Below are positions 1-64,000 of a DNA stretch of 64,000 nucleotides, piece by piece. This DNA is from Bacteroidia bacterium (GTDB lineage: Bacteria; Bacteroidota; Bacteroidia; J057), in assembly GCA_033391075.1 (NCBI GenBank), contig JAWPMV010000001.1:6324001-6388000 (forward strand), read 5' to 3'. The notes under the pieces are model-generated. The model was not told where the DNA came from, did not search any database, and saw nothing but the letters and a program-made list of their open reading frames with translations. Position numbers and translations under genes: made by a program. The stretch's first letter is position 1. Each line of letters starts with the position of its first letter.

Positions 1-40
1 TAGAACTAAGAAGTAGCATTCAATTTAAACAAATCTTACT

Positions 41-616
41 ATGAACTTTTCCCAATTCCTGAAAATTGCCAGTGTACAATTTGTCCTCTTAGCTATGTTA
101 AGCATTTCTGGATTTGCCTATTCCTCTATTCAGGGCTGGGAGGAAGGAGTCGCTGCTTTCAAAAGTAAAAATTATCAGCTGGCAGCTAGAGAGTTCAAAG
201 CCTACACAGCTTCTAATCCCAATTCTGACAAAGGCCATTATATGTTAGGACTTTCACTTGAACAATTGAAAAATTCCAAACAAAGTTTGCATCATTTAAG
301 AAAAGCCTATGACCTAAACCCTAATGATGTGAGTATAAAATTAGCCTTAGGTCGTGTACATGTAAATCTGGGGCAGTATAAAGCAGCCTTTCTGGTTCTT
401 GGAGATGGAAATGCCCTCCACAATGTCCATGGTCTAAGTGCTGAATTAGGAGTCGGTTTGATCTATAATGAAGGAGTAGCAGCTCTTTATTATTATGGAA
501 CAGCAGCCTTAAAACTCGGTAAAAAGAAAGAAGGACTGGCAGCTCTCAAAAAAGCAGCCGAGAGTGAACCAGGTAATAAAACTTATCAAAGGGCTTACCA
601 GGCAGCACAACAATAA
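41..616 (+). CDS. Secreted TPR-repeat protein
   Basis: A 191-aa protein with an N-terminal hydrophobic stretch (about residues 10-28, ending near FAYSS) that looks like a signal peptide. It is followed by tetratricopeptide helices, such as YQLAAREFKAYTASNP and KQSLHHLRKAYDLNP, spaced about 34 residues apart. TPR proteins are scaffolds, so no enzymatic role can be assigned; a periplasmic or envelope protein-interaction role is likely. The ATG at 41 places the signal peptide at the very N-terminus. It converges on the phosphosulfolactate-synthase-like gene, with a strong bidirectional hairpin between them. TPR identification is firm; function is unknown. Confidence 0.8.
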   Translation: MNFSQFLKIASVQFVLLAMLSISGFAYSSIQGWEEGVAAFKSKNYQLAAREFKAYTASNPNSDKGHYMLGLSLEQLKNSKQSLHHLRKAYDLNPNDVSIKLALGRVHVNLGQYKAAFLVLGDGNALHNVHGLSAELGVGLIYNEGVAALYYYGTAALKLGKKKEGLAALKKAAESEPGNKTYQRAYQAAQQ

Positions 617-647
617 TTACCATCCTGGTAGTTTTATCTACTTTTTA

Positions 648-701
648 AAACAAGATGAGTCATCATGACCTATTAGAGGTACAGGATGACTCATCTTGTT
701 T
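648..701. terminator. Bidirectional terminator-like hairpin
   Basis: A perfect 17-bp inverted repeat (648-664 against 685-701) encloses a 20-nt loop that itself contains a small ACCT/AGGT stem. It lies between two convergent genes and is flanked by A- and T-rich sequence on both sides, as expected for a shared terminator. Confidence 0.7.
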
Positions 702-719
702 ATGTCTATTTCGATTTGT

Positions 720-1481
720 TTAGGAAAGGAAAGTATGGAAGGTATCTCCTCTCAATCCCAGACGCAGCGTTTCCAAAGGAATCGCATCAACAGGAGCTAT
801 ATTCCCCAAATTTACATTGGTTCCCAAGAGCTTGATAAACCATACCTGCTGACTTTTCTGTGGAGCTTCCCAAAGAATCTTCTCAGATGGAATAGTTTCC
901 AGAATCACATCAATCAAATCCCCTCTTACGCCTCCATCCTGGTTGAACATTCCCACAGTTCCACTTTCTCTTGCTTCTGCGATCACTTTCCAGGAACCGG
1001 CATCCAATTCACCCTGAATCATTTCAATCCACTGAGAGGGCTTCAGGACAACAGAGGGGTTTTTACTCCCAACTTCAGACAATACCGTAAAATCTTTGGC
1101 GAACAAAGAAATCATCTTGCGCTTATCTTCGGTAGAAATATCAATAGAACCATCGGAAACCTCCATATGACGGGCGCCGTATTTATCCAGGGTCTTGCGG
1201 TAGTCATCTACCTGATTTCTTATGTAAAATGCTTCAAACAAGGTCCCACCAAAATAATAAGGCATCCCTGCTTCCCGATACATAGCCAACTTCTTTTCCA
1301 AATTTTGGGTTACACCGGAAGTGGCCCAACCTAATTTTATGATATCGACATGATCTATAGCTACTTCCAGTAAATCCTCAGCTTGACGAAGGCTCATACC
1401 TTTGTCCATAATCATAGTTAATCCTTTTTCTCTGGGCTTATCTGAACGCTCGGGAAGTTGCTTTAATGGGTAGTTGAACAT
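720..1481 (-). CDS. Phosphosulfolactate synthase family protein (ComA-like)
   Basis: A 253-aa TIM-barrel-type protein of the ComA family, which adds sulfite to phosphoenolpyruvate to make (2R)-phospho-3-sulfolactate. Family-like segments include KPREKGLTMIMDKG near the N-terminus, DIIKLGWATSG, FGGTLFEAF, EVSDGSIDIS, KVIAEARESG and GDLIDVILE. In archaea the product leads to coenzyme M; in Bacteroidota the role is unproven, and a contribution to sulfonate or sulfonolipid metabolism is only inference. I chose the ATG at 1481 (MFNYPLK) because the 20 extra residues of a longer frame do not look like the family and would cover a repeat-rich upstream region. No comB- or comC-like neighbour is present. 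Family assignment is good; the reaction in this organism is less sure. Confidence 0.8.
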   Translation of the reverse strand: MFNYPLKQLPERSDKPREKGLTMIMDKGMSLRQAEDLLEVAIDHVDIIKLGWATSGVTQNLEKKLAMYREAGMPYYFGGTLFEAFYIRNQVDDYRKTLDKYGARHMEVSDGSIDISTEDKRKMISLFAKDFTVLSEVGSKNPSVVLKPSQWIEMIQGELDAGSWKVIAEARESGTVGMFNQDGGVRGDLIDVILETIPSEKILWEAPQKSQQVWFIKLLGTNVNLGNIAPVDAIPLETLRLGLRGDTFHTFLS

Positions 1482-1506
1482 AATAATTTTGGTGTGATAA
1501 AAATTC

Positions 1507-1533
1507 AGCTTGCAAACTAATAGCTTGCAAGCT
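1507..1533. promoter_or_regulatory. Direct repeat with 12-bp palindrome upstream of the ComA-like gene
   Basis: AGCTTGCAA occurs at 1507-1515 and again at 1522-1530. The second copy extends to the perfect palindrome AGCTTGCAAGCT (1522-1533). It lies 26-52 bp upstream of the start codon at 1481, where an operator would be expected. No adjacent regulator gene was seen. Confidence 0.35.
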
Positions 1534-1550
1534 GATTTCAAAGTTTCGAA

Positions 1551-1574
1551 ATATAGATATATCTCGATCTATAT
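1551..1574. repeat. Short AT-rich inverted repeat
   Basis: ATATAGAT and ATCTATAT are perfect inverted 8-mers separated by 8 nt, located just after the stop of the CPBP gene (read on the minus strand). It could be a weak terminator for that gene or an operator for the next one. It lacks a clear T-run. Confidence 0.3.
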
Positions 1575-1581
1575 ATGCTTT

Positions 1582-2544
1582 TTAGTATTCGAGATCCTGA
1601 TAGTCCTCGATGAATTTTTTGTCGTATCTGAGAATGAAGTAGGTGAAAGCCATGAGTACTATCATCCCGGCCAATCCTTTCACACTGGAGAGGTACATAT
1701 TTCCTCCAATCAGGAAGAACATCGGAATGACAGAGACATTATTTAATACTCCCACAAAAGTAGCCGGAGCATAAACGCTGCGTGTCTTTAAACTGAAATA
1801 GGCGAGGGGGAAAGAAATACTTATCGCAAATCCCACAGTTGTCCAGGCCAGCCACATCACTTCTGTATCCCATTCAGGAATAAAGAAAAGCAACATCGGC
1901 AGTTGCCAAAGACCGTATAAAACTCCTGTAACCAGATTACTTCCTAAAAAGCCCAGGCTTTTGGTTTCCGTTACCATGAATCCTCTCCATCCAATTTCTT
2001 CCCCTACATTGAAGAATAGATTGAAAGAAGCTCCTGCCACGATTCCTACGAGCAGAACGATGATTAGAAGGGTCCAGACTTCCTCAGGCAACATTATGCC
2101 ATTGAGCAGTCCAAAAACAGCTTCTACACTTTGCGGAGCAAGAACCCCATGATTAAACATGGAGAAAAGCACAAAGGAGTCTTCAGAGTAATTGGCTTCA
2201 TTTCCCAGCACTACCTGTCCAAATCCCGGTAGCCCCATCAGGTTTCCCATCATGAAAACAATGACCAACGTACCGATTACAACCCCGAGTGGAGCGAGTA
2301 TGCTTTTAAATATCCAGCTAAAATTGAATCGTTTTCGATTATAACCGTATCGTGCAAAGGATCCTTTGTAGATATACTTCTGGACAATATAGGCTGCTGC
2401 GGCAGGTCCCCAGCTATAGAGGAATACTTGCAGCATCAGGGTTTCCATCCCTTCCGGGTCCATAAAAAAGGAGGGGATCAGCACCCCAAGAAAACTCAGG
2501 CCAAAGGCAAGCAACAAGTATTGAAATATCTTGGTGTAATTCAT
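1582..2544 (-). CDS. CPBP family intramembrane metalloprotease
   Basis: A 320-aa multi-pass membrane protein with about eight hydrophobic segments. The hallmark glutamate motif EEIGWRGF lies at residues 182-189 (E182, E183, R187), as in the CAAX-protease/bacteriocin-processing (Abi/CPBP) family. A later conserved block, VTGVLYGLWQLPML, occupies the position of the second family motif. The family includes Rce1-like prenyl-protein proteases and bacteriocin self-immunity proteins; bacterial substrates are mostly unknown. The gene stands alone between the ComA-like gene and a T9SS cargo gene on the same strand. Start is the ATG at 2544. A second CPBP protein occurs at 51949-52884. Confidence 0.85.
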   Translation of the reverse strand: MNYTKIFQYLLLAFGLSFLGVLIPSFFMDPEGMETLMLQVFLYSWGPAAAAYIVQKYIYKGSFARYGYNRKRFNFSWIFKSILAPLGVVIGTLVIVFMMGNLMGLPGFGQVVLGNEANYSEDSFVLFSMFNHGVLAPQSVEAVFGLLNGIMLPEEVWTLLIIVLLVGIVAGASFNLFFNVGEEIGWRGFMVTETKSLGFLGSNLVTGVLYGLWQLPMLLFFIPEWDTEVMWLAWTTVGFAISISFPLAYFSLKTRSVYAPATFVGVLNNVSVIPMFFLIGGNMYLSSVKGLAGMIVLMAFTYFILRYDKKFIEDYQDLEY

Positions 2545-2649
2545 ATCGAACTTTTGTAGGGTGGGTTCAGATAGGATTCTGTTAAATATAACGATTCTTA
2601 GGGAGAAATAGATTCGAATTAGGGGGAAAAATTAACGAAGAGTATTTGC

Positions 2650-2724
2650 GTGTTAGGGTTTTAGGGTGTTAGCGATTGAATGAATGCTTTATCCAAGAAC
2701 CCTCTCACACTAACACCCTAACAC
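2650..2724. repeat. Imperfect inverted repeat built of TTAGGGT/GTGTTAG units
   Basis: The left arm (2650-2672) carries two TTAGGG-containing units. The right arm (2710-2724) is complementary to most of it, with an 8-nt insertion in the left arm. It lies in the 222-bp gap between the SBBP gene and the CPBP gene. On the minus strand it could end the SBBP transcript, but no U-run follows directly. A loosely similar imperfect repeat lies at 14585-14642. Confidence 0.45.
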
Positions 2725-2806
2725 TCAAGCACGTTGAAAAAAGAAAGGGAGCTAATCCTTAGATCGCTCACCTTTCCAATAACATTGATTTCAATTGATA
2801 CTCGCC

Positions 2807-5584
2807 TTAATTTTTTATTATGTTTTCAACAATTTGTTTTCCCTGATCATCCCAAACCTGCATATGGTAAATGCCAGGCCCCAGATGCGATACATCAAAG
2901 TTTTGTTTTAGTCTTGTAGAGGATCCACCTGATAGTCTTTTCATCATCACTACTCTACCCATGAAATCATAGAGGATGAGTCCGATAACTGCTTGTTCAT
3001 TTTCTGTTTCGATTTCCAGGCTAAGTATATCATTTACTGGATTAGGATAAAGGTGAAAATCCTTGAAACTCCTGTCCGGGATTACCAAACTCTTGCTCAG
3101 GCTATAGCTCACACTGCCACCAGCTCCCTGATATTTGACACGGTAGACCAATTCTTTGCCCCGATAGTTGATTGCATCTTCATCCTGGTATTGATACAGG
3201 CTTACAATTTCGTCTACAGATTGCAACTTTCTGTTCCCGATCACTTGCCAGTTCTGTCCCGCCAATCTTCTTTCAATCACATATTCACCTATTCCTCCTA
3301 CTTCTGCCTCATAGGCCAGCCATTCCATGCTCACGCTTTCATTTTCCTGATTCCAGGCAATGTCAAAGGCATTGAGTTCAACGGGTAAAGTAATATCGAT
3401 GGTAACGCTGCCGATCCAGGGAGAATCTGCCAATCCATTGGTTTTGTTGCTTTGATAGGTAACTCCCGTCAAAGGAATATCCGGACTATGAGTGGTAGCT
3501 GCTAAGATCAATTGTTCATTGATATACCTCATAGAACCCGAGGCTCTGGGATAGTCATTATAGCTACCTCCATAGAGGTCAGAATCTATCAGGCTACTGC
3601 CATCTGCATTCAGGACACTTATAAATAGATCGTATTGGTCAGAATGTCCGGCTGCTCCTGCTGTCGTGGGCCAGTTATCAGAACGAGTAGCTCCCATAAT
3701 ATGGGCCTCGCCATAACTATTGATGACCAGCGATTTTACAAAATCAATGTCTGATCCAGCTACATAAGTCGCATAATCCACTTCATTATTCACTACATCA
3801 ATCTTGGCAACAAAGACATCCCCACTTCCCAGATTCGGGCTACTGTTATTTTGTAAGGCAGCAGCGCTAGTTGGGAAGTTGCCAGAATAAGTCGTGCCTG
3901 CAATAAAGACCTCTCCAGCAGCGCTTACATCCATTCCATAAGCCCCATCACTATCTGAGCCTCCCAAATAGGTCGCATATTCCAAACTTGAGCCATCTTC
4001 ACTTAATTTCGCAAAAAAGGCATCTTCTATGGTCAAGCCCGGATCATAATTCAGGGTATCCTGAATATTTAAAGTACTTAAAGGAAGGTTTACCGAAGCT
4101 GTATTTCCTGCGATATAGACTTCATCTGAAGCTCCCAGGCTGATCGAATTTCCAATATCATAATTGATCCCTCCATAAAGTGTAGAAAAAACCAGGGATG
4201 AACCATCCGCACTCAATCGAGTGATCATTGCATCTCCATTGCCTGAATAAGAAGGACTATAGGAACCTATGGTTGTGGGATAATCACTAGAATAGGTATA
4301 GCCCGTTACATAAGCTTCGCTTCCTGCATTGACTTCCAGATCATAGATATAATCCCGATCGCTTCCTCCCATATAGGTAGAATAAATCAGTGCATCTCCA
4401 TCTACGCTCAACCTTGCAATAAAACCATCAACGCCCCCTCCTTCACTCGCTGTTTGCAAGGCAGATGCAGTCGTTGGAAAATCTGTAGATGCGCCAAAGC
4501 CCGCAACAAAAACCTCTCGGGCGGCATTGATCCTAAGCCCATATGCCATTTCCCAATCAGATCCTCCTAAATAAGTCGCATAAACAGGGGTAGTTCCTCC
4601 CGCCGTCAATTTTGCGATATAGCAATCAATTCCCCCACCATATATATTCTCATAACTTCCAGGAGTTACAGGAAAAGTTGTACTCTTTGTATAGCCAGCA
4701 ATGTAGACGTTTTCATCCGCATCCATATCCACGGCCATAACATAGTCATCAGAACTGCTGCTGTGAAAATAAGTCGCCCAACTAAGGGTCAAAGGATCAA
4801 GCACCAGGGTTTTGTTTTCATCATAGTCTCCCACAATCTCAAATCCCAATCGGCTATCATCTATTTTCCTATACACAACAGCTACAGGCATTTCTCCCTC
4901 ATATCCCATTTGATAACTATAAGGAGCTGCATCTATCACATCTCCCCAGGAAGTATGCACAATCAATTTCCCTTCTTCGTCTATCTCGAAACTTTCAATC
5001 CCCGAGAATTGTAGTTCAATATCCGCTACATCTGCACCGACTTTTAGTACAAAATCGTATTTAATCGCATGCGACTCTGTGCCATAATACCTAAGGTCAA
5101 CCTGATCATAGATATTCCTGTACCAAAGTTCCGCATATCGCCTCACTCCTGTGGCATTTGTCCCATTCGCACCTCCTCTGAAATAGTTGAAGGTGCCGGG
5201 AAAAGGTTTTTCTCCCTGTACCCGCATGAGATTGGAGGTATTCGCAAAGTGAGTGTTCCAAACCAGAGCTTCATGCTCAGCCTCACGCTCTCCTAACCAG
5301 GAATAGTTCTCGAACTTTCTCTGTTCAGGATTATTGGGGCTGGGATCACGATCTAACTCGCGCACCTCTGCATAGCTTGGACCAAATTCGAGGAATCGAA
5401 TTTGACGATTGAGCATATGGGTTTGAAATAATATGCTGTCATTGTATTGCCCCAGATTCTCTTCGAAATAGAGTTGTGAGTTAAAGGACTTGAGATAGTC
5501 CTGACTAACTGAGGTCTGTGCAGACAGTTGTATGTTGTAACAGCTTATTATGAAGAGCAAGTAGAAAAGAACTGTTCTTTTCAT
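2807..5584 (-). CDS. SBBP-repeat protein with T9SS type A sorting domain
   Basis: A 925-aa secreted protein. A signal peptide (MKRTVLFYLLFIISCY, to about residue 22) is followed by a conserved N-terminal region of about 250 residues often found before SBBP repeats. Then come roughly six to seven beta-propeller-type repeats with YATYLGGSD and VYIAGYT patterns (about residues 255-720). A fibronectin-like segment follows, and the protein ends in a C-terminal sorting domain beginning FHLYPNPVND and ending VENIIKN. The sorting domain directs export through the type IX secretion system and attachment to or release from the cell surface. The ATG at 5584 is preferred over a TTG three codons earlier because it begins the signal peptide cleanly. 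Ligand unknown. Confidence 0.85.
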   Translation of the reverse strand: MKRTVLFYLLFIISCYNIQLSAQTSVSQDYLKSFNSQLYFEENLGQYNDSILFQTHMLNRQIRFLEFGPSYAEVRELDRDPSPNNPEQRKFENYSWLGEREAEHEALVWNTHFANTSNLMRVQGEKPFPGTFNYFRGGANGTNATGVRRYAELWYRNIYDQVDLRYYGTESHAIKYDFVLKVGADVADIELQFSGIESFEIDEEGKLIVHTSWGDVIDAAPYSYQMGYEGEMPVAVVYRKIDDSRLGFEIVGDYDENKTLVLDPLTLSWATYFHSSSSDDYVMAVDMDADENVYIAGYTKSTTFPVTPGSYENIYGGGIDCYIAKLTAGGTTPVYATYLGGSDWEMAYGLRINAAREVFVAGFGASTDFPTTASALQTASEGGGVDGFIARLSVDGDALIYSTYMGGSDRDYIYDLEVNAGSEAYVTGYTYSSDYPTTIGSYSPSYSGNGDAMITRLSADGSSLVFSTLYGGINYDIGNSISLGASDEVYIAGNTASVNLPLSTLNIQDTLNYDPGLTIEDAFFAKLSEDGSSLEYATYLGGSDSDGAYGMDVSAAGEVFIAGTTYSGNFPTSAAALQNNSSPNLGSGDVFVAKIDVVNNEVDYATYVAGSDIDFVKSLVINSYGEAHIMGATRSDNWPTTAGAAGHSDQYDLFISVLNADGSSLIDSDLYGGSYNDYPRASGSMRYINEQLILAATTHSPDIPLTGVTYQSNKTNGLADSPWIGSVTIDITLPVELNAFDIAWNQENESVSMEWLAYEAEVGGIGEYVIERRLAGQNWQVIGNRKLQSVDEIVSLYQYQDEDAINYRGKELVYRVKYQGAGGSVSYSLSKSLVIPDRSFKDFHLYPNPVNDILSLEIETENEQAVIGLILYDFMGRVVMMKRLSGGSSTRLKQNFDVSHLGPGIYHMQVWDDQGKQIVENIIKN

Positions 5585-5981
5585 CGCTGGCAAATATTTG
5601 GGTGATAATCTATAACAAAGGTGTAGCTCTTTAGAGGAATAAAAAATCTGATATGATTTCGTTTTTTACAGTTATTGTTAATTACTAACTTTCGTATTAT
5701 CGTGTAAGAAGTATTGCCCTGAATGCTATGAAAAAGCTCTAATTGTAGGATAAAATGAATATTAGGGAAAGGAAAAGGGCTTATTTCGAAATTAGGCTTG
5801 TTATGATCTTTCGTCTTTTTTGGGATTAAAAGAGAAACTCCACTCAATAAATTACACGCGTTAATCTTTACGTGTTTTCGTATCAATTTAAATTCTGGCT
5901 CTTATTCACATTTCATGAAGCTTTTCTAAAGATTTTATATTTTCGTAAGACGTATCGCACAAAAACCAAAAACACAATATC
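5585..5981. other. Intergenic region between divergent genes, no gene seen
   Basis: A 397-bp AT-rich gap between the SBBP gene and the DUF2851 gene, which point away from each other, so promoters for both should lie here. I could not find a convincing TAnnTTTG box on either strand. A short ACACG/CGTGT inverted repeat lies near 5855-5880. A 101-codon frame on the minus strand has no signs of a real protein. Confidence 0.5.
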
Positions 5982-7268
5982 ATGTCTTTACTTTCGCAAC
6001 TGCCGGAAGACTTTCTGCATTACATTTGGAAATCCTGCAATTTCAATCTCCATCAGCTCAAAAGTCTGGGAGGGGAAAAAATCTTTATTCGAAATCCCGG
6101 AACGTGGAACCGCAATCAAGGACCGGATTTTCTCGATGCCCAAGTATCCATAGACGGAATGGAGTGGCACGGACATGTGGAATTGCATGTCAATAGCCAG
6201 GATTGGTACAAACATGGGCATCACCAGGACAAAAATTATAATGGCACCATCTTGCATGTAGCCTTCATTTCGCAAGGGAAACAGATTTTCAGGGAAGATG
6301 GAAGTCCTATCCCAGAACTTGTCCTGAAAGAACGCATCTCTCCCTCTCTCTTGAATTCCTATCAGGAGTTACAGCTTAAACAGGAAAAGATCCCCTGTAG
6401 GGATCATCTTGTCCACACAGATTTACAGCTGATAGAAAAAACACTGGAAGGGGCAGCTTTGGAAAGAATTAGAGAAAAGGCTGAACGGATACAGCAAGGC
6501 CTGAAGCATCATATCCAGAATTGGGAAGAAGTCATTTGGCAAGAACTCATGACGATTATGGGAGGGCCCGTAAATAAAGAGGCCTTTCGGGAACTGGCAG
6601 AAAGAATGCCTCTGAGAATTTTGCGGAAAGAGCAGGGGAGCAGAATGAAACTGGAAGCAGCCTTATTTGGAGCCGCAGGATTTTTGCGGGAACAAAATAA
6701 AGGAGATACCTATTATAAAGAGCTCTTAAGTCAATGGCACTTTCTCCAGCATAAGCATAAACTGCCTGCTTCCTATCCCTTGAATTTCTTCTACCACAGA
6801 ATGCGACCGGCATCCTTTCCTACGATCCGGATTTCTCAGATGGCTGAACTTATTATGCAAACCCCTTCCCTTACAAATCTGCTGGAAGAGAGCGGATGGA
6901 AAGCCTTTCAAACACAGAGTATAGAAGTCTCACCTTACTGGCAAAACCATAATCGGTTCTTTGAAGAGAAAACAGCTCAAAAGCATCAATTGGGAAAAAA
7001 CATAAAGAACCTCATTCAGATCAATTGCCTGCTTCCTATTGCCCATTTATACCAGGAGGCACATGGCAATCAATCTACTGGGACAAGTCTACTAAATGCT
7101 TTAATACGTCAGAAAAAAGAGGATAATCGCATCACCCGACTTTATTCGGCTATGCATTGGCCCAATGCACATGCCGTTCACTCTCAGGGGATGCTCCAAC
7201 TCTACAAATTCTATTGCCAGGAGAGACGTTGCCTGGATTGTGAGATTGGCAGGGAAATATTAGCTTAG
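5982..7268 (+). CDS. DUF2851 family protein
   Basis: A 428-aa protein recognised as the DUF2851 family of Bacteroidota. The N-terminus (LPEDFLHYIWKSCNFN, then NPGTWNRNQGPDFLDAQV and WHGHVELHVNSQDWY) resembles the family's conserved start, and the end carries YCQERRCLDCEIGREI with three closely spaced cysteines that could bind a metal. The WHGHVELH...DWYKHGHH segment looks nuclease-like, but no activity is established. There is no signal peptide, so the protein is probably cytoplasmic. The next gene starts 4 bp after its stop, so the two are probably co-transcribed. Start is the ATG at 5982. Confidence 0.8.
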   Translation: MSLLSQLPEDFLHYIWKSCNFNLHQLKSLGGEKIFIRNPGTWNRNQGPDFLDAQVSIDGMEWHGHVELHVNSQDWYKHGHHQDKNYNGTILHVAFISQGKQIFREDGSPIPELVLKERISPSLLNSYQELQLKQEKIPCRDHLVHTDLQLIEKTLEGAALERIREKAERIQQGLKHHIQNWEEVIWQELMTIMGGPVNKEAFRELAERMPLRILRKEQGSRMKLEAALFGAAGFLREQNKGDTYYKELLSQWHFLQHKHKLPASYPLNFFYHRMRPASFPTIRISQMAELIMQTPSLTNLLEESGWKAFQTQSIEVSPYWQNHNRFFEEKTAQKHQLGKNIKNLIQINCLLPIAHLYQEAHGNQSTGTSLLNALIRQKKEDNRITRLYSAMHWPNAHAVHSQGMLQLYKFYCQERRCLDCEIGREILA

Positions 7269-7272
7269 GTTT

Positions 7273-7938
7273 ATGAAGCTTCCCGAACAAATCAAGGCCC
7301 TCGTATTCGATGCCTTTGGTACCCTTTTCAATGTACTTTCCCTCGACCAAAGACTGGAATCCCATTTTGGAGAGCAGGCCCCTGCCATCAATGCGATTTG
7401 GAGACAAAAACAATTGCAATATACTTGGCTCAGATCTCTGATGGATCGTTATGAACCCTTTTCGACTGTTACCAGTCAGGCGCTTTCATTCGCCTGTGAA
7501 GAACTGGGCATCAAACTGGAAGAAGAAGTAAGGGCTCATATGGTTCAGGGATATTATGAGTTAGAGGCTTTTCAGGAATTAAAAGAAGGCTTAGGAGGAT
7601 TAAAGTCAAGCTATAAGTTGGCCATTCTTTCAAATGCTGATCCTGCCATGCTCAATTCGGCCGCTAAGTACAATGAGATCGATCATTTCTTTGATGCCAT
7701 TTTGAGTGTGGATAGTATTCGGCAGTTTAAACCCATACCTGCTGTATATCAACTCGCTCCGGATGCCCTCAAACTTCCCGCTTCGGAGATCGCCTTTGTT
7801 TCCTCCAATACCTGGGACATCAGCGGAGCAAAATCCTTTGGGCTGTTTACCATCTGGATAAATAGAAATGAATCTACCATGGAGCATCTCGGTTTTGGTG
7901 CTGATTTGGAGGTCAGGAGTCTTGTGGAGCTTCTTTGA
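7273..7938 (+). CDS. HAD hydrolase, haloacid dehalogenase type II-like
   Basis: A 221-aa protein of the haloacid dehalogenase superfamily. Motif I is VFDAFGTLFN with the nucleophile D13, motif II is ILSNAD, and the motif III/IV region is FKPIP...FVSSNTWDISGAKSFG. The VSSNTWD block and overall length fit L-2-haloacid dehalogenase (type II) better than phosphatases of the family, but the substrate cannot be told from sequence. It acts in the cytoplasm. It follows DUF2851 by 4 bp, indicating an operon. The gene ends in a short convergent region shared with the AraC-type regulator. Confidence 0.8.
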   Translation: MKLPEQIKALVFDAFGTLFNVLSLDQRLESHFGEQAPAINAIWRQKQLQYTWLRSLMDRYEPFSTVTSQALSFACEELGIKLEEEVRAHMVQGYYELEAFQELKEGLGGLKSSYKLAILSNADPAMLNSAAKYNEIDHFFDAILSVDSIRQFKPIPAVYQLAPDALKLPASEIAFVSSNTWDISGAKSFGLFTIWINRNESTMEHLGFGADLEVRSLVELL

Positions 7939-7949
7939 CCCACCGCCTC

Positions 7950-8071
7950 AGGCCCACACCCCCTTTTCCGAGTAGAAGTAAGGGAGTGCGCGCTGAGCCA
8001 GTATTTTAAAAAATGCCAGATGCGGGACGTTTCCTTCTTGCGGGAAACCTAGCTTGGAGCGGAAGGGTCCC
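7950..8071. repeat. Hairpin-rich convergent intergenic region
   Basis: Two nested hairpins lie between the HAD gene and the AraC-type gene. One has CTCAG/CTGAG and CCCCTT/AAGGG arms (about 7950-8000). The other has GTTTCC/GGAAAC arms (8029-8034 with 8043-8048) inside a GGGAC/GTCCC pair. They may end both transcripts. The resemblance to REP-like palindromes is only suggestive. Confidence 0.35.
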
Positions 8072-8072
8072 T

Positions 8073-8987
8073 TTATTCTTTATTTCTTTTAAGACTCTCA
8101 TACTGCCTCGGCGTATATCCTGTTACTCGCTTAAACTGCTTAGAGAAATAACTGCTATCGGAATAGCCGAGTTGATAGGCAATTTGAGTAATAGATTGAT
8201 GGCTGGAAGTTGAAATAATGGCTTTGGCCTTTTCTATTTTTTGGCGAATGATGTATTCATTGGGAGTGATGCCGAAAGTATGTTTGAAGAGGTTGAAGAA
8301 ATTGGAGCGACTCATGTGAGCCTCTTTCGATAAGTCTTGAATAGAGATAGGATTTAAAATATTCTCTTTAATATAAGTCGCCACATGCGTCATTCGGTTT
8401 TCTCTTTTGTAGAAATTGTTTAGAAAGGCACGACGGGCTTTGGATTGGAGAATCCGTATGATAAGTTCTCGGGTACTCATGCTGATAAAGAGATCTCGAT
8501 GCTCATTATTCTCCTGAAAGAGACGCATGAGATGATCGACTGTATGCAAAATCGCTTCATCACGCATCAGGAGATCATTTGAAAAATCAAACTGATCCTC
8601 TTTCTCTATTTCCAGCTCATTGGTTTTTGTATAATAATCATAAACCGCCTCTTCAATCAATTCTGCCTTGGGTTGAAAGGCCAGACATTGGGTGGGATTT
8701 TCAGGCGTTGCAGAAGGAAAATCTATGCTCAATTTTTGACCCGAGGGTACAATCAGACTTTCTCCCGGCATATATTTAAATCTTCCCAGATCGCCCATCT
8801 CAACATATTTCTCTCCTCTCAGCATGATCGCAATGGCCGGCGTATTGAATTCCAGTTTTACATCTTTCGACTCCACAATCGTCTCATAAAAAAACAATTC
8901 CAATTCATCCGACGATACCAACGCTTTCCTTTCAACCAATACCCCTCTTTGATTATTTTCTAGCTGATACCTAAATAAATTTTCCAT
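8073..8987 (-). CDS. AraC-family transcriptional regulator
   Basis: A 304-aa regulator with a C-terminal double helix-turn-helix (about residues 195-300): ISIQDLSKEAHMSRSNFFNLFK and ITQIAYQLGYSDSSYFSKQFKR, followed by GYTPRQYE, the AraC/XylS signature. The N-terminal 170 residues look like a cupin-type ligand-sensing domain (AraC_N). It is divergent from the acyl-CoA synthetase gene at 9190. A bipartite repeat (8992-9038) directly abuts its start codon and recurs before the molybdenum hydroxylase genes. The likely role is control of its own gene and of those two units in response to a small molecule, an inference from position and repeat. Start is the ATG at 8987. Confidence 0.88.
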   Translation of the reverse strand: MENLFRYQLENNQRGVLVERKALVSSDELELFFYETIVESKDVKLEFNTPAIAIMLRGEKYVEMGDLGRFKYMPGESLIVPSGQKLSIDFPSATPENPTQCLAFQPKAELIEEAVYDYYTKTNELEIEKEDQFDFSNDLLMRDEAILHTVDHLMRLFQENNEHRDLFISMSTRELIIRILQSKARRAFLNNFYKRENRMTHVATYIKENILNPISIQDLSKEAHMSRSNFFNLFKHTFGITPNEYIIRQKIEKAKAIISTSSHQSITQIAYQLGYSDSSYFSKQFKRVTGYTPRQYESLKRNKE

Positions 8988-8991
8988 ATAG

Positions 8992-9038
8992 GACGATTTT
9001 ACTTATTAAATGGATGATTGTCTCTTGAAATCAGAAGA
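8992..9038. promoter_or_regulatory. Putative AraC-type operator, copy 1
   Basis: A 47-bp element: GACGATTTTAC, 8 nt, TGGATGATTGTCTC, 6 nt, TCAGAAGA. The half-sites GACGATTTT and GATGATTGT start 21 bp apart, that is two helical turns, as AraC-family dimers prefer. It begins 5 bp upstream of the regulator's start codon and 152 bp before the acyl-CoA synthetase. The same element occurs at 10913-10960. Confidence 0.55.
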
Positions 9039-9189
9039 GATTGATGATAATTTGAAATTGCCGAGGATGTTGTCGTGATTGAAAGGAAGTCTTCCCCTTT
9101 GTCTCAAACAAAATATTAAATTTTTCGGGGAAATAAGAAGAGAAAAAAATTCTACTTGACCTGGCACTCGAATGCTTCAATAAAAGACT

Positions 9190-10887
9190 ATGGAACTACT
9201 CAACTTTTACCAGGAAGTCTGTAAAGAAATCGCAGAAGGGAATATGGATACCCTCTCCAAATTTTCTCCTCCCAAACCTGAATACTTCAATTGGGTAGAA
9301 GACTTTTTTTACCCCAGCCATGTAGGATTACATGCAGAGAGTCCTGCTTTGATCTGGAGATATAAAGAACAGGAAAAAATTTACTCCTTTAGCCTAATTT
9401 ATGATCACTGCAATCAGCTAGTCAATTTCCTCCGCAGGCATGGGATTACTCAGAAAGATACTATTTATACCATGCTTCCTTTGGTGCCTGAAAACTGGAT
9501 CAGCTTCATGGCTACTATAAAAGGAGGCTTCATCCTCATGCCGACTGCAACCAATCTGGTTAAGCAGGATTTGATATATCGTTTCGAAACCCTTTTCCCC
9601 GAAGTTATCATTGCTCAGGATGCTTATGCAGAAAGGATAGACGAAGCAGAAAAGGAGCAAGGCAAGCAAATCAAACTAAAAATTATTCTGGGGGAAGCGA
9701 GAGAGGGTTGGTTAAATTTTGAGGACATTTTTGAAGAGTCGGCAAATTGTGAGCCTGCTCCTACAAAGTCCGATGATCCCTTTCTCTATTTTTTCACTTC
9801 GGGAACAACTGGTTTGCCTAAAATAGTAGTTCACTCCCATTTCACTTATCCCGTTGGGCATCTTAGTACCCTTAGCTGGCTAGGCTGCAAAAGAGGGGAC
9901 GTACATTATAACATATCATCTCCTGGCTGGGCTAAATTTGCCTGGAGCAGTTTCTTTGCTCCCTGGATTGCAGGAGCAACTATCCTCGCCAACCAGGTTG
10001 ACGGATTTGTTCCCAGCGAACAACTGGAAACCATGGAGAAATATAAGGTAACGACCTTTTGTGGATCGCCTACCGTAATCCGTATGTTGATCCAGGAAGA
10101 CTTTAGCAAGTTTGACCTAAAGTTACGTTCCTGTTGTGCTGCGGGCGAACCTCTCAATCCAGACGTAATTGACAAATGGGAAAAAGCAACAGGGATTACC
10201 ATTAGAGATGGCTATGGGCAAACGGAAACAACGGCCCTGGTTGGCAATTTATTAGGAGGAGAATTAAAGCCGGGTTCTATGGGTAAGTCCACCTTTTTAT
10301 ATGAGATTGGGATATTTGATGAGGAAGGAAGGGAAGTTCCTCCATTGGAAGAAGGAGTGATTTGTGTAAAGATGGATACAGGCAAAAACAATGGCATTTT
10401 TCTCGAATACCTAAACGATCAGGACAGAACCTCCAATTCCTTTAAACACAATCTTTACTATACTGGAGATAAAGCCTATAAAGATGAGGAAGGATATATA
10501 TGGTTTATCGGTCGAAATGATGATGTAATCAAAGCATCTGCTTATCGAATCGGACCTTTCGAAGTAGAAAGTATTCTTATCGAACATGATTCCATTGTAG
10601 AAGCTGCAGTAGTCGCAAGTCCCCATCCCATGCGAGGCTATGCAGTCAAGGCTTTTGTTATGCTAAAAGAGGGAGTGGAGGCGAATGAGGCTTTGGCCAG
10701 CGATATATTTACGTTTACAGAGGAAAGATTAGCCAAATATAAAGTCCCTCGTATCATCGAATTTCCTGAGGCTTTACCCAAAACCATCAGCGGAAAAATC
10801 AGGCGGATAGAATTGCGGGCAAATGAGGCTACATCCAAGCTAAATAAAGAAAGTCGCAGGCAGGAATACTTTCATCCGAAATACTAA
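9190..10887 (+). CDS. AMP-forming acyl-CoA synthetase (medium-chain type)
   Basis: A 565-aa member of the ANL superfamily that activates a carboxylic acid to its CoA thioester via an acyl-AMP. The phosphate-binding loop TSGTTGLPK is at residues 203-211, GYGQTE at 341-346, and the hinge region is GDKAYKDEEGYIWFIGRNDD. The C-terminal SGKIRR carries the adenylation lysine K536. Closeness to the acetyl-/medium-chain acyl-CoA synthetase (ACSM-like) group rather than the long-chain FadD group is suggested by SSPGWAKFAWSSFFAPW. Substrate unknown. It is divergent from the AraC-type gene and followed by the molybdenum hydroxylase cluster, so it may act in the same catabolic route. Start is the ATG at 9190. 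Confidence 0.88.
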   Translation: MELLNFYQEVCKEIAEGNMDTLSKFSPPKPEYFNWVEDFFYPSHVGLHAESPALIWRYKEQEKIYSFSLIYDHCNQLVNFLRRHGITQKDTIYTMLPLVPENWISFMATIKGGFILMPTATNLVKQDLIYRFETLFPEVIIAQDAYAERIDEAEKEQGKQIKLKIILGEAREGWLNFEDIFEESANCEPAPTKSDDPFLYFFTSGTTGLPKIVVHSHFTYPVGHLSTLSWLGCKRGDVHYNISSPGWAKFAWSSFFAPWIAGATILANQVDGFVPSEQLETMEKYKVTTFCGSPTVIRMLIQEDFSKFDLKLRSCCAAGEPLNPDVIDKWEKATGITIRDGYGQTETTALVGNLLGGELKPGSMGKSTFLYEIGIFDEEGREVPPLEEGVICVKMDTGKNNGIFLEYLNDQDRTSNSFKHNLYYTGDKAYKDEEGYIWFIGRNDDVIKASAYRIGPFEVESILIEHDSIVEAAVVASPHPMRGYAVKAFVMLKEGVEANEALASDIFTFTEERLAKYKVPRIIEFPEALPKTISGKIRRIELRANEATSKLNKESRRQEYFHPKY

Positions 10888-10912
10888 GAAAGATTATTTG
10901 TCCAAAGACTCA

Positions 10913-10960
10913 GACGATTTTACAAATTTACTGGATGATTGTCTCAAGCTTTTCAGAAGA
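10913..10960. promoter_or_regulatory. Putative AraC-type operator, copy 2
   Basis: Second copy of the element at 8992-9038: GACGATTTTAC, 8 nt, TGGATGATTGTCTC, 7 nt, TCAGAAGA. The two long blocks are identical and identically spaced; only the spacers differ. It lies 26 bp after the acyl-CoA synthetase stop and 206 bp before the coxG-like gene, in a 278-bp gap that otherwise shows nothing. Confidence 0.55.
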
Positions 10961-11165
10961 TTTAGGGTAAATTCTGCCTTAATCCCAAGCTAAATTGGGT
11001 ATTTCAATTATTTATCATCTGGTCTATAGCCATTGGGCTTGAGAGACAGTAAATCTCATTTTATTTAGCTTCATTCTAAACTCTTTTTAGACTTGCTAAA
11101 TGCGGGATTAATCCTTAATATGAGGTATAATACTTAATGGTTAAGACTGCTACATTCTATAACAT

Positions 11166-11609
11166 ATGCACCTAGAAGGGTCTCATTTGTTGTCTGCTCC
11201 CGCACAAGAAGTCTGGGATAAACTACAAAATCCGGAAATACTCGCGAAAGTCACTCCAGGTATCAAGAAACTGGACGCTACCGGAGAAAATACCTACCTA
11301 GCCCTTTCTGAAATCAAGATTGGTCCTATGAATGGCTCCTTTAAGGGAGTATTAGAAGTAGCAGAGCAAAACGCTCCTGAAAGCTTTATGTTGATCATCA
11401 AGCAAAACAGTAAGATCGGCAATGTAAAAGCGACAGGAACTATACGATTGGAAGCGAAATCTGAAAGTCAGACCGAGGTTTTCTTCTCGGGTGATGCCAA
11501 GATTTCCGGTCTACTCGCTCGTACGGGCCAGCGGATCATCAGTGGGGTGGCAAATACATTGACCAAGCAATTCTTCAAAAACCTTGAAGACGAGCTTGGC
11601 GGTGGTTAA
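11166..11609 (+). CDS. CoxG-like SRPBCC protein
   Basis: A 147-aa protein of the SRPBCC/START-like fold, CO dehydrogenase subunit G (CoxG) family. Its N-terminus MHLEGSHLLSAPAQEVWDKLQ and the segment PGIKKLDATGENTYLA fit the family start, and it ends with a predicted amphipathic helix (RIISGVANTLTKQFFKNLED). CoxG in Oligotropha is reported to help attach the hydroxylase to the membrane; in form II clusters the role is inferred only. It leads the run coxG-coxS-coxL-coxM, with 111 bp before coxS. No cysteine or metal motif is seen. Confidence 0.78.
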   Translation: MHLEGSHLLSAPAQEVWDKLQNPEILAKVTPGIKKLDATGENTYLALSEIKIGPMNGSFKGVLEVAEQNAPESFMLIIKQNSKIGNVKATGTIRLEAKSESQTEVFFSGDAKISGLLARTGQRIISGVANTLTKQFFKNLEDELGGG

Positions 11610-11720
11610 TTATTGAAATTCTCTTACGCCCGCACTTTCATTGGTATCTCCGGATATCGAATGGAGGTTTGTGCATACCATAATCTCAATAAACCGAAAA
11701 TTACACATTAATAATTCGAC

Positions 11721-12206
11721 ATGGGACTAGAAATCAATGTAACAGTAAATGGTACATCCCATAGCAGTGAGGTAGACGGTAGAACCCTACTCGCCCATTA
11801 TCTCAGGGATGCCCTCCGCCTGACAGGTACTCACATTGGCTGCGACACCAGCAATTGTGGATCCTGTACAGTTATCATGGATGGAAAAGCTGTAAAATCA
11901 TGTACACTACTCGCCGCGCAGGCAGACGGAAGCGAAATCACAACTATCGAAGGATTAGCTCAAAATGGGAACATGCACCCTTTACAAGAAGGCTTTAAAG
12001 AAATGCATGGACTCCAGTGTGGATTCTGTACACCGGGCATGGTCATGACTGCTGTTGACCTGCTTCAATCCAACCCCAATCCCAGCGAAAAAGAAATTCG
12101 CCATGCACTGGAAGGAAATTTCTGTCGCTGTACGGGATATCACAACATCGTAAAATCGATTCAGTATGCTGCTGATAAAATGAGAAAGGAGGGTGCAAAT
12201 GTCTAG
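11721..12206 (+). CDS. Molybdenum hydroxylase small [2Fe-2S] subunit (CoxS-like)
   Basis: A 161-aa iron-sulfur subunit of the xanthine dehydrogenase/CO dehydrogenase family. The plant-ferredoxin-type cluster is bound by C41, C46, C49 and C61 ([10 protein letters not shown]...SC). The second cluster is bound by C100, C103, C135 and C137 (CGFCTPGM and CRCTGY). It passes electrons from the Mo subunit to the FAD subunit. Length and all eight cysteines are normal. Its last 8 nt overlap the start of the large-subunit gene, indicating translational coupling. Cytoplasmic; no Tat signal. Confidence 0.93.
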
Positions 12207-14574
12207 TTTCATTGGAAAATCCGTAAAAAGGGTAGAGGACAAAAGATTCCTCACCGGAAAAGGAAGATATACAGATGATATCGTTCTCCCAGGCATGACC
12301 TATGCCTTTCTCGTGCGTAGTCCCTATGCCCATGCAAAAATAAATAGTATAGATACTTCTGAAGCTGAAAAGGCTCCCGGAGTAGTTAAGATTTTTACCG
12401 GGAAAGATCTCCTGACACCAGAAGGCGCCCCTATAGGTGTACCTACCGGATGGCAGGTTGACTTCAAGAATGGAGATACCATGAAAGAGCCGCCACACCC
12501 TCTTTTGGTTGCGGATAAGGCTCGTCATGCTGGTGATGCAGTGGCTGTTGTTATTGCCGAAACCCGCGAAGCTGCGAAAGATGCGGCAGAACTGATTGAG
12601 GTAGACTATGAAGAACTGGATGCTGTTACAGATGCTACCAAAGCACTGGCATCAGGTGCTCCTCAAGTTCATGATGATGTCCCCAACAACCTCTGTTTTG
12701 ACTGGGAAATTGGAGACAAGGCAGGTACAGATGCTGCGATGGCTTCTGCCGCACATATCACTACCCTCGATTTTGTCAATCAGCGGGTAATCCCAAATGC
12801 CATTGAACCTCGTTCAGTTATTGGCTCCTATGATACAGCCAACGATAAATATACGCTCTATACGAGTTCTCAGAATCCTCACTTGATTCGTCTGCTTCTC
12901 TGTGCTTTTGTATTGGGTATTCCCGAGCATAAAGTACGCGTAGTAGCTCCCGACGTAGGAGGAGGTTTCGGAAGTAAAATCTTTCACTATACAGAAGAAG
13001 CCCTGATGATATGGGCCTCTCGTCAAATCGAACGTCCTATCAAATGGATCGCCGAAAGAAGTGAGAGTTTCCTGACTGATGCTCATGGTCGTGATCATCA
13101 GACAAAAGCAGAATTGGGATTGGATGCAGATGGAAATATCGTAGGACTCAGAATCAGCACCGTTGCGAATCTCGGCGCTTATCTTTCTACTTTTGCTCCT
13201 GCAGTTCCTACCTATTTGCACGGAACCCTTTTACAAGGCCTTTATACTACTCCCAATATTCACCTCGACCTCAAAGCGGTATTTACCAATACTACAGCGG
13301 TTGACGCCTATAGAGGAGCAGGTAGACCGGAAGCTACCTATTTGCTGGAAAGAATCATTGAAAATGCGGCTCGTGAAACCGGAAGAGATCCGGCCGAATT
13401 GAGAATGCAAAACTTCATTCCTCCTTTCGATGGAGTAAAAGAAGAAGGATATGTTACCCAGGTGGCCCTCCAATATGATAGTGGAGACTATGAGCCGGTC
13501 TTGAGAAGAGCCATGGAAATGGTTGGCTATGAAGACTTCCGCAAAGAGCAGGCTGAAGCCAAAAAGAATGGCAAACTGCTGGGAATTGGATTCTCTACCT
13601 ATATCGAAGCATGTGGTATTGCTCCATCAGCTGTAGTTGGTGCTTTGGGTGCAAGAGCCGGACTGTATGAGTCTGCTCAGGTACGTATCCAGCCTACCGG
13701 TATGGTCAGTGTATATTCAGGTTCTCACTCACATGGTCAGGGGCATGAAACGACCTTTGCACAAGTAGTTGCCGACAGATTGGGAGTTCCTTTAGAAAAT
13801 GTAGAAATCGTACATGGTGATTCAGAAGCTGTTGCCTTTGGTATGGGTACCTATGGTAGCCGAAGCCTGGCAGTAGGAGGAAGTGCCATTGTAAAAAGTA
13901 TAGATAAAGTATTGGAGAAAGGTGCTAAAATTGCCGCTCACTTACTGGAAGCCAATCCAGATGACCTTGAGTATGCAGGAGGTGCCTGGACCGTAAAAGG
14001 AACAGATAAGTCTGTAGGTTTTGGAGACGTAGCTTTGACAGCTTATGTGCCTCACAATTATCCAGCTGATCTGGAGCCTGGTCTGGACTTTTCAAGCTTC
14101 TATGATCCGGCAAACTTTACCTATCCTTTCGGTGCACATATTGCGATCGTTGAAGTTGATCCGGAGACAGGTAAAGTCGATCTCAAGCGTTTTATAGCTT
14201 GTGATGATGTGGGTAATGTGATCAATCCTATGATCGTTGACGGTCAGATTCATGGTGGTGTTGCACAAGGAGTAGGGCAGGCCCTATTTGAAGGTGCTAT
14301 CTATGATGATGATGGTCAGTTGCTAAATGGTAGTTATATGGACTACACCATGCCACGTGCCGATGATCTGCCTTCATTTGAAGTTGACAGAACAGTTACT
14401 CCTTGTCCTCATAACCCACTGGGGGTGAAAGGAGCAGGTGAGGCTGGAACCATTGGTTCTACACCGGCTGTTGTAAATGCAGTATTGGATGCACTCTCTG
14501 ATTATAACATCAGCGACATTCGTATGCCTATGACTCCAGAACGAGTATGGCGCGCTATGCAAAATGGAAGCTAG
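12199..14574 (+). CDS. Molybdenum hydroxylase large subunit, form II (CoxL-like)
   Basis: A 791-aa molybdopterin-cytosine-dinucleotide-type subunit. It has the N-terminal 'hammerhead' domain (about residues 15-130) and two Mo-binding domains with [17 protein letters not shown] and the catalytic glutamate in GAGEAG (E748). The active-site loop reads AYRGAGR (residues 370-376), the form II signature. True aerobic CO dehydrogenases (form I) carry AYxCSFR with a cysteine. The substrate is therefore probably not CO, and could be a purine, aldehyde or N-heterocycle. The ATG at 12199 follows a clear Shine-Dalgarno sequence, AAGGAGG (12186-12192), which is rare in this window and fixes the start over a GTG two codons earlier. 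Confidence 0.92.
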
Positions 14575-14584
14575 GAAGTGCTGC

Positions 14585-14642
14585 AGTGTTTTAGTGTTGA
14601 GGTGCGACTCTTCATACTACATCACCATAACACAACATCACT
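14585..14642. repeat. Imperfect inverted repeat between coxL- and coxM-like genes
   Basis: GTGTT/AACAC-type arms (14585-14604 and 14620-14642) form an imperfect stem in the 102-bp gap between the large and FAD subunit genes. It loosely resembles the repeat at 2650-2724. It might reduce expression of the downstream subunit, or be a dispersed repeat. Confidence 0.3.
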
Positions 14643-14676
14643 TTAAACTTATCAACTTTAACACTCTTTTTAAAAA

Positions 14677-15507
14677 ATGATACCATCAAGTTTAGAATAT
14701 AAGCGTGCCAGCTCCATAGACGAGGCTTTGTCTATGGTCAATGCGGGTGCGAAAATTCTGGCTGGGGGCCATAGCCTTATTCCAGCCTTGAAGTTACGAC
14801 TGGATGCACCGGGCACAGTTGTAGACATCAGCAAAATCTCCGAACTCCGTTACATCAAAGATAATGGTGATCACATCGCCATCGGAGCGGCCTCTACTCA
14901 TCACGATATCATGAGTTCATCTGCTATCCAAAGCAAATGTGCTATGATGTCGCAGACAGCTGCTGTGATTGGAGATGTACAAGTTCGCAACATGGGAACC
15001 ATAGGCGGTAGTATCGCACATGCGGACCCTGCAGCGGATTGGCCCGCCTCTCTATTGGCTGCGGATGCTGTGATCGAAATACGCAGCTCAAGCGGAAGCC
15101 GTAGTGTAGGTGCCGGAGACTTTTTCCAGGGACTCTATATGACTGCTTTGGAAGAAGGAGAAATCATCACGGAAATCAGAATTCCTGTTGTCGCAGGTGC
15201 AAGTTCTGCCTATACAAAGTTTATGCAGCCAGCTTCGCGTTTTGCGATAGTAGGATGTGCAGTTATGCTGACTCGTTCTGGTGATAGCATCACTAAAGCC
15301 AGTGTAGCATTTACTGGGGTTTCTGATAAGGCATTCAGAGATGCCGCTGCTGAAGCAGCCCTGAACTCAGTTTCGGATGTAGATGCAGCTTCTCAGGCAG
15401 CTGCAGAAGGCGTAGATATCCTTAGTGATCATTTCGCTTCTGAAGAATATCGCAAGCATTTGGCAAAGGTTTATGCCAAGCGAGCCATGCTGGCAGCTTT
15501 GGGATAA
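14677..15507 (+). CDS. Molybdenum hydroxylase FAD subunit (CoxM-like)
   Basis: A 276-aa FAD-binding medium subunit. FAD pyrophosphate contacts are AGGHSLIP (residues 29-36) and TIGGS (108-112) followed by AHADPAADWPA. The C-terminal CO_deh_flav_C domain occupies about residues 170-275. It accepts electrons from the [2Fe-2S] subunit and passes them to an external acceptor. The gene order G-S-L-M differs from the classic M-S-L order. No maturation genes (coxD, coxE, coxF or xdhC) are adjacent. A terminator follows within about 20 bp. Confidence 0.9.
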   Translation: MIPSSLEYKRASSIDEALSMVNAGAKILAGGHSLIPALKLRLDAPGTVVDISKISELRYIKDNGDHIAIGAASTHHDIMSSSAIQSKCAMMSQTAAVIGDVQVRNMGTIGGSIAHADPAADWPASLLAADAVIEIRSSSGSRSVGAGDFFQGLYMTALEEGEIITEIRIPVVAGASSAYTKFMQPASRFAIVGCAVMLTRSGDSITKASVAFTGVSDKAFRDAAAEAALNSVSDVDAASQAAAEGVDILSDHFASEEYRKHLAKVYAKRAMLAALG

Positions 15508-15525
15508 TCTTTCTCAAATATGATA

Positions 15526-15558
15526 AAAAAGCCCTTGTCGATGATGAGGGCTTTTTTT
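15526..15558 (+). terminator. Rho-independent terminator after coxM-like gene
   Basis: An A-run, GCCCT (15531-15535), an 11-nt loop, AGGGC (15547-15551) and a run of seven T. The flanking A/T tracts make it potentially bidirectional. Confidence 0.8.
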
Positions 15559-15565
15559 ATTGGCT

Positions 15566-15728
15566 ATGCCGCCAAAAACCAGAAGTGTCACCCTGACCAA
15601 AGTGGAAGGGCCTAAAATACTTGCCCAAATGGCTTTTTTCAATCTTTTTAGCATGAATTATTGGCGGCATCTAATTTAGGCCTCTCGGTGCGCAGAAGCC
15701 TTGCTGCATCCAATCCTCGAGATGACAC
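15566..15728. repeat. Composite inverted-repeat element, REP/MITE-like
   Basis: Three interleaved inverted pairs lie in the 306-bp gap (15508-15813): ATGCCGCCAA (15566-15575) with TTGGCGGCAT (15661-15670); GTGTCA (15585-15590) with GATGACAC (15721-15728); and GGGCCTAAA (15608-15616) with TTTAGGCCT (15675-15683). The TGTCACCCTGA and CTCGAGATGACAC ends resemble short palindromic repeats common in Bacteroidota. No reading frame lies inside. Confidence 0.45.
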
Positions 15729-15761
15729 GATTTTTATATTATTCCGTTTAGCCCCCAAAAC

Positions 15762-15793
15762 AAAAAGAGGCACTGCAAAGCAGTACCTCTTTT
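15762..15793 (-). terminator. Terminator of the pspA operon
   Basis: AAAAGAGGCACTGC and GCAGTACCTCTTTT form a near-perfect stem around AAA, 20 bp after the stop of the 152-aa gene on the minus strand, ending in T-rich sequence. Confidence 0.75.
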
Positions 15794-15813
15794 ATTTCAA
15801 AATTGTCGTTCGA

Positions 15814-16272
15814 TTAAAAATCTCCTAAAGGTTTTCTTCCGGCGGGAAGATCATCATCTTTTTCTTTTTTCTCAGCTTTTTCCTCATCCACTGGAGCTTC
15901 TTCCTTCTTCTCAAGAGGTTTTTTCTCCTCTTTAGGAATCAGGCCCATCTCACGTTTCATTTGAAGAACCATTTGCTCTGCAGAGAATTTTTCTGCTTCG
16001 GCCTCCTTGGCGAGTTTGTCGATCTTATCCTCTGTGGTAAGATCATCCATAAACATCTCCATTTTGGCTTCACTCAAGGCAGATTCCTCATTTAATTTCT
16101 GGATCCAGTCATCAGAATCGTCCTTGGTGACTCCATCCATGAGTTCGCCTACCGCTTTGTTGAGACGCGCACTATGCCTGAGTCTTTTGGCATCTTCCAG
16201 AAAAGCTTTACGCTGTTTCAGGTCGCGTTTGTATTGCTCTTTGAGCAGTCTTCTTTTTTCTTCTCCAGTCAT
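15814..16272 (-). CDS. Small charged coiled-coil protein, PspA-like partner
   Basis: A 152-aa, highly charged, helix-rich protein with a Lys/Glu-rich low-complexity tail. There is no signal peptide or membrane helix. Residues about 65-110 (AKMEMFMDD ... AEQMVLQMKREMGL) align by eye with the C-terminal part of the neighbouring PspA protein (ARMEMALDT ... ELVKQFKVEMGM), so it looks like a shortened PspA/IM30 relative lacking the N-terminal membrane-binding helix. It lies 53 bp downstream of pspA on the same strand and probably co-assembles with or regulates it (inference). No described family was recognised. Confidence 0.65.
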   Translation of the reverse strand: MTGEEKRRLLKEQYKRDLKQRKAFLEDAKRLRHSARLNKAVGELMDGVTKDDSDDWIQKLNEESALSEAKMEMFMDDLTTEDKIDKLAKEAEAEKFSAEQMVLQMKREMGLIPKEEKKPLEKKEEAPVDEEKAEKKEKDDDLPAGRKPLGDF

Positions 16273-16325
16273 GATAGCTGAATTTGAGTGTTAAGATTTT
16301 CAGAGAAGAGCTAATCCTTTCAGGA

Positions 16326-17048
16326 TTATTCGATCTCTTTTGTCGGGCGATCCAGATCAAGATCATCTCCTCCAATATCTTCAGAATCCATTCCCATCTC
16401 GACTTTGAATTGTTTTACCAATTCGGCAGCACGGATGTTTTCGGCTTCTTCTTCTATATTGAAAGAATCGACATCTACCGTATCAAGCGCCATTTCCATG
16501 CGTGCTTCATTTTTGGCAGTTTGCTCATTGATACGAGTAATCATTTCATCATGAGTCGCATCGATACCAGCAACTTCAAATGACTCCATAGTATCAGCAA
16601 TTTTTGCTTGCCACTTGGCACGGTCATGGGCACGTAAAGCTTCACGAGCTTCCGCAATTTTATTTTCGCGTTGCTTCATGAATACCTTTTTCACCTCAAG
16701 CGACTTCTCATAAGCCTTTTTGGCTGTTTCGAATTGCTCTTTGGTTTGAATCATATGTGACTTGGTATTCTCAAGACGCAAGGCAAAGTTTTGTGCTATA
16801 TCATCCCTTCCCTGCGAAATAGCAGCTTTCATTTTAGCAACCAGATCCTTGTATTCGCGTCGGTATTTTCCCAACTCTTTTTCCAACAAGGTAACACTGG
16901 CTTTCACAGTAGCAATATTCTCGTTCATTTTGGGAATTTGGTCATTCAATTCCCGGATGTTTTGTTCAAGAATAAGTTTAGGGTCCTCGATAGTACTGAC
17001 TAGTCCACCGAACAGAGATTTAATCGCACGAACGAATCGTTTCCACAT
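16326..17048 (-). CDS. pspA: PspA/IM30 family membrane-stress protein
   Basis: A 240-aa protein of the PspA/Vipp1 (ESCRT-III-like) family, which forms helical polymers on the inner membrane and maintains membrane integrity under stress. The start MWKRFVRAIKSLFGGLVSTIEDP gives the N-terminal amphipathic helix, and ILEQNIRELNDQIPKMNENIA plus long coiled-coil helices (residues 25-190) are typical. The acidic C-terminal tail (EDIGGDDLDLD) is longer than in Escherichia coli PspA. No pspBC or pspF is nearby, so regulation is not of the enterobacterial kind. It leads a two-gene operon with the small PspA-like protein. Confidence 0.88.
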   Translation of the reverse strand: MWKRFVRAIKSLFGGLVSTIEDPKLILEQNIRELNDQIPKMNENIATVKASVTLLEKELGKYRREYKDLVAKMKAAISQGRDDIAQNFALRLENTKSHMIQTKEQFETAKKAYEKSLEVKKVFMKQRENKIAEAREALRAHDRAKWQAKIADTMESFEVAGIDATHDEMITRINEQTAKNEARMEMALDTVDVDSFNIEEEAENIRAAELVKQFKVEMGMDSEDIGGDDLDLDRPTKEIE

Positions 17049-17111
17049 GTTAATGAGAGGTTATAATAAAATAAGGTTATGTAATGGCTTTACGAAAAAA
17101 CACAAATATTG

Positions 17112-18137
17112 TTAAAAGGTTGGAACCGCCTTTCCATATTTGCCGAATTTTCTTATGAACCCTTCTAATTTAACAACTTCTTCCTTATTTCCTATAAATA
17201 AAGGGGTACGTTCATGTAGCTCCTGAGGATCCATATCCAAAATTCGCCCTCTTCCATGACTGGCATATCCTCCGGCTTGCTCAGCGATGAAGGCCATAGG
17301 ATTTGCTTCAAAGGTCAGACGTAGCTTTCCTTTTGGCTTTTGATAGGTACCTGGATACATAAATATTCCCCCTTTCAATAGGTTGCGGTGAAAGTCTGCA
17401 ACAAAGGAACCGATGTATCGTGAACGATAAGGTTCGGGAGTATCTGTTTTAATATGGCGCAAATAAGCCTTCGTCCCTTCAAAGAAATTCCGATAGTGTC
17501 CCTCATTGACTGAGTAGGTATCACATTTCTCCGGAAATTTCATATCAGGATGTGAAAGCAGGAATTCACCGATAGAAGGATCAAGCGTAAAGCCATTCAC
17601 TCCATTGCCAGTAGTGTAAACCAGCATGGTACTTGAACCATAGAGTACATAGCCAGCAGCTATCTGCTCATTTCCTTTTTGCAATAATTCCTCCCGGGTA
17701 GGAATGCCTTCCAGATTTTTTCTTCTGTAAATGGAGAAAATGGTCCCGATAGAAACGTTCACATCAATATTGGAACTCCCATCCAAAGGATCCATCAAAA
17801 CAATGTATTTACCATTGCTATCCGGCTTTATGATAAAATCATCATTTTCCTCTGATCCAACTGCACAAACCATTCTTCCTTTAAATAAGGCATCAATCAT
17901 TTGCTCATTGGAAAAGATATCCAGTTTCTGGACCTCCTCACCCTGAATATTGGTATCTCCGGTCAAACCCAGGATATCCACCAGACCGGCTTTGTTTACT
18001 TCACGATTGATCATGCGTGAAGCCAGGACGATGTCTCTGATGATTTTTGATAATTGTCCGGTAGCGTAGGGGAAATTTTGTTCTTTCTGGATGACAAATT
18101 GCTCCAGCGTAACAACTTTGTTGGTAGATGCTTTCAT
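17112..18137 (-). CDS. fbp: Class 1 fructose-1,6-bisphosphatase
   Basis: A 341-aa enzyme hydrolysing fructose 1,6-bisphosphate to fructose 6-phosphate in gluconeogenesis; cytoplasmic. The metal-binding signature DPLDGSS is at residues 116-122, with the preceding acidic pair EE at 96-97. The substrate region is YIGSFVADFHRNLLKGGIFMYP, and GKLRLTFEANPMAFIAEQAGG is the classic C-terminal block. Length matches the class. It is probably a single-gene unit: the gap of 63 bp to pspA (downstream) is short enough for read-through. Start is the ATG at 18137. Confidence 0.95.
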   Translation of the reverse strand: MKASTNKVVTLEQFVIQKEQNFPYATGQLSKIIRDIVLASRMINREVNKAGLVDILGLTGDTNIQGEEVQKLDIFSNEQMIDALFKGRMVCAVGSEENDDFIIKPDSNGKYIVLMDPLDGSSNIDVNVSIGTIFSIYRRKNLEGIPTREELLQKGNEQIAAGYVLYGSSTMLVYTTGNGVNGFTLDPSIGEFLLSHPDMKFPEKCDTYSVNEGHYRNFFEGTKAYLRHIKTDTPEPYRSRYIGSFVADFHRNLLKGGIFMYPGTYQKPKGKLRLTFEANPMAFIAEQAGGYASHGRGRILDMDPQELHERTPLFIGNKEEVVKLEGFIRKFGKYGKAVPTF

Positions 18138-18295
18138 TGAAATCTTTGAGAAAATGTAGTTTAGTATCTAAAGCCATGTATTTGAACATGCCAGTCTACA
18201 AAGATACCCAAGTTTTCAGAAAAAAAGAGATTCTTTTGTACGAATAGTCGCAATAGTGGAATGTACTGAAAGAAAAAGGATTTATCCGTCTTCCC

Positions 18296-19024
18296 TTAAA
18301 TCTGACGAATGGCAAAAAGAGGGATCCAGGCTTCGAACTGAGACATCTTTACATGCGCCCAAACATCCTGCACTTCCAAAATGCTCACAGTTGCTCCGGG
18401 GCCGATAGGCAAGGCATAATGCTTGGCAGCGAAAGAGGGAGATTCATAATACCTGCTACTGGAAGAAACCACGGCTTTGGGATCATGCGCCCATCTTTGC
18501 TCCAATAATACGCCCCCAAATACCAAGCCCAGGCAAGCAAAAAAGATCGCAAATCGAAGGGTCCAGTTTCGGGGAATGAATATAAATAGCAAAGTCAGTA
18601 TTAGACATATACCGAGTCCCAGACTGATCTCAGTATAGTAATGCTGCACAAATAATCGATAGTTTGACCAGCCTTCTCCAGCTGAAAGGCGCTCTTTGCT
18701 CGCATTGATCATCAGCTGTTGAATCTTTTCTTCCAGATTCTCCCCCCCGATCTCCCACTGCACTTTCCTCAGGTAATAAATACTGGCAGAAAAATTACCT
18801 GCTTGTTCCTGCATAAAGGCAAGTCGATAGAGCATTTCCTCCTGATAATAGCCTTGTTGATACAGATTTTCGTAAATTTCTGTAGCAGGTTCAAACCTAT
18901 CGTATTGAAAATACGTATCCGCTTCTAGCAAGAGGCTGTCTAAAGCATTTATTTCTGCAGTTTTTCCGGTGAAAGGAAGAGAAAGCAGAAAAAGAGAAAA
19001 AATAAATGTGAAATAATTGGACAT
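18296..19024 (-). CDS. TPR and SH3-like membrane protein (BatE-like)
   Basis: A 242-aa protein with a signal peptide (MSNYFTFIFSLFLLSLPFTG), a short TPR region (YFQYDRFEPATEIYENLYQQG and following helices), two adjacent membrane helices (about residues 130-175, around LGLGICLILTLLFIF and FAIFFACLGLVFGGVLL) and a C-terminal bacterial SH3-like domain (GPGATVSILEVQDVWAHVKMSQFEAWIP). This order matches BatE proteins of Bacteroidota aerotolerance (bat) operons, but no batA-D genes are adjacent, so the name is only an analogy. The ATG at 19024 starts the signal peptide; a longer frame adds 13 residues that do not fit. Confidence 0.7.
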   Translation of the reverse strand: MSNYFTFIFSLFLLSLPFTGKTAEINALDSLLLEADTYFQYDRFEPATEIYENLYQQGYYQEEMLYRLAFMQEQAGNFSASIYYLRKVQWEIGGENLEEKIQQLMINASKERLSAGEGWSNYRLFVQHYYTEISLGLGICLILTLLFIFIPRNWTLRFAIFFACLGLVFGGVLLEQRWAHDPKAVVSSSSRYYESPSFAAKHYALPIGPGATVSILEVQDVWAHVKMSQFEAWIPLFAIRQI

Positions 19025-19047
19025 TCTCAAAGAGACACTTATCTTTG
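19017..19047 (+). promoter_or_regulatory. Bacteroidota-type promoter of tRNA-Lys
   Basis: TTG at 19017-19019, a 20-nt spacer, then TATCTTTG at 19040-19047, a perfect TAnnTTTG -7 box. The tRNA begins 39 nt downstream. The promoter lies across the start of the divergent BatE-like gene. Confidence 0.75.
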
Positions 19048-19086
19048 CCTCGCAATTACGCAAAGCGCGTTGAGCTTTGCAAGCTT

Positions 19087-19159
19087 GATTCGGTAGCTCA
19101 GCTGGTAGAGCATCTGCCTTTTAAGCAGAGGGTCCAGGGTTCGAACCCCTGCCGAATCA
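19087..19159 (+). tRNA. tRNA-Lys (anticodon TTT)
   Basis: A 73-nt cloverleaf. Acceptor arms are GATTCGG (19087-19093) and CCGAATC (19152-19158), and the D-loop region is AGCTCAGCTGGTAGAGC. The anticodon arm is TCTGC-CTTTTAA-GCAGA with TTT in the loop, and the T-arm is CCAGGGTTCGAACCCCTG-like. The 3' CCA is not encoded. Confidence 0.95.
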
Positions 19160-19220
19160 CAAAAAAGCCCTGGTCATTTGGTCAGGGCAACTTTGAAATA
19201 AGAGGTACGGAAACACAAGA

Positions 19221-19244
19221 AATCAGACTCAAAAGTCTGATTTT
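19221..19244 (+). terminator. Hairpin between the two tRNA genes
   Basis: AATCAGACT (19221-19229) pairs with AGTCTGATT (19234-19242) and is followed by a short T-rich tail. A second GC hairpin, GCCCTG/CAGGGC (19167-19188), directly follows tRNA-Lys and may assist termination or processing. Confidence 0.6.
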
Positions 19245-19271
19245 CCTGTCCCTACCAAAGACTATTCAATT

Positions 19272-19356
19272 GCCCAGGTGGTGAAATTGGTAGACACGCC
19301 AGCTTGAGGGGCTGGTGCCTATTGCAGGCGTGCTGGTTCGAGTCCAGTCCTGGGTA
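19272..19356 (+). tRNA. tRNA-Leu (anticodon GAG)
   Basis: An 85-nt tRNA with a long variable arm. Acceptor arms are GCCCAGG (19272-19278) and CCTGGGT (19349-19355, one G-T pair). The anticodon arm is CCAGC-TTGAGGG-GCTGG with GAG in the loop, and the T-loop is GGTTCGAGTCC. CCA is not encoded. The caspase/CHAT operon begins 235 bp downstream. Confidence 0.95.
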
Positions 19357-19360
19357 CAAA

Positions 19361-19386
19361 AGCGATCAAGATTTGATCGCTTTTTG
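19361..19386 (+). terminator. Terminator after tRNA-Leu
   Basis: AGCGATCAA, a 2-3 nt loop, TTGATCGCT and a T5-6 run directly follow the tRNA. A textbook intrinsic terminator. Confidence 0.85.
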
Positions 19387-19591
19387 CATTTCTGATCTAG
19401 GGGTTTTCCGTAGGTTCTTCTCCCCATTTCCCCTAGTAAATTCTGCTCCCAATCTTCGTAATATAGACTAAGAAGTAATACACTACTTCCCATTGCCGAA
19501 TTGATCAATTATTCAAATAATTTGGATATATTACCTCTTGGCAATTCTATCTAATAAAACAACAGCCATTACGTCCTAAAAAATTATCCCC

Positions 19592-21265
19592 ATGATCGAG
19601 CAAATAGAAACACTCGTAAAGCAAGGAAGCGTTGAGCAAATTTTAAAAAGAAGATCCACGCATAAAGAGCCCATAAAAGTCCTCCAGATTACCCTCTATG
19701 AACTGGGATTTGGAAAGGAATTGAATTGGGAACGCTTTGGAGCAGATGGAGATTTTGGGGGAAGTACCACAGCGGCTGTTAAAGCCTTTGGTCAGAAAAA
19801 TGGTATTCGCACCAATGGTGAAAGTGTCAACAAAGAACTTGCTGAAAAACTCATTAAACAATACAATAGCGTTTCTGCACTACGCCTGCTAAAGTCTGCC
19901 CTGGATGCCAATGCGATCAACAAGCTAAAAAAGAAATCCAATGAAAAGGAATTGGTCGCTTCCCTTCAGAAACTCCTTTTCTTTATGGGTTTTGGTCCGG
20001 AATTGAACTGGGAGCGATTTGGAGCAGATGGAGATTTCGGAGGAAGTACAGCCAATGCTGTCAAAGCTTTTGCCTCAACAGAAGGCATCCAAAGTAATGG
20101 AGAGGAGGTTGACGAAATTCTGGCAGCAAAAATCCTTGAAAAGTTTATTCCATTTTTGGGAGAAGGATGGGCCGAAGCCAAAGCTCAGCAGAGACATCAA
20201 AGAAGAAAAGGCAAAGGCCAGTTTTTTCTCCTGCATCCCAAAGGAAAACGAAACTTTAAAAACATAGAAAAAAGAAGGAATAAGACAGAGAAAGAGTTTT
20301 ACAAAAAGGATGAAATCACCAAAAAGAAGATTTTCAGAAAATATAAATATGAGTTCGAAAAAATCGAACAGGAGATTCCGGGAGAACGCCTGAAAATGGA
20401 AGTTCAGGATGTGAAAAAGTTGGGGGCTACAGGAAGTCGTATCATGAGTTTTTGCTATCCCAAAGAGCATCCCAAAAACAACCCCAAAGACAGAATCGTC
20501 ATTCACTTTACGGCTGGTCAAACCCTGGGAGATATCAAAACCCTGACCCGGGAGGATTATCACATCTCTACAGCTTATATTCTGGGACGAGATGGCACCA
20601 TTTATCGCCTTTTTTCTCCGGAGCAATGGTCCTATCATTTGGGTCGGGGAGTCGTAGGAGGAAATGGAAGACATAGCTCCCGCTCTATTGGCATAGAGAT
20701 TTCTAATTATGGTCCGCTCAGTTTGAAGCCTTCCGGAGACCTTACCTTTGGAGACAATTCGAAGTTCTGTACAGTGGATGATGAAAAGGCGTATATAAAA
20801 TTAGATAAGCCCTTTATCGGGCATGAATATTATGCCTCTTATACCGATCAACAATACGAAGGCCTGATTATTCTCCTCCGCTATCTCACCAAAAAATTTA
20901 ATATCAAACGAAGCTTCCTTCCTACAGATTCTGCTTTGGAAACACAGGGAGCCTGGAGAAAGATTCCTCGATATGCTGTATTCAAAAATCAGACGGAAGC
21001 CGATAATTTCAAAGGGATTTGCTCTCATGTAAATTATCGCGAAGGGGGAAAATGGGACATCGGTCCTGCTTTCGATTGGGAAAAAGTAATTGAGGGAGTT
21101 ACAGCTGATGAATTCAAGCCCTCCTTCATCACACGGACCAGAGGCATGCTTTCCAATCCTCCGCTACGTACGGAAGAGCAATTGCTGGAAAATACGCGAG
21201 GAATGGATTTCGGAAATCAGGATAACAGCATTTATGGACCTGATGGACCTGAGGTGGATATATAA
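19592..21265 (+). CDS. N-acetylmuramoyl-L-alanine amidase with two peptidoglycan-binding-like repeats
   Basis: A 557-aa protein that opens the caspase/CHAT operon. Residues 25-92 and 120-186 are two peptidoglycan-binding_1-like repeats sharing ELNWERFGADGDFGGST almost exactly. A basic, Lys-rich linker follows (195-275). The Amidase_2/PGRP domain (about 296-505) has the AmpD-type residues: zinc ligands H305, H479 and D489, plus E369 and K487 (in SIGIEISN and KWDIGP). It should cut the bond between N-acetylmuramate and L-alanine. There is no signal peptide or membrane helix, so export or release by lysis would be needed to reach peptidoglycan. The tail (514-557) holds TRTRG and SIYGPDGPEV, shared with the last gene of the operon. 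Confidence 0.85.
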   Translation: MIEQIETLVKQGSVEQILKRRSTHKEPIKVLQITLYELGFGKELNWERFGADGDFGGSTTAAVKAFGQKNGIRTNGESVNKELAEKLIKQYNSVSALRLLKSALDANAINKLKKKSNEKELVASLQKLLFFMGFGPELNWERFGADGDFGGSTANAVKAFASTEGIQSNGEEVDEILAAKILEKFIPFLGEGWAEAKAQQRHQRRKGKGQFFLLHPKGKRNFKNIEKRRNKTEKEFYKKDEITKKKIFRKYKYEFEKIEQEIPGERLKMEVQDVKKLGATGSRIMSFCYPKEHPKNNPKDRIVIHFTAGQTLGDIKTLTREDYHISTAYILGRDGTIYRLFSPEQWSYHLGRGVVGGNGRHSSRSIGIEISNYGPLSLKPSGDLTFGDNSKFCTVDDEKAYIKLDKPFIGHEYYASYTDQQYEGLIILLRYLTKKFNIKRSFLPTDSALETQGAWRKIPRYAVFKNQTEADNFKGICSHVNYREGGKWDIGPAFDWEKVIEGVTADEFKPSFITRTRGMLSNPPLRTEEQLLENTRGMDFGNQDNSIYGPDGPEVDI

Positions 21266-21315
21266 TTTACTTCTTCCTTCGTCCCTTCAAAATTTAACCT
21301 AAGAAAAGCCTTGCC

Positions 21316-24300
21316 ATGAGTTCCAATGGTCATGTAAAATTGCCCTTTAATCTAAGTCATGCCTTCATTATAGGTATCAATGATTATCAGCATCTCACAC
21401 CCCTGAAAACAGCAGTAAATGATGCAAAAGGTCTGGCAGAACGATTAGAAGCGCAGCACGAATACATCATTCACGGTCCGTATCTCGATGCGACCAGGGA
21501 GGAGTTGGAAAAACTCTTTCGTGAGACCATGCCTGCCCTGGTAAAAAAAGAAGATCGCGTCCTTTTTTACTTTGCGGGTCATGGAATCGCTTTGGATGGC
21601 GAAGAAGGGCCCAATGGCTATATCGTTCCCAAAGATGCCAAACAGGGAGATCGGGATTCCTTACTTCCCATGAACCTCCTCCATGACAGCATCAATGCCC
21701 TGCCCTGCCAGCACGGCATGCTCATTCTGGATTGCTGCTTTTCAGGTGCTTTTAAATGGTCTACCGGTTTCAGAGACGTAATGTTTGATTTGCCCAAAAT
21801 CATCTACGAAGAAAGATTCTGGCGCTATGTTAAAGACCCGGCATGGCAGGTAATAACCTCATCTGCTTATGACCAAAAAGCCGTTGACGTCATTTCCAAT
21901 CAGAGCATCGGTATGCGCGAGGAAGGGGAGGGCATACATTCTCCTTTCGCCAAAGCCCTTTTCGAAGCCATTGATGGAGCCGGAGATGTAATTCCGGCCG
22001 ATCAGGGAGATGGAGTAATTACGGCTTCGGAGCTTTATGCTTATTTGAGGGATGCAGTAGAAAGCAAAACCAATGAACAGGCCATCCGTCAAAGCCCTTC
22101 TATGTTTAATCTTGGGAGGCATGACAAAGGGGAATTTATTTTCCTCAATCCCCGACATAGATTCAATCTTCCACCTACTCCCGATCGAAATCCCTTCATG
22201 GGCCTCGCTTCTTATGATGAAGCGGATAGCAATTTCTTTTTCGGGCGGGATCGGGTTATAGAAGCCCTGATCGAAAAGGTGAAAACAAATCCTCTTACGG
22301 TAGTAAGCGGTGCATCCGGAACGGGTAAATCTTCCGTAATCAAAGCCGGTCTTTTGCCCGAACTTCGGAAAGAGGGCTGGCGCCTGCATAAGGTCATCCG
22401 CCCGGGCAAAGAACCTATGCAGGAGCTCAAAAAGGAAATAGGGGATCTTGAAAAAGAAATAAATTCTGAGGAGCAAAGCCTCCTCATCGTCGATCAATAC
22501 GAAGAACTCATTACGCAATGCCTGGATCCGGGCGAAAGGAACGATTTCGAAGAGCAGATCGCAAAGTGGATAGAAAAACACCCCAATCTCCATGTAATCC
22601 TCAGTGTCCGATCCGATTTTGAGCCGCAGTTCGAAAGCGAAAATCTGGGCAAATGGTGGCAGGCGGGTCGTTACGTTGTTCCTTCTTTTAGCCTGGATGA
22701 AATCCGGGAAATCATTACCAAACCAGCCCTTCAGGCCATCCTTTTCTACGAACCCCTGGAATTGGTTGATCGACTGGAAGAAGATATCAGCCAGGCCCCG
22801 GGCGCATTGCCTCTCCTTTCATTTACCCTAAGCGAACTTTACTATGCTTACCTGAGTAGCGGAAGGCAGGATAGAAGTTTGAGCATAGAAGATTACGAAG
22901 AAATGGGAGGCTTAATAGGAGCCTTGAGAACCAAGGCAGATGAAGTTTACCTGAATCTGGATACCGAACACCAGGACACGATGCGGAAGCTTATGCTCCG
23001 TATGGTATCACTCGAAGGGGGGGAACTGGCAAGAAAAAGGGTTTATTCCACTGAGCTCTTTTTTGAGGAAGATGTAGAGAACCATCGAATCGAATCGATT
23101 TCCCAACAAATGATAAACGCTCGCTTATTGGTCAAAGGGAGTGATACACAAGGCAAGACCTACCTCGAACCCGCGCATGATGCTTTGGTCAGGGCCTGGG
23201 CCCGACTTTGGGAGTGGATCAAAGCCATAGGGGAGGAAAAATTAATTTGGCAAAACAAACTCAGCCAGGCCGTCGAGGATTACCAGGAGCAACTACGAAA
23301 TGATTCTGGAAAAGAGAAGCAATACCTTTGGAACAACAATCCCAGGCTCGATATCCTCGTAGATGAAATCAAACTGGGAAGTCATACCTATAACAAAGAA
23401 GAAAAGACTTTTATCCTCAAAAGTGCTGATCGTAAAAAATCCCGTAGAAATATATTGATCTGGAGCCTCGTAGGAGTCATTGCTTTGGTTTCTACCCTGG
23501 GTTTAGTCGCAAATGAACAACGCAAAGAAGCGGTAAGACAGGAGCAAATTGCCAATGATAGTACCCTAGCCGCGCAAGAACAAAGGACAATTGCAGAAGC
23601 AAAGACAGAAGAAGCTCAAATGCATGCCGATTCTGCCGACGCCCGGCTGGCAAGAGTTCTCTCAGAAAAAGAAAGAGGAGACTTCGAAAATACCCGAAAT
23701 GTATCCTGGTTAAATGCACTCAGAGCCGAAGAAGCCATAGATGCGGAAAACCTGGATGTAGCCTATTCTTTTGCTTGGAAGGCCTTTGAAAGTCAAAAAA
23801 ATGAACGTGTAGGCGAAGCCATGAGGTATGTCAGTGCAATGTCTCACAGAGATTTAGTGGAATCCGACATAATTGATTTGAAACTGGATCAAAACTGGTA
23901 CGAGGATGACCTCAAGTTCTCGCCAAGCGGAAAATACTTTAGCCTGGATCGGACTGAGTCAGTGGATATTTGGCAATGGAAACCTTTGAAATTTCTCTTT
24001 AAGGCTCAGGCAAAAAGCTCTGGATCCTCGCAAACGAACTATGGCTTTTCTCCCCAGGAGGATGCATTCCTCTTCGTAGACCTCAAAAATAAAAAGAAGC
24101 AAGCCTGGGAATTGACCTCTGGCAAGGAAGTAAAGACTTCATTCTCACCATTCGCACTTGCTGGCCTATTCTCCTCCTCTGACGTTCATCGAAATGGGGA
24201 TGACTATTGGCTCATCTATCCTGCAAATTACAGCGCAAATAAATTTGTGCTGGTATCCTGGAACCGTCTAAGAGCAGCAGATGCAAATCAGCAGGGAGAC

Positions 24301-25671
24301 ATAAAAAATCTTATCGATACAGAGGCCGAATGGGTAGAAAAACTTATCGAGCTGGACTTTGAGGCAGAGAAAGCTTTTTTCTCAGAAAAAGGAGAAGAAA
24401 TCTATTTCACCGAATCCGGAAAAGGAAATTATTTCCACAAAGTAAATATCCAGGATCCAGCCAAAACACAAAGATTCGGTCCCCATGATCTGAGCATAGA
24501 ATTCATATCAGAAATCCCCGAAATGGATTTTCTAACTGCCATGAACAATAGCGGCGGCCTTTATGGGTACCGATTAAGTTCCAGTGAAATTGTGGACTCG
24601 GTCAACACCTACTATGCAGATGTCATGCATCCCAACGGTAGGCAGTTGATTGGTGCTTCTAACGCTAATGATAGAAGCAGAAGATTGGGCAAGCTTTGGA
24701 ACATTGATATTGCCCTTCAATTTAGTATTGCCCTCGATCTGAAAAAGACTGTACCCATCAATTGGGTAAAATTAAGTCCCAAGTCAAATTACCTGGCATA
24801 TTGTGTTGCTGATACTTCCTGGGTCAAAACTCTCTATTCTCCCTCAGCACCCAGAATGCTCACTACAAAAAGAAAGTATGGGGAATTCTTCAATTTCACT
24901 TTCTCAAATAATGAAAAATACCTGATTGCATTTAAGGGCCGAGATTCTGAAAAAACTATACAAACGGTACATGAAGTATCCAGTGGCAGGAAGCTCTACG
25001 AAATCAATGGGCTCCATTCCCTGGTTTTCTCAGCAGATAGCAAAAAGTTGATTGAACTCGAGGCAGATGGCAAAGCTTATGAAAGGGAAATCAATGGCGG
25101 GGCAAAGGGAAAATTGTTGTTTGATGCAGGAAAAAATTTCGCGCGGATGTACATCAGCCCCGGTGGGAAATATATGGTACTGATCGGTGGCGAGAATACA
25201 AAAAAATCAGTCCTTTGGAATCATGAAAATGGAAGATTTATTGAATTGGAAGCCGATTACGAACAAATCTCATTCTCAAGAGATGAAAAATTCATTCTGG
25301 CCAAATTGAGCAATCGAATGGTTCATATTATTAACAGCAAGGACATGACAATCCAGAAAGTTGAAAATCTTGCGGGAATGTCTCCTATATCAATTATCGG
25401 AGCAGAAACGGAAATGATGCTGTTGAAAGGGAATCAATATTTGCTCACCAGCAATGGAGTCTATCATATTAATTCGGGTTTAAAAATAGAAAGCTTTCAT
25501 TCAAATTATCACCAAAAAAGAACAAAACCATCTCATTCGGCCCTGGATCCCATGGGTAGATGGAAACTTAGTTATACAGGTCCAGGCCGCTTACAAAAGA
25601 CGCCTATTTATGCCCGGGATTGGTTGGATGGCAAGATTTATCAATATAAAGAACTCGAAGCCAAACGATAA
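21316..25671 (+). CDS. Caspase-like protease fused to STAND ATPase, membrane anchor and propeller
   Basis: A 1451-aa multidomain protein. Residues 12-280 form a caspase/metacaspase (C14) domain with catalytic H89 (FYFAGHG) and C141 (DCCFSG). Residues 290-640 form an nSTAND1-type P-loop ATPase with Walker A GASGTGKS (332-339), Walker B LLIVDQYEEL (389-398), sensor-like SVRSDF and the winged-helix end EPAHDALVRAW. A membrane helix spans about 712-732. A coiled coil (735-800) and a degenerate WD40-like propeller (about 830-1440) follow. Such proteins are thought to sense a signal through the repeats and activate the protease in an NTP-dependent way. It lies 50 bp after the amidase gene and 5 bp before the next caspase gene. 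Confidence 0.88.
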   Translation: MSSNGHVKLPFNLSHAFIIGINDYQHLTPLKTAVNDAKGLAERLEAQHEYIIHGPYLDATREELEKLFRETMPALVKKEDRVLFYFAGHGIALDGEEGPNGYIVPKDAKQGDRDSLLPMNLLHDSINALPCQHGMLILDCCFSGAFKWSTGFRDVMFDLPKIIYEERFWRYVKDPAWQVITSSAYDQKAVDVISNQSIGMREEGEGIHSPFAKALFEAIDGAGDVIPADQGDGVITASELYAYLRDAVESKTNEQAIRQSPSMFNLGRHDKGEFIFLNPRHRFNLPPTPDRNPFMGLASYDEADSNFFFGRDRVIEALIEKVKTNPLTVVSGASGTGKSSVIKAGLLPELRKEGWRLHKVIRPGKEPMQELKKEIGDLEKEINSEEQSLLIVDQYEELITQCLDPGERNDFEEQIAKWIEKHPNLHVILSVRSDFEPQFESENLGKWWQAGRYVVPSFSLDEIREIITKPALQAILFYEPLELVDRLEEDISQAPGALPLLSFTLSELYYAYLSSGRQDRSLSIEDYEEMGGLIGALRTKADEVYLNLDTEHQDTMRKLMLRMVSLEGGELARKRVYSTELFFEEDVENHRIESISQQMINARLLVKGSDTQGKTYLEPAHDALVRAWARLWEWIKAIGEEKLIWQNKLSQAVEDYQEQLRNDSGKEKQYLWNNNPRLDILVDEIKLGSHTYNKEEKTFILKSADRKKSRRNILIWSLVGVIALVSTLGLVANEQRKEAVRQEQIANDSTLAAQEQRTIAEAKTEEAQMHADSADARLARVLSEKERGDFENTRNVSWLNALRAEEAIDAENLDVAYSFAWKAFESQKNERVGEAMRYVSAMSHRDLVESDIIDLKLDQNWYEDDLKFSPSGKYFSLDRTESVDIWQWKPLKFLFKAQAKSSGSSQTNYGFSPQEDAFLFVDLKNKKKQAWELTSGKEVKTSFSPFALAGLFSSSDVHRNGDDYWLIYPANYSANKFVLVSWNRLRAADANQQGDIKNLIDTEAEWVEKLIELDFEAEKAFFSEKGEEIYFTESGKGNYFHKVNIQDPAKTQRFGPHDLSIEFISEIPEMDFLTAMNNSGGLYGYRLSSSEIVDSVNTYYADVMHPNGRQLIGASNANDRSRRLGKLWNIDIALQFSIALDLKKTVPINWVKLSPKSNYLAYCVADTSWVKTLYSPSAPRMLTTKRKYGEFFNFTFSNNEKYLIAFKGRDSEKTIQTVHEVSSGRKLYEINGLHSLVFSADSKKLIELEADGKAYEREINGGAKGKLLFDAGKNFARMYISPGGKYMVLIGGENTKKSVLWNHENGRFIELEADYEQISFSRDEKFILAKLSNRMVHIINSKDMTIQKVENLAGMSPISIIGAETEMMLLKGNQYLLTSNGVYHINSGLKIESFHSNYHQKRTKPSHSALDPMGRWKLSYTGPGRLQKTPIYARDWLDGKIYQYKELEAKR

Positions 25672-25676
25672 ATAAT

Positions 25677-27749
25677 ATGTCCCAAGCTGAAAAAAGATAC
25701 TTCATCCTCCTCGTCGGTATAGATGACTATCCCAATCCCTATACTCCTCTCGGTGGCTGTATTCAGGATATCGATCAGTTGGAAGCTTATTTGGAGGATT
25801 GGATCAAGGAGCAAGGGTTTTCTACTGAGGAAAGTCAAAGTCCCTTTCAAGAAAGTATTCCTATACGGCATATAGGTCCTGTGAATATCCTTAAGCTGGC
25901 AAATGCAGATGCGACCTATGACAACATTCATAAAGCCTTTTCAAAATTTCTATCTCAGGCAAAAAGCAGAAAGAATGAGCAGGGCAGAGAAGTAGAAGAT
26001 GTCGTTTGGTTTCATTTTAGTGGCCACGGATCAGAAGAATATACAGCCGAAGAGTTTCTGACATTAGAGCCCAATGGAAAAGACCAAACCCTGGTAACTT
26101 ATAATGAAGACCCTTCTTCCAGCCAAACCCATTTGGCAGATAAAGAAACGGCTGTTCTTCTCAGCAAATTGGCTGATGAGAATGGGAATACCCCCCATAT
26201 TTTGGTTTCTCTGGATTGCTGTCATTCGGGTTCAGGTACCCGCTTTTCGGATTTCGACATAAAGACCCGACATGCAGATGTACTTCCTTACCTAAGTCGA
26301 GCAGAAGCGTCAAAAAATCGACACCCTTTCCGTTCTCTCGAAAGCTATTCAGGTGGATTTTATAGAAGACAATTGGATCAGAATTCTCTTTTGGAAGTCC
26401 CCTTGGTTCCCCATATCCTTTTCTCTGCATGCGAAAGTGTACAATTAGCAGGCGACACTCCACAAGGAGGGGTGTTTACCCAAGGCTTGTTAAAAGCCCT
26501 TCGATCTGCCAATCACACGATCAATTATCCCGACCTCTATCAACGGACCCGCGCTTCTGTACAAAAGATCAGGCCCAAAAATCAGAATCCTACTTTTGAA
26601 ACCATGGGGAATTTCAATCCCAATCGGAGGTTCCTGGAATCCGATCACTCTCATGAAGAAGCTTCCATTGGTTCTCGATTAATTAGTTACCGCTCAGAAG
26701 GTCCTCAACTATACAACATTAGTTACGAACAGACGAGCTGGTATATCAACTGTGGAGCTATTCACGGTATTCCGCTAAAAGAAAAAGGAAATTCAACCTT
26801 TGAGCTCTTGGAGGATGAAAAAAAAGGAGTAAGTCTGAAACTACAGACTATTGGAGCCCTAAAAAGCCCGGTTCTGATCCCAGAAGACCTGAAGCTTGAT
26901 CCTTCAAAAATTTATAAAGCAAGGGCCAATTTCCTCCCACTACCCGAAGAACTGGTTTGGATTCATGGGGAACAAGAAGGAGTAGAGGCACTGAAACGCA
27001 ATTGGGATCAAAGTCGAAATATCAGCTTCATAGAGGAACTTCCTCCCACTATGGAAGCCAGCCTGGAAGTTGAAGTAGAAAAGGGCATTTTTCATCTTAA
27101 AGACAGAAAAAGAAAGGCAAGCGTTTTCCAATGGCCCCTTCAGGGAGAGGCAGAAGCCAGAATCATCATTGATGCCCTGGGAAAAATAGTCAACTGGTAC
27201 CGGGTCATAAATCTCAATCATGAAAAATCTAAAATCCTTGCAAAGAGATGGGTAGACTTTGAAATTCAGGTACTAGGGCCAAATGGAAACAAATTACCCT
27301 CCCTTAATCAAAGTCAGCATCTTATCCTCGCGGATGATCAAAATTTCTTCAGTAAAGACGGCAATCTATTCGCAGGCTTTGTTCCAGAGTTGATCATCCG
27401 CAATTGCGATCAGGATATCTTCGCTTATCTCTTTCATATGAGAAGCAACTATGCGATTGAATCTTATGAAGGAGAAATTGTTTACCGCCCAAAAGAGCAT
27501 CCCGGAAAGACAGAAATTCGCTTTCCCATGTGGAAGCAAAGTAAAGGCTGGGGCCTATCAGCTGGCGAACAGGAAACGCATTCCTATTTCAAATTGATCG
27601 TTTCTACAGAGTCCATTGATTACTATCAACTTTTGCAAAGTAGGCTTGAAGGAGACAAAGCCATGGTATTTAAAAGAGGTCCTATGGGCGTCAAGGACGA
27701 TTGGGCAAGTATCACGATAGAGGTGAGCCTGAAAAGAGAAGGTGACTAA
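25677..27749 (+). CDS. Caspase-like protease (metacaspase type)
   Basis: A 690-aa protein with an N-terminal C14 caspase-like domain (about residues 5-320). The first strand is FILLVGIDDYP, catalytic H117 sits in FHFSGHGS, and catalytic C182 in DCCHSGSG. Acidic residues around H117 and C182 suggest the basic-residue (Arg/Lys) specificity of metacaspases, as inferred for the family. The C-terminal 370 residues contain no motif I recognise and look beta-rich. There is no signal peptide or membrane segment. The gene starts 5 bp after the caspase-STAND gene and is followed after 60 bp by the WD40 gene. Confidence 0.87.
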   Translation: MSQAEKRYFILLVGIDDYPNPYTPLGGCIQDIDQLEAYLEDWIKEQGFSTEESQSPFQESIPIRHIGPVNILKLANADATYDNIHKAFSKFLSQAKSRKNEQGREVEDVVWFHFSGHGSEEYTAEEFLTLEPNGKDQTLVTYNEDPSSSQTHLADKETAVLLSKLADENGNTPHILVSLDCCHSGSGTRFSDFDIKTRHADVLPYLSRAEASKNRHPFRSLESYSGGFYRRQLDQNSLLEVPLVPHILFSACESVQLAGDTPQGGVFTQGLLKALRSANHTINYPDLYQRTRASVQKIRPKNQNPTFETMGNFNPNRRFLESDHSHEEASIGSRLISYRSEGPQLYNISYEQTSWYINCGAIHGIPLKEKGNSTFELLEDEKKGVSLKLQTIGALKSPVLIPEDLKLDPSKIYKARANFLPLPEELVWIHGEQEGVEALKRNWDQSRNISFIEELPPTMEASLEVEVEKGIFHLKDRKRKASVFQWPLQGEAEARIIIDALGKIVNWYRVINLNHEKSKILAKRWVDFEIQVLGPNGNKLPSLNQSQHLILADDQNFFSKDGNLFAGFVPELIIRNCDQDIFAYLFHMRSNYAIESYEGEIVYRPKEHPGKTEIRFPMWKQSKGWGLSAGEQETHSYFKLIVSTESIDYYQLLQSRLEGDKAMVFKRGPMGVKDDWASITIEVSLKREGD

Positions 27750-27809
27750 AAGATGAGTTTTTAAACGGGATTGTGTACCTTATATAAGCCTGAGAAACAT
27801 AGCCCTTAC

Positions 27810-30800
27810 ATGAAATTCGAAATCATCCACGACACGATCGCGAAACAGGTTTTTGAGAAAGCCTCAATAGAAGCGCGTACCCGAAGGAAGGTGGAGAAAT
27901 TTATTCGTGAACGTTTCGAAGCTCATCAACTCAGAGGAGCAAAACTTACGCAAGATGATCTCGACTATATTCAGCCTTATCTGACTCAAGTCAATATCAG
28001 TGAGGAAGAATCGGCTTTCCTGGAAAAGAATCGCAAATCTTTAGCTGATGCCAGGACTCGTATCCGTGTTATCGTAGCGGGAGTGATCATCTTTCTCTTA
28101 GGCAGTACTGCTTTTTCGCTTGTACAATGGAAAGATGCCATAGAACAAAAGGAATTTGCTAATACCCAAAAAGAGTATGCTGATGAGCAAACCCTAAAGG
28201 CTCTTAAAGCTCAGAGAGCGGATAGCATAAAAGCCATTGAATTGGGAATTGCACTGGAAGAAGCCCAGGCAGCCAAGGATACCGCAGAAGTTGCCCGAAT
28301 AAAGGCGGAGCAGGAAAAGTTGCGGGCAGATGTGCAGGCAAAAATTGCGCTTAAGCGCCAACTTGAAGCGTTGCAAAATGCAAAAGAAGCAGAAGCTTTA
28401 TCCTACAGTACCATTAGCAAGAGTCAGAACCTTGAAAAAATGGAGGTGAGCCTTAGGTTACTTCAGGAAGCATACCTAAAGACGTATCCCAAGCCCCCAC
28501 CTCCTTTGATTCAAGAAGCACTGGCAAATAAATTCTACGCCCAAAAAGCAAATGACAATCATGCAGCACTTCCCCTTCCTGTGTATTTTTCTCATACCTA
28601 TGTCGCAGCGGGAGATCTCAGGCCTGAAGAAGACTACACGGAAGAGAATAAAGGCATAATCAAAGGCTTTTCGATATCCTCTGATGAGGAATTTCTGCTT
28701 AGCTATTCTAAAGGTAGCCGAATAAAGTTGTGGGACAGAAAGGGAAATCTACTCCATCAATTTGATGAGCATACGGAAAACATTGTCGATGCTAGCTTTT
28801 CTCCCGATGGAAAACTTATCCTAAGCAATTCCTTTGATGAATCTGCCAAACTATGGAACCATAAAGGAAAAATACTGGCAGATATGCGCATGGTAAATGA
28901 CTATGAAGGTTTGAGAAGTCGGATACATGGGGCCCGTTTTTCCCCCGATGGAGAAAAAATAATTACCCAGGTCGGGGATAGCCTGAAGCTCTGGAATTTA
29001 AGGGGACAAAAGTTGAGGGATTTGACAGGAGAAACCTATAAACTTCATAAAGATTTTATCCTGAGCAAAGATTTGAAAAACTTATACCTCTGGGATTATC
29101 AGGGGAAACTTATCAAAGAACTGAATATTCCTGGTGCCGGTATCTCTGATTTTTATATTTTTCCCAATGGCAATCAGTACCTCAGCATCTTAAAAGATGG
29201 AGAAGTTGTTCTTGGGACGAAAAAAGGGCAGCTGTTTTCGTCCAAAATTTTAGGTACCAAAGATTTTCTTGAAACAGAAGGATATAGGGAAGGAGAAGAA
29301 GCTTGGAAACTTGAAAGCCATACACTCAATGGCTCTTTTTTGCTGAAAAGCAATGGTCTGAAACTTTCTCTCTTATTTGACAAAGAAGGAGAATTTCTAA
29401 AAGAGCTGGAAGGAACTTATACCTTCTTTGATCCTGCAGCTACAGAACTTTACCAGGCCAACCTTCACCCAAAAGGAATTGAGTTCAAGCAGCTCGACCT
29501 TAAAGGGAATCCTATTCATTCCGAGCTCATAGAAACACCTCTTTCCTCAAAGGAGGAAGTGCATCTACTAAATGACCACCGATCACTGCTCGTCAGAAGT
29601 AGCAGAAATACCTACATCCATCTAAAACTGGATGAAAACAAAATACTTAGCACTTCTTCCATTGTGTATGATTCTCCCAGGGATTCAAATAGCAGAATAC
29701 CTCTCCTGCAATTCATTTCATCAAACCAGGATGCCACGGTCTTCCAATTCGCACTCAATCTGAACTATAGCATCGATGCAATCATATTTGTAAACCGAGC
29801 CAATGAGCTACTTTATACTCAGAAAGTAATCAACTATTCTTTTGAGTCCCCGAATTCAAAATATTCAACAAACCCCAATCAAATTTACATCTCCCAGGGA
29901 AATCACTTGAGGAAAGTTGATTTTCAGGGAGCATTGCTAAAAGAATACGAAGATGCGGCATATTCTTCAGCAGTACTTTCCCATAATCAAAAATACATCC
30001 TGTTTACGGAAACAGATAGATTTGGGAGTGGAGCTCCAAATTCTGAAAAACTAATTAAGCTCCATAATTTAGCCACAGGGAGCCATAGCTTTTTAGAAAA
30101 ATCTCAGTATATAAATGAAATCAGCTTCACTGCAGATGATAGCTACATCCTGGGGATACAAGTTTTGCCAGATCCTTCTCGCCAAAAAGGAAATAAATCT
30201 CTCTGCGTTTGGGATTTAACTGGCAAACTATTGGGGAGAAAGGAACATAATTCGTCCAAAATAAACTATCACCTTCTCCCAAATTCTACCGTCCTGCTTG
30301 AGAGTTCCAATTTCCAAAAAAACCTGTCTCTCTGGGATGTTAAGACGAACAAACTTATGCAACTCAGTCATGATGAATATATAGATAAGGTAGAAGTTTC
30401 AAGCGACGGGAAATATTTGCTGACTTATGCGCGATCGGGAGGCGTAGTCAAACTCTGGGCTAAGGAGGGAAAGCTTATCTTTGAAAAGGATACCCAGGCT
30501 TCAAGAATAAGCGATGCTCTTTTTTCACCCGATGGTAAATCTATTTTAATAAATGCTTCTGATCACGTCCTCAGAAGATGGGATATTCAGGGTCGTTTAT
30601 TGAAAAAAACACCCCCACTAAAAGGACACATCAGCTCTTTATGTTTTCATCCGGATGGAAAGTCATTCCTCATTACGTATGATGGCAAAATGGAATCCTG
30701 GAATTTGAGTTTTCAAAACCTTAAATCCTTTAGCCAAAAAGGCCTTTCTATTTATAGCGCCACTTTTACACCAAAGGGGAGCTACATTTGGATAACTTCA

Positions 30801-31286
30801 GATCAGGGAGCCAAGGTCTGGGATAAAGAGGGACGGCTTATATCGAGTTTTGACCATTTTAGCAGGGAGCTCCCCGTATTTTCTCCAGATGAAAGCATGT
30901 TCTATGCCTTGATCGGCGAAGATACAGGAGCCGTATATACGATTTATGGCGAGTTGTTGACAAGAAAAAACTACGGAGAAACCTTTGAGAGTTTTTCACC
31001 CAAAGGCACTACCTATTGTATGGCCTACAATTACAATTTCGAGAAGCAAAGGGATTTTCATTCCCACAGAATATTCGATCGTTCAGGCAATATCATTGCT
31101 AATCTGGAAACCGATTCAGATGATTATTTTATTGCATACAGCTCGGATGGAGAAAGTGTTTTCACCCTCAAAAATGCAAACATTAGTCAATGGCCCCTTC
31201 CTACTAGTATTTTCAAATACTTGCAGGAAGAAGCGACATTCCCTGAATTGAATGCAGAGCAAAAAAAGGAATTCGGAATAAAATAA
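27810..31286 (+). CDS. Membrane-anchored WD40 protein, C-terminal half of an nSTAND protein
   Basis: A 1158-aa protein. It begins at MKFEIIHDTIAKQVFEKAS and continues with a helical segment ending LTQDDLDYIQPYL (about residue 60). In typical Bacteroidota nSTAND proteins this segment directly follows the ATPase winged-helix (YELRHDALAAKIYEK-like). A membrane helix (about 84-106), a coiled coil (110-200) and many WD40-type repeats (about 260-1150; FSPDGK, LWD/VWD motifs) follow. No P-loop is present, so it lacks the ATPase half, which is found separately at 33172-34227. I prefer the ATG at 27810; a TTG at 27771 would add 13 residues unlike the family. Confidence 0.8.
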   Translation: MKFEIIHDTIAKQVFEKASIEARTRRKVEKFIRERFEAHQLRGAKLTQDDLDYIQPYLTQVNISEEESAFLEKNRKSLADARTRIRVIVAGVIIFLLGSTAFSLVQWKDAIEQKEFANTQKEYADEQTLKALKAQRADSIKAIELGIALEEAQAAKDTAEVARIKAEQEKLRADVQAKIALKRQLEALQNAKEAEALSYSTISKSQNLEKMEVSLRLLQEAYLKTYPKPPPPLIQEALANKFYAQKANDNHAALPLPVYFSHTYVAAGDLRPEEDYTEENKGIIKGFSISSDEEFLLSYSKGSRIKLWDRKGNLLHQFDEHTENIVDASFSPDGKLILSNSFDESAKLWNHKGKILADMRMVNDYEGLRSRIHGARFSPDGEKIITQVGDSLKLWNLRGQKLRDLTGETYKLHKDFILSKDLKNLYLWDYQGKLIKELNIPGAGISDFYIFPNGNQYLSILKDGEVVLGTKKGQLFSSKILGTKDFLETEGYREGEEAWKLESHTLNGSFLLKSNGLKLSLLFDKEGEFLKELEGTYTFFDPAATELYQANLHPKGIEFKQLDLKGNPIHSELIETPLSSKEEVHLLNDHRSLLVRSSRNTYIHLKLDENKILSTSSIVYDSPRDSNSRIPLLQFISSNQDATVFQFALNLNYSIDAIIFVNRANELLYTQKVINYSFESPNSKYSTNPNQIYISQGNHLRKVDFQGALLKEYEDAAYSSAVLSHNQKYILFTETDRFGSGAPNSEKLIKLHNLATGSHSFLEKSQYINEISFTADDSYILGIQVLPDPSRQKGNKSLCVWDLTGKLLGRKEHNSSKINYHLLPNSTVLLESSNFQKNLSLWDVKTNKLMQLSHDEYIDKVEVSSDGKYLLTYARSGGVVKLWAKEGKLIFEKDTQASRISDALFSPDGKSILINASDHVLRRWDIQGRLLKKTPPLKGHISSLCFHPDGKSFLITYDGKMESWNLSFQNLKSFSQKGLSIYSATFTPKGSYIWITSDQGAKVWDKEGRLISSFDHFSRELPVFSPDESMFYALIGEDTGAVYTIYGELLTRKNYGETFESFSPKGTTYCMAYNYNFEKQRDFHSHRIFDRSGNIIANLETDSDDYFIAYSSDGESVFTLKNANISQWPLPTSIFKYLQEEATFPELNAEQKKEFGIK

Positions 31287-31291
31287 ACTCT

Positions 31292-33175
31292 ATGAGCAAG
31301 CCCCTCATATACCTCACATTCGCCAATGATCCGGATGCCCATCTGGAACTCCTCAAGGAGGAGAGTAAGCGTTTATTTAATGCCCTCGACGCACCTAAGA
31401 GGAAAGGATACATCGAGCTTCAGCGAGAGGAAAGCGCCGAACTGGAAGAAATCTTTGACTTCTTTACCCGAAACAAAGATAAGGTAGAAATCTTCCACTA
31501 TGGAGGGCATGCAGATGGTAGCCGCCTCCATTTAGAAGGCGGAGGAGGAAATGCCCAGGGCCTGGGGGCTCTATTGGGAGAGCAAAAAAACCTCAAACTC
31601 GTCTTTCTCAATGGCTGCTCTTCCAAAGGGCAAATCGACGAACTATTTGCCCAAGGGGTGAAAGCTGTCATTGCAACTTCAGTTCCTATTCAAGACCGCA
31701 AGGCAGTAGAGTTTGCCGAGCAATTTTACGAAGCACTTGCCTATCGAAGAAATATCGGCCATGCCTTCAAACTGGCAGCAGCCTTTATGAAATCTCGCTA
31801 TGACGAAGGGCCCGAAATTCAATACCGTGCTATGATTTTTAAAAGGGGGGAGCCTATAAAAGAAGAACTTCCCTGGGGCCTTTATATTCAAAAAGAATAC
31901 GAAGAAGAAATCAAAAACTGGAAGCTTCCCCATTACCAGAAAATTTCCTTCTCCAAAGACATGATCCAGTACATTGGCAAGAGTTTTACAGCCAATCGCT
32001 ACATCATGCTTGTCCTTGAAGAGCTTTGCAGATACAATCCAGACATCTATGCCCAGATGTTTGAAGAAAGGGGAGGGGAGAAGGTCAAGAAAGATTCCAA
32101 ATACTATCCGGAGATCATTATCCGAAATTTCCCCTGGCCCATAGGTTCACAAATCCGCTTGCTACGTGTAGCAGACGAAGCAAATCGGGAAAGACTGGAG
32201 ACCCTGATTAGTACCTATCTGATGACGGGAAAAACCCTCTTCTTTATCCTCCTATCAGATCTTTGGAAGCAGGTTCGCAAATCAAAAATAAGCTTGCCCG
32301 AGGGTTTTAAGAGTGGATTCCCCATGCAAAAGGAGGCCTACCAGCAATTCGATTTCTGGACAGGCGTGAAAAAAATCTATCAGCTTTTCAGTATACAGGA
32401 AGTAACTCCTTTTGTAGAAGAGTACGAACAAATGATCCGGGAATGGAAAGAAGAGGACAATCAGGCGCAAGCCCATTTGGAAAAGCTTCGAAAAGAGCTT
32501 CAAGAGGGAAAGCTTCCAGCCGACCTCATCGCCACTTGTACAGGAGCTGAAAGGGCATTGGCCCTTCTTTTGAAAAAGGCAGCCTTTCTCGCGCGTTACC
32601 GCATGCTTACTGTACGCAATATCAATATGGAAAAGACCCGCCTTAGAGAACTGACGTATGAGTTGGACATGGGCGCACTGAATGCTCTGGAAGATCATGG
32701 CCTGGGTATGTATATGGATGAAGCTAACCGTAAAAAACTGGCTGTTTCCCATTCGCATTCTGTGATCCTGACCGTCAATGAAGATCGCCTGGACGATTCC
32801 CTCAATTTATCGCCTTTTATTATAGATAAATTTACCTTCGCTCAGGCAGTTAATAAGACCAAACAGCTCGGTAATAATGAGGCTAGAATCTACCTCATGG
32901 GCTGGGAAGATGAAGAAAAACTCTATTATCTGACAGTTGATCATCAACTCTACCAAAGTATGAGAGATGAGCATCAGGAGGATCTCATACATACCGATAT
33001 CCGTGCCTCTGCCTATCAGGAAGGTAAAGATGAAAACCATGTACATGAAGATGCTTTTGGAGCCTTTGGAGATGATCCTTTTGCCGAAACAGAAAGCGAG
33101 GACAATAGCCCCAAAGTTTTTGATTCCCTAAAAGAAGAATTTGAAACCTTTAAACTGGATACCAGTCTGATATGA
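31292..33175 (+). CDS. CHAT-domain protease
   Basis: A 627-aa protein with an N-terminal CHAT (caspase HetF-associated with TPRs) domain, about residues 1-190. Catalytic histidine H73 is in FHYGGHAD and cysteine C109 in VFLNGCSSKGQ, with VKAVIATSVPIQD following as in other CHAT proteins. Residues 200-480 are mostly helical and carry no known domain. The C-terminal 60 residues are strongly acidic. No signal peptide. The stop overlaps the start of the ATPase gene by 4 nt (ATGA), so the two are translationally coupled and probably form a protease-switch pair. Confidence 0.83.
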   Translation: MSKPLIYLTFANDPDAHLELLKEESKRLFNALDAPKRKGYIELQREESAELEEIFDFFTRNKDKVEIFHYGGHADGSRLHLEGGGGNAQGLGALLGEQKNLKLVFLNGCSSKGQIDELFAQGVKAVIATSVPIQDRKAVEFAEQFYEALAYRRNIGHAFKLAAAFMKSRYDEGPEIQYRAMIFKRGEPIKEELPWGLYIQKEYEEEIKNWKLPHYQKISFSKDMIQYIGKSFTANRYIMLVLEELCRYNPDIYAQMFEERGGEKVKKDSKYYPEIIIRNFPWPIGSQIRLLRVADEANRERLETLISTYLMTGKTLFFILLSDLWKQVRKSKISLPEGFKSGFPMQKEAYQQFDFWTGVKKIYQLFSIQEVTPFVEEYEQMIREWKEEDNQAQAHLEKLRKELQEGKLPADLIATCTGAERALALLLKKAAFLARYRMLTVRNINMEKTRLRELTYELDMGALNALEDHGLGMYMDEANRKKLAVSHSHSVILTVNEDRLDDSLNLSPFIIDKFTFAQAVNKTKQLGNNEARIYLMGWEDEEKLYYLTVDHQLYQSMRDEHQEDLIHTDIRASAYQEGKDENHVHEDAFGAFGDDPFAETESEDNSPKVFDSLKEEFETFKLDTSLI

Positions 33176-34227
33176 AAAGCCCCTTTAAATTTCTGGACTC
33201 CTATCAAAAGGAAGATAAGAGTAGCTTCTTTGGACGGGAACAGGAAACCAAACAGCTACTCAATGCAGTTCATGCCTCCAACCTGGTTTTGCTCTATGGA
33301 GCATCGGGTACAGGAAAAACTTCCCTAATCAATTGCGGCCTGGGAAATCAATTTCAAAAGTCTGACTGGCTTCCCATTTTTATTCGCCGGGGCAATGACC
33401 TCAATGTTTCCCTCCAAAAAGAACTGGATAAACTACTGCCCAGTCAGCAAGGACAGGATCATGCCCTTCGTTTCAAAATAAGCGACCTCTATCACGAATA
33501 CTATCGACCGGTTTACCTGATTTTCGACCAGTTTGAAGAACTCTATATCATGGGAAGCCTGTCCGAACAGGATACTTTCCACAAAAGCATTTCCGAACTT
33601 CTCCAATCCGGTCTGAAATGCAAAATCATCCTCAGCATACGGGAAGAATACATCGCCTACCTTTCCGAATTTGAAAAGATCGTTCCTTCTTTATTCGACA
33701 ATCGCCTTCGCATAGAAAAAATGAAGGACCGTAACCTCATTCGGGTAGTCATAGGAACCTGTAAATTCGGAAATATTCATATAGATGAGCCTCGCAAAAC
33801 GGTGATGAAAATCCTCGACAATCTCCGTTCCAAAAGAGAGGGCATTGACCTTACGCATTTGCAAGTTTATCTCGATCGCTTATGGCGAACGGCTATTAAA
33901 GAACAAGGAGAATCTGAAGAATTGACCTTTGATCTTCCTTTGGTAAAAAGGGTAGGAAAAGTAGAAAATGTGCTCTCTGATTTTCTGGATGAGCAGATGA
34001 AGGAAGTAGAGGGAGGATTAAAGCAAAGGGGAATAGAAAATACTGAAGGTTTACCCCTGGAAATTCTTTTTACCCTGGTTACGGAAGATGGTACCAAACG
34101 AAATATGCAATTGGGAGACATTCTGGATGATTTACCCAAAAACCGTAATTTAACAGAGGCTGATCTCGTTTATTGTATGGAGGAATTTCACCGCATAAAA
34201 CTCCTCCGTCAATTTGCAGATGATTAA
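33172..34227 (+). CDS. Stand-alone nSTAND ATPase, N-terminal half of the WD40 partner
   Basis: A 351-aa P-loop ATPase of the nSTAND1 type. It starts SPFKFLDSYQKEDKSSFFGRE, has Walker A GASGTGKT (43-50), Walker B YLIFDQFEEL (115-124, D119), the sensor-like ILSIREEY, and a C-terminal winged-helix ending EEFHRIKLLRQFADD. Related full-length proteins run on into a HDxxA helix, membrane anchor and WD40 repeats. Here the frame stops exactly at that junction, and the missing part is encoded upstream as a separate gene. Start overlaps the CHAT gene stop. Confidence 0.85.
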   Translation: MKSPFKFLDSYQKEDKSSFFGREQETKQLLNAVHASNLVLLYGASGTGKTSLINCGLGNQFQKSDWLPIFIRRGNDLNVSLQKELDKLLPSQQGQDHALRFKISDLYHEYYRPVYLIFDQFEELYIMGSLSEQDTFHKSISELLQSGLKCKIILSIREEYIAYLSEFEKIVPSLFDNRLRIEKMKDRNLIRVVIGTCKFGNIHIDEPRKTVMKILDNLRSKREGIDLTHLQVYLDRLWRTAIKEQGESEELTFDLPLVKRVGKVENVLSDFLDEQMKEVEGGLKQRGIENTEGLPLEILFTLVTEDGTKRNMQLGDILDDLPKNRNLTEADLVYCMEEFHRIKLLRQFADD

Positions 34228-34269
34228 GACAAATCGCAGCTAAACTTTCACACACAAATACAGAATACC

Positions 34270-35193
34270 ATGGAATATGACCTTCTCTTCCCCAATCCAA
34301 GGGCCCGGGATACCTTTGAGGCTATCAAAAAAAGCCTGACAAATCATTCTTTCGAAAAATTCCATACCCCTATCCCGGGTGAGGACTATACCCTGGACCA
34401 TTATCAGGTGAGCAAAAAGGATGGAGATGCCAGCTTTTATTATCCGGAAAAAATCAAAAAGGATAAAATCGTACTCCATTTCACAGCAGGGAAATTGCCT
34501 GGAGATATGCGATCTCTCACCACCAAAGATCGGCACATCTCAACTGCCTTTCTGATTGGGAGAGATGGTGCGATCTATAAGTTATTTGCTTCTTCTGGTC
34601 ATTGGTCCTACCATTTGGGAAGAGGTGCAGTCGGAGGAAATACCCACCAAAGTTCACGCTCTATTGGAATCGAACTTTCCAATTGGGGGCCACTGCGTAA
34701 ATCTGGAGAAATCATGACGACCTGGGGAGATGTGAAATTTTCCAAAGTATCTCAAACTGCCGCCTACCAAAAGATAGATGCTCCCTATAGAGATGCCTCC
34801 TATTTTGCTAGTCATACAGATCAGCAATATGAAAGTCTGATTGTACTCCTTCGTTATCTCACCGCTGTATATAAAATCCCTCGTAGCTTTCTCCCTGCAA
34901 GCCAAAGAGACCTCCCATTTAGTTCGAAGGAAGACGCTCGAAATTACACAGGCATTTGTTCTCATGTGAATTTCAGAGATAGGGGGAAATGGGACATCGG
35001 TCCTGCTTTCAATTGGGAAAAACTGGCGGAAGGAATGAAAGATGCTTACAAAGCAAAATTGACACGCACGCGAGGGCTGGAAATGATCACTCATAGCTCC
35101 GAAACAGAAATTGAAGCAGCCATGATGAGTCGCGGTATGAAATTTGGGAATACAGATGCATCTATCTATGGAGAAGATGGACCGGAGGTCTAG
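34270..35193 (+). CDS. N-acetylmuramoyl-L-alanine amidase without binding repeats
   Basis: A 307-aa Amidase_2/PGRP-type enzyme and the last gene of the operon. Zinc and catalytic residues are complete: H70 (VLHFTAG), E135 (SIGIELSN), H232 (CSHVNFR), K240 and D242 (KWDIGP). It is clearly paralogous to the catalytic half of the operon's first gene but lacks the peptidoglycan-binding repeats. It ends with the same tail pattern: TRTRG, then RGMKFGN and SIYGEDGPEV. There is no signal peptide, so the predicted protein is cytoplasmic and would need release or dedicated delivery to reach the wall. It starts 42 bp after the ATPase gene. Confidence 0.85.
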   Translation: MEYDLLFPNPRARDTFEAIKKSLTNHSFEKFHTPIPGEDYTLDHYQVSKKDGDASFYYPEKIKKDKIVLHFTAGKLPGDMRSLTTKDRHISTAFLIGRDGAIYKLFASSGHWSYHLGRGAVGGNTHQSSRSIGIELSNWGPLRKSGEIMTTWGDVKFSKVSQTAAYQKIDAPYRDASYFASHTDQQYESLIVLLRYLTAVYKIPRSFLPASQRDLPFSSKEDARNYTGICSHVNFRDRGKWDIGPAFNWEKLAEGMKDAYKAKLTRTRGLEMITHSSETEIEAAMMSRGMKFGNTDASIYGEDGPEV

Positions 35194-35322
35194 GGGTTTG
35201 AATTATGTTTGCATACTTCCTTGACAGCTGGAAGTTTTCGTTTTAATTAAAAGGATTTAGTACGATTTTGGAAGAAAGTGATAGAGGAAAGTGCCATTCT
35301 TCAGGCATTTCTTACATTTCAC

Positions 35323-35355
35323 TCGCAACTTGTTCGTCAAGTGCGATTTTTCTCT
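35323..35355 (+). terminator. Terminator of the caspase/CHAT operon
   Basis: TCGCA(A)CTTG and CAAGTGCGA form a stem with one bulge, followed by five T. It lies 130 bp after the last amidase gene and 64 bp before the TPR gene, so it probably separates the two. Confidence 0.6.
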
Positions 35356-35418
35356 ATTTTGGAACTATCCATGCACGTCCGTACAAGAAATGTATTGTAG
35401 GTTTATAATTATACTGAT

Positions 35419-36336
35419 ATGACCCAATCCCAAACTTATATAGATCAAGGGATGGAATTCTCTCAGCAGGGTAATTTCAAATCCGCAGTAAAAGCTTTTT
35501 CGCAAGCAGCTAAAGCCAATCCCAAGGATGCTTTCGCCTACTATAATCGCGCAATTGCCTATTATCAAATGGGGCAAAAGAAAAAAGCTTTACAGGATTT
35601 TAATATGACCCTAAAACTTGCTCCCGACGATTCTATGGCCTACAACAATCGTGGCTATGTAAATGATGATCTCGGAAAACTCCAGGATGCACTGGAAGAC
35701 TACACAGCTGCCCTCAAGTTGAATCCAGAGCAGGCACAGACCTATAATAATCGGGGCTATGTCTATTATCGCATGGGAAATCCTGCGGCAGCCATGGCTG
35801 ATTTCAATGAAGCCATAAGCCTGGATGCCAACCTCGCTCAAGCCTACTATTATCGTGGGTATGCGTTTGAGAAAAGAGGAGATTCAAAAAAAGCCATGAT
35901 GGATTATGATGAAGCAATCTTCCTCGATCCTGATTTGGTTCAAGCCATTTATAATCGCGGCAATCTTTTCTTCAATTTACAAAACTATGAAGCCGCTCTG
36001 GACGATTATTCTCATGCCTTACGATTGGCACCTTCATTTGCCAAAGCCTACAATAATCGCGCAAATTGTTACCAAAAGCTGGGACGCATAGAAGAGGCTT
36101 TCGAGGATGCAAACCGTTCCGTTGCACTGAGCCCCAATAATGGGAATTCTCATTGTACCCTGGCAGCGATTTATGGATTGAGAGGAGAGGATATACGCTT
36201 TATTCACCACCTCGAAATAGCCCTCAAAAAAGGCTGTCCTGCGTGGAGAATGTTTGAGTCAGAGGAATTTAAAGAGCTGAAAGAAAAGCCTCAGGTAAAA
36301 AAGTTGCTCAACAAGTTTCCTGCGGCTAAGGCCTAA
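35419..36336 (+). CDS. TPR-repeat protein
   Basis: A 305-aa protein made of about eight consecutive TPR units from residue 1 to about 270 (for example AFAYYNRAIAYYQMGQKKKAL and AQTYNNRGYVYYRMGNPAAAM), with the TPR consensus Y-N-R-G. There is no signal peptide, so it is a cytoplasmic scaffold. It lies directly after the caspase/CHAT operon on the same strand but beyond a likely terminator. TPR proteins often accompany CHAT systems, yet linkage here is only positional. Its stop overlaps the stop of the convergent gene by 4 nt. Confidence 0.85.
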   Translation: MTQSQTYIDQGMEFSQQGNFKSAVKAFSQAAKANPKDAFAYYNRAIAYYQMGQKKKALQDFNMTLKLAPDDSMAYNNRGYVNDDLGKLQDALEDYTAALKLNPEQAQTYNNRGYVYYRMGNPAAAMADFNEAISLDANLAQAYYYRGYAFEKRGDSKKAMMDYDEAIFLDPDLVQAIYNRGNLFFNLQNYEAALDDYSHALRLAPSFAKAYNNRANCYQKLGRIEEAFEDANRSVALSPNNGNSHCTLAAIYGLRGEDIRFIHHLEIALKKGCPAWRMFESEEFKELKEKPQVKKLLNKFPAAKA

Positions 36337-36881
36337 TTTTCTTTCAGGCGAATGGAATAAATCATTTCTTCTTTGATCGCATCACTGTAATCAAAATCCT
36401 CTTCCGGATATCGCATGCTAAGATTGTAGGTATGCGTTTCAGTAAATACGACCAGAAATAGCATACTACTAGGCTCTTTGGCTCCATTCCAATAGCCAAT
36501 CATATCTAATACAAAAACATCGAGCCCATTTACGGTAAATTCTTCTTTGCGGTAAATTGTACCCCTGTAAAATCCGGTGGCCATGTTTTCAGTAAGTTTT
36601 CGGATAGAGGATCGGGAAAGTCCGGCTTCTCTTTTGCGAAAACTAATGTATAGGGTTTCCAGGCTATCATTAAATTTTCGCATACCCACTTCATGTTCGA
36701 AAACATCACGCATCGCCAGGCGTGCAGTATCCAACTCTGTTTTGAGGACAGATTGGGGGAGATCGATCCACAATTCTCCAAATAATAATTGAGGTTTCAG
36801 GCTCATTCCATCCCTTAAGCCCTGTCCCATAAGGTTAGAAAAAAGTGAAAAAATCAACAAACAACTTAGCGCATACTTCAT
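36333..36881 (-). CDS. Small secreted protein of unknown function
   Basis: A 182-aa protein with a clear signal peptide (MKYALSCLLIFSLFSNLMGQ, cleavage near residue 19-20). The mature part contains alternating strands such as FVLDMIGYWNG and MLFLVVFTETHTYNLSMRY, consistent with a small periplasmic or surface alpha/beta domain. I do not recognise the family; the C-terminal pattern recalls PsbP/DUF1795-like folds only faintly. It is transcribed convergently to the TPR gene, with overlapping stops and no room for a terminator between them. Confidence 0.7.
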   Translation of the reverse strand: MKYALSCLLIFSLFSNLMGQGLRDGMSLKPQLLFGELWIDLPQSVLKTELDTARLAMRDVFEHEVGMRKFNDSLETLYISFRKREAGLSRSSIRKLTENMATGFYRGTIYRKEEFTVNGLDVFVLDMIGYWNGAKEPSSMLFLVVFTETHTYNLSMRYPEEDFDYSDAIKEEMIYSIRLKEN

Positions 36882-37092
36882 AAAGCCAAAGGTACAGAAT
36901 TAAACAATCCTGCCCATATCATTCCCTAATCGCCTGATAAATAAGGATTAGCAAAATTGGTGTTTAAACAAAGATTTTTGTATGTTGAATATAGGATCTG
37001 GATGAATTGATGTTAGGCATAATCTGAGAATACAGATAAAAGTTTTATAGAGAGACTACTTACTATTTTTTTACCCATACATACCTAACATT

Positions 37093-37458
37093 ATGGAACT
37101 ACTCACTTCTAAAATTTCGCGCTATCTGTATGCTATTCCCTTCATTTTATTTGGTGTTTTCCACTTCATGGGAGCTGACCAAATGGCAGGCATGGTACCC
37201 ATTCCCGGAGGAGCTATCTGGGTGTATATTACCGGTCTGGCAATGTTGGCTGCAGGTGTAAGCCTGATACTCGGTAAAATGGACTACTGGGCTGGTATCG
37301 GACTTGGTGCATTATTGCTAATCTATGCCCTGACCATTCATCTTCCCGGAGTATTGGAAGGTAGCAATCAGGCTGCTATGCCAAACATGCTTAAAGACAT
37401 GGCCCTTGCTGGCGCAGCCTTTATGATGGCAGGCATGGGAAGCAAAACGATGAGTTAA
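37093..37458 (+). CDS. DoxX family membrane protein
   Basis: A 121-aa protein with four hydrophobic segments, typical of DoxX/DoxD-like proteins: RYLYAIPFILFGVFHF near the N-terminus, VYITGLAMLAAGVSLIL, GIGLGALLLIYALTIHLP and DMALAGAAFMMAGMG. Family members are small inner-membrane proteins with roles in quinone- or thiol-linked redox processes; the exact role is unknown. Start is the ATG at 37093. A strong terminator follows. Confidence 0.82.
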   Translation: MELLTSKISRYLYAIPFILFGVFHFMGADQMAGMVPIPGGAIWVYITGLAMLAAGVSLILGKMDYWAGIGLGALLLIYALTIHLPGVLEGSNQAAMPNMLKDMALAGAAFMMAGMGSKTMS

Positions 37459-37479
37459 ACGTCAAACGTAGATAATGGG

Positions 37480-37507
37480 GCCCCTTCAGTAGAAGGGGCT
37501 TTTTTTA
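37480..37507 (+). terminator. Terminator after the DoxX gene
   Basis: GCCCCTTC (37480-37487), AGTA loop, GAAGGGGC (37492-37499), then seven T. The T-run overlaps the end of the convergent hydrolase gene. Confidence 0.85.
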
Positions 37508-38185
37508 TGCAATGATTTTTTGTTTCTGCAACCATTCGTGAGAAGCCCTGGCAGCCTCATCATAGACATCCTCTGTACTTGTACGGGTTCTTTTGAGGTA
37601 TTTGAAACCGTGTCCGGCTGTATGAATGAGATGCAGATCTGCATTTTTCCCTAAGTCATCAATGACTCCTTTGTACAAGTCCTGTTGCGTAAAGGTATCT
37701 CGATCACCAGAAACAAAAAGCATAGGCACACTTATCTCTGAAAGATGAGCTGCTCTCTCGATCCCGGGCTTTCCAGGCGCATGCAGGGGAAATGAAAAGA
37801 AGATCAGGCCTTTTACCCCTTCAATGGCTTCTTCAGAAGCAACTATTGAAGTCATCCTTCCTCCAAAGGAATGTCCTCCTGCCAATAAAGGCAGACCTTC
37901 AGACAGCTCCAGAGCCTTAGTTGCTGCATTTCGAACGGTCGCAAGCGATACTTTCTGCGAATCTCTTCCTTTCCCTCTTTCCATATAGGGAAAATGGTAT
38001 CGAAAAGAAGCGATTCCAACTTTAGCCAAGGCTGCTACCAGGCTTTCCATATGGTGATGAGTCATACCTGCTCCGGCTCCATGTCCCAGACAAATCAATG
38101 CCTTGGGGGTATCTGGCATCATAAGGATAGAAGAAACTTCCCCTTTATCCGGATGTGCTTCAAATTTGTATTCGCTAATTTTCAT
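37505..38185 (-). CDS. Alpha/beta hydrolase (dienelactone-hydrolase/Tex30-like)
   Basis: A 226-aa alpha/beta-hydrolase. The oxyanion region is CLGHGAGAGMTHHHME, the nucleophile elbow is GGHSFGG with S106, the acid is probably D161 or D163 in VSGDRDTF, and the catalytic histidine is H192 in HTAGHGF. The pattern matches the KANL3/Tex30-type group of bacterial hydrolases of unknown substrate. No signal peptide. The gene follows the methyltransferase gene by 3 bp on the minus strand, so they form an operon. Confidence 0.82.
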   Translation of the reverse strand: MKISEYKFEAHPDKGEVSSILMMPDTPKALICLGHGAGAGMTHHHMESLVAALAKVGIASFRYHFPYMERGKGRDSQKVSLATVRNAATKALELSEGLPLLAGGHSFGGRMTSIVASEEAIEGVKGLIFFSFPLHAPGKPGIERAAHLSEISVPMLFVSGDRDTFTQQDLYKGVIDDLGKNADLHLIHTAGHGFKYLKRTRTSTEDVYDEAARASHEWLQKQKIIA

Positions 38186-38188
38186 TGT

Positions 38189-39094
38189 TTATTTCTTTTC
38201 AAAAACACCTATCCAACGCAAATAAGAATCTTCGTAAACTTCTTTGAAATTGCCAACCCGGTATAATGTCAACTCCAATCTCGGCGCCTTATCCAGAACC
38301 CGCCTTTTTAAGGCAGCTGGATCATAATGTCGGGAAAAAAATTGATACCAATTGCAATAGCGAAGTCTCGCTTCCTCATCCAGGGGAGGATGGTGATTCT
38401 TTAGCAGATTATAGGCAGGATCAATGTGGTTGCTAAATTCATGGGCCAGATAAAAAGGCAGGATAACAGCTCTTCCTCCCACTTTGAGTACTCTTTCTAA
38501 TTCCTGAAAGAAAAGGCTATCTGAATTGCCTTCAAAATGCTCCAGGGAACAGTGCAAACTTACCGCGTCCACACTTTCGTCTTCCAGGAATAATTCATGG
38601 GCCCAACCCCCGATCTTATTGCCCTCTACTCCTTTGGGGTAGATCAGGTCTTGTTGATAGCTTTGGGCAATTCCATACTTATCTTTCAGGATTTGAGAGA
38701 AAGGGGAGGTGCAAGCAGCTATATCGATGAAAGTAGTGTTCGCATCGACTTTCAAAAAATCGAGCGATACATAATGTTCAAGGGTTTTTTCGGTAAAATT
38801 CTGCTGAGGGTCCAAACCACCGCCATAGTAATCAGCAGGATAATCTGCTAGTGTGAGGTAATCCTGATAGGCTTTTGGATCAATACTATAGGAATGCACT
38901 TCTACCCCTATAGCTCGAAAGCTTTGTTCCAGGGCTGTATCTAATCCGGGATTCTGCAGATGTTCGTCTGATATATGTCCGGCTTTTACCGCTTTTCCCC
39001 CATGCTTTTTGGGAAACATAGGATTGAGCTTCCTGCTGGCGAAGAGGAAGTCATGAGAAAATCGATATAAGGGATAAACCCACTGCTTTAACAT
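38189..39094 (-). CDS. SAM-dependent methyltransferase
   Basis: A 301-aa class I methyltransferase. The S-adenosylmethionine-binding region is TTFIDIAACTSPFSQILKDK (motif I, about residues 120-140), followed by VDAVSLHCSLEHFEG and ELERVLKVGGRAVILPF, the usual motif IV-V region of the Methyltransf_11 group. The N-terminal 100 residues are basic and of unknown role. Substrate unknown. It is the first gene of a two-gene unit with the alpha/beta hydrolase. Start is the ATG at 39094. Confidence 0.75.
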   Translation of the reverse strand: MLKQWVYPLYRFSHDFLFASRKLNPMFPKKHGGKAVKAGHISDEHLQNPGLDTALEQSFRAIGVEVHSYSIDPKAYQDYLTLADYPADYYGGGLDPQQNFTEKTLEHYVSLDFLKVDANTTFIDIAACTSPFSQILKDKYGIAQSYQQDLIYPKGVEGNKIGGWAHELFLEDESVDAVSLHCSLEHFEGNSDSLFFQELERVLKVGGRAVILPFYLAHEFSNHIDPAYNLLKNHHPPLDEEARLRYCNWYQFFSRHYDPAALKRRVLDKAPRLELTLYRVGNFKEVYEDSYLRWIGVFEKK

Positions 39095-39145
39095 CCCTGC
39101 AAATCTAGTAAAATTGGAGGGAAGGCCATTGACAATTATAGGGAC

Positions 39146-39703
39146 TTAATACTTCAGGACGCAATTGGGTTTGAGGGATTCAAACATATTGACTTCCATT
39201 TCTCCCAAATAGCAAAACTCCATGCTCAAAAAAGAAAGCTGTGGAGCCTTGGCCATTCTCAATAAAGAGATCTCTTTGCAGGCATTTGCATTGACGTACT
39301 TCAGGCCTGGAAGGCAGGCGAGTGTTTCAGGATTTATGATATCACTGCAAGGGTATGAGATATCCAGAATTTCCAGAGCTGTCAGAGGTCTCAATTTCTG
39401 GAGGTCAATATCTGCACAAAAACTCAGGTCAAGCTTCTTGAGATGCCGTACATATTTGAGACCCTGATAATCAGAAATAACTGTATTGCTCAGGTTGAGC
39501 TCTTTGAGGTAAGGAAAATATTGGAGGGGATCAAGGGAACGAATAGAGCTAGTATTGCAATCCAGTTTTTCAAGGGTATCCAGATAGCAAAGATCCTTTA
39601 GGTCAAAAAAGCCTTCAAGGTCCAGGTTTTTAATGAGGATTTGCCTCCATACTTCAGACAAGCCTTCCCACCAGGCAATCCGCTTTAATTCAAAAGCAGT
39701 CAT
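39146..39703 (-). CDS. Leucine-rich-repeat protein
   Basis: A 185-aa protein with about five leucine-rich repeats between residues 45 and 175 (LEKLDCNTSSIRSLDPLQYF, LKELNLSNTVISDYQGLKYV, LKKLDLSFCADIDLQKLRPL, LEILDISY...). The N-terminus is helical (AFELKRIAWWEGLSEVWRQI), as in Bacteroidota LRR proteins that begin by testing whether a position is a helix cap. No signal peptide; role unknown, presumably protein binding. The ATG at 39703 is preferred over a TTG seven codons upstream. Confidence 0.7.
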   Translation of the reverse strand: MTAFELKRIAWWEGLSEVWRQILIKNLDLEGFFDLKDLCYLDTLEKLDCNTSSIRSLDPLQYFPYLKELNLSNTVISDYQGLKYVRHLKKLDLSFCADIDLQKLRPLTALEILDISYPCSDIINPETLACLPGLKYVNANACKEISLLRMAKAPQLSFLSMEFCYLGEMEVNMFESLKPNCVLKY

Positions 39704-39829
39704 TCTAGTTACAAGAGTAAGCAATTACAAAAATGAGTTGTCCATCGACAGCTCAACAAATCCTTTTGCGTTTGTTTATTAATTGGAGGCGAAGGGCGTT
39801 TATTTCAATACCTTGGGGGAGGGCTTAGA

Positions 39830-40381
39830 TTAAGCCTGTGGAATTTTTTCTCTCAGCTCGCTAATGGGAAGTCTCAACAAACTAAAATCAGGATGCACAG
39901 TTTTCAGCAATTCGAACTTCTCACAATACATTTCTGTGGCCTTCTGATTCTTCTCGATAAAGTTTAGCAGATTCATAAAATATTCACGAACCTCTGGATG
40001 AGCTTTATCGATAAGCATGGCCCGAAGTTTATTGATCTCAAATACTTTTTCTTTAGCGAAATAAGTAACCAGTAGAGGCTTCAACATCCTTTGCTCATCA
40101 TCATCAAAATTTGAATTAGCAAAAGCTTTGATCAGCTCCTGGATATAATATCTTTCTTCGGGAGTATCAATGAAATAGGAGAGTTTATCCCAAAACAGGT
40201 AAGGGATATAGCTTCCACCGAATCTTTCTGCAGTCTGGACCAAAAATCTGTTGAAACTGTCTTCATCCTCACTAACAGACAAATGGAGCTTGGTCATCTC
40301 TTCAATCAGCGGGCCTTTATCTTCTTCCCACTCACCATAATATTTATCTTCCAACTTCTCGAGTTCCTTTACGATATCCAT
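39830..40381 (-). CDS. Hypothetical helical protein downstream of recQ
   Basis: A 183-aa, acidic, helix-rich protein (MDIVKELEKLEDKYYGEWEE at the start). No signal peptide, membrane segment or recognised motif; aromatic residues are frequent (YYGEW, YIPYLFWDKLSYF). The ATG at 40381 is chosen because a TTG at 40414 lies inside a perfect -7 promoter box (40412-40419). It lies just downstream of recQ on the same strand and may be transcribed both with recQ and from its own promoter. Function unknown. Confidence 0.6.
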   Translation of the reverse strand: MDIVKELEKLEDKYYGEWEEDKGPLIEEMTKLHLSVSEDEDSFNRFLVQTAERFGGSYIPYLFWDKLSYFIDTPEERYYIQELIKAFANSNFDDDEQRMLKPLLVTYFAKEKVFEINKLRAMLIDKAHPEVREYFMNLLNFIEKNQKATEMYCEKFELLKTVHPDFSLLRLPISELREKIPQA

Positions 40382-40411
40382 ACAGTCTTGATTTTTCGGG
40401 TTGTTTGGGTA

Positions 40412-40419
40412 CAAAAATA
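40412..40419 (-). promoter_or_regulatory. Candidate -7 box before the hypothetical gene
   Basis: TATTTTTG on the minus strand matches TAnnTTTG exactly and lies 31-38 bp upstream of the ATG at 40381. No convincing TTG box is seen 20 nt upstream, so this is a weak call. Confidence 0.35.
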
Positions 40420-40431
40420 CAAATCCCGCGC

Positions 40432-42624
40432 TTAATTACCCACTTCTGATATAAACTTTATCCTAACAAGTTGAATTTCTTGTCTTGAGTAATCCAAACC
40501 CAGCTCATTTTCTGCTTCATCCAGGCTATCAGAATCCGAACTCATGAAATAATCATAGATCTCATCGATCTTGTCATCATCCATCTGGTCCTCGATAAAG
40601 TAGTCTATATTCAGACGAGTCCCTGAATAAACGATCTGTTCTACATTTTCCAGCAAATTTGTGTATTCGAGACCTTTGATCTCAGCGATCTGATCCAAAG
40701 GAGTTTTTCTATCCACATGCTGAATAATAAAAAGCTTATTCATAGACTTTCTTGCTGCCGATCTTACAACCACATCCGTCGTACGCTCGATATTATTGAC
40801 CTCGACATAGTCTTTGATGAGTTTGATGAAAGGAGCCGCAAATTTACGGGCCTTTCCTTCTCCTACTCCTATGATGTTGCGAAACTCCGTCATGCTCAGG
40901 GGATACTTGGTAGCCATATCCTCCAGGGAAGGATCCTGAAAAACTACATATGGAGGTATTTTCTTTTCCTTCGCAATCTTCTTTCTCAACACCTTTAGCT
41001 TGTCGAAGAGGGTAGTGTCGTAGGTATTGAATTTTTCGACCGGCTCGTGATTCTTTTTCAGTTCACTGAGGTCCTGGTATTTGATCAATTTGATGTCCTG
41101 AGGTTTCTTGAGGAAAGCAATCCCTTTGGGACCTAATTTGATCACCCCATACTCATCGATATCCTTGATGAGAAAATCTTCGATGATCAATTGGCTGAAT
41201 ATGGATTTCCATTGACTTTCATCCATATCGCTCCCTTTTCCATATTCATCAAGTTTATTATGCTCATACAGCACAATATTCTGGTTGTTTATTCCCTGCA
41301 GGATATGGATCAGATCTGACTGGCCAAATTTTTCATTTACAGCCTTCACTACCCGCATAGCCATATCTACATACTTGGTAGCATTGAAGTTCTCTTTGGG
41401 ATAGCGGCAATTGTCACACATATTATTACAGCCAGACTCATCAAAAGTCTCCCCGAAATAGTGCAGCATTTGCTTGCGCCGACACGTGCCGGACTCCGCG
41501 AAAGCAGCCATTTCATATAATAGATGCTTACCGGATTCTCTTTCACTCACGGGCTTGTCTTTCATAAACTTCTCCAGCTTCACGATATCATTGAAATCGT
41601 AAAAAAGCAGGCAGTTTCCTTCCAGACCATCTCTTCCTCCTCTTCCTGTCTCCTGATAATAACTTTCTATACTTTTCGGTACGTCATAGTGAATCACATA
41701 GCGTACGTCTGGTTTATCGATTCCCATCCCAAAGGCAATGGTTGCTACCACTACCTGTACATCCTCATTGAGGAACATATCCTGATGGCGACTTCGGGTG
41801 GAAGCATCCAAACCAGCATGATAAGGAACAGCTTTGATCCCGTTGACATTCAGGATCTCTGCATTTTCTTCCACTTTCCTTCTACTCAAACAGTAAACAA
41901 TGCCCGATTTGCCGGGATTCTGTTTGATATATTTTATGATCTCCGTTGTCGCATTGCTGTTGTTTACTTTCGGACGGATTTCATAATAAAGATTATCTCT
42001 ATTGAAAGAGGTCAGATACACCTCCGCATCTTCTATATGGAGGTTATGTATGATGTCTTGTCTTACCTTGGGAGTAGCCGTAGCGGTCAGCGCTATAATG
42101 GGCACCTGGCCGATACGATTGAGCATTTCTCTGATCCTTCTGTATTCCGGACGAAAGTCATGTCCCCATTCGGAAATACAATGGGCTTCATCAACCGCCA
42201 TAAAACTGACCCTGGCCTGCTTTAGGAATTCGATAAACTCTTCCTTGACCAGAGATTCAGGAGCCACATAAAGCAATTTCAACTGGCCACTGAGTACTTT
42301 GTGCTTGACCGCCTCATAATCCCCTCGATTCATACTACTATTCAGGTAGCCGGCCTCAATACCAAAGGCATTCAGTTGATCCACCTGATTTTTCATCAGG
42401 GCAATAAGAGGAGAGATCACAAGGGCAGTGCCCTCCATCATGATCGCAGGAAGTTGATAGCAAAGGGATTTTCCTGCACCGGTAGGCATAATTACGAAAG
42501 TGTTATTTCCTGCTAGCAGGTTTTCAATCACTTCCTGTTGTCTTCCTCTGAACTCATCGTACCCAAAGGAGTTCTTTAATGCCTCGTGCAGCTTGTTGTC
42601 TCTTGTCGCAAGTTGTTCTTTCAC
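40432..42624 (-). CDS. recQ: ATP-dependent DNA helicase RecQ
   Basis: A 730-aa 3'-5' DNA helicase of recombination and repair. Motif I is PTGAGKS (47-53), motif II DEAH (145-148), motif 0 FRGRQQ, and motif III TATATP. The strand-switching region is GRGGRDG. The zinc-binding RQC region has CRRKQMLHYFGE...CNNMCDNC, and a HRDC domain lies at about 540-620 (PYVVFQDPSLEDMA, GVGEGKARKF). A further ~100 residues, including an acidic C-terminal tail, extend past the HRDC. The start is a GTG at 42624; no in-frame ATG lies between it and the helicase core. Confidence 0.95.
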   Translation of the reverse strand: MKEQLATRDNKLHEALKNSFGYDEFRGRQQEVIENLLAGNNTFVIMPTGAGKSLCYQLPAIMMEGTALVISPLIALMKNQVDQLNAFGIEAGYLNSSMNRGDYEAVKHKVLSGQLKLLYVAPESLVKEEFIEFLKQARVSFMAVDEAHCISEWGHDFRPEYRRIREMLNRIGQVPIIALTATATPKVRQDIIHNLHIEDAEVYLTSFNRDNLYYEIRPKVNNSNATTEIIKYIKQNPGKSGIVYCLSRRKVEENAEILNVNGIKAVPYHAGLDASTRSRHQDMFLNEDVQVVVATIAFGMGIDKPDVRYVIHYDVPKSIESYYQETGRGGRDGLEGNCLLFYDFNDIVKLEKFMKDKPVSERESGKHLLYEMAAFAESGTCRRKQMLHYFGETFDESGCNNMCDNCRYPKENFNATKYVDMAMRVVKAVNEKFGQSDLIHILQGINNQNIVLYEHNKLDEYGKGSDMDESQWKSIFSQLIIEDFLIKDIDEYGVIKLGPKGIAFLKKPQDIKLIKYQDLSELKKNHEPVEKFNTYDTTLFDKLKVLRKKIAKEKKIPPYVVFQDPSLEDMATKYPLSMTEFRNIIGVGEGKARKFAAPFIKLIKDYVEVNNIERTTDVVVRSAARKSMNKLFIIQHVDRKTPLDQIAEIKGLEYTNLLENVEQIVYSGTRLNIDYFIEDQMDDDKIDEIYDYFMSSDSDSLDEAENELGLDYSRQEIQLVRIKFISEVGN

Positions 42625-42816
42625 CGTGATCGCCTAATTGTTTTAACGCTGGCTAAATTTCTAAAAAGGATAAGGTAATTAAGATAAGCAATTAAATTCT
42701 CAGATATGAATGATAAATGCAAAAATCCTATTTATCAGGTTCATTTAAAATTTCATAAACAAAGATAATCAAATAATTGGAGAAACTGTGAGGAAGCCGA
42801 CATTGGAATTGAAAAA

Positions 42817-42824
42817 TATTTTTG
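42817..42824 (+). promoter_or_regulatory. Candidate -7 box for the ECF sigma factor gene
   Basis: TATTTTTG matches TAnnTTTG and lies 70 bp upstream of the sigma factor start. The expected TTG at about 20 nt upstream is not seen, so the upstream box would be atypical, as for a promoter read by an alternative sigma factor. Confidence 0.4.
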
Positions 42825-42893
42825 TATTATAAAGCTTGGATTGACGGGCAACTCTTTCAGAAAAGGCGACGTTTATAATTTAACTTCACAGGT

Positions 42894-43466
42894 ATGAGAT
42901 TATCTGATTATCAAGAAGATGAAATCGTAAAAGGCTGTCTAGACGGCGGCCGCAAGTACCAGAAACTGCTATATGAGAAATATTATGGCAGCATGATGGT
43001 GGTTTGCATGCGATATACGTATGACCGGGATGAAGCCAGAGATGTACTTCACGAAGGATTTATGAAGGTTTTTCGAAATCTTCACAAGTATTCCAAGGGT
43101 ACTAATCTGGGGGCATGGATCAGAAGAATTATGATCAATACCTCGATAGACCACTACCGAAAGATGGCCAAACGGCCTAACCTGGTTGAGATCAATCATG
43201 CAGTACATGAGATCGACGTTCAAGATGTTGTATCCGATATGTCTGCTGAAGAAATCCTGGGTATGGTTCAAAAGCTTTCCCCCGCTTACAGAACTGTCTT
43301 CAACTTATATGTGATTGAAGGGTACGCTCATAAAGAGGTTGGTAAAATGTTGGGAATAAGTGAAGGTACTTCGAAGTCTAACCTTGCAAAAGCACGCTCT
43401 AAGTTGCAGCAAATGATTCTTAAATCACGAATGATTAAGAAGGTGGAAGGTGAAAGCTATGCATGA
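42894..43466 (+). CDS. ECF-type RNA polymerase sigma factor
   Basis: A 190-aa sigma-70 family protein with only regions 2 and 4. Region 2 (about residues 18-90) contains YDRDEARDVLHEGFMKVFRN and LGAWIRRIMINTSIDHYRK. Region 4 (about 115-180) contains LSPAYRTVFNLYVIEGYAH, KEVGKMLGISEGTSKSNLAKAR. It directs RNA polymerase to a specific regulon. The stop overlaps the start of the next gene, which encodes a membrane protein with cytoplasmic repeats, so the pair looks like a sigma/anti-sigma module. The regulon is not known. Confidence 0.92.
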   Translation: MRLSDYQEDEIVKGCLDGGRKYQKLLYEKYYGSMMVVCMRYTYDRDEARDVLHEGFMKVFRNLHKYSKGTNLGAWIRRIMINTSIDHYRKMAKRPNLVEINHAVHEIDVQDVVSDMSAEEILGMVQKLSPAYRTVFNLYVIEGYAHKEVGKMLGISEGTSKSNLAKARSKLQQMILKSRMIKKVEGESYA

Positions 43467-45492
43467 TCAATACATAGACGAATTAATTAAACACAAGCTC
43501 AAACAGCTCGAGCTACTGCTTGATCCCGAAGATTGGAAAAAACTTTCGGACAAGTTCAGCGCGGCGCTGGAAAATCATATTGCTAAAAAATTAGCTACTT
43601 ATGAGATCAGTCCAGATCCTCAGGACTGGCCTAAACTCAATGCGCTTCTCAATGAAGCCTTTGATATTCAAATCAAACACATTCTTTCTTCTTACGAAAT
43701 AGACCTCAATCCATCCGATTGGGGACTTATTGCTACTGAGCTGGATGAAAATCCGCTTGATACAAGCATCGCCAGAGGTCTTCATAACTATGAAATAGAT
43801 ATGAAGCAGGAAGATTGGAATATGTTTGCCTCACAACTGGATGAATCTGCCATTGATACAGGCGTGAGAGAACAATTGTCACATCTTGAACTCGAAGCCC
43901 AGCAAGGTGACTGGGAAGCTTTCGAGTCTCGTATAGAAGAGAACTTCGACGAGCAGGTCAAAAGTAAGCTCGCGGATATCAGTCTTAGTGCTGCACCGCA
44001 GGATTGGAATGAAATGGCTCGTCTTATGGATGGGGATGCCTTCCTCAGTGATGTCAGAGAGAGCCTGGAGGGAGTAGAGATGGCTGCTTCTCGTGAAGAC
44101 TGGAGAGCTATGGAAGACAAGCTCAATCAGCCTCTTTACACGACTTTCCAGGAAAAGTTTGCATTCATGAGCGTTCAACCGCTTAAAGGCGATTGGAAAT
44201 CAATGGAAGCGCTCTTACAGGAGGACGAAGATACACGCATCCCAATTCCACTTCCCTGGTATGCCCAGGCTCGTTACCTCGCTGCAGCCTCTGTGCTGAT
44301 TCTATTCCTTATTGCACCCTTCTGGATTGGGAAAGATGGTCGCAACCCTGCCACTAGCTTTATTTCCAGTATTATCAATGGGGAAGGGGAAGAACTTGGC
44401 GAAGTTGAAAATAGCTCTTTTGAGGTAGATAAAATTGAAAATGCAATTGCTTCCCGTGAGAGTACGGCTCCTACAGTAGCCAAAAACACTCCCACAGAAA
44501 GTGATTTTATAAATAGTACCGCATTTGTTTCAGGAGCCGGAGAATTGGCGTTTGAGTCAGTTGCCGCAGGAATCAGTTCTCCTCAGCGCCTTGAAGCACG
44601 GCCCGCACTTAACTTCGAAATTGATCCTGGCTTGATCGATGGTATTCCATTTGAGACAAAGCCTCAGGAAGATAAAAGTAAAAAAGCTGATCCCAAGATT
44701 GATATGGTAGGCCCTCGCAGAGAAGGTTTTCTGAGAGAGATTCCATTTAAAGCTTTCGCCAATCCCTGGATGATGGGCAGAGAGTCTCATTCTAAAGGAA
44801 TCGAACAGGTTTCCATTTTCAAAAGACGAAGATTTCCCTTCAGAATTGGCTTATTCGCAAGTAGCTCAAAATCAGCTGTGGAGTTAAATGAACTCAGATC
44901 AACTTCCTCCAGTAAACTGGGAGAAACTTTCCGGGGAGGATTAAGAGCTGAATTTAATATCAAAGGAAATCTGCATTTTGTTACAGGCCTTAACTATGAA
45001 AAGCGTCATTTCGATCACGCTTTCCAATACTTGCGCCCAGGCTTCAATAGCGGCGAAGTACAGGCCGTAGATCAATTCATCAGCGCAGACCTCCAATTGG
45101 TTCAGTTGCCGCTTCTCCTTAGGGCTTATGCACCTTCTAAAGGCAATCTATCCCTATATGTACAGGGAGGACTTGTTCCCATGGTGTCTTTGAAAGAAAG
45201 CTACAGACTCTGGGAAGGAGAGGAGATCAGTTCAGCATTGCCGTTTCAGCTTACAGAAGATCCTTCTGGAGATCCACAAACTCAGGACTGGAGTTTCAAC
45301 ACCTATCCTGGTACGATCAATCTCTCCGCAGGACTGGAGTATCGCTTCGATAATAAGTTGGCTATACAGGCAGAGCCTTACACCCTCCTTAGTTTGCAAC
45401 AAACCAAGGGTTCGGGTTCCTTAAACCTGAGAAAGAAAATGTACACAGTTGGGCTTGCTTTCTCAGTCATCTATGGATTTTCCGGAAAATAA
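43459..45492 (+). CDS. Putative anti-sigma factor with eight DW repeats and outer-membrane barrel
   Basis: A 677-aa protein. Residues 1-255 consist of eight tandem units of 31-32 residues, each with a helix, a YEI-like turn and a DW pair (DW at 25, 56, 87, 119, 151, 182, 214 and 245). A membrane helix follows (271-290), then a low-complexity linker (290-440). The C-terminal region (about 450-677) has alternating strands ending in an aromatic/Gly pattern like an outer-membrane beta-barrel (PorT-like). This would place repeats in the cytoplasm and the barrel in the outer membrane. The ATG at 43459 overlaps the sigma gene by 8 nt (a GTG at 43450 is possible). Anti-sigma function is inferred from position. 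Confidence 0.7.
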   Translation: MHDQYIDELIKHKLKQLELLLDPEDWKKLSDKFSAALENHIAKKLATYEISPDPQDWPKLNALLNEAFDIQIKHILSSYEIDLNPSDWGLIATELDENPLDTSIARGLHNYEIDMKQEDWNMFASQLDESAIDTGVREQLSHLELEAQQGDWEAFESRIEENFDEQVKSKLADISLSAAPQDWNEMARLMDGDAFLSDVRESLEGVEMAASREDWRAMEDKLNQPLYTTFQEKFAFMSVQPLKGDWKSMEALLQEDEDTRIPIPLPWYAQARYLAAASVLILFLIAPFWIGKDGRNPATSFISSIINGEGEELGEVENSSFEVDKIENAIASRESTAPTVAKNTPTESDFINSTAFVSGAGELAFESVAAGISSPQRLEARPALNFEIDPGLIDGIPFETKPQEDKSKKADPKIDMVGPRREGFLREIPFKAFANPWMMGRESHSKGIEQVSIFKRRRFPFRIGLFASSSKSAVELNELRSTSSSKLGETFRGGLRAEFNIKGNLHFVTGLNYEKRHFDHAFQYLRPGFNSGEVQAVDQFISADLQLVQLPLLLRAYAPSKGNLSLYVQGGLVPMVSLKESYRLWEGEEISSALPFQLTEDPSGDPQTQDWSFNTYPGTINLSAGLEYRFDNKLAIQAEPYTLLSLQQTKGSGSLNLRKKMYTVGLAFSVIYGFSGK

Positions 45493-45568
45493 GACTATTC
45501 CTTTTTGTATTAGTCAGTAGTCCGAAATTTAATTTCGATAAACATTTTTTTGAATAAAAAGGCCTTTA

Positions 45569-45724
45569 ATGAATAGAGAGGGCATTTTTAAGAAACACAG
45601 AAAATCAATCATTCTGGAATCTCGTTTGATACTGATTTTCGATTATATCAGCTATGTCAGAAAGTCCGTAATTTCGTCGGGACTAAGGCAACAAATACCA
45701 GAAATAATTCGTAAATTAGTGTAA
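45569..45724 (+). CDS. Possible small protein gene (51 aa)
   Basis: A 51-codon frame from an ATG at 45569 encodes a basic peptide starting MNREGIFKKHRKSIILESR and ending PEIIRKLV. It is followed 53 bp later by a strong terminator, so a short transcript is plausible. No ribosome-binding site, homologue or domain is recognised, and chance cannot be excluded. Confidence 0.25.
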   Translation: MNREGIFKKHRKSIILESRLILIFDYISYVRKSVISSGLRQQIPEIIRKLV

Positions 45725-45776
45725 GATTTCAATAAGTATAATTCTCAATAGCCGCCTTGAGAAATGATTAACAGCC

Positions 45777-45808
45777 GTCCCGGGTATCTTTACCCGGGAC
45801 ATTTTTTT
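45777..45808 (+). terminator. Strong intrinsic terminator
   Basis: A perfect 10-bp stem GTCCCGGGTA/TACCCGGGAC (45777-45786 and 45791-45800) with a 4-nt loop and a T7 run. It is 285 bp after the repeat-barrel gene. Confidence 0.85.
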
Positions 45809-45841
45809 ATATATCCCTGAATCTCAATTCTATAGAAAAAG

Positions 45842-45873
45842 AAAAGCGAAACCCTCAAAATGGTCTCGCTTTT
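45842..45873 (+). terminator. Second terminator-like hairpin
   Basis: AAAAGCGAAACC and GGTCTCGCTTTT form an 11 of 12 bp stem with an 8-nt loop. It is symmetric and could act on either strand. Confidence 0.5.
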
Positions 45874-45883
45874 AAACTTAATA

Positions 45884-45942
45884 GCCCTAAAAAAATTAGG
45901 GGACTCAATCCCAATTTGGGAGAGTCAACCCTAACCCCTAGC
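45884..45942. other. Structured segment with alternative pairings
   Basis: TTAGGGG (45896-45902) can pair either with CCCTAA upstream (45885-45890) or with the CCCTAACCCC stretch downstream (45929 onward), enclosing a GACTC/GAGTC and CCC/GGG hairpin (45902-45926). Mutually exclusive stems of this kind are typical of attenuators, but no gene follows on the plus strand. Confidence 0.3.
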
Positions 45943-46072
45943 TTCTGTATCTGGCGTAATGCCTAATAAGATAACTCTAAGGTACAGGGATTAAATTCAA
46001 CAAAGAAACTATTATAATTAAATATATTACAGGTATTGTAATTAATGAAATAGCGATATATCGCGCCTATTA

Positions 46073-46104
46073 GCCCATTTCATATTTATTGAATGGGCTT
46101 TTAA
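46073..46104 (+). terminator. Third terminator-like hairpin
   Basis: AGCCCATT (46073-46080) pairs with AATGGGCT (46093-46100), followed by TTTTAATT. Confidence 0.5.
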
Positions 46105-46134
46105 TTACAACTTGCTTTTGATATTACTTGAGGA

Positions 46135-46170
46135 AAAGAAAAAAGCGCAAGGCTGTGGCTCCTTGCGCTC
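46135..46170 (-). terminator. Terminator of the GHKL ATPase gene
   Basis: AGCGCAAGG and CCTTGCGCT (46144-46152, 46161-46169) form a 9-bp stem with a T-run on the minus strand, 38 bp after the gene's stop. Confidence 0.8.
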
Positions 46171-46207
46171 AAAAATTTTGTTCAGTCTGTTGACCTTAAC
46201 CGTGCAA

Positions 46208-47968
46208 CTAACGTTTCTTCAATTCGCCGATCAACCAGTTCAACTGAACACGGGCATCGCTGATCATGCCCTGATACGATAAAAATTTAATATCGGCGGA
46301 AGCTTTTTGCTCCACCATGCCCTGGCTAAGGGCTCCTCCAATGATGATGACTTCGATATCTCTTTGTGGCAAATAAACCTTGAGGTCAGCTTTGATCTCC
46401 TTGGCTTGCCTTCTGTCCAACAACTCTATGGCGTCATCGGGTCTTTTGAGATTGAGCAACAGGAATCCTTTATTGAAGTCCTGCAGCAATAATAGATTGG
46501 GTGCATACTTGGCATGACCATTTGTAAACTTATGACTGATATACATGTCGATCACCGATTGCAGTTCGCTATTGGTGGCGACGAGGTTGTAATGATTTCC
46601 GAGGATCCAGAGATTACTGGATAAAGCCTTTAAGAGCTGATCGGGCTGGGTATTAGGGTTGGAAATCAGTTTTTCAAGATCATTTAGCAAACTAAGACGG
46701 TGCGTAGATTGCTGCGCAATCAATGCCACGTCCAGCATCCCAAATTCAGAGAAAGCATCTGCAATTTCTTCTACCTTTCCTTCTCTCGTTTCTTCCAATT
46801 GCTGCATGACCATCCAATAGTCATTCTTCTCGAAAGAATCGATGAGTAAAGAGATTACGATAGAAATCCTTGCCTCACTCTCCCCAAAGAACTTCTTGAG
46901 CACCTGGTCCAGGGCTCTTTCTGCAAAGCGTCTTCTATAGGGAGGCAGCTTTTCAAGCCCACTATTGATCCCTTTCTTCAAACGGGATTTTGATAGCTTG
47001 ACTTCATAATTATATACTTCGCTAAAAGATCGGTGTAAAATGGGCCGGACCTTTTCTCCTAGTTCCGATAATACTCGACTATTGTCAATAATAGCTCCCC
47101 AGTCGGCTGTAACATCAGTCTCCAATGAATCGGCTCTCACTTCTCCAAATACTCTCTTCAATAGGCGAGGAGGTATATCTTCATACTCATTGAGCCCGAA
47201 AAATCGTGGTTCACCGACGATCTTTCCTCCAACTCTCACAGCAATTCCCGATTGTTTGAGGGCAGTTTTTCCATCAGAGATGGTATAGCGCAAATGAGCC
47301 GAAGATCCATCTGAAAGTGAAATCTCTTCTTCATATTGTTTGCCGGGGATATCTTCTATATCCACCATCTCTCCATCAACATAGACTTTAAAGTCTCCCA
47401 GGCGTCCGTATTCTAAAACGAGAAGCCTTCTAAGCCTTTCCGGATTGGGGAAGGTAAAGTTTTGGTTAATGCCACTAAGGATGATCTCTGTGCCTCCTTC
47501 TTTCTCATCACAAGCTTCAATCTTTATGGGAAGATTGATCTGCTCCAGATCATGCCGAGCCCTGACCAATTCATCTCTCCATATAGTAAGGTGTGTAGAT
47601 GTCCCTCGCGTACAGGTTTTAATTTCCATACGAGAAGCCACCATCAGGCCGGCAAACTTGCCGATCCCTTTTCGACCTTTTACCAATCGGTTTTTCAAGC
47701 GGGTACGCTCTCCTTTACGGGAAACACGGCTACTGGCAATATTGAGGTATTCATTGCGAATTTCCTGCTCTGTCATGCCGGTACCATCGTCCCTGATGAT
47801 AATAGGATCATTGGTAAGCGGCTTAGGCAATTGCACCCAAACATGCTCTGCGTCTGCATCGAAGGCATTGTCAATCAATTCTTTGATCGCCAATTCCGTA
47901 GACCGGTAATTTTCACCTAATAAAGACGCAAGTCTGGGATCAACCTTGAAATTCGCTGTTGTACTCAT
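46208..47968 (-). CDS. GHKL (HSP90/MORC-like) ATP-binding protein
   Basis: A 586-aa protein with an N-terminal histidine kinase/HSP90-type ATPase domain: N-box ELAIKELIDNAFDADA (E30, N34), G1 box DDGTGM (60-65) and G2 box GRKGIGKFAG (98-107). The remaining ~400 residues are helical with no recognised kinase dimerisation, receiver or HTH domain, so it is not a two-component kinase. The layout resembles MORC/HSP90-like proteins, some of which occur in bacterial defence or DNA-handling systems; no such partner is adjacent here. The ATG at 47968 (MSTTANFKVD) is chosen because the ATPase domain begins directly after it. It is a monocistronic gene with its own terminator. Confidence 0.82.
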   Translation of the reverse strand: MSTTANFKVDPRLASLLGENYRSTELAIKELIDNAFDADAEHVWVQLPKPLTNDPIIIRDDGTGMTEQEIRNEYLNIASSRVSRKGERTRLKNRLVKGRKGIGKFAGLMVASRMEIKTCTRGTSTHLTIWRDELVRARHDLEQINLPIKIEACDEKEGGTEIILSGINQNFTFPNPERLRRLLVLEYGRLGDFKVYVDGEMVDIEDIPGKQYEEEISLSDGSSAHLRYTISDGKTALKQSGIAVRVGGKIVGEPRFFGLNEYEDIPPRLLKRVFGEVRADSLETDVTADWGAIIDNSRVLSELGEKVRPILHRSFSEVYNYEVKLSKSRLKKGINSGLEKLPPYRRRFAERALDQVLKKFFGESEARISIVISLLIDSFEKNDYWMVMQQLEETREGKVEEIADAFSEFGMLDVALIAQQSTHRLSLLNDLEKLISNPNTQPDQLLKALSSNLWILGNHYNLVATNSELQSVIDMYISHKFTNGHAKYAPNLLLLQDFNKGFLLLNLKRPDDAIELLDRRQAKEIKADLKVYLPQRDIEVIIIGGALSQGMVEQKASADIKFLSYQGMISDARVQLNWLIGELKKR

Positions 47969-48165
47969 CAATGGATATTTGAATGATGGATCATTTGGAC
48001 AGAGCAAAGACTATTAAGCCGCCTTTACGATGGAGTAAATGCGCATAGCCCATAGGCTCAGTCAGTACTAAATGAATTAATCAGTTTTCAAAGATAGGAG
48101 GGAAAAAGGAGAGGCTGTCCACGAAAAAAAAATGTTTTCCACATTGGTCGATGTGGATATGTGGA

Positions 48166-48198
48166 TAAAAAAAAAGCGGCGGTCCTAAGACCACCGCT
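48166..48198 (-). terminator. Terminator of the coiled-coil/TonB-like gene
   Basis: On the minus strand AGCGGTGGTC/GACCGCCGCT form a stem with one mismatch and a 4-nt loop, followed by nine T. It is about 45 bp after the gene's stop. Confidence 0.85.
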
Positions 48199-48241
48199 GT
48201 ATTCATCAATATCTATTTATGAGAAGTCTATAGAATAGCTT

Positions 48242-50596
48242 CTATTCATTATCATTTTTCTTGATCAGGTCCTTAACGTCTTTAAGGTTTACCTTGTCTT
48301 CCGCACCATTACACAGAATCTCAGCTTTGACTTCCTGGTAAATGGTTTGGTTGAAACGCTGATCAACTTCATTAAATTTCAGCGTAGGAATGATGGTGTT
48401 CATTTGACGTTGAACATTTGCATCATTGCTAGTCAGCACACTGAATGCAACCACGTTTCCTGCAGGATCAAGGGTTACAGAGAATACTGTGTGGGCCAGC
48501 CCACAAACGCCTCCTAAACGCAATCTGTCTTTGATCAGATTCTTCATTGCGTCAACTCCATCCACATAATTTCTTGGAGAGAATTTAGGCCCTTCCATAT
48601 TGTCATGGGTATCTGGATTGCTAGGATCCGGACGAGTAGGTCCTTCCTGTCCTGTTTTCGCAGGAGGAGGCGTATTACTTCGATTGACTATATATTTGTC
48701 GGGCGAAACATCAGGAGCGACGATATTCAATTTCTCCCAGTCTCTATTAGTTGCAGCACTATTCACATTTGGATCATCCGCACTGCGGCTGGTTCCAACA
48801 TTAGGACTTATTCCTGTTGCGGGAATAGTACCACCTGGAGTTGTTGCGTCCATGGTGGCGATCTGACTTCTCAGAATTACCAACTCATCTTTCATGCGCT
48901 GAATTTCCTGAAGAAGTCTAACCAACTTTTCTGAATCTGCTTCAGTAGTCAGGTTTGGAAGGATCTCATTGAGAAGCGCTTCCTCATCTATTGTACTTGA
49001 AGTAGTAGTGCTAAGTCCTCTTGCACTGCTCCCCTGAACTGCCAGAGAGCTATTAACTACATCGAGACGAATTCTTTCCAATTCAGCTTCACGCTCCAAT
49101 TCGCGGGTAGCTCTTGCCAGCATGATTTCCTGCTCGCGGGCTTGCTTGCGAGCTTGTAGAGCTTCCAGGTCAGATCTTTGTCTTTCCAGATCCTGAATTT
49201 TCAATTGCGCTTCCTGTTGAAGGCGATTTACTTCGTCCAGAATTCTTTGGTATTCATTTTCCTGCTCACGACGAGCATCTTCAGCTGTCTGACGATCTTT
49301 TTCGATCAGGTCAATTTCTTCCTGCTCTTCTACTTGACGAAGTTGTTCTTCTACTCTCAGACGTTCCTCAGCCAATTGGAGGATTTCCTGATTCGAACGA
49401 TCATTTTCATCTAGTTGACGTCTTACTTCATCTTGTCTTTGTTGGCGACTTTGCTCAATCTCCATTTCCTGATCCTGAAGGCGCTTGATCTCTTCTCTCA
49501 AGCGATCAGCTTCACTCATAGAACCACTGTCTTCTCCATCTGTCCAGCTAGTGTCATCGCTTCCTTCTGCATTTTGTCCATTGTTCCAGTCATTAGGATC
49601 TGCATTGGCAGCTTCCTGCTGTCTTTTTCTCTCTTCCCTTGCGGCTAGTGCTTTTTGGCGACGTTCATCACGCGCTTTACGCTTCTTCTCAATCTCAGCT
49701 TGTTTGGCATCGTCTTCGGCTTTTTTAGCTTTCAGAGCGGCCATTTGCTCGCGAAGTTTATTGATTTCTTCAGCCTTTACTGCCTGAGCAGCGGCGGCTT
49801 TATCTGCAGCTTCTTTTTCCTCCGGAGTCATTTCTTTCTCAACAGGAGCCGCAGCTTCTTTTTCTGCGGTAGAAGCCATAGGGGTTGCTTCTGCAATTTT
49901 TTCTTCTACATCAGCTCCCGCACCTTTTACTTCTTCCGTAGTTTTCTCTACAACTTCTTTAGCTTCTTCCGCTACCTTCTCTGTATTCTCAGCTACTTGT
50001 CCAGCAGCTTCATTTGTCTTTTCTTCTGCTGCACCAGCCACTTCTTTAGTAGTCTCTTCGGCTGCCGGTGGAGTAGGAGTTGGCTTGGATTCCTTGGTTA
50101 CCATTTCTACCAGCTTTTCTGTATTAGCCATAGAAACCCGGTTACCTTCGTCGTCCATCAACTTATTGTTGAAGACCTTGAGCGCAACATAGTTGTTATC
50201 TCTGCCGGAAGCACATTCTACTTTAGGGCGAAGCTCAATGTAAATGGACTTGGGTCCACGGGAATCATTGGCTTCCCATTTTACACGCTTTACGAGGTCT
50301 TCAGCAGACTGCTTAAAGCATTCGTTTTTTCCGGTAATAGCTTTCGCTGATACTACATAACCTGTGGGATCGATACGTACCTCCAGATAGATACGATCGT
50401 CATTTTCTCCACAGCAGGAAGTTTCTTTTTGGAGTTGGGTATTGATGTACTTTTTGACCGTGTGTTTTGAATCATTGAAGACAAAGGTCTTTCGATTTGC
50501 GGTCAATTTAGTGAGGTCTATATCTTCTCCGTCCTGGGCAAATGCCGGGAAACACATAAGAAGACCTACAACTAACATCCATAATCGGAGATTCAT
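48242..50596 (-). CDS. Secreted coiled-coil protein with TonB-like domains at both ends
   Basis: A 784-aa protein. A signal peptide (MNLRLWMLVVGLLMCFPAFAQ) is followed by an N-terminal domain (about 30-130) with IYLEVRIDPTGYVVSAKAI and a late DLVKRVKWE, the pattern of TonB C-terminal-like domains. Next comes a 450-residue Ala/Glu/Lys-rich coiled coil with many AEE, QRRQ and RLREE repeats, then a Thr/Pro-rich linker. The C-terminal domain (about 680-775) has VFSVTLDPAGNVVAFSVLTS and IIPTLKFNEV, again TonB-like. Two cysteine pairs (CC, and C in each domain) are seen. It is probably a periplasm-spanning envelope protein; no ExbB/ExbD genes are nearby. The ATG at 50596 starts the signal peptide. 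Confidence 0.7.
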   Translation of the reverse strand: MNLRLWMLVVGLLMCFPAFAQDGEDIDLTKLTANRKTFVFNDSKHTVKKYINTQLQKETSCCGENDDRIYLEVRIDPTGYVVSAKAITGKNECFKQSAEDLVKRVKWEANDSRGPKSIYIELRPKVECASGRDNNYVALKVFNNKLMDDEGNRVSMANTEKLVEMVTKESKPTPTPPAAEETTKEVAGAAEEKTNEAAGQVAENTEKVAEEAKEVVEKTTEEVKGAGADVEEKIAEATPMASTAEKEAAAPVEKEMTPEEKEAADKAAAAQAVKAEEINKLREQMAALKAKKAEDDAKQAEIEKKRKARDERRQKALAAREERKRQQEAANADPNDWNNGQNAEGSDDTSWTDGEDSGSMSEADRLREEIKRLQDQEMEIEQSRQQRQDEVRRQLDENDRSNQEILQLAEERLRVEEQLRQVEEQEEIDLIEKDRQTAEDARREQENEYQRILDEVNRLQQEAQLKIQDLERQRSDLEALQARKQAREQEIMLARATRELEREAELERIRLDVVNSSLAVQGSSARGLSTTTSSTIDEEALLNEILPNLTTEADSEKLVRLLQEIQRMKDELVILRSQIATMDATTPGGTIPATGISPNVGTSRSADDPNVNSAATNRDWEKLNIVAPDVSPDKYIVNRSNTPPPAKTGQEGPTRPDPSNPDTHDNMEGPKFSPRNYVDGVDAMKNLIKDRLRLGGVCGLAHTVFSVTLDPAGNVVAFSVLTSNDANVQRQMNTIIPTLKFNEVDQRFNQTIYQEVKAEILCNGAEDKVNLKDVKDLIKKNDNE

Positions 50597-50720
50597 GATA
50601 TTGATGGTTTGATGATGATTCTTGTCTATTTTTTGATCGGCCGATAAGATAGCCAATTTGCACTTCATATTGAAACTCAGCTCCGGAATAGTTCTGTTTT
50701 CCGAAACAAATGAGAGGAAA

Positions 50721-51809
50721 TCATCCCATAACAGGACTTTTCCACTTCTTATTTACGGCTGCACGCGAACGAATATTATCAAATACCTTCGTGTCCAGGC
50801 CTATTTTTTCTAAAGAACGTTCTGGTTCTTCTTCACTATACTCAGTTTCTATAAATGTCAGCAAGTCTTTTACCTCCTGAAGATCAAAAGAACTGAGTAA
50901 TTGCATCCTCAAAGGCTTGAAGTGGGGGATACCTTTGAAATATGCTGTATAATGTCTTCGCATTTCACGAATAGCCAGGGCTTCTTCCTTCCACACAACA
51001 GACATCTCCAGATGCTTACGGCATACACGGGCCCTTTCCTGTATAGTTGGCCCGGGAAGTAATTCTTTGTGTTCGAAGTAGTGCTTGATTTCACGAAAGA
51101 TCCAGGGATTTCCGATGGAACCTCTTCCTATCATAATACCATCGACATTATACTTCTCCCTCATCTCCCAGGCTTTTTGGGGGGAATCAACATCTCCGTT
51201 TCCGAAGATCGGTATTTCAATATCGGGATGATTAGCGACTTCTCCAATCATGGTCCAATCCGCCTCCCCCTTATACATCTGCTTCCGGGTACGACCATGT
51301 ATGCTCAAGGCCTTGATCCCGGCATCCTGCAAACGAAGAGCGACCTCTACAATCTTGATGCTCCTGTCATCCCAGCCCAAACGCGTCTTAACCGTAACGG
51401 GTAGGTGAGTAGCATTGACAATCTCGCGGGTCATGCTTTCCATTTTGTCCAAATCCCTCAAAATCCCCGCTCCCGCTCCTTTGCAAGCAACCTTTTTCAC
51501 CGGACATCCATAATTGATATCCAGAATCTCGGGCTGGGCATGCTCTACGATTCGGGCACAACGCCGCATCGATTCAATCTCATTTCCAAAGATCTGGATC
51601 CCAACTGGTCTTTCCTCATCATAAAGGTCCAGTTTCTCTATGCTTTTATCTGCATATCGAATGAGTCCTTCAGAGCTTATAAACTCTGTATAGACTACAT
51701 CTGCACCAAGAGCTTTGCACAATACCCTGAATGGGGGATCACTTACATCCTCCATGGGCGCCAGCAAAAAAGGAAATTCACCTACTTCAATATCAGCTAT
51801 TTTTACCAT
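50721..51809 (-). CDS. dusB: tRNA dihydrouridine synthase DusB
   Basis: A 362-aa FMN-dependent tRNA dihydrouridine synthase. The FMN-binding start is LLAPMEDVSDPPFR, substrate strand EFISSEGL, catalytic cysteine C102 in DINYGCPVKKV, FMN phosphate loop GNGDVDSPQKAWEM and IGRGSIGNPWIFREI. The helical domain follows (about 250-345). It reduces a uridine in the D-loop of tRNAs. The ATG at 51809 gives the family's usual N-terminus; a longer frame adds 19 unlikely residues. Subfamily B is the best fit by these motifs, but DusA/C-type specificity cannot be fully excluded. Confidence 0.9.
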   Translation of the reverse strand: MVKIADIEVGEFPFLLAPMEDVSDPPFRVLCKALGADVVYTEFISSEGLIRYADKSIEKLDLYDEERPVGIQIFGNEIESMRRCARIVEHAQPEILDINYGCPVKKVACKGAGAGILRDLDKMESMTREIVNATHLPVTVKTRLGWDDRSIKIVEVALRLQDAGIKALSIHGRTRKQMYKGEADWTMIGEVANHPDIEIPIFGNGDVDSPQKAWEMREKYNVDGIMIGRGSIGNPWIFREIKHYFEHKELLPGPTIQERARVCRKHLEMSVVWKEEALAIREMRRHYTAYFKGIPHFKPLRMQLLSSFDLQEVKDLLTFIETEYSEEEPERSLEKIGLDTKVFDNIRSRAAVNKKWKSPVMG

Positions 51810-51948
51810 CAGCCGCTTTGAGATCTCACTTTTAACAATAAGACTGAAAAGGTTGGGGTTTTCCACACGGGCAATTAAAATTATACCCGATATACCTTTC
51901 TCAGCATAAAAAATATTGTCGTAAATTTACTAATTATTCCCCAATCTC

Positions 51949-52884
51949 ATGAAGGATATTTACGAAAGGATCTCAGAATTATGCAAATCACAGGCCTCAT
52001 TCGCCCTATTATTTGCATTGATCCTCTACTTTTTGAGTCTTTCACTTATTCTTCCCGTGATTCTTGGACTCACTGTCGGGATTTGGGGAGGTGATATTTA
52101 TGAGCTTCAATCCCTGCTTGCAGGTAATCTGGAAGCCTTTCCCGGAGGAGAATATCTGTTTCGATTGGTACAAGTAGAAAACCAGCTTTTTACCTGGGGC
52201 TTTGTAGCCTTATTGATGGCTGCTTTATTGGGAAAACCGAAAGAGGTACTCAAAGTAGATAAGAGTCCCGAAGCCATGGACCTCCTGCTTCCCGCTTTGA
52301 TGCTCATTCTCATTATTCCCCTTATCCAATTGACCTATATCCCAGCTGATTCCTTTCAGTTGCCAGAATTTATGAAGGATATGGAGGAAAGTATGCGTTT
52401 GCGAGAGGAACAGAGTCAAAAGGTGTTGATGGAACTTTTTTCTGATCCGGGAATCGGAATCCTGGTTTTGAACATCCTGGTTTTTGCAGTAGTTCCGGCT
52501 TTTTTCGAAGAATTTCTTTTCCGAGGCATCATACAGCAACAACTCGCTAAAAATTTATCTCCGCATTGGGCCATTATTATCAGCGCAGCGATCTTTAGTT
52601 TCATCCATTTCCAGTTTTATGGATTCTTTGGAAGGATGATACTCGGCATGGTGCTTGGCTATTTCCTCTATTATTCGGGGAGTCTTTGGCCCAGTATTCT
52701 CGCACATTTTGCCTACAATGCTTTTTCTATATTTCTCACCTGGCTGGCTGCAGCCCGAGGGCTAATGGATACCGATATCACCCAGGATTCCTATCAATTT
52801 CCTACGAGTCTGCTGCTTTTTTCCATTTTAAGCGTGGGTGTTCTGATGTTTTTATATCTTCGGAGGCAAAGAATAGCCCAATAA
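51949..52884 (+). CDS. CPBP family intramembrane metalloprotease
   Basis: A 311-aa membrane protein with about eight helices and the CPBP motifs FFEEFLFRGII (E187, E188, R192) and FSFIHFQFYG (H220). It is the second CPBP protein in the window and differs clearly from the one at 1582-2544. Substrate unknown. The phosphatidate cytidylyltransferase gene starts 6 bp after its stop, so the two form an operon; a link to membrane lipid or lipoprotein processing is only suggested by this pairing. It is divergent from dusB, with 139 bp between starts. Confidence 0.87.
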   Translation: MKDIYERISELCKSQASFALLFALILYFLSLSLILPVILGLTVGIWGGDIYELQSLLAGNLEAFPGGEYLFRLVQVENQLFTWGFVALLMAALLGKPKEVLKVDKSPEAMDLLLPALMLILIIPLIQLTYIPADSFQLPEFMKDMEESMRLREEQSQKVLMELFSDPGIGILVLNILVFAVVPAFFEEFLFRGIIQQQLAKNLSPHWAIIISAAIFSFIHFQFYGFFGRMILGMVLGYFLYYSGSLWPSILAHFAYNAFSIFLTWLAAARGLMDTDITQDSYQFPTSLLLFSILSVGVLMFLYLRRQRIAQ

Positions 52885-52890
52885 GCCCTC

Positions 52891-53724
52891 ATGAATAAAG
52901 AACTAGGACTACGAATTATAACGGGATTGATCGGAGCAGGCGTGATCGTATCGGGAATGGTTTACACCTATTACGCTGTCTGGGTCGTATTCGCAGTGAT
53001 TGCCATGTTTGGCCTCTGGGAAATCCTGGGGATCATGGATATCAAAAAGAAACGCTACAGATGGACCAGCATAGTGTTTGGGCTACTTATCTGGTCAACC
53101 TATCTCCTGGATTTGGTAATGTTTGATGTAGGATTAGGCGAATTACCCACAGAGTCTGCATTTAGGCTTTCTATCCTGATCTTTCCGATTCTCGCCATAG
53201 TCACTTTGTTTGATAAAAATACAAAAGCTCCTTTTGAAAGTCTGAGTATTATTCTCCTGAGTTTCATCTACTGCTTTCTTCCCCTTGTCCTTTTGTATAA
53301 AATTTCCATCCCTGAATTACCAAGTGACTATAGGTTTGCACTCCCCCTTGGCATCCTCTTTCTGACCTGGTTTCTTGATAGCTTTGCCTATTTTGGTGGA
53401 AGGCTTTTTGGAAAACATCCACTCTTCCCTCGTATAAGTCCCAAAAAGACCTGGGAAGGAGCGCTCACAGGAGCTGCATTCTGCATGGGCCTGGGCCTGG
53501 CTCTGTCCATGTATACTGATCCAGCCAACTATAACTGGATTGTAATAGCCGCCATCATTTCTGTATTTAGTCAGTTGGGCGATTTGGTCGAATCCATGTT
53601 TAAAAGAGCTCGCCAAATCAAAGACTCTGGAAAGCTGCTCCCCGGTCATGGTGGGATGCTTGACAGATTTGACGGAATTTACCTCTCAGTACCGTTTATA
53701 TATTTGTATTTTTCCTTCCTGTAG
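52891..53724 (+). CDS. cdsA: Phosphatidate cytidylyltransferase CdsA
   Basis: A 277-aa integral membrane enzyme that makes CDP-diacylglycerol from phosphatidic acid and CTP, the branch point of phospholipid synthesis. It has eight to nine hydrophobic segments and the signature block near the C-terminus: SPKKTWEGALTG, then SQLGDLVESMFKRARQIKDS and LLPGHGGMLDRFDGI, which holds the Mg-binding residues. Length is normal. It is second in a two-gene unit with the CPBP protease. Confidence 0.95.
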   Translation: MNKELGLRIITGLIGAGVIVSGMVYTYYAVWVVFAVIAMFGLWEILGIMDIKKKRYRWTSIVFGLLIWSTYLLDLVMFDVGLGELPTESAFRLSILIFPILAIVTLFDKNTKAPFESLSIILLSFIYCFLPLVLLYKISIPELPSDYRFALPLGILFLTWFLDSFAYFGGRLFGKHPLFPRISPKKTWEGALTGAAFCMGLGLALSMYTDPANYNWIVIAAIISVFSQLGDLVESMFKRARQIKDSGKLLPGHGGMLDRFDGIYLSVPFIYLYFSFL

Positions 53725-53741
53725 ATTGGCAATTTGGCAAG

Positions 53742-53789
53742 AAAAATCCCTGATTTTTACATGTTTAGCATATGTAAATTAGGGCTTTG
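53742..53789 (+). terminator. Terminator-like hairpin after cdsA
   Basis: CCCTGATTTTTACAT and ATGTAAATTAGGG form a long imperfect stem about 18 bp after the stop. Flanking T content is modest. Confidence 0.5.
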
Positions 53790-53872
53790 AAATCAATCTA
53801 CCCTTTCTTTAATTTGGCTCGTATTCCTTAATAGAAATTGGCTATAAAGAATCTAATTAAGCTAAATTAAAT

Positions 53873-55144
53873 ATGGCAAAAATAAAGGAAAAAGTTTCCC
53901 ATCAAGAGAAACCTTCTGCCTATGAATCGCTTATCACCCGATTCGAAGAAGCCGCTGATATCATCAATCTGGATCAGCGTTTCAGAGATATTATTCGCGT
54001 GGCCGAGCGTGTCGTTAATGTAAATCTACCCGTAAAGCTTGATGATGGTACCACACGTGTTTTCGAAGGATTCCGTGTTGTACATTCTACCGTAATGGGG
54101 CCATCAAAAGGAGGGATTCGCTATGCGCCCTTCGTGGACCTGGATGAGGTAAAGGCTCTTGCCGGCTGGATGACGTTCAAGTGTGCACTCGTAGGTCTGC
54201 CCTATGGAGGTGCCAAAGGGGGAATCACCCTGAACCCAAAAGTTAGAAGTATGGATGAGTTGGAGCGGATTACCCGTGCCTATACTCGTTCGCTTAAAGA
54301 TGTATTTGGAGAAGACTCTGATATTCCGGCTCCTGATATGGGAACCAGTTATCGCGAGATGGCTTGGATCTTCCATGAATATTCCCGGATCTATGGATAT
54401 ACGCCTGGAGTAGTTACCGGGAAGCCTTTACACCTCGGAGGTTCCAAAGGTCGTGTTCCTGCTACTGGCTGGGGAGTTATGCTTTCTGCCCTTCTCGCCA
54501 TTGAGAAACTGGGTTGGAAGAAAGAAGAGTGTACCTGCGCTATCCAGGGATTTGGTAATGTGGGAAGCTGGGCGGCCAAATTGCTCTCGGACGAAGGCCT
54601 GACCATTGTTGCCATCAGTGATCATACCGGTGGTTATCACAATGAGAAAGGAATCGATATCAGAGACGCCATTGAGTATGTGAAAGATAACGGAACCTTA
54701 AAAGGGTATAAAAACGCTACTCAAATCACAAATGATGAGTTACTGGCCCTGAAAGTTGATGTACTTTCTCCTTCAGCCATCGAAAATGTGATTACTGAAG
54801 ACAATGCCCATACTATTCAGGCTCCTCTGATTGTGGAAGGTGCAAATGGTCCGGTATCTGCAGATGCTGACTCCATCCTGGATGAAAAAGGCATCCTGAT
54901 CATTCCCGATATCCTGGCAAATGCCGGTGGGGTAACTGTATCCTATTTCGAATGGGTGCAGAATAGAAGGGGACATTATTACTCAGAACAGGAAATTCAG
55001 GACAAAACCCGTCCAATCCTGACAGAAGCTTTTGAGCGTGTATATGAGACTCACCTTAAATACAAGTGCTCTATGAGAATCGCCGCCTATATCGTTGCGA
55101 TCAAGCGTTTGTCTACAGGAATCGACCTCGAAGGTAATTTCTAA
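53873..55144 (+). CDS. Glu/Leu/Phe/Val dehydrogenase (glutamate dehydrogenase)
   Basis: A 423-aa NAD(P)-dependent amino-acid dehydrogenase interconverting glutamate and 2-oxoglutarate plus ammonia. The catalytic lysine is in GLPYGGAKGGI, the family block KGGIRYAPFVDLDEVKALA precedes it, and the Rossmann fold shows CAIQGFGNVGSWAAKLL. Substrate-pocket residues around PAPDMGTS and the C-terminal NAGGVTVSYFEWVQN fit glutamate rather than leucine or phenylalanine dehydrogenase. Length and motifs match the 420-residue hexameric class. It is a single gene with its own terminator. Confidence 0.93.
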   Translation: MAKIKEKVSHQEKPSAYESLITRFEEAADIINLDQRFRDIIRVAERVVNVNLPVKLDDGTTRVFEGFRVVHSTVMGPSKGGIRYAPFVDLDEVKALAGWMTFKCALVGLPYGGAKGGITLNPKVRSMDELERITRAYTRSLKDVFGEDSDIPAPDMGTSYREMAWIFHEYSRIYGYTPGVVTGKPLHLGGSKGRVPATGWGVMLSALLAIEKLGWKKEECTCAIQGFGNVGSWAAKLLSDEGLTIVAISDHTGGYHNEKGIDIRDAIEYVKDNGTLKGYKNATQITNDELLALKVDVLSPSAIENVITEDNAHTIQAPLIVEGANGPVSADADSILDEKGILIIPDILANAGGVTVSYFEWVQNRRGHYYSEQEIQDKTRPILTEAFERVYETHLKYKCSMRIAAYIVAIKRLSTGIDLEGNF

Positions 55145-55170
55145 GGTATATAAGCAATCTATCAAAATGG

Positions 55171-55203
55171 AAACCGCCGGATTATATTCGGCGGTTTTTT
55201 TCA
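55171..55203 (+). terminator. Terminator of glutamate dehydrogenase gene
   Basis: AAACCGCCG and CGGCGGTTT form a 9-bp stem with a 9-nt loop and a T7 run, about 25 bp after the stop. Confidence 0.88.
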
Positions 55204-55304
55204 TTTCTTACATCACCAGCAAGCTGAAAGAACAGGCCTCATAATCTATTTTAATTTTTCGTAATATATGGGATATTCGAGTAATTGCTCTTGAATAATT
55301 CCAA

Positions 55305-58300
55305 ATGAGAAAAACATTCTGTAAAGAAATCTTTATCCTGTTTTTGGCTTCTATTAGTTTCTTTGGGCTATCTGCTCAGGTTTCTTATTTAGCGACTTAC
55401 CATCCACAGGCAGGAAACCCTGGCAACTTGAACACCGAATCAGATCAATCGGATTCAGATTGGGAAACGATCCTCGAAGCAGGTATTTCTCAAAATCAGT
55501 GGTCCTCCAGTCTTTCTATTCCTTTTTCATTTAAATACTATGGTCGCTCTGTAGAAGACTTGAAGGTCAGTGGAAATGGCTTATTGAGTTTCCTCTCAAA
55601 TCCCACTTTGCCTCAGGGTGATAATGTAAGCTTGCCCAGCGCTAGTTTACCAGATAGTACTATAGCCGTTTTCTGGGAAAAATTTACAAGCCAGGCTCCC
55701 ACGGGAAGCAATGATGTAGTACAGACCAAGGTTTTTGGAACAGCTCCCAATCGCCAATTTTGGGTGAGATGGACTTCCTATGAATGGGGAAATTCTAATT
55801 TCCAGTTCGTTGCAGCTGTGCTCTCTGAAGGCAGTCATGACATCTACCTGGTAGATATGTATGGAAACCAATTTGGAGATCCTGTAAGTACGACAGTGGG
55901 ACTTCAGGGAAGTTCTAGCTTTGCCGTTTCCTATGGAGAAGCCAATACCGCTCTCAATGGAATCTCGCCCAGCCATCTGGATAATAGTTACTACAAATTT
56001 GAGACCTATGACATTGAGCCTTATGATATGAATGTGAAAGAATTGCTTTCCCCGAAAACAGAAGGCTGTGGAAGAAATAATGAGATCGTAAGTGTAAGAT
56101 TTAGCAATGTAGGTTTATTAACTGCGACAGGTATTCAGGCGAAATACTCCATTGACGGAGGCCCATTTACTACCGCAGAATCAATTCCTCAAAATCTCGA
56201 GCCCGGACAAGAATATGATTTTACCTTTGAACAAAGAGCCGATATATCAGAAACCGGCAGCCATACCCTTACCGTAGTTGTTGAGGTAGCGGGAGATGGA
56301 AATTCTGCTAATGACAGTTTGGAGGCTTTATTGCACTCAAGCTTGAGCATTTCTTCCTTCCCTTATCAGGAAAATTTCGAACAGGGAGATGGAGGATGGA
56401 GTATAGGTGGAGAAAATCCCAGTTGGGAACTTGCCTACCCTAATGCAACCGTTATGCAAGGAGCAGCATCCGGGGTTAAAGCCTGGGTTACCAATCCTGA
56501 TGGTGTATATAATAATCTCGAAAAGTCTTATGTAAGTAGTCCTTGTTTTGATTTGAGTAATGCGCATCCGGATATGCATATCGCCATGAAAGTCTGGTGG
56601 GAAACAGAATATAGTTGGGATGGAGCGGTTTTGCAGGCTACTTATGACGGAGGAGAAAACTGGATCAATGTTGGAGGAATGAATAGTAATCCTCATTGGT
56701 TCAATGACAATACGATCGGTGCTTTGCCGGGAAACTCTCCGATTGGATGGACAGGAACAAGTGCAGGAGGTACAGGTTCCGGAGGCTGGGTTCCTGTTCA
56801 ACATCCCTTAGGACCTCAATTGATTGGGAAAAATCAGGTACGTTTCAGAATCGCTTTTGCTTCTGATAATGCAGGCTTCAATGAAGGATTTGCTTTCGAT
56901 GATGTCATGCTGGATGTTCCCCCACAAGTAGATTTGGGAGCAGATCGTTTCTTCTGTGAAGGAGAGAAACTGGAAGTGTCTTTCGAAGACAATATCCTCT
57001 GGTCCAATGGTTCAGACGAAAATGAAATTCTTCTCAGCAATACCAGTGGTTCAGCTATTATTGATAGTATGTTGATTGTAAATATCACCGGAGCAAATGG
57101 ACTGATAGGCAGAGATACCATCTTTGTTTCCATGATGCCTCAGATGCAGTTCGCTTTTGTAAATCAGGAAGATATTGATTGTGCCAATGAAGCCAGTGGG
57201 TTCATTGGACTGGAAATAGGAGGCGGAGCTTCACCCTTGAGTTACGAATGGAGCAATGGATCGCAGGAGTCCTTTGTAGGTGGATTAGAAGCAGGCGAAT
57301 ACGAAGTTGAAATTACAGACCTGAATGGATGTAAAATAGATAGTTCATTTACAATTGAATCCCTCAATCCTGAACTGGGACTTGAATACAGCACAAGCCA
57401 TGCAGCTTGCGACGGAACACCAATCGGAAGTATCAATCTCAATGCATTTGGTGGAGTAGGGGGCTATAGTTATAGCTGGAATATCGGAGGAGAGGGAAGT
57501 ATGAGAGAAAATCTGGAAGCAGGTTCTTATATCGTAACTACCCAGGATCAATTGGGTTGTAGCCGCGAGGATACCATACTGGTAGAACAAGCAGGAGATC
57601 TCAGTGTCTCTGTGGCACAATTGCAAAAGCCTGCCTGTTCGGAAGACGTCAATGGTTTTATCAGTCTCGACATTGAAGGAGGAAGCGGCACCTATAATAT
57701 CTTCTGGGATCATGGAGATACTACGCAGAATATCGATCAATTGGGTCCCGGGCTCTATACAGGATATGTACTGGATACAGATGGTTGTAACAAACTCCTT
57801 CCGGAAATCCTGCTAGAAGCAGAAACCGCAGATCCGGAAGCCGATTTTGACTACAGCATTTCCGGTTCGACAATCGGATTTACTGAACTCTCCGAGCATG
57901 CCACTTCTTATCTCTGGGATTTTGGAGATGGAACCGCGAAAAGTAGCGAGGCAAATCCGGCCCATTTCTACATGAACAATGGGACTTATACCATCACCCT
58001 CATCGTCAGCAATACCTGCAGTAGCGATACCATCACCAAAGAAGTATCGATGCAGACCGTAGGATTGGATGAGGAATTTGCAGAGAATATTGAAGTTTAT
58101 CCCAATCCATTTGAAAACAAGATTCAGATAGATTTTGATGAACCCAGCATAGAAGCTTTTGAGATTCAGGTTCTCAATCTTCAAGGCAAAGTCTTAGAGC
58201 AATTGGCCGGTCAAAGGGGCAGCCATCAGCTGGAAGTGGATTTTGGAAGCGATCTTCCCGCAGGCATGTACTTCCTGAGATTGGTAGGAAGCAAAGGACA

Positions 58301-58328
58301 ATCACTTTTCAGAATCATAAAGCAATAG
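55305..58328 (+). CDS. Large secreted adhesin-like protein with PKD and T9SS sorting domains
   Basis: A 1007-aa protein. A signal peptide (MRKTFCKEIFILFLASISFFGL) is followed by a beta-sandwich domain (about 30-230), a CARDB-like domain (235-345) and a jelly-roll/MAM-like domain (350-540). SprB-type repeats (about 610-830, with LSYEWSNGSQ and YSYSWNIGGEG motifs) precede a PKD domain (about 840-915, YLWDFGDGTAKSS). The C-terminal T9SS type A sorting domain (about 930-1007) begins IEVYPNPFENKIQIDF. The protein is exported by the type IX system, probably onto the surface, where PKD and SprB-type repeats mediate adhesion or gliding. Ligand unknown. Confidence 0.85.
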   Translation: MRKTFCKEIFILFLASISFFGLSAQVSYLATYHPQAGNPGNLNTESDQSDSDWETILEAGISQNQWSSSLSIPFSFKYYGRSVEDLKVSGNGLLSFLSNPTLPQGDNVSLPSASLPDSTIAVFWEKFTSQAPTGSNDVVQTKVFGTAPNRQFWVRWTSYEWGNSNFQFVAAVLSEGSHDIYLVDMYGNQFGDPVSTTVGLQGSSSFAVSYGEANTALNGISPSHLDNSYYKFETYDIEPYDMNVKELLSPKTEGCGRNNEIVSVRFSNVGLLTATGIQAKYSIDGGPFTTAESIPQNLEPGQEYDFTFEQRADISETGSHTLTVVVEVAGDGNSANDSLEALLHSSLSISSFPYQENFEQGDGGWSIGGENPSWELAYPNATVMQGAASGVKAWVTNPDGVYNNLEKSYVSSPCFDLSNAHPDMHIAMKVWWETEYSWDGAVLQATYDGGENWINVGGMNSNPHWFNDNTIGALPGNSPIGWTGTSAGGTGSGGWVPVQHPLGPQLIGKNQVRFRIAFASDNAGFNEGFAFDDVMLDVPPQVDLGADRFFCEGEKLEVSFEDNILWSNGSDENEILLSNTSGSAIIDSMLIVNITGANGLIGRDTIFVSMMPQMQFAFVNQEDIDCANEASGFIGLEIGGGASPLSYEWSNGSQESFVGGLEAGEYEVEITDLNGCKIDSSFTIESLNPELGLEYSTSHAACDGTPIGSINLNAFGGVGGYSYSWNIGGEGSMRENLEAGSYIVTTQDQLGCSREDTILVEQAGDLSVSVAQLQKPACSEDVNGFISLDIEGGSGTYNIFWDHGDTTQNIDQLGPGLYTGYVLDTDGCNKLLPEILLEAETADPEADFDYSISGSTIGFTELSEHATSYLWDFGDGTAKSSEANPAHFYMNNGTYTITLIVSNTCSSDTITKEVSMQTVGLDEEFAENIEVYPNPFENKIQIDFDEPSIEAFEIQVLNLQGKVLEQLAGQRGSHQLEVDFGSDLPAGMYFLRLVGSKGQSLFRIIKQ

Positions 58329-58391
58329 GTCTTCTGAAATTTGGAAATCCTTTCTTCTGAAAAACAGCAACATTTTTATTAATACTAACAA

Positions 58392-58427
58392 AAGGGGCGG
58401 CATAAATTATGCCGCCCCTTCTTTTTT
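58392..58427. terminator. Bidirectional terminator between convergent genes
   Basis: AAGGGGCGGCATA and TATGCCGCCCCTT form a perfect 13-bp stem with a 3-nt loop and a T6 run. It serves the PKD protein gene and the convergent Ig-like gene. Confidence 0.88.
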
Positions 58428-58434
58428 ATCTTCC

Positions 58435-59703
58435 TTATTTACGGATCGTGAAAATATGATTTTGTATTAAATCTCCCGCCTTTATTGCGATTTTGTACTT
58501 TCCGGGCGGAAGATTTTTGGTAGGAATCGTCTTCCTAGAAGTACCTGCAGCCACTTTGCCTACTCCCTTTTTTACGATATCGCCTTTTCCATTTTTGATC
58601 ATATATCGGATCTCTATTTGTTCGGGCATAGTAAAGTTAACCGCCAAAGGCATATTTAGACGAACCGCCTTGGCAGGATATTCTATATTCGCAACCAAAG
58701 GTTTATGCTCTTTGACAGGGGCGACTTCTTCCTTTTTAGCTTCGGCTATTTCTAGCTTTTCTTCTTTCTTTTCAGGAGTTGTAGCCTGAACGATTGGAGC
58801 CTTTACCGTTTCTGTCTTCACCACTTGCTGCTCTGTCGCCTTAGCAATGGCTTTATCTTCTGTTTTGGCCTCTGCTACTTTATCGGTGCTCTTGCTTGAA
58901 GCTGTTTCTGCAACAGCAACTGGTACAGGCTCCGCTTCTTTCTTTCCTCCTTTTTTGGCTTCCCGGGCTGCATTATAAGCAGCAAGTTTGGCGGCTACTG
59001 CTGCATCTCTCTTTTCCTTTTTCGTTATAGGCTTAGCTGCTTCAGCCTTCTTTTCTTCTTTAGCCCCCTCATTTTCAGCGAGCAGCGGTTCAGCCACCGG
59101 CTTCGGTTTTGTCTCCGCAGGCTTTTTCTTTTTGAGTAAATATCCCTCTGGCAATGGATTCAATTTGATCCGCTTTTTGGCAGGGATCACCCGAATTTTG
59201 GGTTTATTCTTGCTGATATGTTTGGGCAATTTGATGGTCCCGGTTTTAAATCGACTTTTATAGGGCTTAAAAGGAATCCCTTCCAGATCCATCAGCTTCG
59301 AATTAATCTCAAAGATGTATTCAGTATTGGGTTTCAATACTTTGAGAGGTTCCAGCAAAATGTTTTTGAGACCATTATTGATGGTTATATAGACATCTAC
59401 CTGTTCTTCCGGATTGCTGGCAGGATACAGGCGAATACTTTCTGCAGATACTGATTTAGCATCCACTCCCTGGTAATTATCAAGGAGTTCCATACGAGCG
59501 GAAACCAAAGCATTGCGAATCAGATTTTGAGCGCCATTCTCAGGAGAGGCTCCTCTGATTCGCGGTACTTTTTTCTCCTCAATTTCCTCTACCACCTCTT
59601 CCGGCTCTTCATAATCCATCTGAGCGGAAAGGGGAGATATAGGTAGATAACATAATAAGAATACAGCCAGGAGGGAGCGATACGTTTGGATGAATGTTTT
59701 CAC
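58435..59703 (-). CDS. Secreted Ig-like protein with low-complexity centre
   Basis: A 422-aa protein with a signal peptide (ending near LPISPLSAQ), a bacterial Ig-like (Big_5/SbsA) domain (about 50-160; ISAVSAESIRLYP-like strands and FEINSKLMDLEG), and a long Lys/Ala/Glu-rich central region (about 200-335). A C-terminal beta-sandwich follows (about 340-422), ending GDLIQNHIFTIRK, which resembles a carbohydrate- or T9SS-associated immunoglobulin-type domain. It is probably an envelope structural or adhesion protein. The start is a GTG at 59703, since no in-frame ATG precedes the signal peptide. Function unknown. Confidence 0.65.
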   Translation of the reverse strand: MKTFIQTYRSLLAVFLLCYLPISPLSAQMDYEEPEEVVEEIEEKKVPRIRGASPENGAQNLIRNALVSARMELLDNYQGVDAKSVSAESIRLYPASNPEEQVDVYITINNGLKNILLEPLKVLKPNTEYIFEINSKLMDLEGIPFKPYKSRFKTGTIKLPKHISKNKPKIRVIPAKKRIKLNPLPEGYLLKKKKPAETKPKPVAEPLLAENEGAKEEKKAEAAKPITKKEKRDAAVAAKLAAYNAAREAKKGGKKEAEPVPVAVAETASSKSTDKVAEAKTEDKAIAKATEQQVVKTETVKAPIVQATTPEKKEEKLEIAEAKKEEVAPVKEHKPLVANIEYPAKAVRLNMPLAVNFTMPEQIEIRYMIKNGKGDIVKKGVGKVAAGTSRKTIPTKNLPPGKYKIAIKAGDLIQNHIFTIRK

Positions 59704-59831
59704 AAAATGAAAGTAGACAGCAAAAACTGACTTTCATTTTCGAATATTACATTCAAATTACTTTTCAAAAATCGGAACAAATGAGGATTTTCTTCCGAAA
59801 GCAATAATAATATTTCAGGATAAATAGAGGC

Positions 59832-61328
59832 CTAACTTGAGCGCATCAGGGCATGGCGAAAACTAAATAAGCCTACCAGTCCATAGCCAAATACCTGCAT
59901 GAGGTAAAAGGGCATTACCCCAAAATCGTCAAATTGGAAAGACATATAGATGCCCAGGCAGAAGTATAAGGTCATAAAAAGCTCGGCATAAACCGAAGGG
60001 TTTACCTTTTTGCTCTTGTACTTTACGTTTTTGAATTTGTCTTTTTTCTCCTTCACATTGAATTTCGGAGTACGGATAAAAGGCGTTCTTTTGCCCATCC
60101 AACCCTGAATCACTGCAATAGAATTGTGCAATGAAAGTCCCATAGAGAGAGACAGGAAGGGAATAAAGTTTAGAAGAAAGCGTTTAATCCCACCAATGAT
60201 ACTCTTCTCCCGCCAGGCAAAGGTGACAATGTAGAGAAAACCGAGTATGATAAAGCTGAGGAATAAAGCCGTAACTGGAATGAGTAGAAAATCGACATTC
60301 CCGCCCAAAATATCATGTTTGATATAAAGTAGCGGTACACTGCTCGCTCCCAACAAAAGCACCAGGATAAAAACAGATGAACTCAGAAGGTGAACTGTAC
60401 CGTGAATCTTCCTTCCCAAAGAAGCCTTAGATTTCCATACATTGATCAGCATTTTGCGTGCTACCTCTGCGCCTCCTTTCATCCAGCGATATTGCTGAGA
60501 CTTGATGGCTCCCATTTCTGCCGGCAATTCGGCGGGGGCTCCAATTTCATCTACATATCTAAACTGCCAGTTTCTGATCTGAGCCCTGTAGCTAAGATCC
60601 AGATCCTCGGTCAGCGTATCTGATTCCCATCCTCCTGCATCGATGATGCATTCTTTTCTCCATACCCCGGCAGTACCATTAAAGTTCATATAGAAGCCTC
60701 CACGGTCTCTACTAAACTGCTCGATAGTGAAATGCGCATCCAGATGGAAGGCCTGTGCTTCTGTAAAAATGGAATAATTTCTATTGATATGCTCCCAACG
60801 CGCCTGAACCACTCCGATTCTGTCATCGGTAAAATTGGCCAGTGCAGAACGCAGGTAATTGGGGTAGGGGAGGAAATCCGCATCAAAAATGGCGATGAAG
60901 TTTCCTTTGGCGAAATCCAGGCCATAGCCAAGGGCTCCCGCCTTGAAGCCTTTACGATCCGGTCTACGAACATGTTCGATCTGGAATCCTTCAGCCTTCA
61001 ATGCCTCAACTTTCTTCGCAATCACCTCCACGGTTTCATCATTGGAATCATCCAGAACCTGCACTTCAAAGCTGTCTTTGGGATAATCCATTGCGGCCAT
61101 GCTGTCCAGCAAACGCTCGGCAACATAGAGTTCATTGAAAATGGGAAGCTGTATGGTAACGAAAGGAAGATCTTTATCTCCTTCCAATGGGGGCTCGGCT
61201 TTTATTTTTTTCCGGTTCCTTAAAAAAGTGATAACCAAATGGAGCTGACCCAAACTGTACAGGAATATCAGGCTAAGGGCAGTACCATAGATGGCTAGAA
61301 CGGAATATTCAAATATTTTTATAAGCAC
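59832..61328 (-). CDS. Membrane glycosyltransferase family 2 (cellulose-synthase-like)
   Basis: A 498-aa processive-type GT2 enzyme. An N-terminal membrane helix (about 5-35) precedes the catalytic domain, with VLDDSNDET, the DxD-type motif DAD (149-151), TED (240-242) and QQYRW (278-282), followed by several C-terminal helices (about 305-400 and 455-495). The D, DxD, TED, QxxRW set defines membrane polysaccharide synthases and related glucosyl-/mannosyltransferases. The sugar and product are unknown. The start is a GTG at 61328. It lies just downstream of a second GT2 gene on the same strand, suggesting one surface-glycan or glycolipid pathway. Confidence 0.85.
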   Translation of the reverse strand: MLIKIFEYSVLAIYGTALSLIFLYSLGQLHLVITFLRNRKKIKAEPPLEGDKDLPFVTIQLPIFNELYVAERLLDSMAAMDYPKDSFEVQVLDDSNDETVEVIAKKVEALKAEGFQIEHVRRPDRKGFKAGALGYGLDFAKGNFIAIFDADFLPYPNYLRSALANFTDDRIGVVQARWEHINRNYSIFTEAQAFHLDAHFTIEQFSRDRGGFYMNFNGTAGVWRKECIIDAGGWESDTLTEDLDLSYRAQIRNWQFRYVDEIGAPAELPAEMGAIKSQQYRWMKGGAEVARKMLINVWKSKASLGRKIHGTVHLLSSSVFILVLLLGASSVPLLYIKHDILGGNVDFLLIPVTALFLSFIILGFLYIVTFAWREKSIIGGIKRFLLNFIPFLSLSMGLSLHNSIAVIQGWMGKRTPFIRTPKFNVKEKKDKFKNVKYKSKKVNPSVYAELFMTLYFCLGIYMSFQFDDFGVMPFYLMQVFGYGLVGLFSFRHALMRSS

Positions 61329-61435
61329 AGTAATTCCTGTTTAATGCGTATCTCTTTCAAAGTATTTAGTATCTGGGAGCGAATTACAAAATGCCTTAGA
61401 ACTTAAATTCGGGCTGCAAGTTACAAAAATGCGCA

Positions 61436-62125
61436 TTACAATAGTTTGAAAATTGTCCAAAGAATTTTGTACCCAGCTAGTATGGTTCCTTTGATCGTCC
61501 CAGTGATCTTCGAAACCCCGATCCGTTGTCGATAATTGACCGCTACCTCTGTACACTTCATTTTCAGTTTAGCTGCTTTCACCTGCATCTCTACTGTCCA
61601 TCCATAGGTAGTGTCTTTCATATCAATTGCCAGCAACTTCTCGTATTTGATGGCCCGAAATGGGCCGAGGTCACTAAATTTTACCTTATATAGTAATTTG
61701 ATTAAGGTAGTGGCCAACCAGTTACCAAAAATTTGCTGAGGCTGCATAGAACCTCTTTCTCTTTCTCCTAAAGCCCTCGAACCTATCACCAGGTCATAGT
61801 CTTCTTCGATGATGGGTTTTATCAGGTCCTTCATCTCTTCTGGATAGTCTGAATAGTCCCCATCCAGAAATACGACAATATCCGGCTGTTCGGATTTCGC
61901 TTTAGCGGCGATGTAAGACATCCCCTTTAAACAAGCAAAACCATAGCCTTTTTGTTCTTCTCGTAACACAGTAGCTCCTGCAGTCTTGGCTCGCTCTTCC
62001 GTTTCATCTGTAGAACCATTGCTAACGACAATCACTTCTTTTACCAGCTCAGTCGGAATATCCCCCACAACCTTGTGGATGGAATCTGCCTCATTGAAGG
62101 CGGGAATTATGACCTGGATATTCAT
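61436..62125 (-). CDS. Glycosyltransferase family 2 (DPM1-like)
   Basis: A 229-aa GT2 enzyme of the dolichol-phosphate-mannose-synthase-like group. The nucleotide-sugar site is VIIPAFNEADSIHKVV, the VVSNGSTDET motif follows, and the DxD-type motif is FLDGDYSDYP (with D before the metal). It has no C-terminal membrane helices, unlike the neighbouring GT2. It probably charges a polyprenyl or other lipid carrier with a sugar. There are 107 bp between it and the larger GT2 gene downstream. Start is the ATG at 62125. Confidence 0.85.
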   Translation of the reverse strand: MNIQVIIPAFNEADSIHKVVGDIPTELVKEVIVVSNGSTDETEERAKTAGATVLREEQKGYGFACLKGMSYIAAKAKSEQPDIVVFLDGDYSDYPEEMKDLIKPIIEEDYDLVIGSRALGERERGSMQPQQIFGNWLATTLIKLLYKVKFSDLGPFRAIKYEKLLAIDMKDTTYGWTVEMQVKAAKLKMKCTEVAVNYRQRIGVSKITGTIKGTILAGYKILWTIFKLL

Positions 62126-62286
62126 TTATTGCCTGTTTTGATATAGCTTTAATTTCGGCTTGCAAGTAAAGAAAATCTCCTCAATTACCTGTCATATAAC
62201 TGACATTGGGGTTTCTCGGGGGTTGGAATATGATTTGTTTAGCTCTTTTTAGGTATTTTCTTCCTTGATATAATCAAATAGTTAAT

Positions 62287-62820
62287 ATGACAAATTCACT
62301 ATCCATTGGAACGCGCGTAAAACATCCCCAATATGGGAATGGAATCATCCTTGACAACAGCAAATCCTTTTACAACATTGCCTTCCCCAATTTTGGAGAG
62401 AAATCCATAGGGAAAGATTTTGAGGGCCTGGAAATCATCGAGCTTGCACCTCTTCCAGAACAAAGAATCAGTTTAGGGGATCTGGAACAAGTAATCTCCA
62501 AAGTACTGCAAAGATGGACGGGACTAAGCGAAAACATAGCCCTGGGAAGTAAATGGAAAGGCGGAACGTTGATCCTGAATCCCGGCAATGCTGATTTGAA
62601 AGGGAAAGAGATTCCCATCGAAACCTTTTTCCACAAGATCGTTATGGTAAGAGATCGGCTGAGGGTCCTTGAGCAGAACATCAATAAGAGCAAAAACCTG
62701 AGCGATGAAGAGAAGGTAAATATACAGCAATACATTACTCGCGTATATGGAAGCCTTACAACCTTCAATGTTCTCTTTGCACATGAGGATGATCAGTTTA
62801 GGGGAGAGGGAAAAAAATAA
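62287..62820 (+). CDS. Hypothetical protein with N-terminal SH3/tudor-like segment
   Basis: A 177-aa protein. The first 45 residues (LSIGTRVKHPQYGNGIILD, then KSFYNIAFPNFGEKSIG) match the pattern of the C-terminal tudor-like domain of UvrD/PcrA helicases and CarD-like modules, which contact RNA polymerase. The remaining 130 residues are helical with no motif I recognise. There is no signal peptide. It lies alone between the GT2 genes (divergent) and tsf. A role in transcription or DNA-repair coupling is possible but unproven. Confidence 0.65.
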   Translation: MTNSLSIGTRVKHPQYGNGIILDNSKSFYNIAFPNFGEKSIGKDFEGLEIIELAPLPEQRISLGDLEQVISKVLQRWTGLSENIALGSKWKGGTLILNPGNADLKGKEIPIETFFHKIVMVRDRLRVLEQNINKSKNLSDEEKVNIQQYITRVYGSLTTFNVLFAHEDDQFRGEGKK

Positions 62821-62895
62821 GTAAGCCCTGAACGAGCTAAAATCCGGCATAATAATCCAAAGTGAGGGCCTTTAATAATCTTATTTATACAGCCA

Positions 62896-62926
62896 TTGCT
62901 AATTCCCTCGAAAAGTTCTAACTTTG
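62896..62926 (+). promoter_or_regulatory. Bacteroidota-type promoter of tsf
   Basis: TTG at 62896-62898, a 20-nt spacer and TAACTTTG at 62919-62926, a perfect TAnnTTTG -7 box. The tsf start codon is 46 nt downstream. The same spacing is seen at the tRNA-Lys promoter. Confidence 0.75.
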
Positions 62927-62972
62927 CGCGGGTTTTTAGAAGCTCATTTACTTAAAAAATATATAGAAAAAG

Positions 62973-63812
62973 ATGGCAATTACTGCACAAGAAGTAAATC
63001 GGTTGCGCAAGGCTACCGGCGCAGGCATGATGGACTGTAAAAAAGCTTTGACTGAGGCAGACGGAGATTTTGACAAAGCAGTGGACATCCTCCGTAAGAA
63101 AGGACAAAAAGTATCTGCCAAGCGTGCAGACCGTGACGCAAAAGAAGGTGCAATTTTCGTAAACGCGAATGGAGACGGAACTGAAGCAGTATTGATAGAG
63201 CTAAATTGCGAAACGGATTTTGTTGCTCGTAATGATGACTTCGTTGCCCTGGGTAATGGAATCGCAGGAGTAGCAGCTAGCGAAAAGCCTGCTGATCTGG
63301 CGGCTTTGAAAGCCCTTCCTCTCAATGGTACTCCTATTGGTGATGAACTTACCAATGCCATGGGTAAGATTGGAGAGAAAATAGATGTTAGCAAATATGC
63401 GCACATCAGCGGTGATCAGGTTGTATCCTACATCCACCCTGGATCCAGAGTGGGAGTTGTAGTTGCATTTGATGGAAGTACTTCCGGAGATGTAGCAGCT
63501 GTAGGGAAAGATATCGCCATGCAAATTGCAGCGATGAAGCCTGTTGCAGTAGATAAAGATGGAGTAAACCAGGAGATTATCGACAAAGAAATGGAGATCG
63601 GCAAAGAGCAAGCTCGTCAGTCCGGTAAACCAGATAACATTGTTGAAAAAATCGCTATGGGTAAACTCAACAAATTCTTTAAAGAGCAAACCTTGTTGAA
63701 CCAGGACTTTGTGAAAGATACTTCCAAGTCTGTAGGTCAATACATAAAAGACGAACTCGGAGGAGATATCTCAGTAAAAGATTTCAAACTTCTTGTACTG
63801 GGAGCTTCCTGA
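62973..63812 (+). CDS. tsf: Elongation factor Ts
   Basis: A 279-aa EF-Ts, the nucleotide exchange factor that regenerates EF-Tu-GTP during translation. The N-terminal UBA-like domain carries VNRLRKATGAGMMDCKKAL. The EF-Ts signature (NCETDFVARNDDF) and C-terminal dimer-type block (GKLNKFFKEQTLLNQDF, IGKEQARQSGKP) are complete. rpsB, usually directly upstream in bacteria, is not adjacent here. The gene has its own promoter and terminator. Confidence 0.97.
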   Translation: MAITAQEVNRLRKATGAGMMDCKKALTEADGDFDKAVDILRKKGQKVSAKRADRDAKEGAIFVNANGDGTEAVLIELNCETDFVARNDDFVALGNGIAGVAASEKPADLAALKALPLNGTPIGDELTNAMGKIGEKIDVSKYAHISGDQVVSYIHPGSRVGVVVAFDGSTSGDVAAVGKDIAMQIAAMKPVAVDKDGVNQEIIDKEMEIGKEQARQSGKPDNIVEKIAMGKLNKFFKEQTLLNQDFVKDTSKSVGQYIKDELGGDISVKDFKLLVLGAS

Positions 63813-63831
63813 TCGACAAAAGAATTAATTT

Positions 63832-63864
63832 AAAAGAGAGTTTATTATAACTCTCTTTTTTTTT
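63832..63864 (+). terminator. Terminator of tsf
   Basis: AAAAGAGAGTT (63832-63842) pairs with AACTCTCTTTT (63849-63859) around a 6-nt loop and continues into a T9 run. The last 140 bp of the window beyond it show no gene. Confidence 0.88.
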
Positions 63865-64000
63865 ACCTAGCAAAGAAGTCTCAGGGAATTTATTCACATA
63901 AGTGTTCAAAAATAAATCCTTGCATACTTTTTGAATGTAAGTCCAGCGAAAAACCAGCCTACACTTGGCGCAAAACATATTCTAAACCTTATATCTCATA

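Follow-up and report, generated by a model that had tools for sequence, protein, structure and literature searches.

A probable Dma-type transmembrane anti-sigma factor with a putative eight-copy sigma-binding head in a Bacteroidia bacterium

We analysed a 64,000-nucleotide stretch of DNA from a Bacteroidia bacterium (the window) and found an operon that encodes an ECF sigma factor and a 677-aa protein. We propose, at a probability of about 60%, that the 677-aa protein is an autoregulated transmembrane anti-sigma factor of the Dma type, in which the cytoplasmic head that binds sigma, normally a single unit of ~31 aa, has been multiplied to eight. That the protein is a Dma-type anti-sigma factor of the adjacent sigma factor is in itself highly probable, judged from sequence, and the eight copies of the presumed grip suggest that several sigma factors could be held by a single molecule. 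The Dma kind is already known; what is new is its variant with a head in eight copies.

The sigma operon and its DW array

The probable partner is an ECF sigma factor gene (42894-43466, + strand), whose 190-aa ORF matches the Pfam models Sigma70_r2 (2.9e-14) and Sigma70_r4_2 (1.7e-14) and the NCBIfam model sigma70-ECF (1.2e-26); no ECF group was assigned to it by the Pfam or NCBIfam models. This ORF runs past the ATG at 43459 of the anti-sigma gene (43459-45492, + strand), which was checked as an open reading frame of 677 aa, and the first 8 nt of the anti-sigma gene are therefore shared with the sigma gene, as the earlier note had described. Upstream of the operon lies a divergent recQ-like helicase gene (window 40432-42624, − strand; named by eye), and RecQ-like ORFs, also named by eye, adjoin the sigma operon at loci L002 and L003 too. 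The window additionally contains two tRNA genes (19087-19159 and 19272-19356, + strand). A role in a defence system was rejected, PADLOC having returned nothing for the repeat protein and one weak match to the sigma factor.

All 13 genomes of the taxonomic family, the window genome included, encode a matching protein (in genome G012 the contig ends within it); at E ≤ 1e-10, the remaining 9 genomes of the order gave no match. Compared with the window's sigma factor, those of the other 12 family members show 61–83% identity. The sigma and anti-sigma genes share 8 nt at 8 of the 13 family loci and 11 nt at two (L009 and L010); at three (L011–L013) a gap lies between them.

The earlier note had claimed eight regularly spaced DW pairs in the N-terminal part of the protein, and we found them at residues 25, 56, 87, 119, 151, 182, 214 and 245, with spacings of 31, 31, 32, 32, 31, 32 and 31. 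When residues 1–262 were shuffled 20,000 times, eight DW pairs were never reached (the maximum was 6, with spacing ignored), and the self-match of the protein peaks at offsets of 31, 63 and 32. A ninth DW, at residue 610, lies inside the barrel. On the + strand, the units occupy 43471-43563 (unit 1, residues 5–35), 43564-43656 (unit 2, residues 36–66), 43657-43749 (unit 3, residues 67–97), 43753-43845 (unit 4, residues 99–129), 43849-43941 (unit 5, residues 131–161), 43942-44034 (unit 6, residues 162–192), 44038-44130 (unit 7, residues 194–224) and 44131-44223 (unit 8, residues 225–255), the last being the weakest match with every model used.

To describe the unit across the family, we employed a 65-unit model, prepared after 22 of 87 W windows, irregular or non-repeat, had been removed by hand; removing 12 more units gave a 53-unit model, A3. 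The consensus of the 65-unit model is x-F-D-x-x-I-R-x-K-L-x(10)-D-W-x-x-[MFL]-x-x-x-L, and L10, D3, L29 and D21 are retained in 53–56 of the 65 family units (in windows centred on W). Within the window protein, mean identity among units is 26% and the highest is 42%. Because the signature positions are kept despite this low mean identity, the array appears to be old and under constraint; a recent DNA amplification of the window array was rejected, its units being at most 42% identical. The number of DW copies in the family ranges from 3 to 8, as counted by W positions. Positional orthology of the eight units among three 8-unit relatives was also rejected, with p < 0.05 in only one of the three pairs.

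Modelled alone, residues 1–263 form helices alternating with short loops, at a mean pLDDT of 67.6 and a pTM of 0.25, and these scores leave the region without a defined overall fold. The predicted helices mostly span from one DW to the next FDxxI..KL, with short loops between them (moderate to low confidence), and in the full-length model the N-terminus is helical at low confidence. The earlier description of each unit as a helix plus a turn is corrected accordingly. A row of binding elements that can be separated from one another would be consistent with this helix/loop model, which does not prove it.

The earlier note did not know the repeat as a named family, and no Pfam or NCBIfam model scored above cut-off over the window units. 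No family of the two collections, anti-sigma domains included, matched residues 1–262 up to E 1, and by these models the region falls outside class I, whose anti-sigma domain is 101 aa on average (PMC7406223). The same outcome was obtained for the DW unit in eight relatives scanned with Pfam and NCBIfam, in ten multi-unit relatives scanned with Pfam and, among the Pfam families listed, in 40 further partners: no model covered it above cut-off. The few matches that touch heads of relatives were sub-threshold and mutually inconsistent (for example, FAZ1_cons in L053, Cactin_mid in L144, DUF3379 in L104 and GltJ in L087). Kinship of the repeat with solved proteins was rejected, as the PDB matches of the unit profile, at E up to 0.021, were all designed TIM barrels covering 13–16 positions of the profile; the whole window protein gave no match.

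Predicted membrane helix, tether and barrel

The array is followed by a single hydrophobic helix, predicted to lie in the inner membrane (about residues 273–291; 44275-44331, + strand; hydropathy 2.14) and modelled as a helix at residues 271–289 with a pLDDT of about 55. Beyond it, a predicted disordered periplasmic tether of 168 residues (residues 292–459; 44332-44835, + strand), with pLDDT values of 26–47 across blocks of residues 301–460 and disorder at residues 294–457 in the full-length model, leads to a predicted 8-stranded outer-membrane β-barrel (residues 460–674; 44836-45480, + strand). The Pfam model OMP_b-brl_2 (PF13568) matches residues 459–638 (E 1.3e-7; 32.3 bits compared to a cut-off of 27), and AlphaFold2 places eight strands, each of at least 12 residues, within residues 461–674 at a pLDDT near 90 over much of these strands. 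Foldseek against the PDB ranked OmpA at the top (best E 1.8e-8), and the top 50 also contain NspA, Ail and OmpX; the superpositions are loose (rmsd about 6–12 Å for these; the best five all at least 6 Å).

These predictions support the membrane helix, the barrel and the partnership with the sigma factor that the earlier note had put forward, and they support its single chain from cytoplasm to outer membrane. That such a chain is new is not supported, because the Dma architecture, in which one chain joins the cytoplasm and the outer membrane, has already been published (PMC13088901); for the same reason, the label of a 'categorically new outer-membrane-spanning sensor' was rejected.

In Bacteroides thetaiotaomicron, Dma1 and Dma2 are described beside their ECF21 sigma factors Das1 and Das2, and the window protein resembles them in gene position and in its predicted order of parts: an N-terminal sigma-binding region (putative in the window protein), one transmembrane helix, a long disordered tether and a C-terminal β-barrel (PMC13088901). 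Dma1 is described as silencing Das1, the phenotype of the Dma2 mutant as depending on Das2, and the Dma1 and Dma2 mutants as acting via freed sigma factors (PMC13088901). The eight tandem head units set the window protein apart from Dma as that report describes it, a comparison made with the published description of the B. thetaiotaomicron proteins (PMC13088901).

A second likeness is to M0N98_03760/03761 of Phocaeicola vulgatus, reported in connection with BcpT, where a large anti-sigma factor, predicted to span the periplasm and to end in an outer-membrane barrel, lies downstream of its sigma factor (PMC9308784). The regulon of that anti-sigma factor responds to an antibacterial toxin, probably via envelope stress, and interrupting the P. 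vulgatus homologue turns a regulon on (PMC9308784). The passages of that report that deal with this pair mention no repeat, in difference from the window protein, and the likeness is one of published description (PMC9308784). Within the open-licence PMC literature, our search brought up no report of anti-sigma domains in tandem.

DW heads in other sigma partners

We found that the DW unit multiplies a head that is usually single in related partners. The 65-unit model matched single N-terminal segments of barrel-bearing partners from other lineages at 31–40 bits (L054, L055, L056 and L059) and, weakly, at 13.3 bits (L041); the best scores among shuffles of their own first 130 residues (2000 each) were 6.1–9.5 bits for these five. 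Four units were found in L053, totalling 77.9 bits compared to 13.7 bits for the best of 2000 shuffles. Two of the four DW units in this protein (encoded at L053:2326-4752) are 87% identical, which indicates a recent, apparently separate amplification, and the long, low-complexity tether of L053 is rich in T, N, S, K and Q.

Across the phylum, the unit was detected at E ≤ 0.01 in 43 of 395 genomes, the window genome included. Among the best 29 other loci of this survey, a sigma ORF is immediately followed by the ORF of the unit protein in 28, the exception being L107, where no such pair was found; 23 of the 28 carry one unit and 5 carry two to four. With the sigma factor as bait, a relative was present at E ≤ 1e-30 in 132 of 149 class genomes. 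At the best 30 of these sigma loci, the ORF that follows the sigma gene contains a unit scoring more than 4 bits with the family-only model in 28 cases (4/4 in the family and 24/26 outside it). A broadened model was iterated on the very loci to which it was first applied, so its counts there are not independent; the family-only model gives the same 28/30.

We then took 40 further sigma loci, all outside the family, as rows chosen by hand from the sigma listing. At every one, the downstream ORF runs in the same direction as the sigma gene and encodes a hydrophobic stretch, and with the broadened model a unit reached at least 5 bits in 32 of the 40 and at least 10 bits in 25, seven of the 32 matches scoring 5–10 bits only. 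As controls, 4 of 2000 shuffles reached 5 bits and none reached 10, and none of 115 other ORFs reached 10 bits. A position-only model of 21 heads, two of which (L117 and L119) start wrongly, contain no unit and were retained, recovered all eight window units at 68.8 bits compared to 11.1 bits for the best of 2000 shuffles.

Taken over 66 non-family sigma loci, the downstream protein has one unit in 50 cases, two to five in 6 and none at threshold in 10, and some of these ten show, by eye, a W in a comparable setting. Conservation in single and multi-unit heads is correlated at r = 0.86 over 39 single heads, a value that is partly circular, since heads below 12 bits were left out and the filter was the model itself. 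On these comparisons, each DW unit has its homologue in the N-terminal head, present in most cases only once, that the partners of related Bacteroidota ECF sigma factors carry. The view of the repeat as an isolated novelty is therefore kept in one part, its lack of a Pfam or NCBIfam model, and given up in the other. Partners in this group of Bacteroidota ECF sigma factors may bind sigma through the DW unit as their shared element. A natural sigma/anti-sigma fusion in genome G460, suggested by an 861-codon open frame, was rejected; it is really two separate, overlapping ORFs.

Probable autoregulation, proposed sigma binding and outer parts

A probable ECF promoter, GCAAC-N17-CGTT (42848-42873, + strand), lies 20 nt before the sigma ATG. 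The form [AG]CAAC-N17-CGTT, which we take to be similar to ECF promoters, precedes the sigma gene in 13/13 family loci, 15–26 nt from its start (GCAAC in 11 of the 13 genomes and ACAAC in the other two); when spacings of 10–25 were compared, 17 gave 13/13, 13 gave 1 and all others gave 0. Before 61 related non-family sigma genes, the strict form occurs 6 times and the looser CAAC-N16-18-CGT[TC] 24 times, compared to a mean of 0.6 and a maximum of 3 in 200 shuffle rounds.

Genome-wide, the exact GCAAC-N17-CGTT occurs 9 times in the window genome, compared to 29 for the reversed-pattern control. Motifs with a start codon 12–34 nt downstream number 81 in the 13 family genomes, compared to 77 for the control, and there is thus no overall enrichment of start-linked sites. 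We inspected 69 such sites (30 loci plus 39): a correctly placed ORF of at least 40 aa follows 33 of them, six of which are the sigma gene. Save for the sigma genes themselves and a weak sigma-like similarity of L252, no two of these 33 ORFs were alike, and among the 69 sites no downstream regulon beyond the sigma operon was identified. Based on the promoter in 13/13 loci and on the operon as the only recurrent target found, the sigma operon is probably autoregulated.

We infer the anti-sigma mechanism from the published relatives. In the class II anti-sigma factor CnrY, two helices clasp the sigma factor, the first on σ4 and the second on σ2 (PMC7406223). A small two-helix head of this kind is proposed for each DW unit as an analogy only (PMC7406223); in difference from CnrY, to which it is likened by description, the DW unit profile finds no natural PDB homologue among its matches at E up to 0.021. 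Each DW unit would clasp the sigma factor with its first helix on σ4 and its second on σ2, and several units of one chain could be occupied together, so that several sigma molecules would be held. With the barrel lodged, as predicted, in the outer membrane, its state, assembly or ligand would be relayed by the ~168-residue tether. A signal would free the sigma factor, which would transcribe its own operon, and the operon's output, sigma factor plus a multivalent sink, would reset the switch.

Binding of the sigma factor by more than one DW unit at once falls a little short of even odds. A tentative extension is that the DW unit represents an anti-sigma element without a name so far, heading most partners of this large group of Bacteroidota ECF sigma factors, and that in the window's family it forms an eight-site, outer-membrane-tethered sponge, storing up to eight sigma factors with buffered, threshold-type or pulsed release. 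If so, release of this kind would be beyond the reach of a 1:1 anti-sigma factor.

It is possible, if doubtful, that one unit alone binds the sigma factor while the rest act as spacers or self-association elements, which would make the protein an ordinary 1:1 Dma anti-sigma factor with an enlarged stalk. Single-unit relatives suffice elsewhere (50/66 loci), the copy number in the family varies from 3 to 8 while the sigma factor is well conserved, and unit 8 is divergent. However, a single-head model finds all eight units despite wide drift between the signature positions, which speaks against this reading.

We consider it unlikely that the barrel-bearing chain never spans both membranes, whether through periplasmic cleavage or through a C-terminus that stays periplasmic. 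An apparent split form in the window genome points that way: at L075:101-1863 (near 6.843 Mb), the gene for a 289-aa helix-bearing protein with a weak DW-like head is directly followed by a separate OMP_b-brl_2 barrel gene. The spanning chain is favored instead by the predicted OmpA/OmpX-type fold of the barrel and by the length of the tether, kept at 128–190 residues in the 12 family members with an intact contig (L003, truncated at a contig end, measured 58 and does not count towards this range).

Still less probable is a hub whose units bind several different ECF sigma paralogues and coordinate several regulons via one outer-membrane sensor. The window genome (G000) does have 9 matches to the sigma model at E ≤ 1e-30, and the units of the window protein do differ at their 26% mean identity. 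However, three paralogue loci of that genome (L075, L079 and L081) each have their own partner, in which a weak DW-like head is joined to a membrane helix, and in the four family genomes sampled the sigma matches (9, 10, 9 and 5) do not track the unit number (8, 5, 4 and 5). L079 and L081 are two more barrel proteins beside sigma-like genes; the heads of all three are DW-like by eye, with best scores of 5.5 (L075), 5.5 (L079) and 11.3 bits (L081), and with the family-only model all of them stay at or below 3 bits.

FecR-type positive regulators, through which a sigma factor needs a membrane protein for its activity, exist as a kind. The sequence by itself is compatible with either sign of regulation, but such a role is very improbable for the window protein, as the published Dma and P. 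vulgatus barrel anti-sigma factors repress and their loss activates the sigma factor (PMC13088901, PMC9308784).

The preferred reading, a multiplied anti-sigma head, poses a quantitative question: does copy number set the amount of sigma factor stored and the sharpness of its release? In a 2020 survey, no more than 6% of the ECFs of Bacteroidetes had a class I anti-sigma domain next to them; for the remainder, the survey suggested that broken synteny or anti-sigma factors of other classes may be the explanation (PMC7406223). A short DW head directly downstream at most sampled loci of one such ECF group would answer part of this gap.

DW heads join outer-membrane barrels, PKD/CHU_C domains or PorP/SprF domains. 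Partners in other Bacteroidota with PKD/CHU_C or PorP/SprF C-termini share with the window protein the DW head and hydrophobic helix, some of them with several units, and carry another outer part in place of its 8-stranded barrel. At E ≤ 0.01, the 40 further partners matched OMP_b-brl_2 (13), CHU_C (14), PKD_4 (12) and PorP_SprF (1), with several matches per protein possible. Multi-unit heads are combined with PorP/SprF C-termini in L142, L143 and L144 (E 1.9e-19, 1.5e-21 and 1.7e-16, respectively); in these and in L152, heads of 4–5 DW units are joined to a domain of this type, which belongs to a T9SS membrane family. CHU_C is a type IX secretion signal, and 14 of the 40 proteins encoded directly after the sigma genes of L152–L191 match it; anti-sigma-like chains with such an export signal at their end could act as reporters of T9SS activity. 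At L086:1462-2787, both CHU_C and PKD_4 are matched, CHU_C below cut-off. Two further sigma-linked proteins, L261:1197-2450 (− strand) and L262:689-2533 (+ strand), have three and two scored units, respectively.
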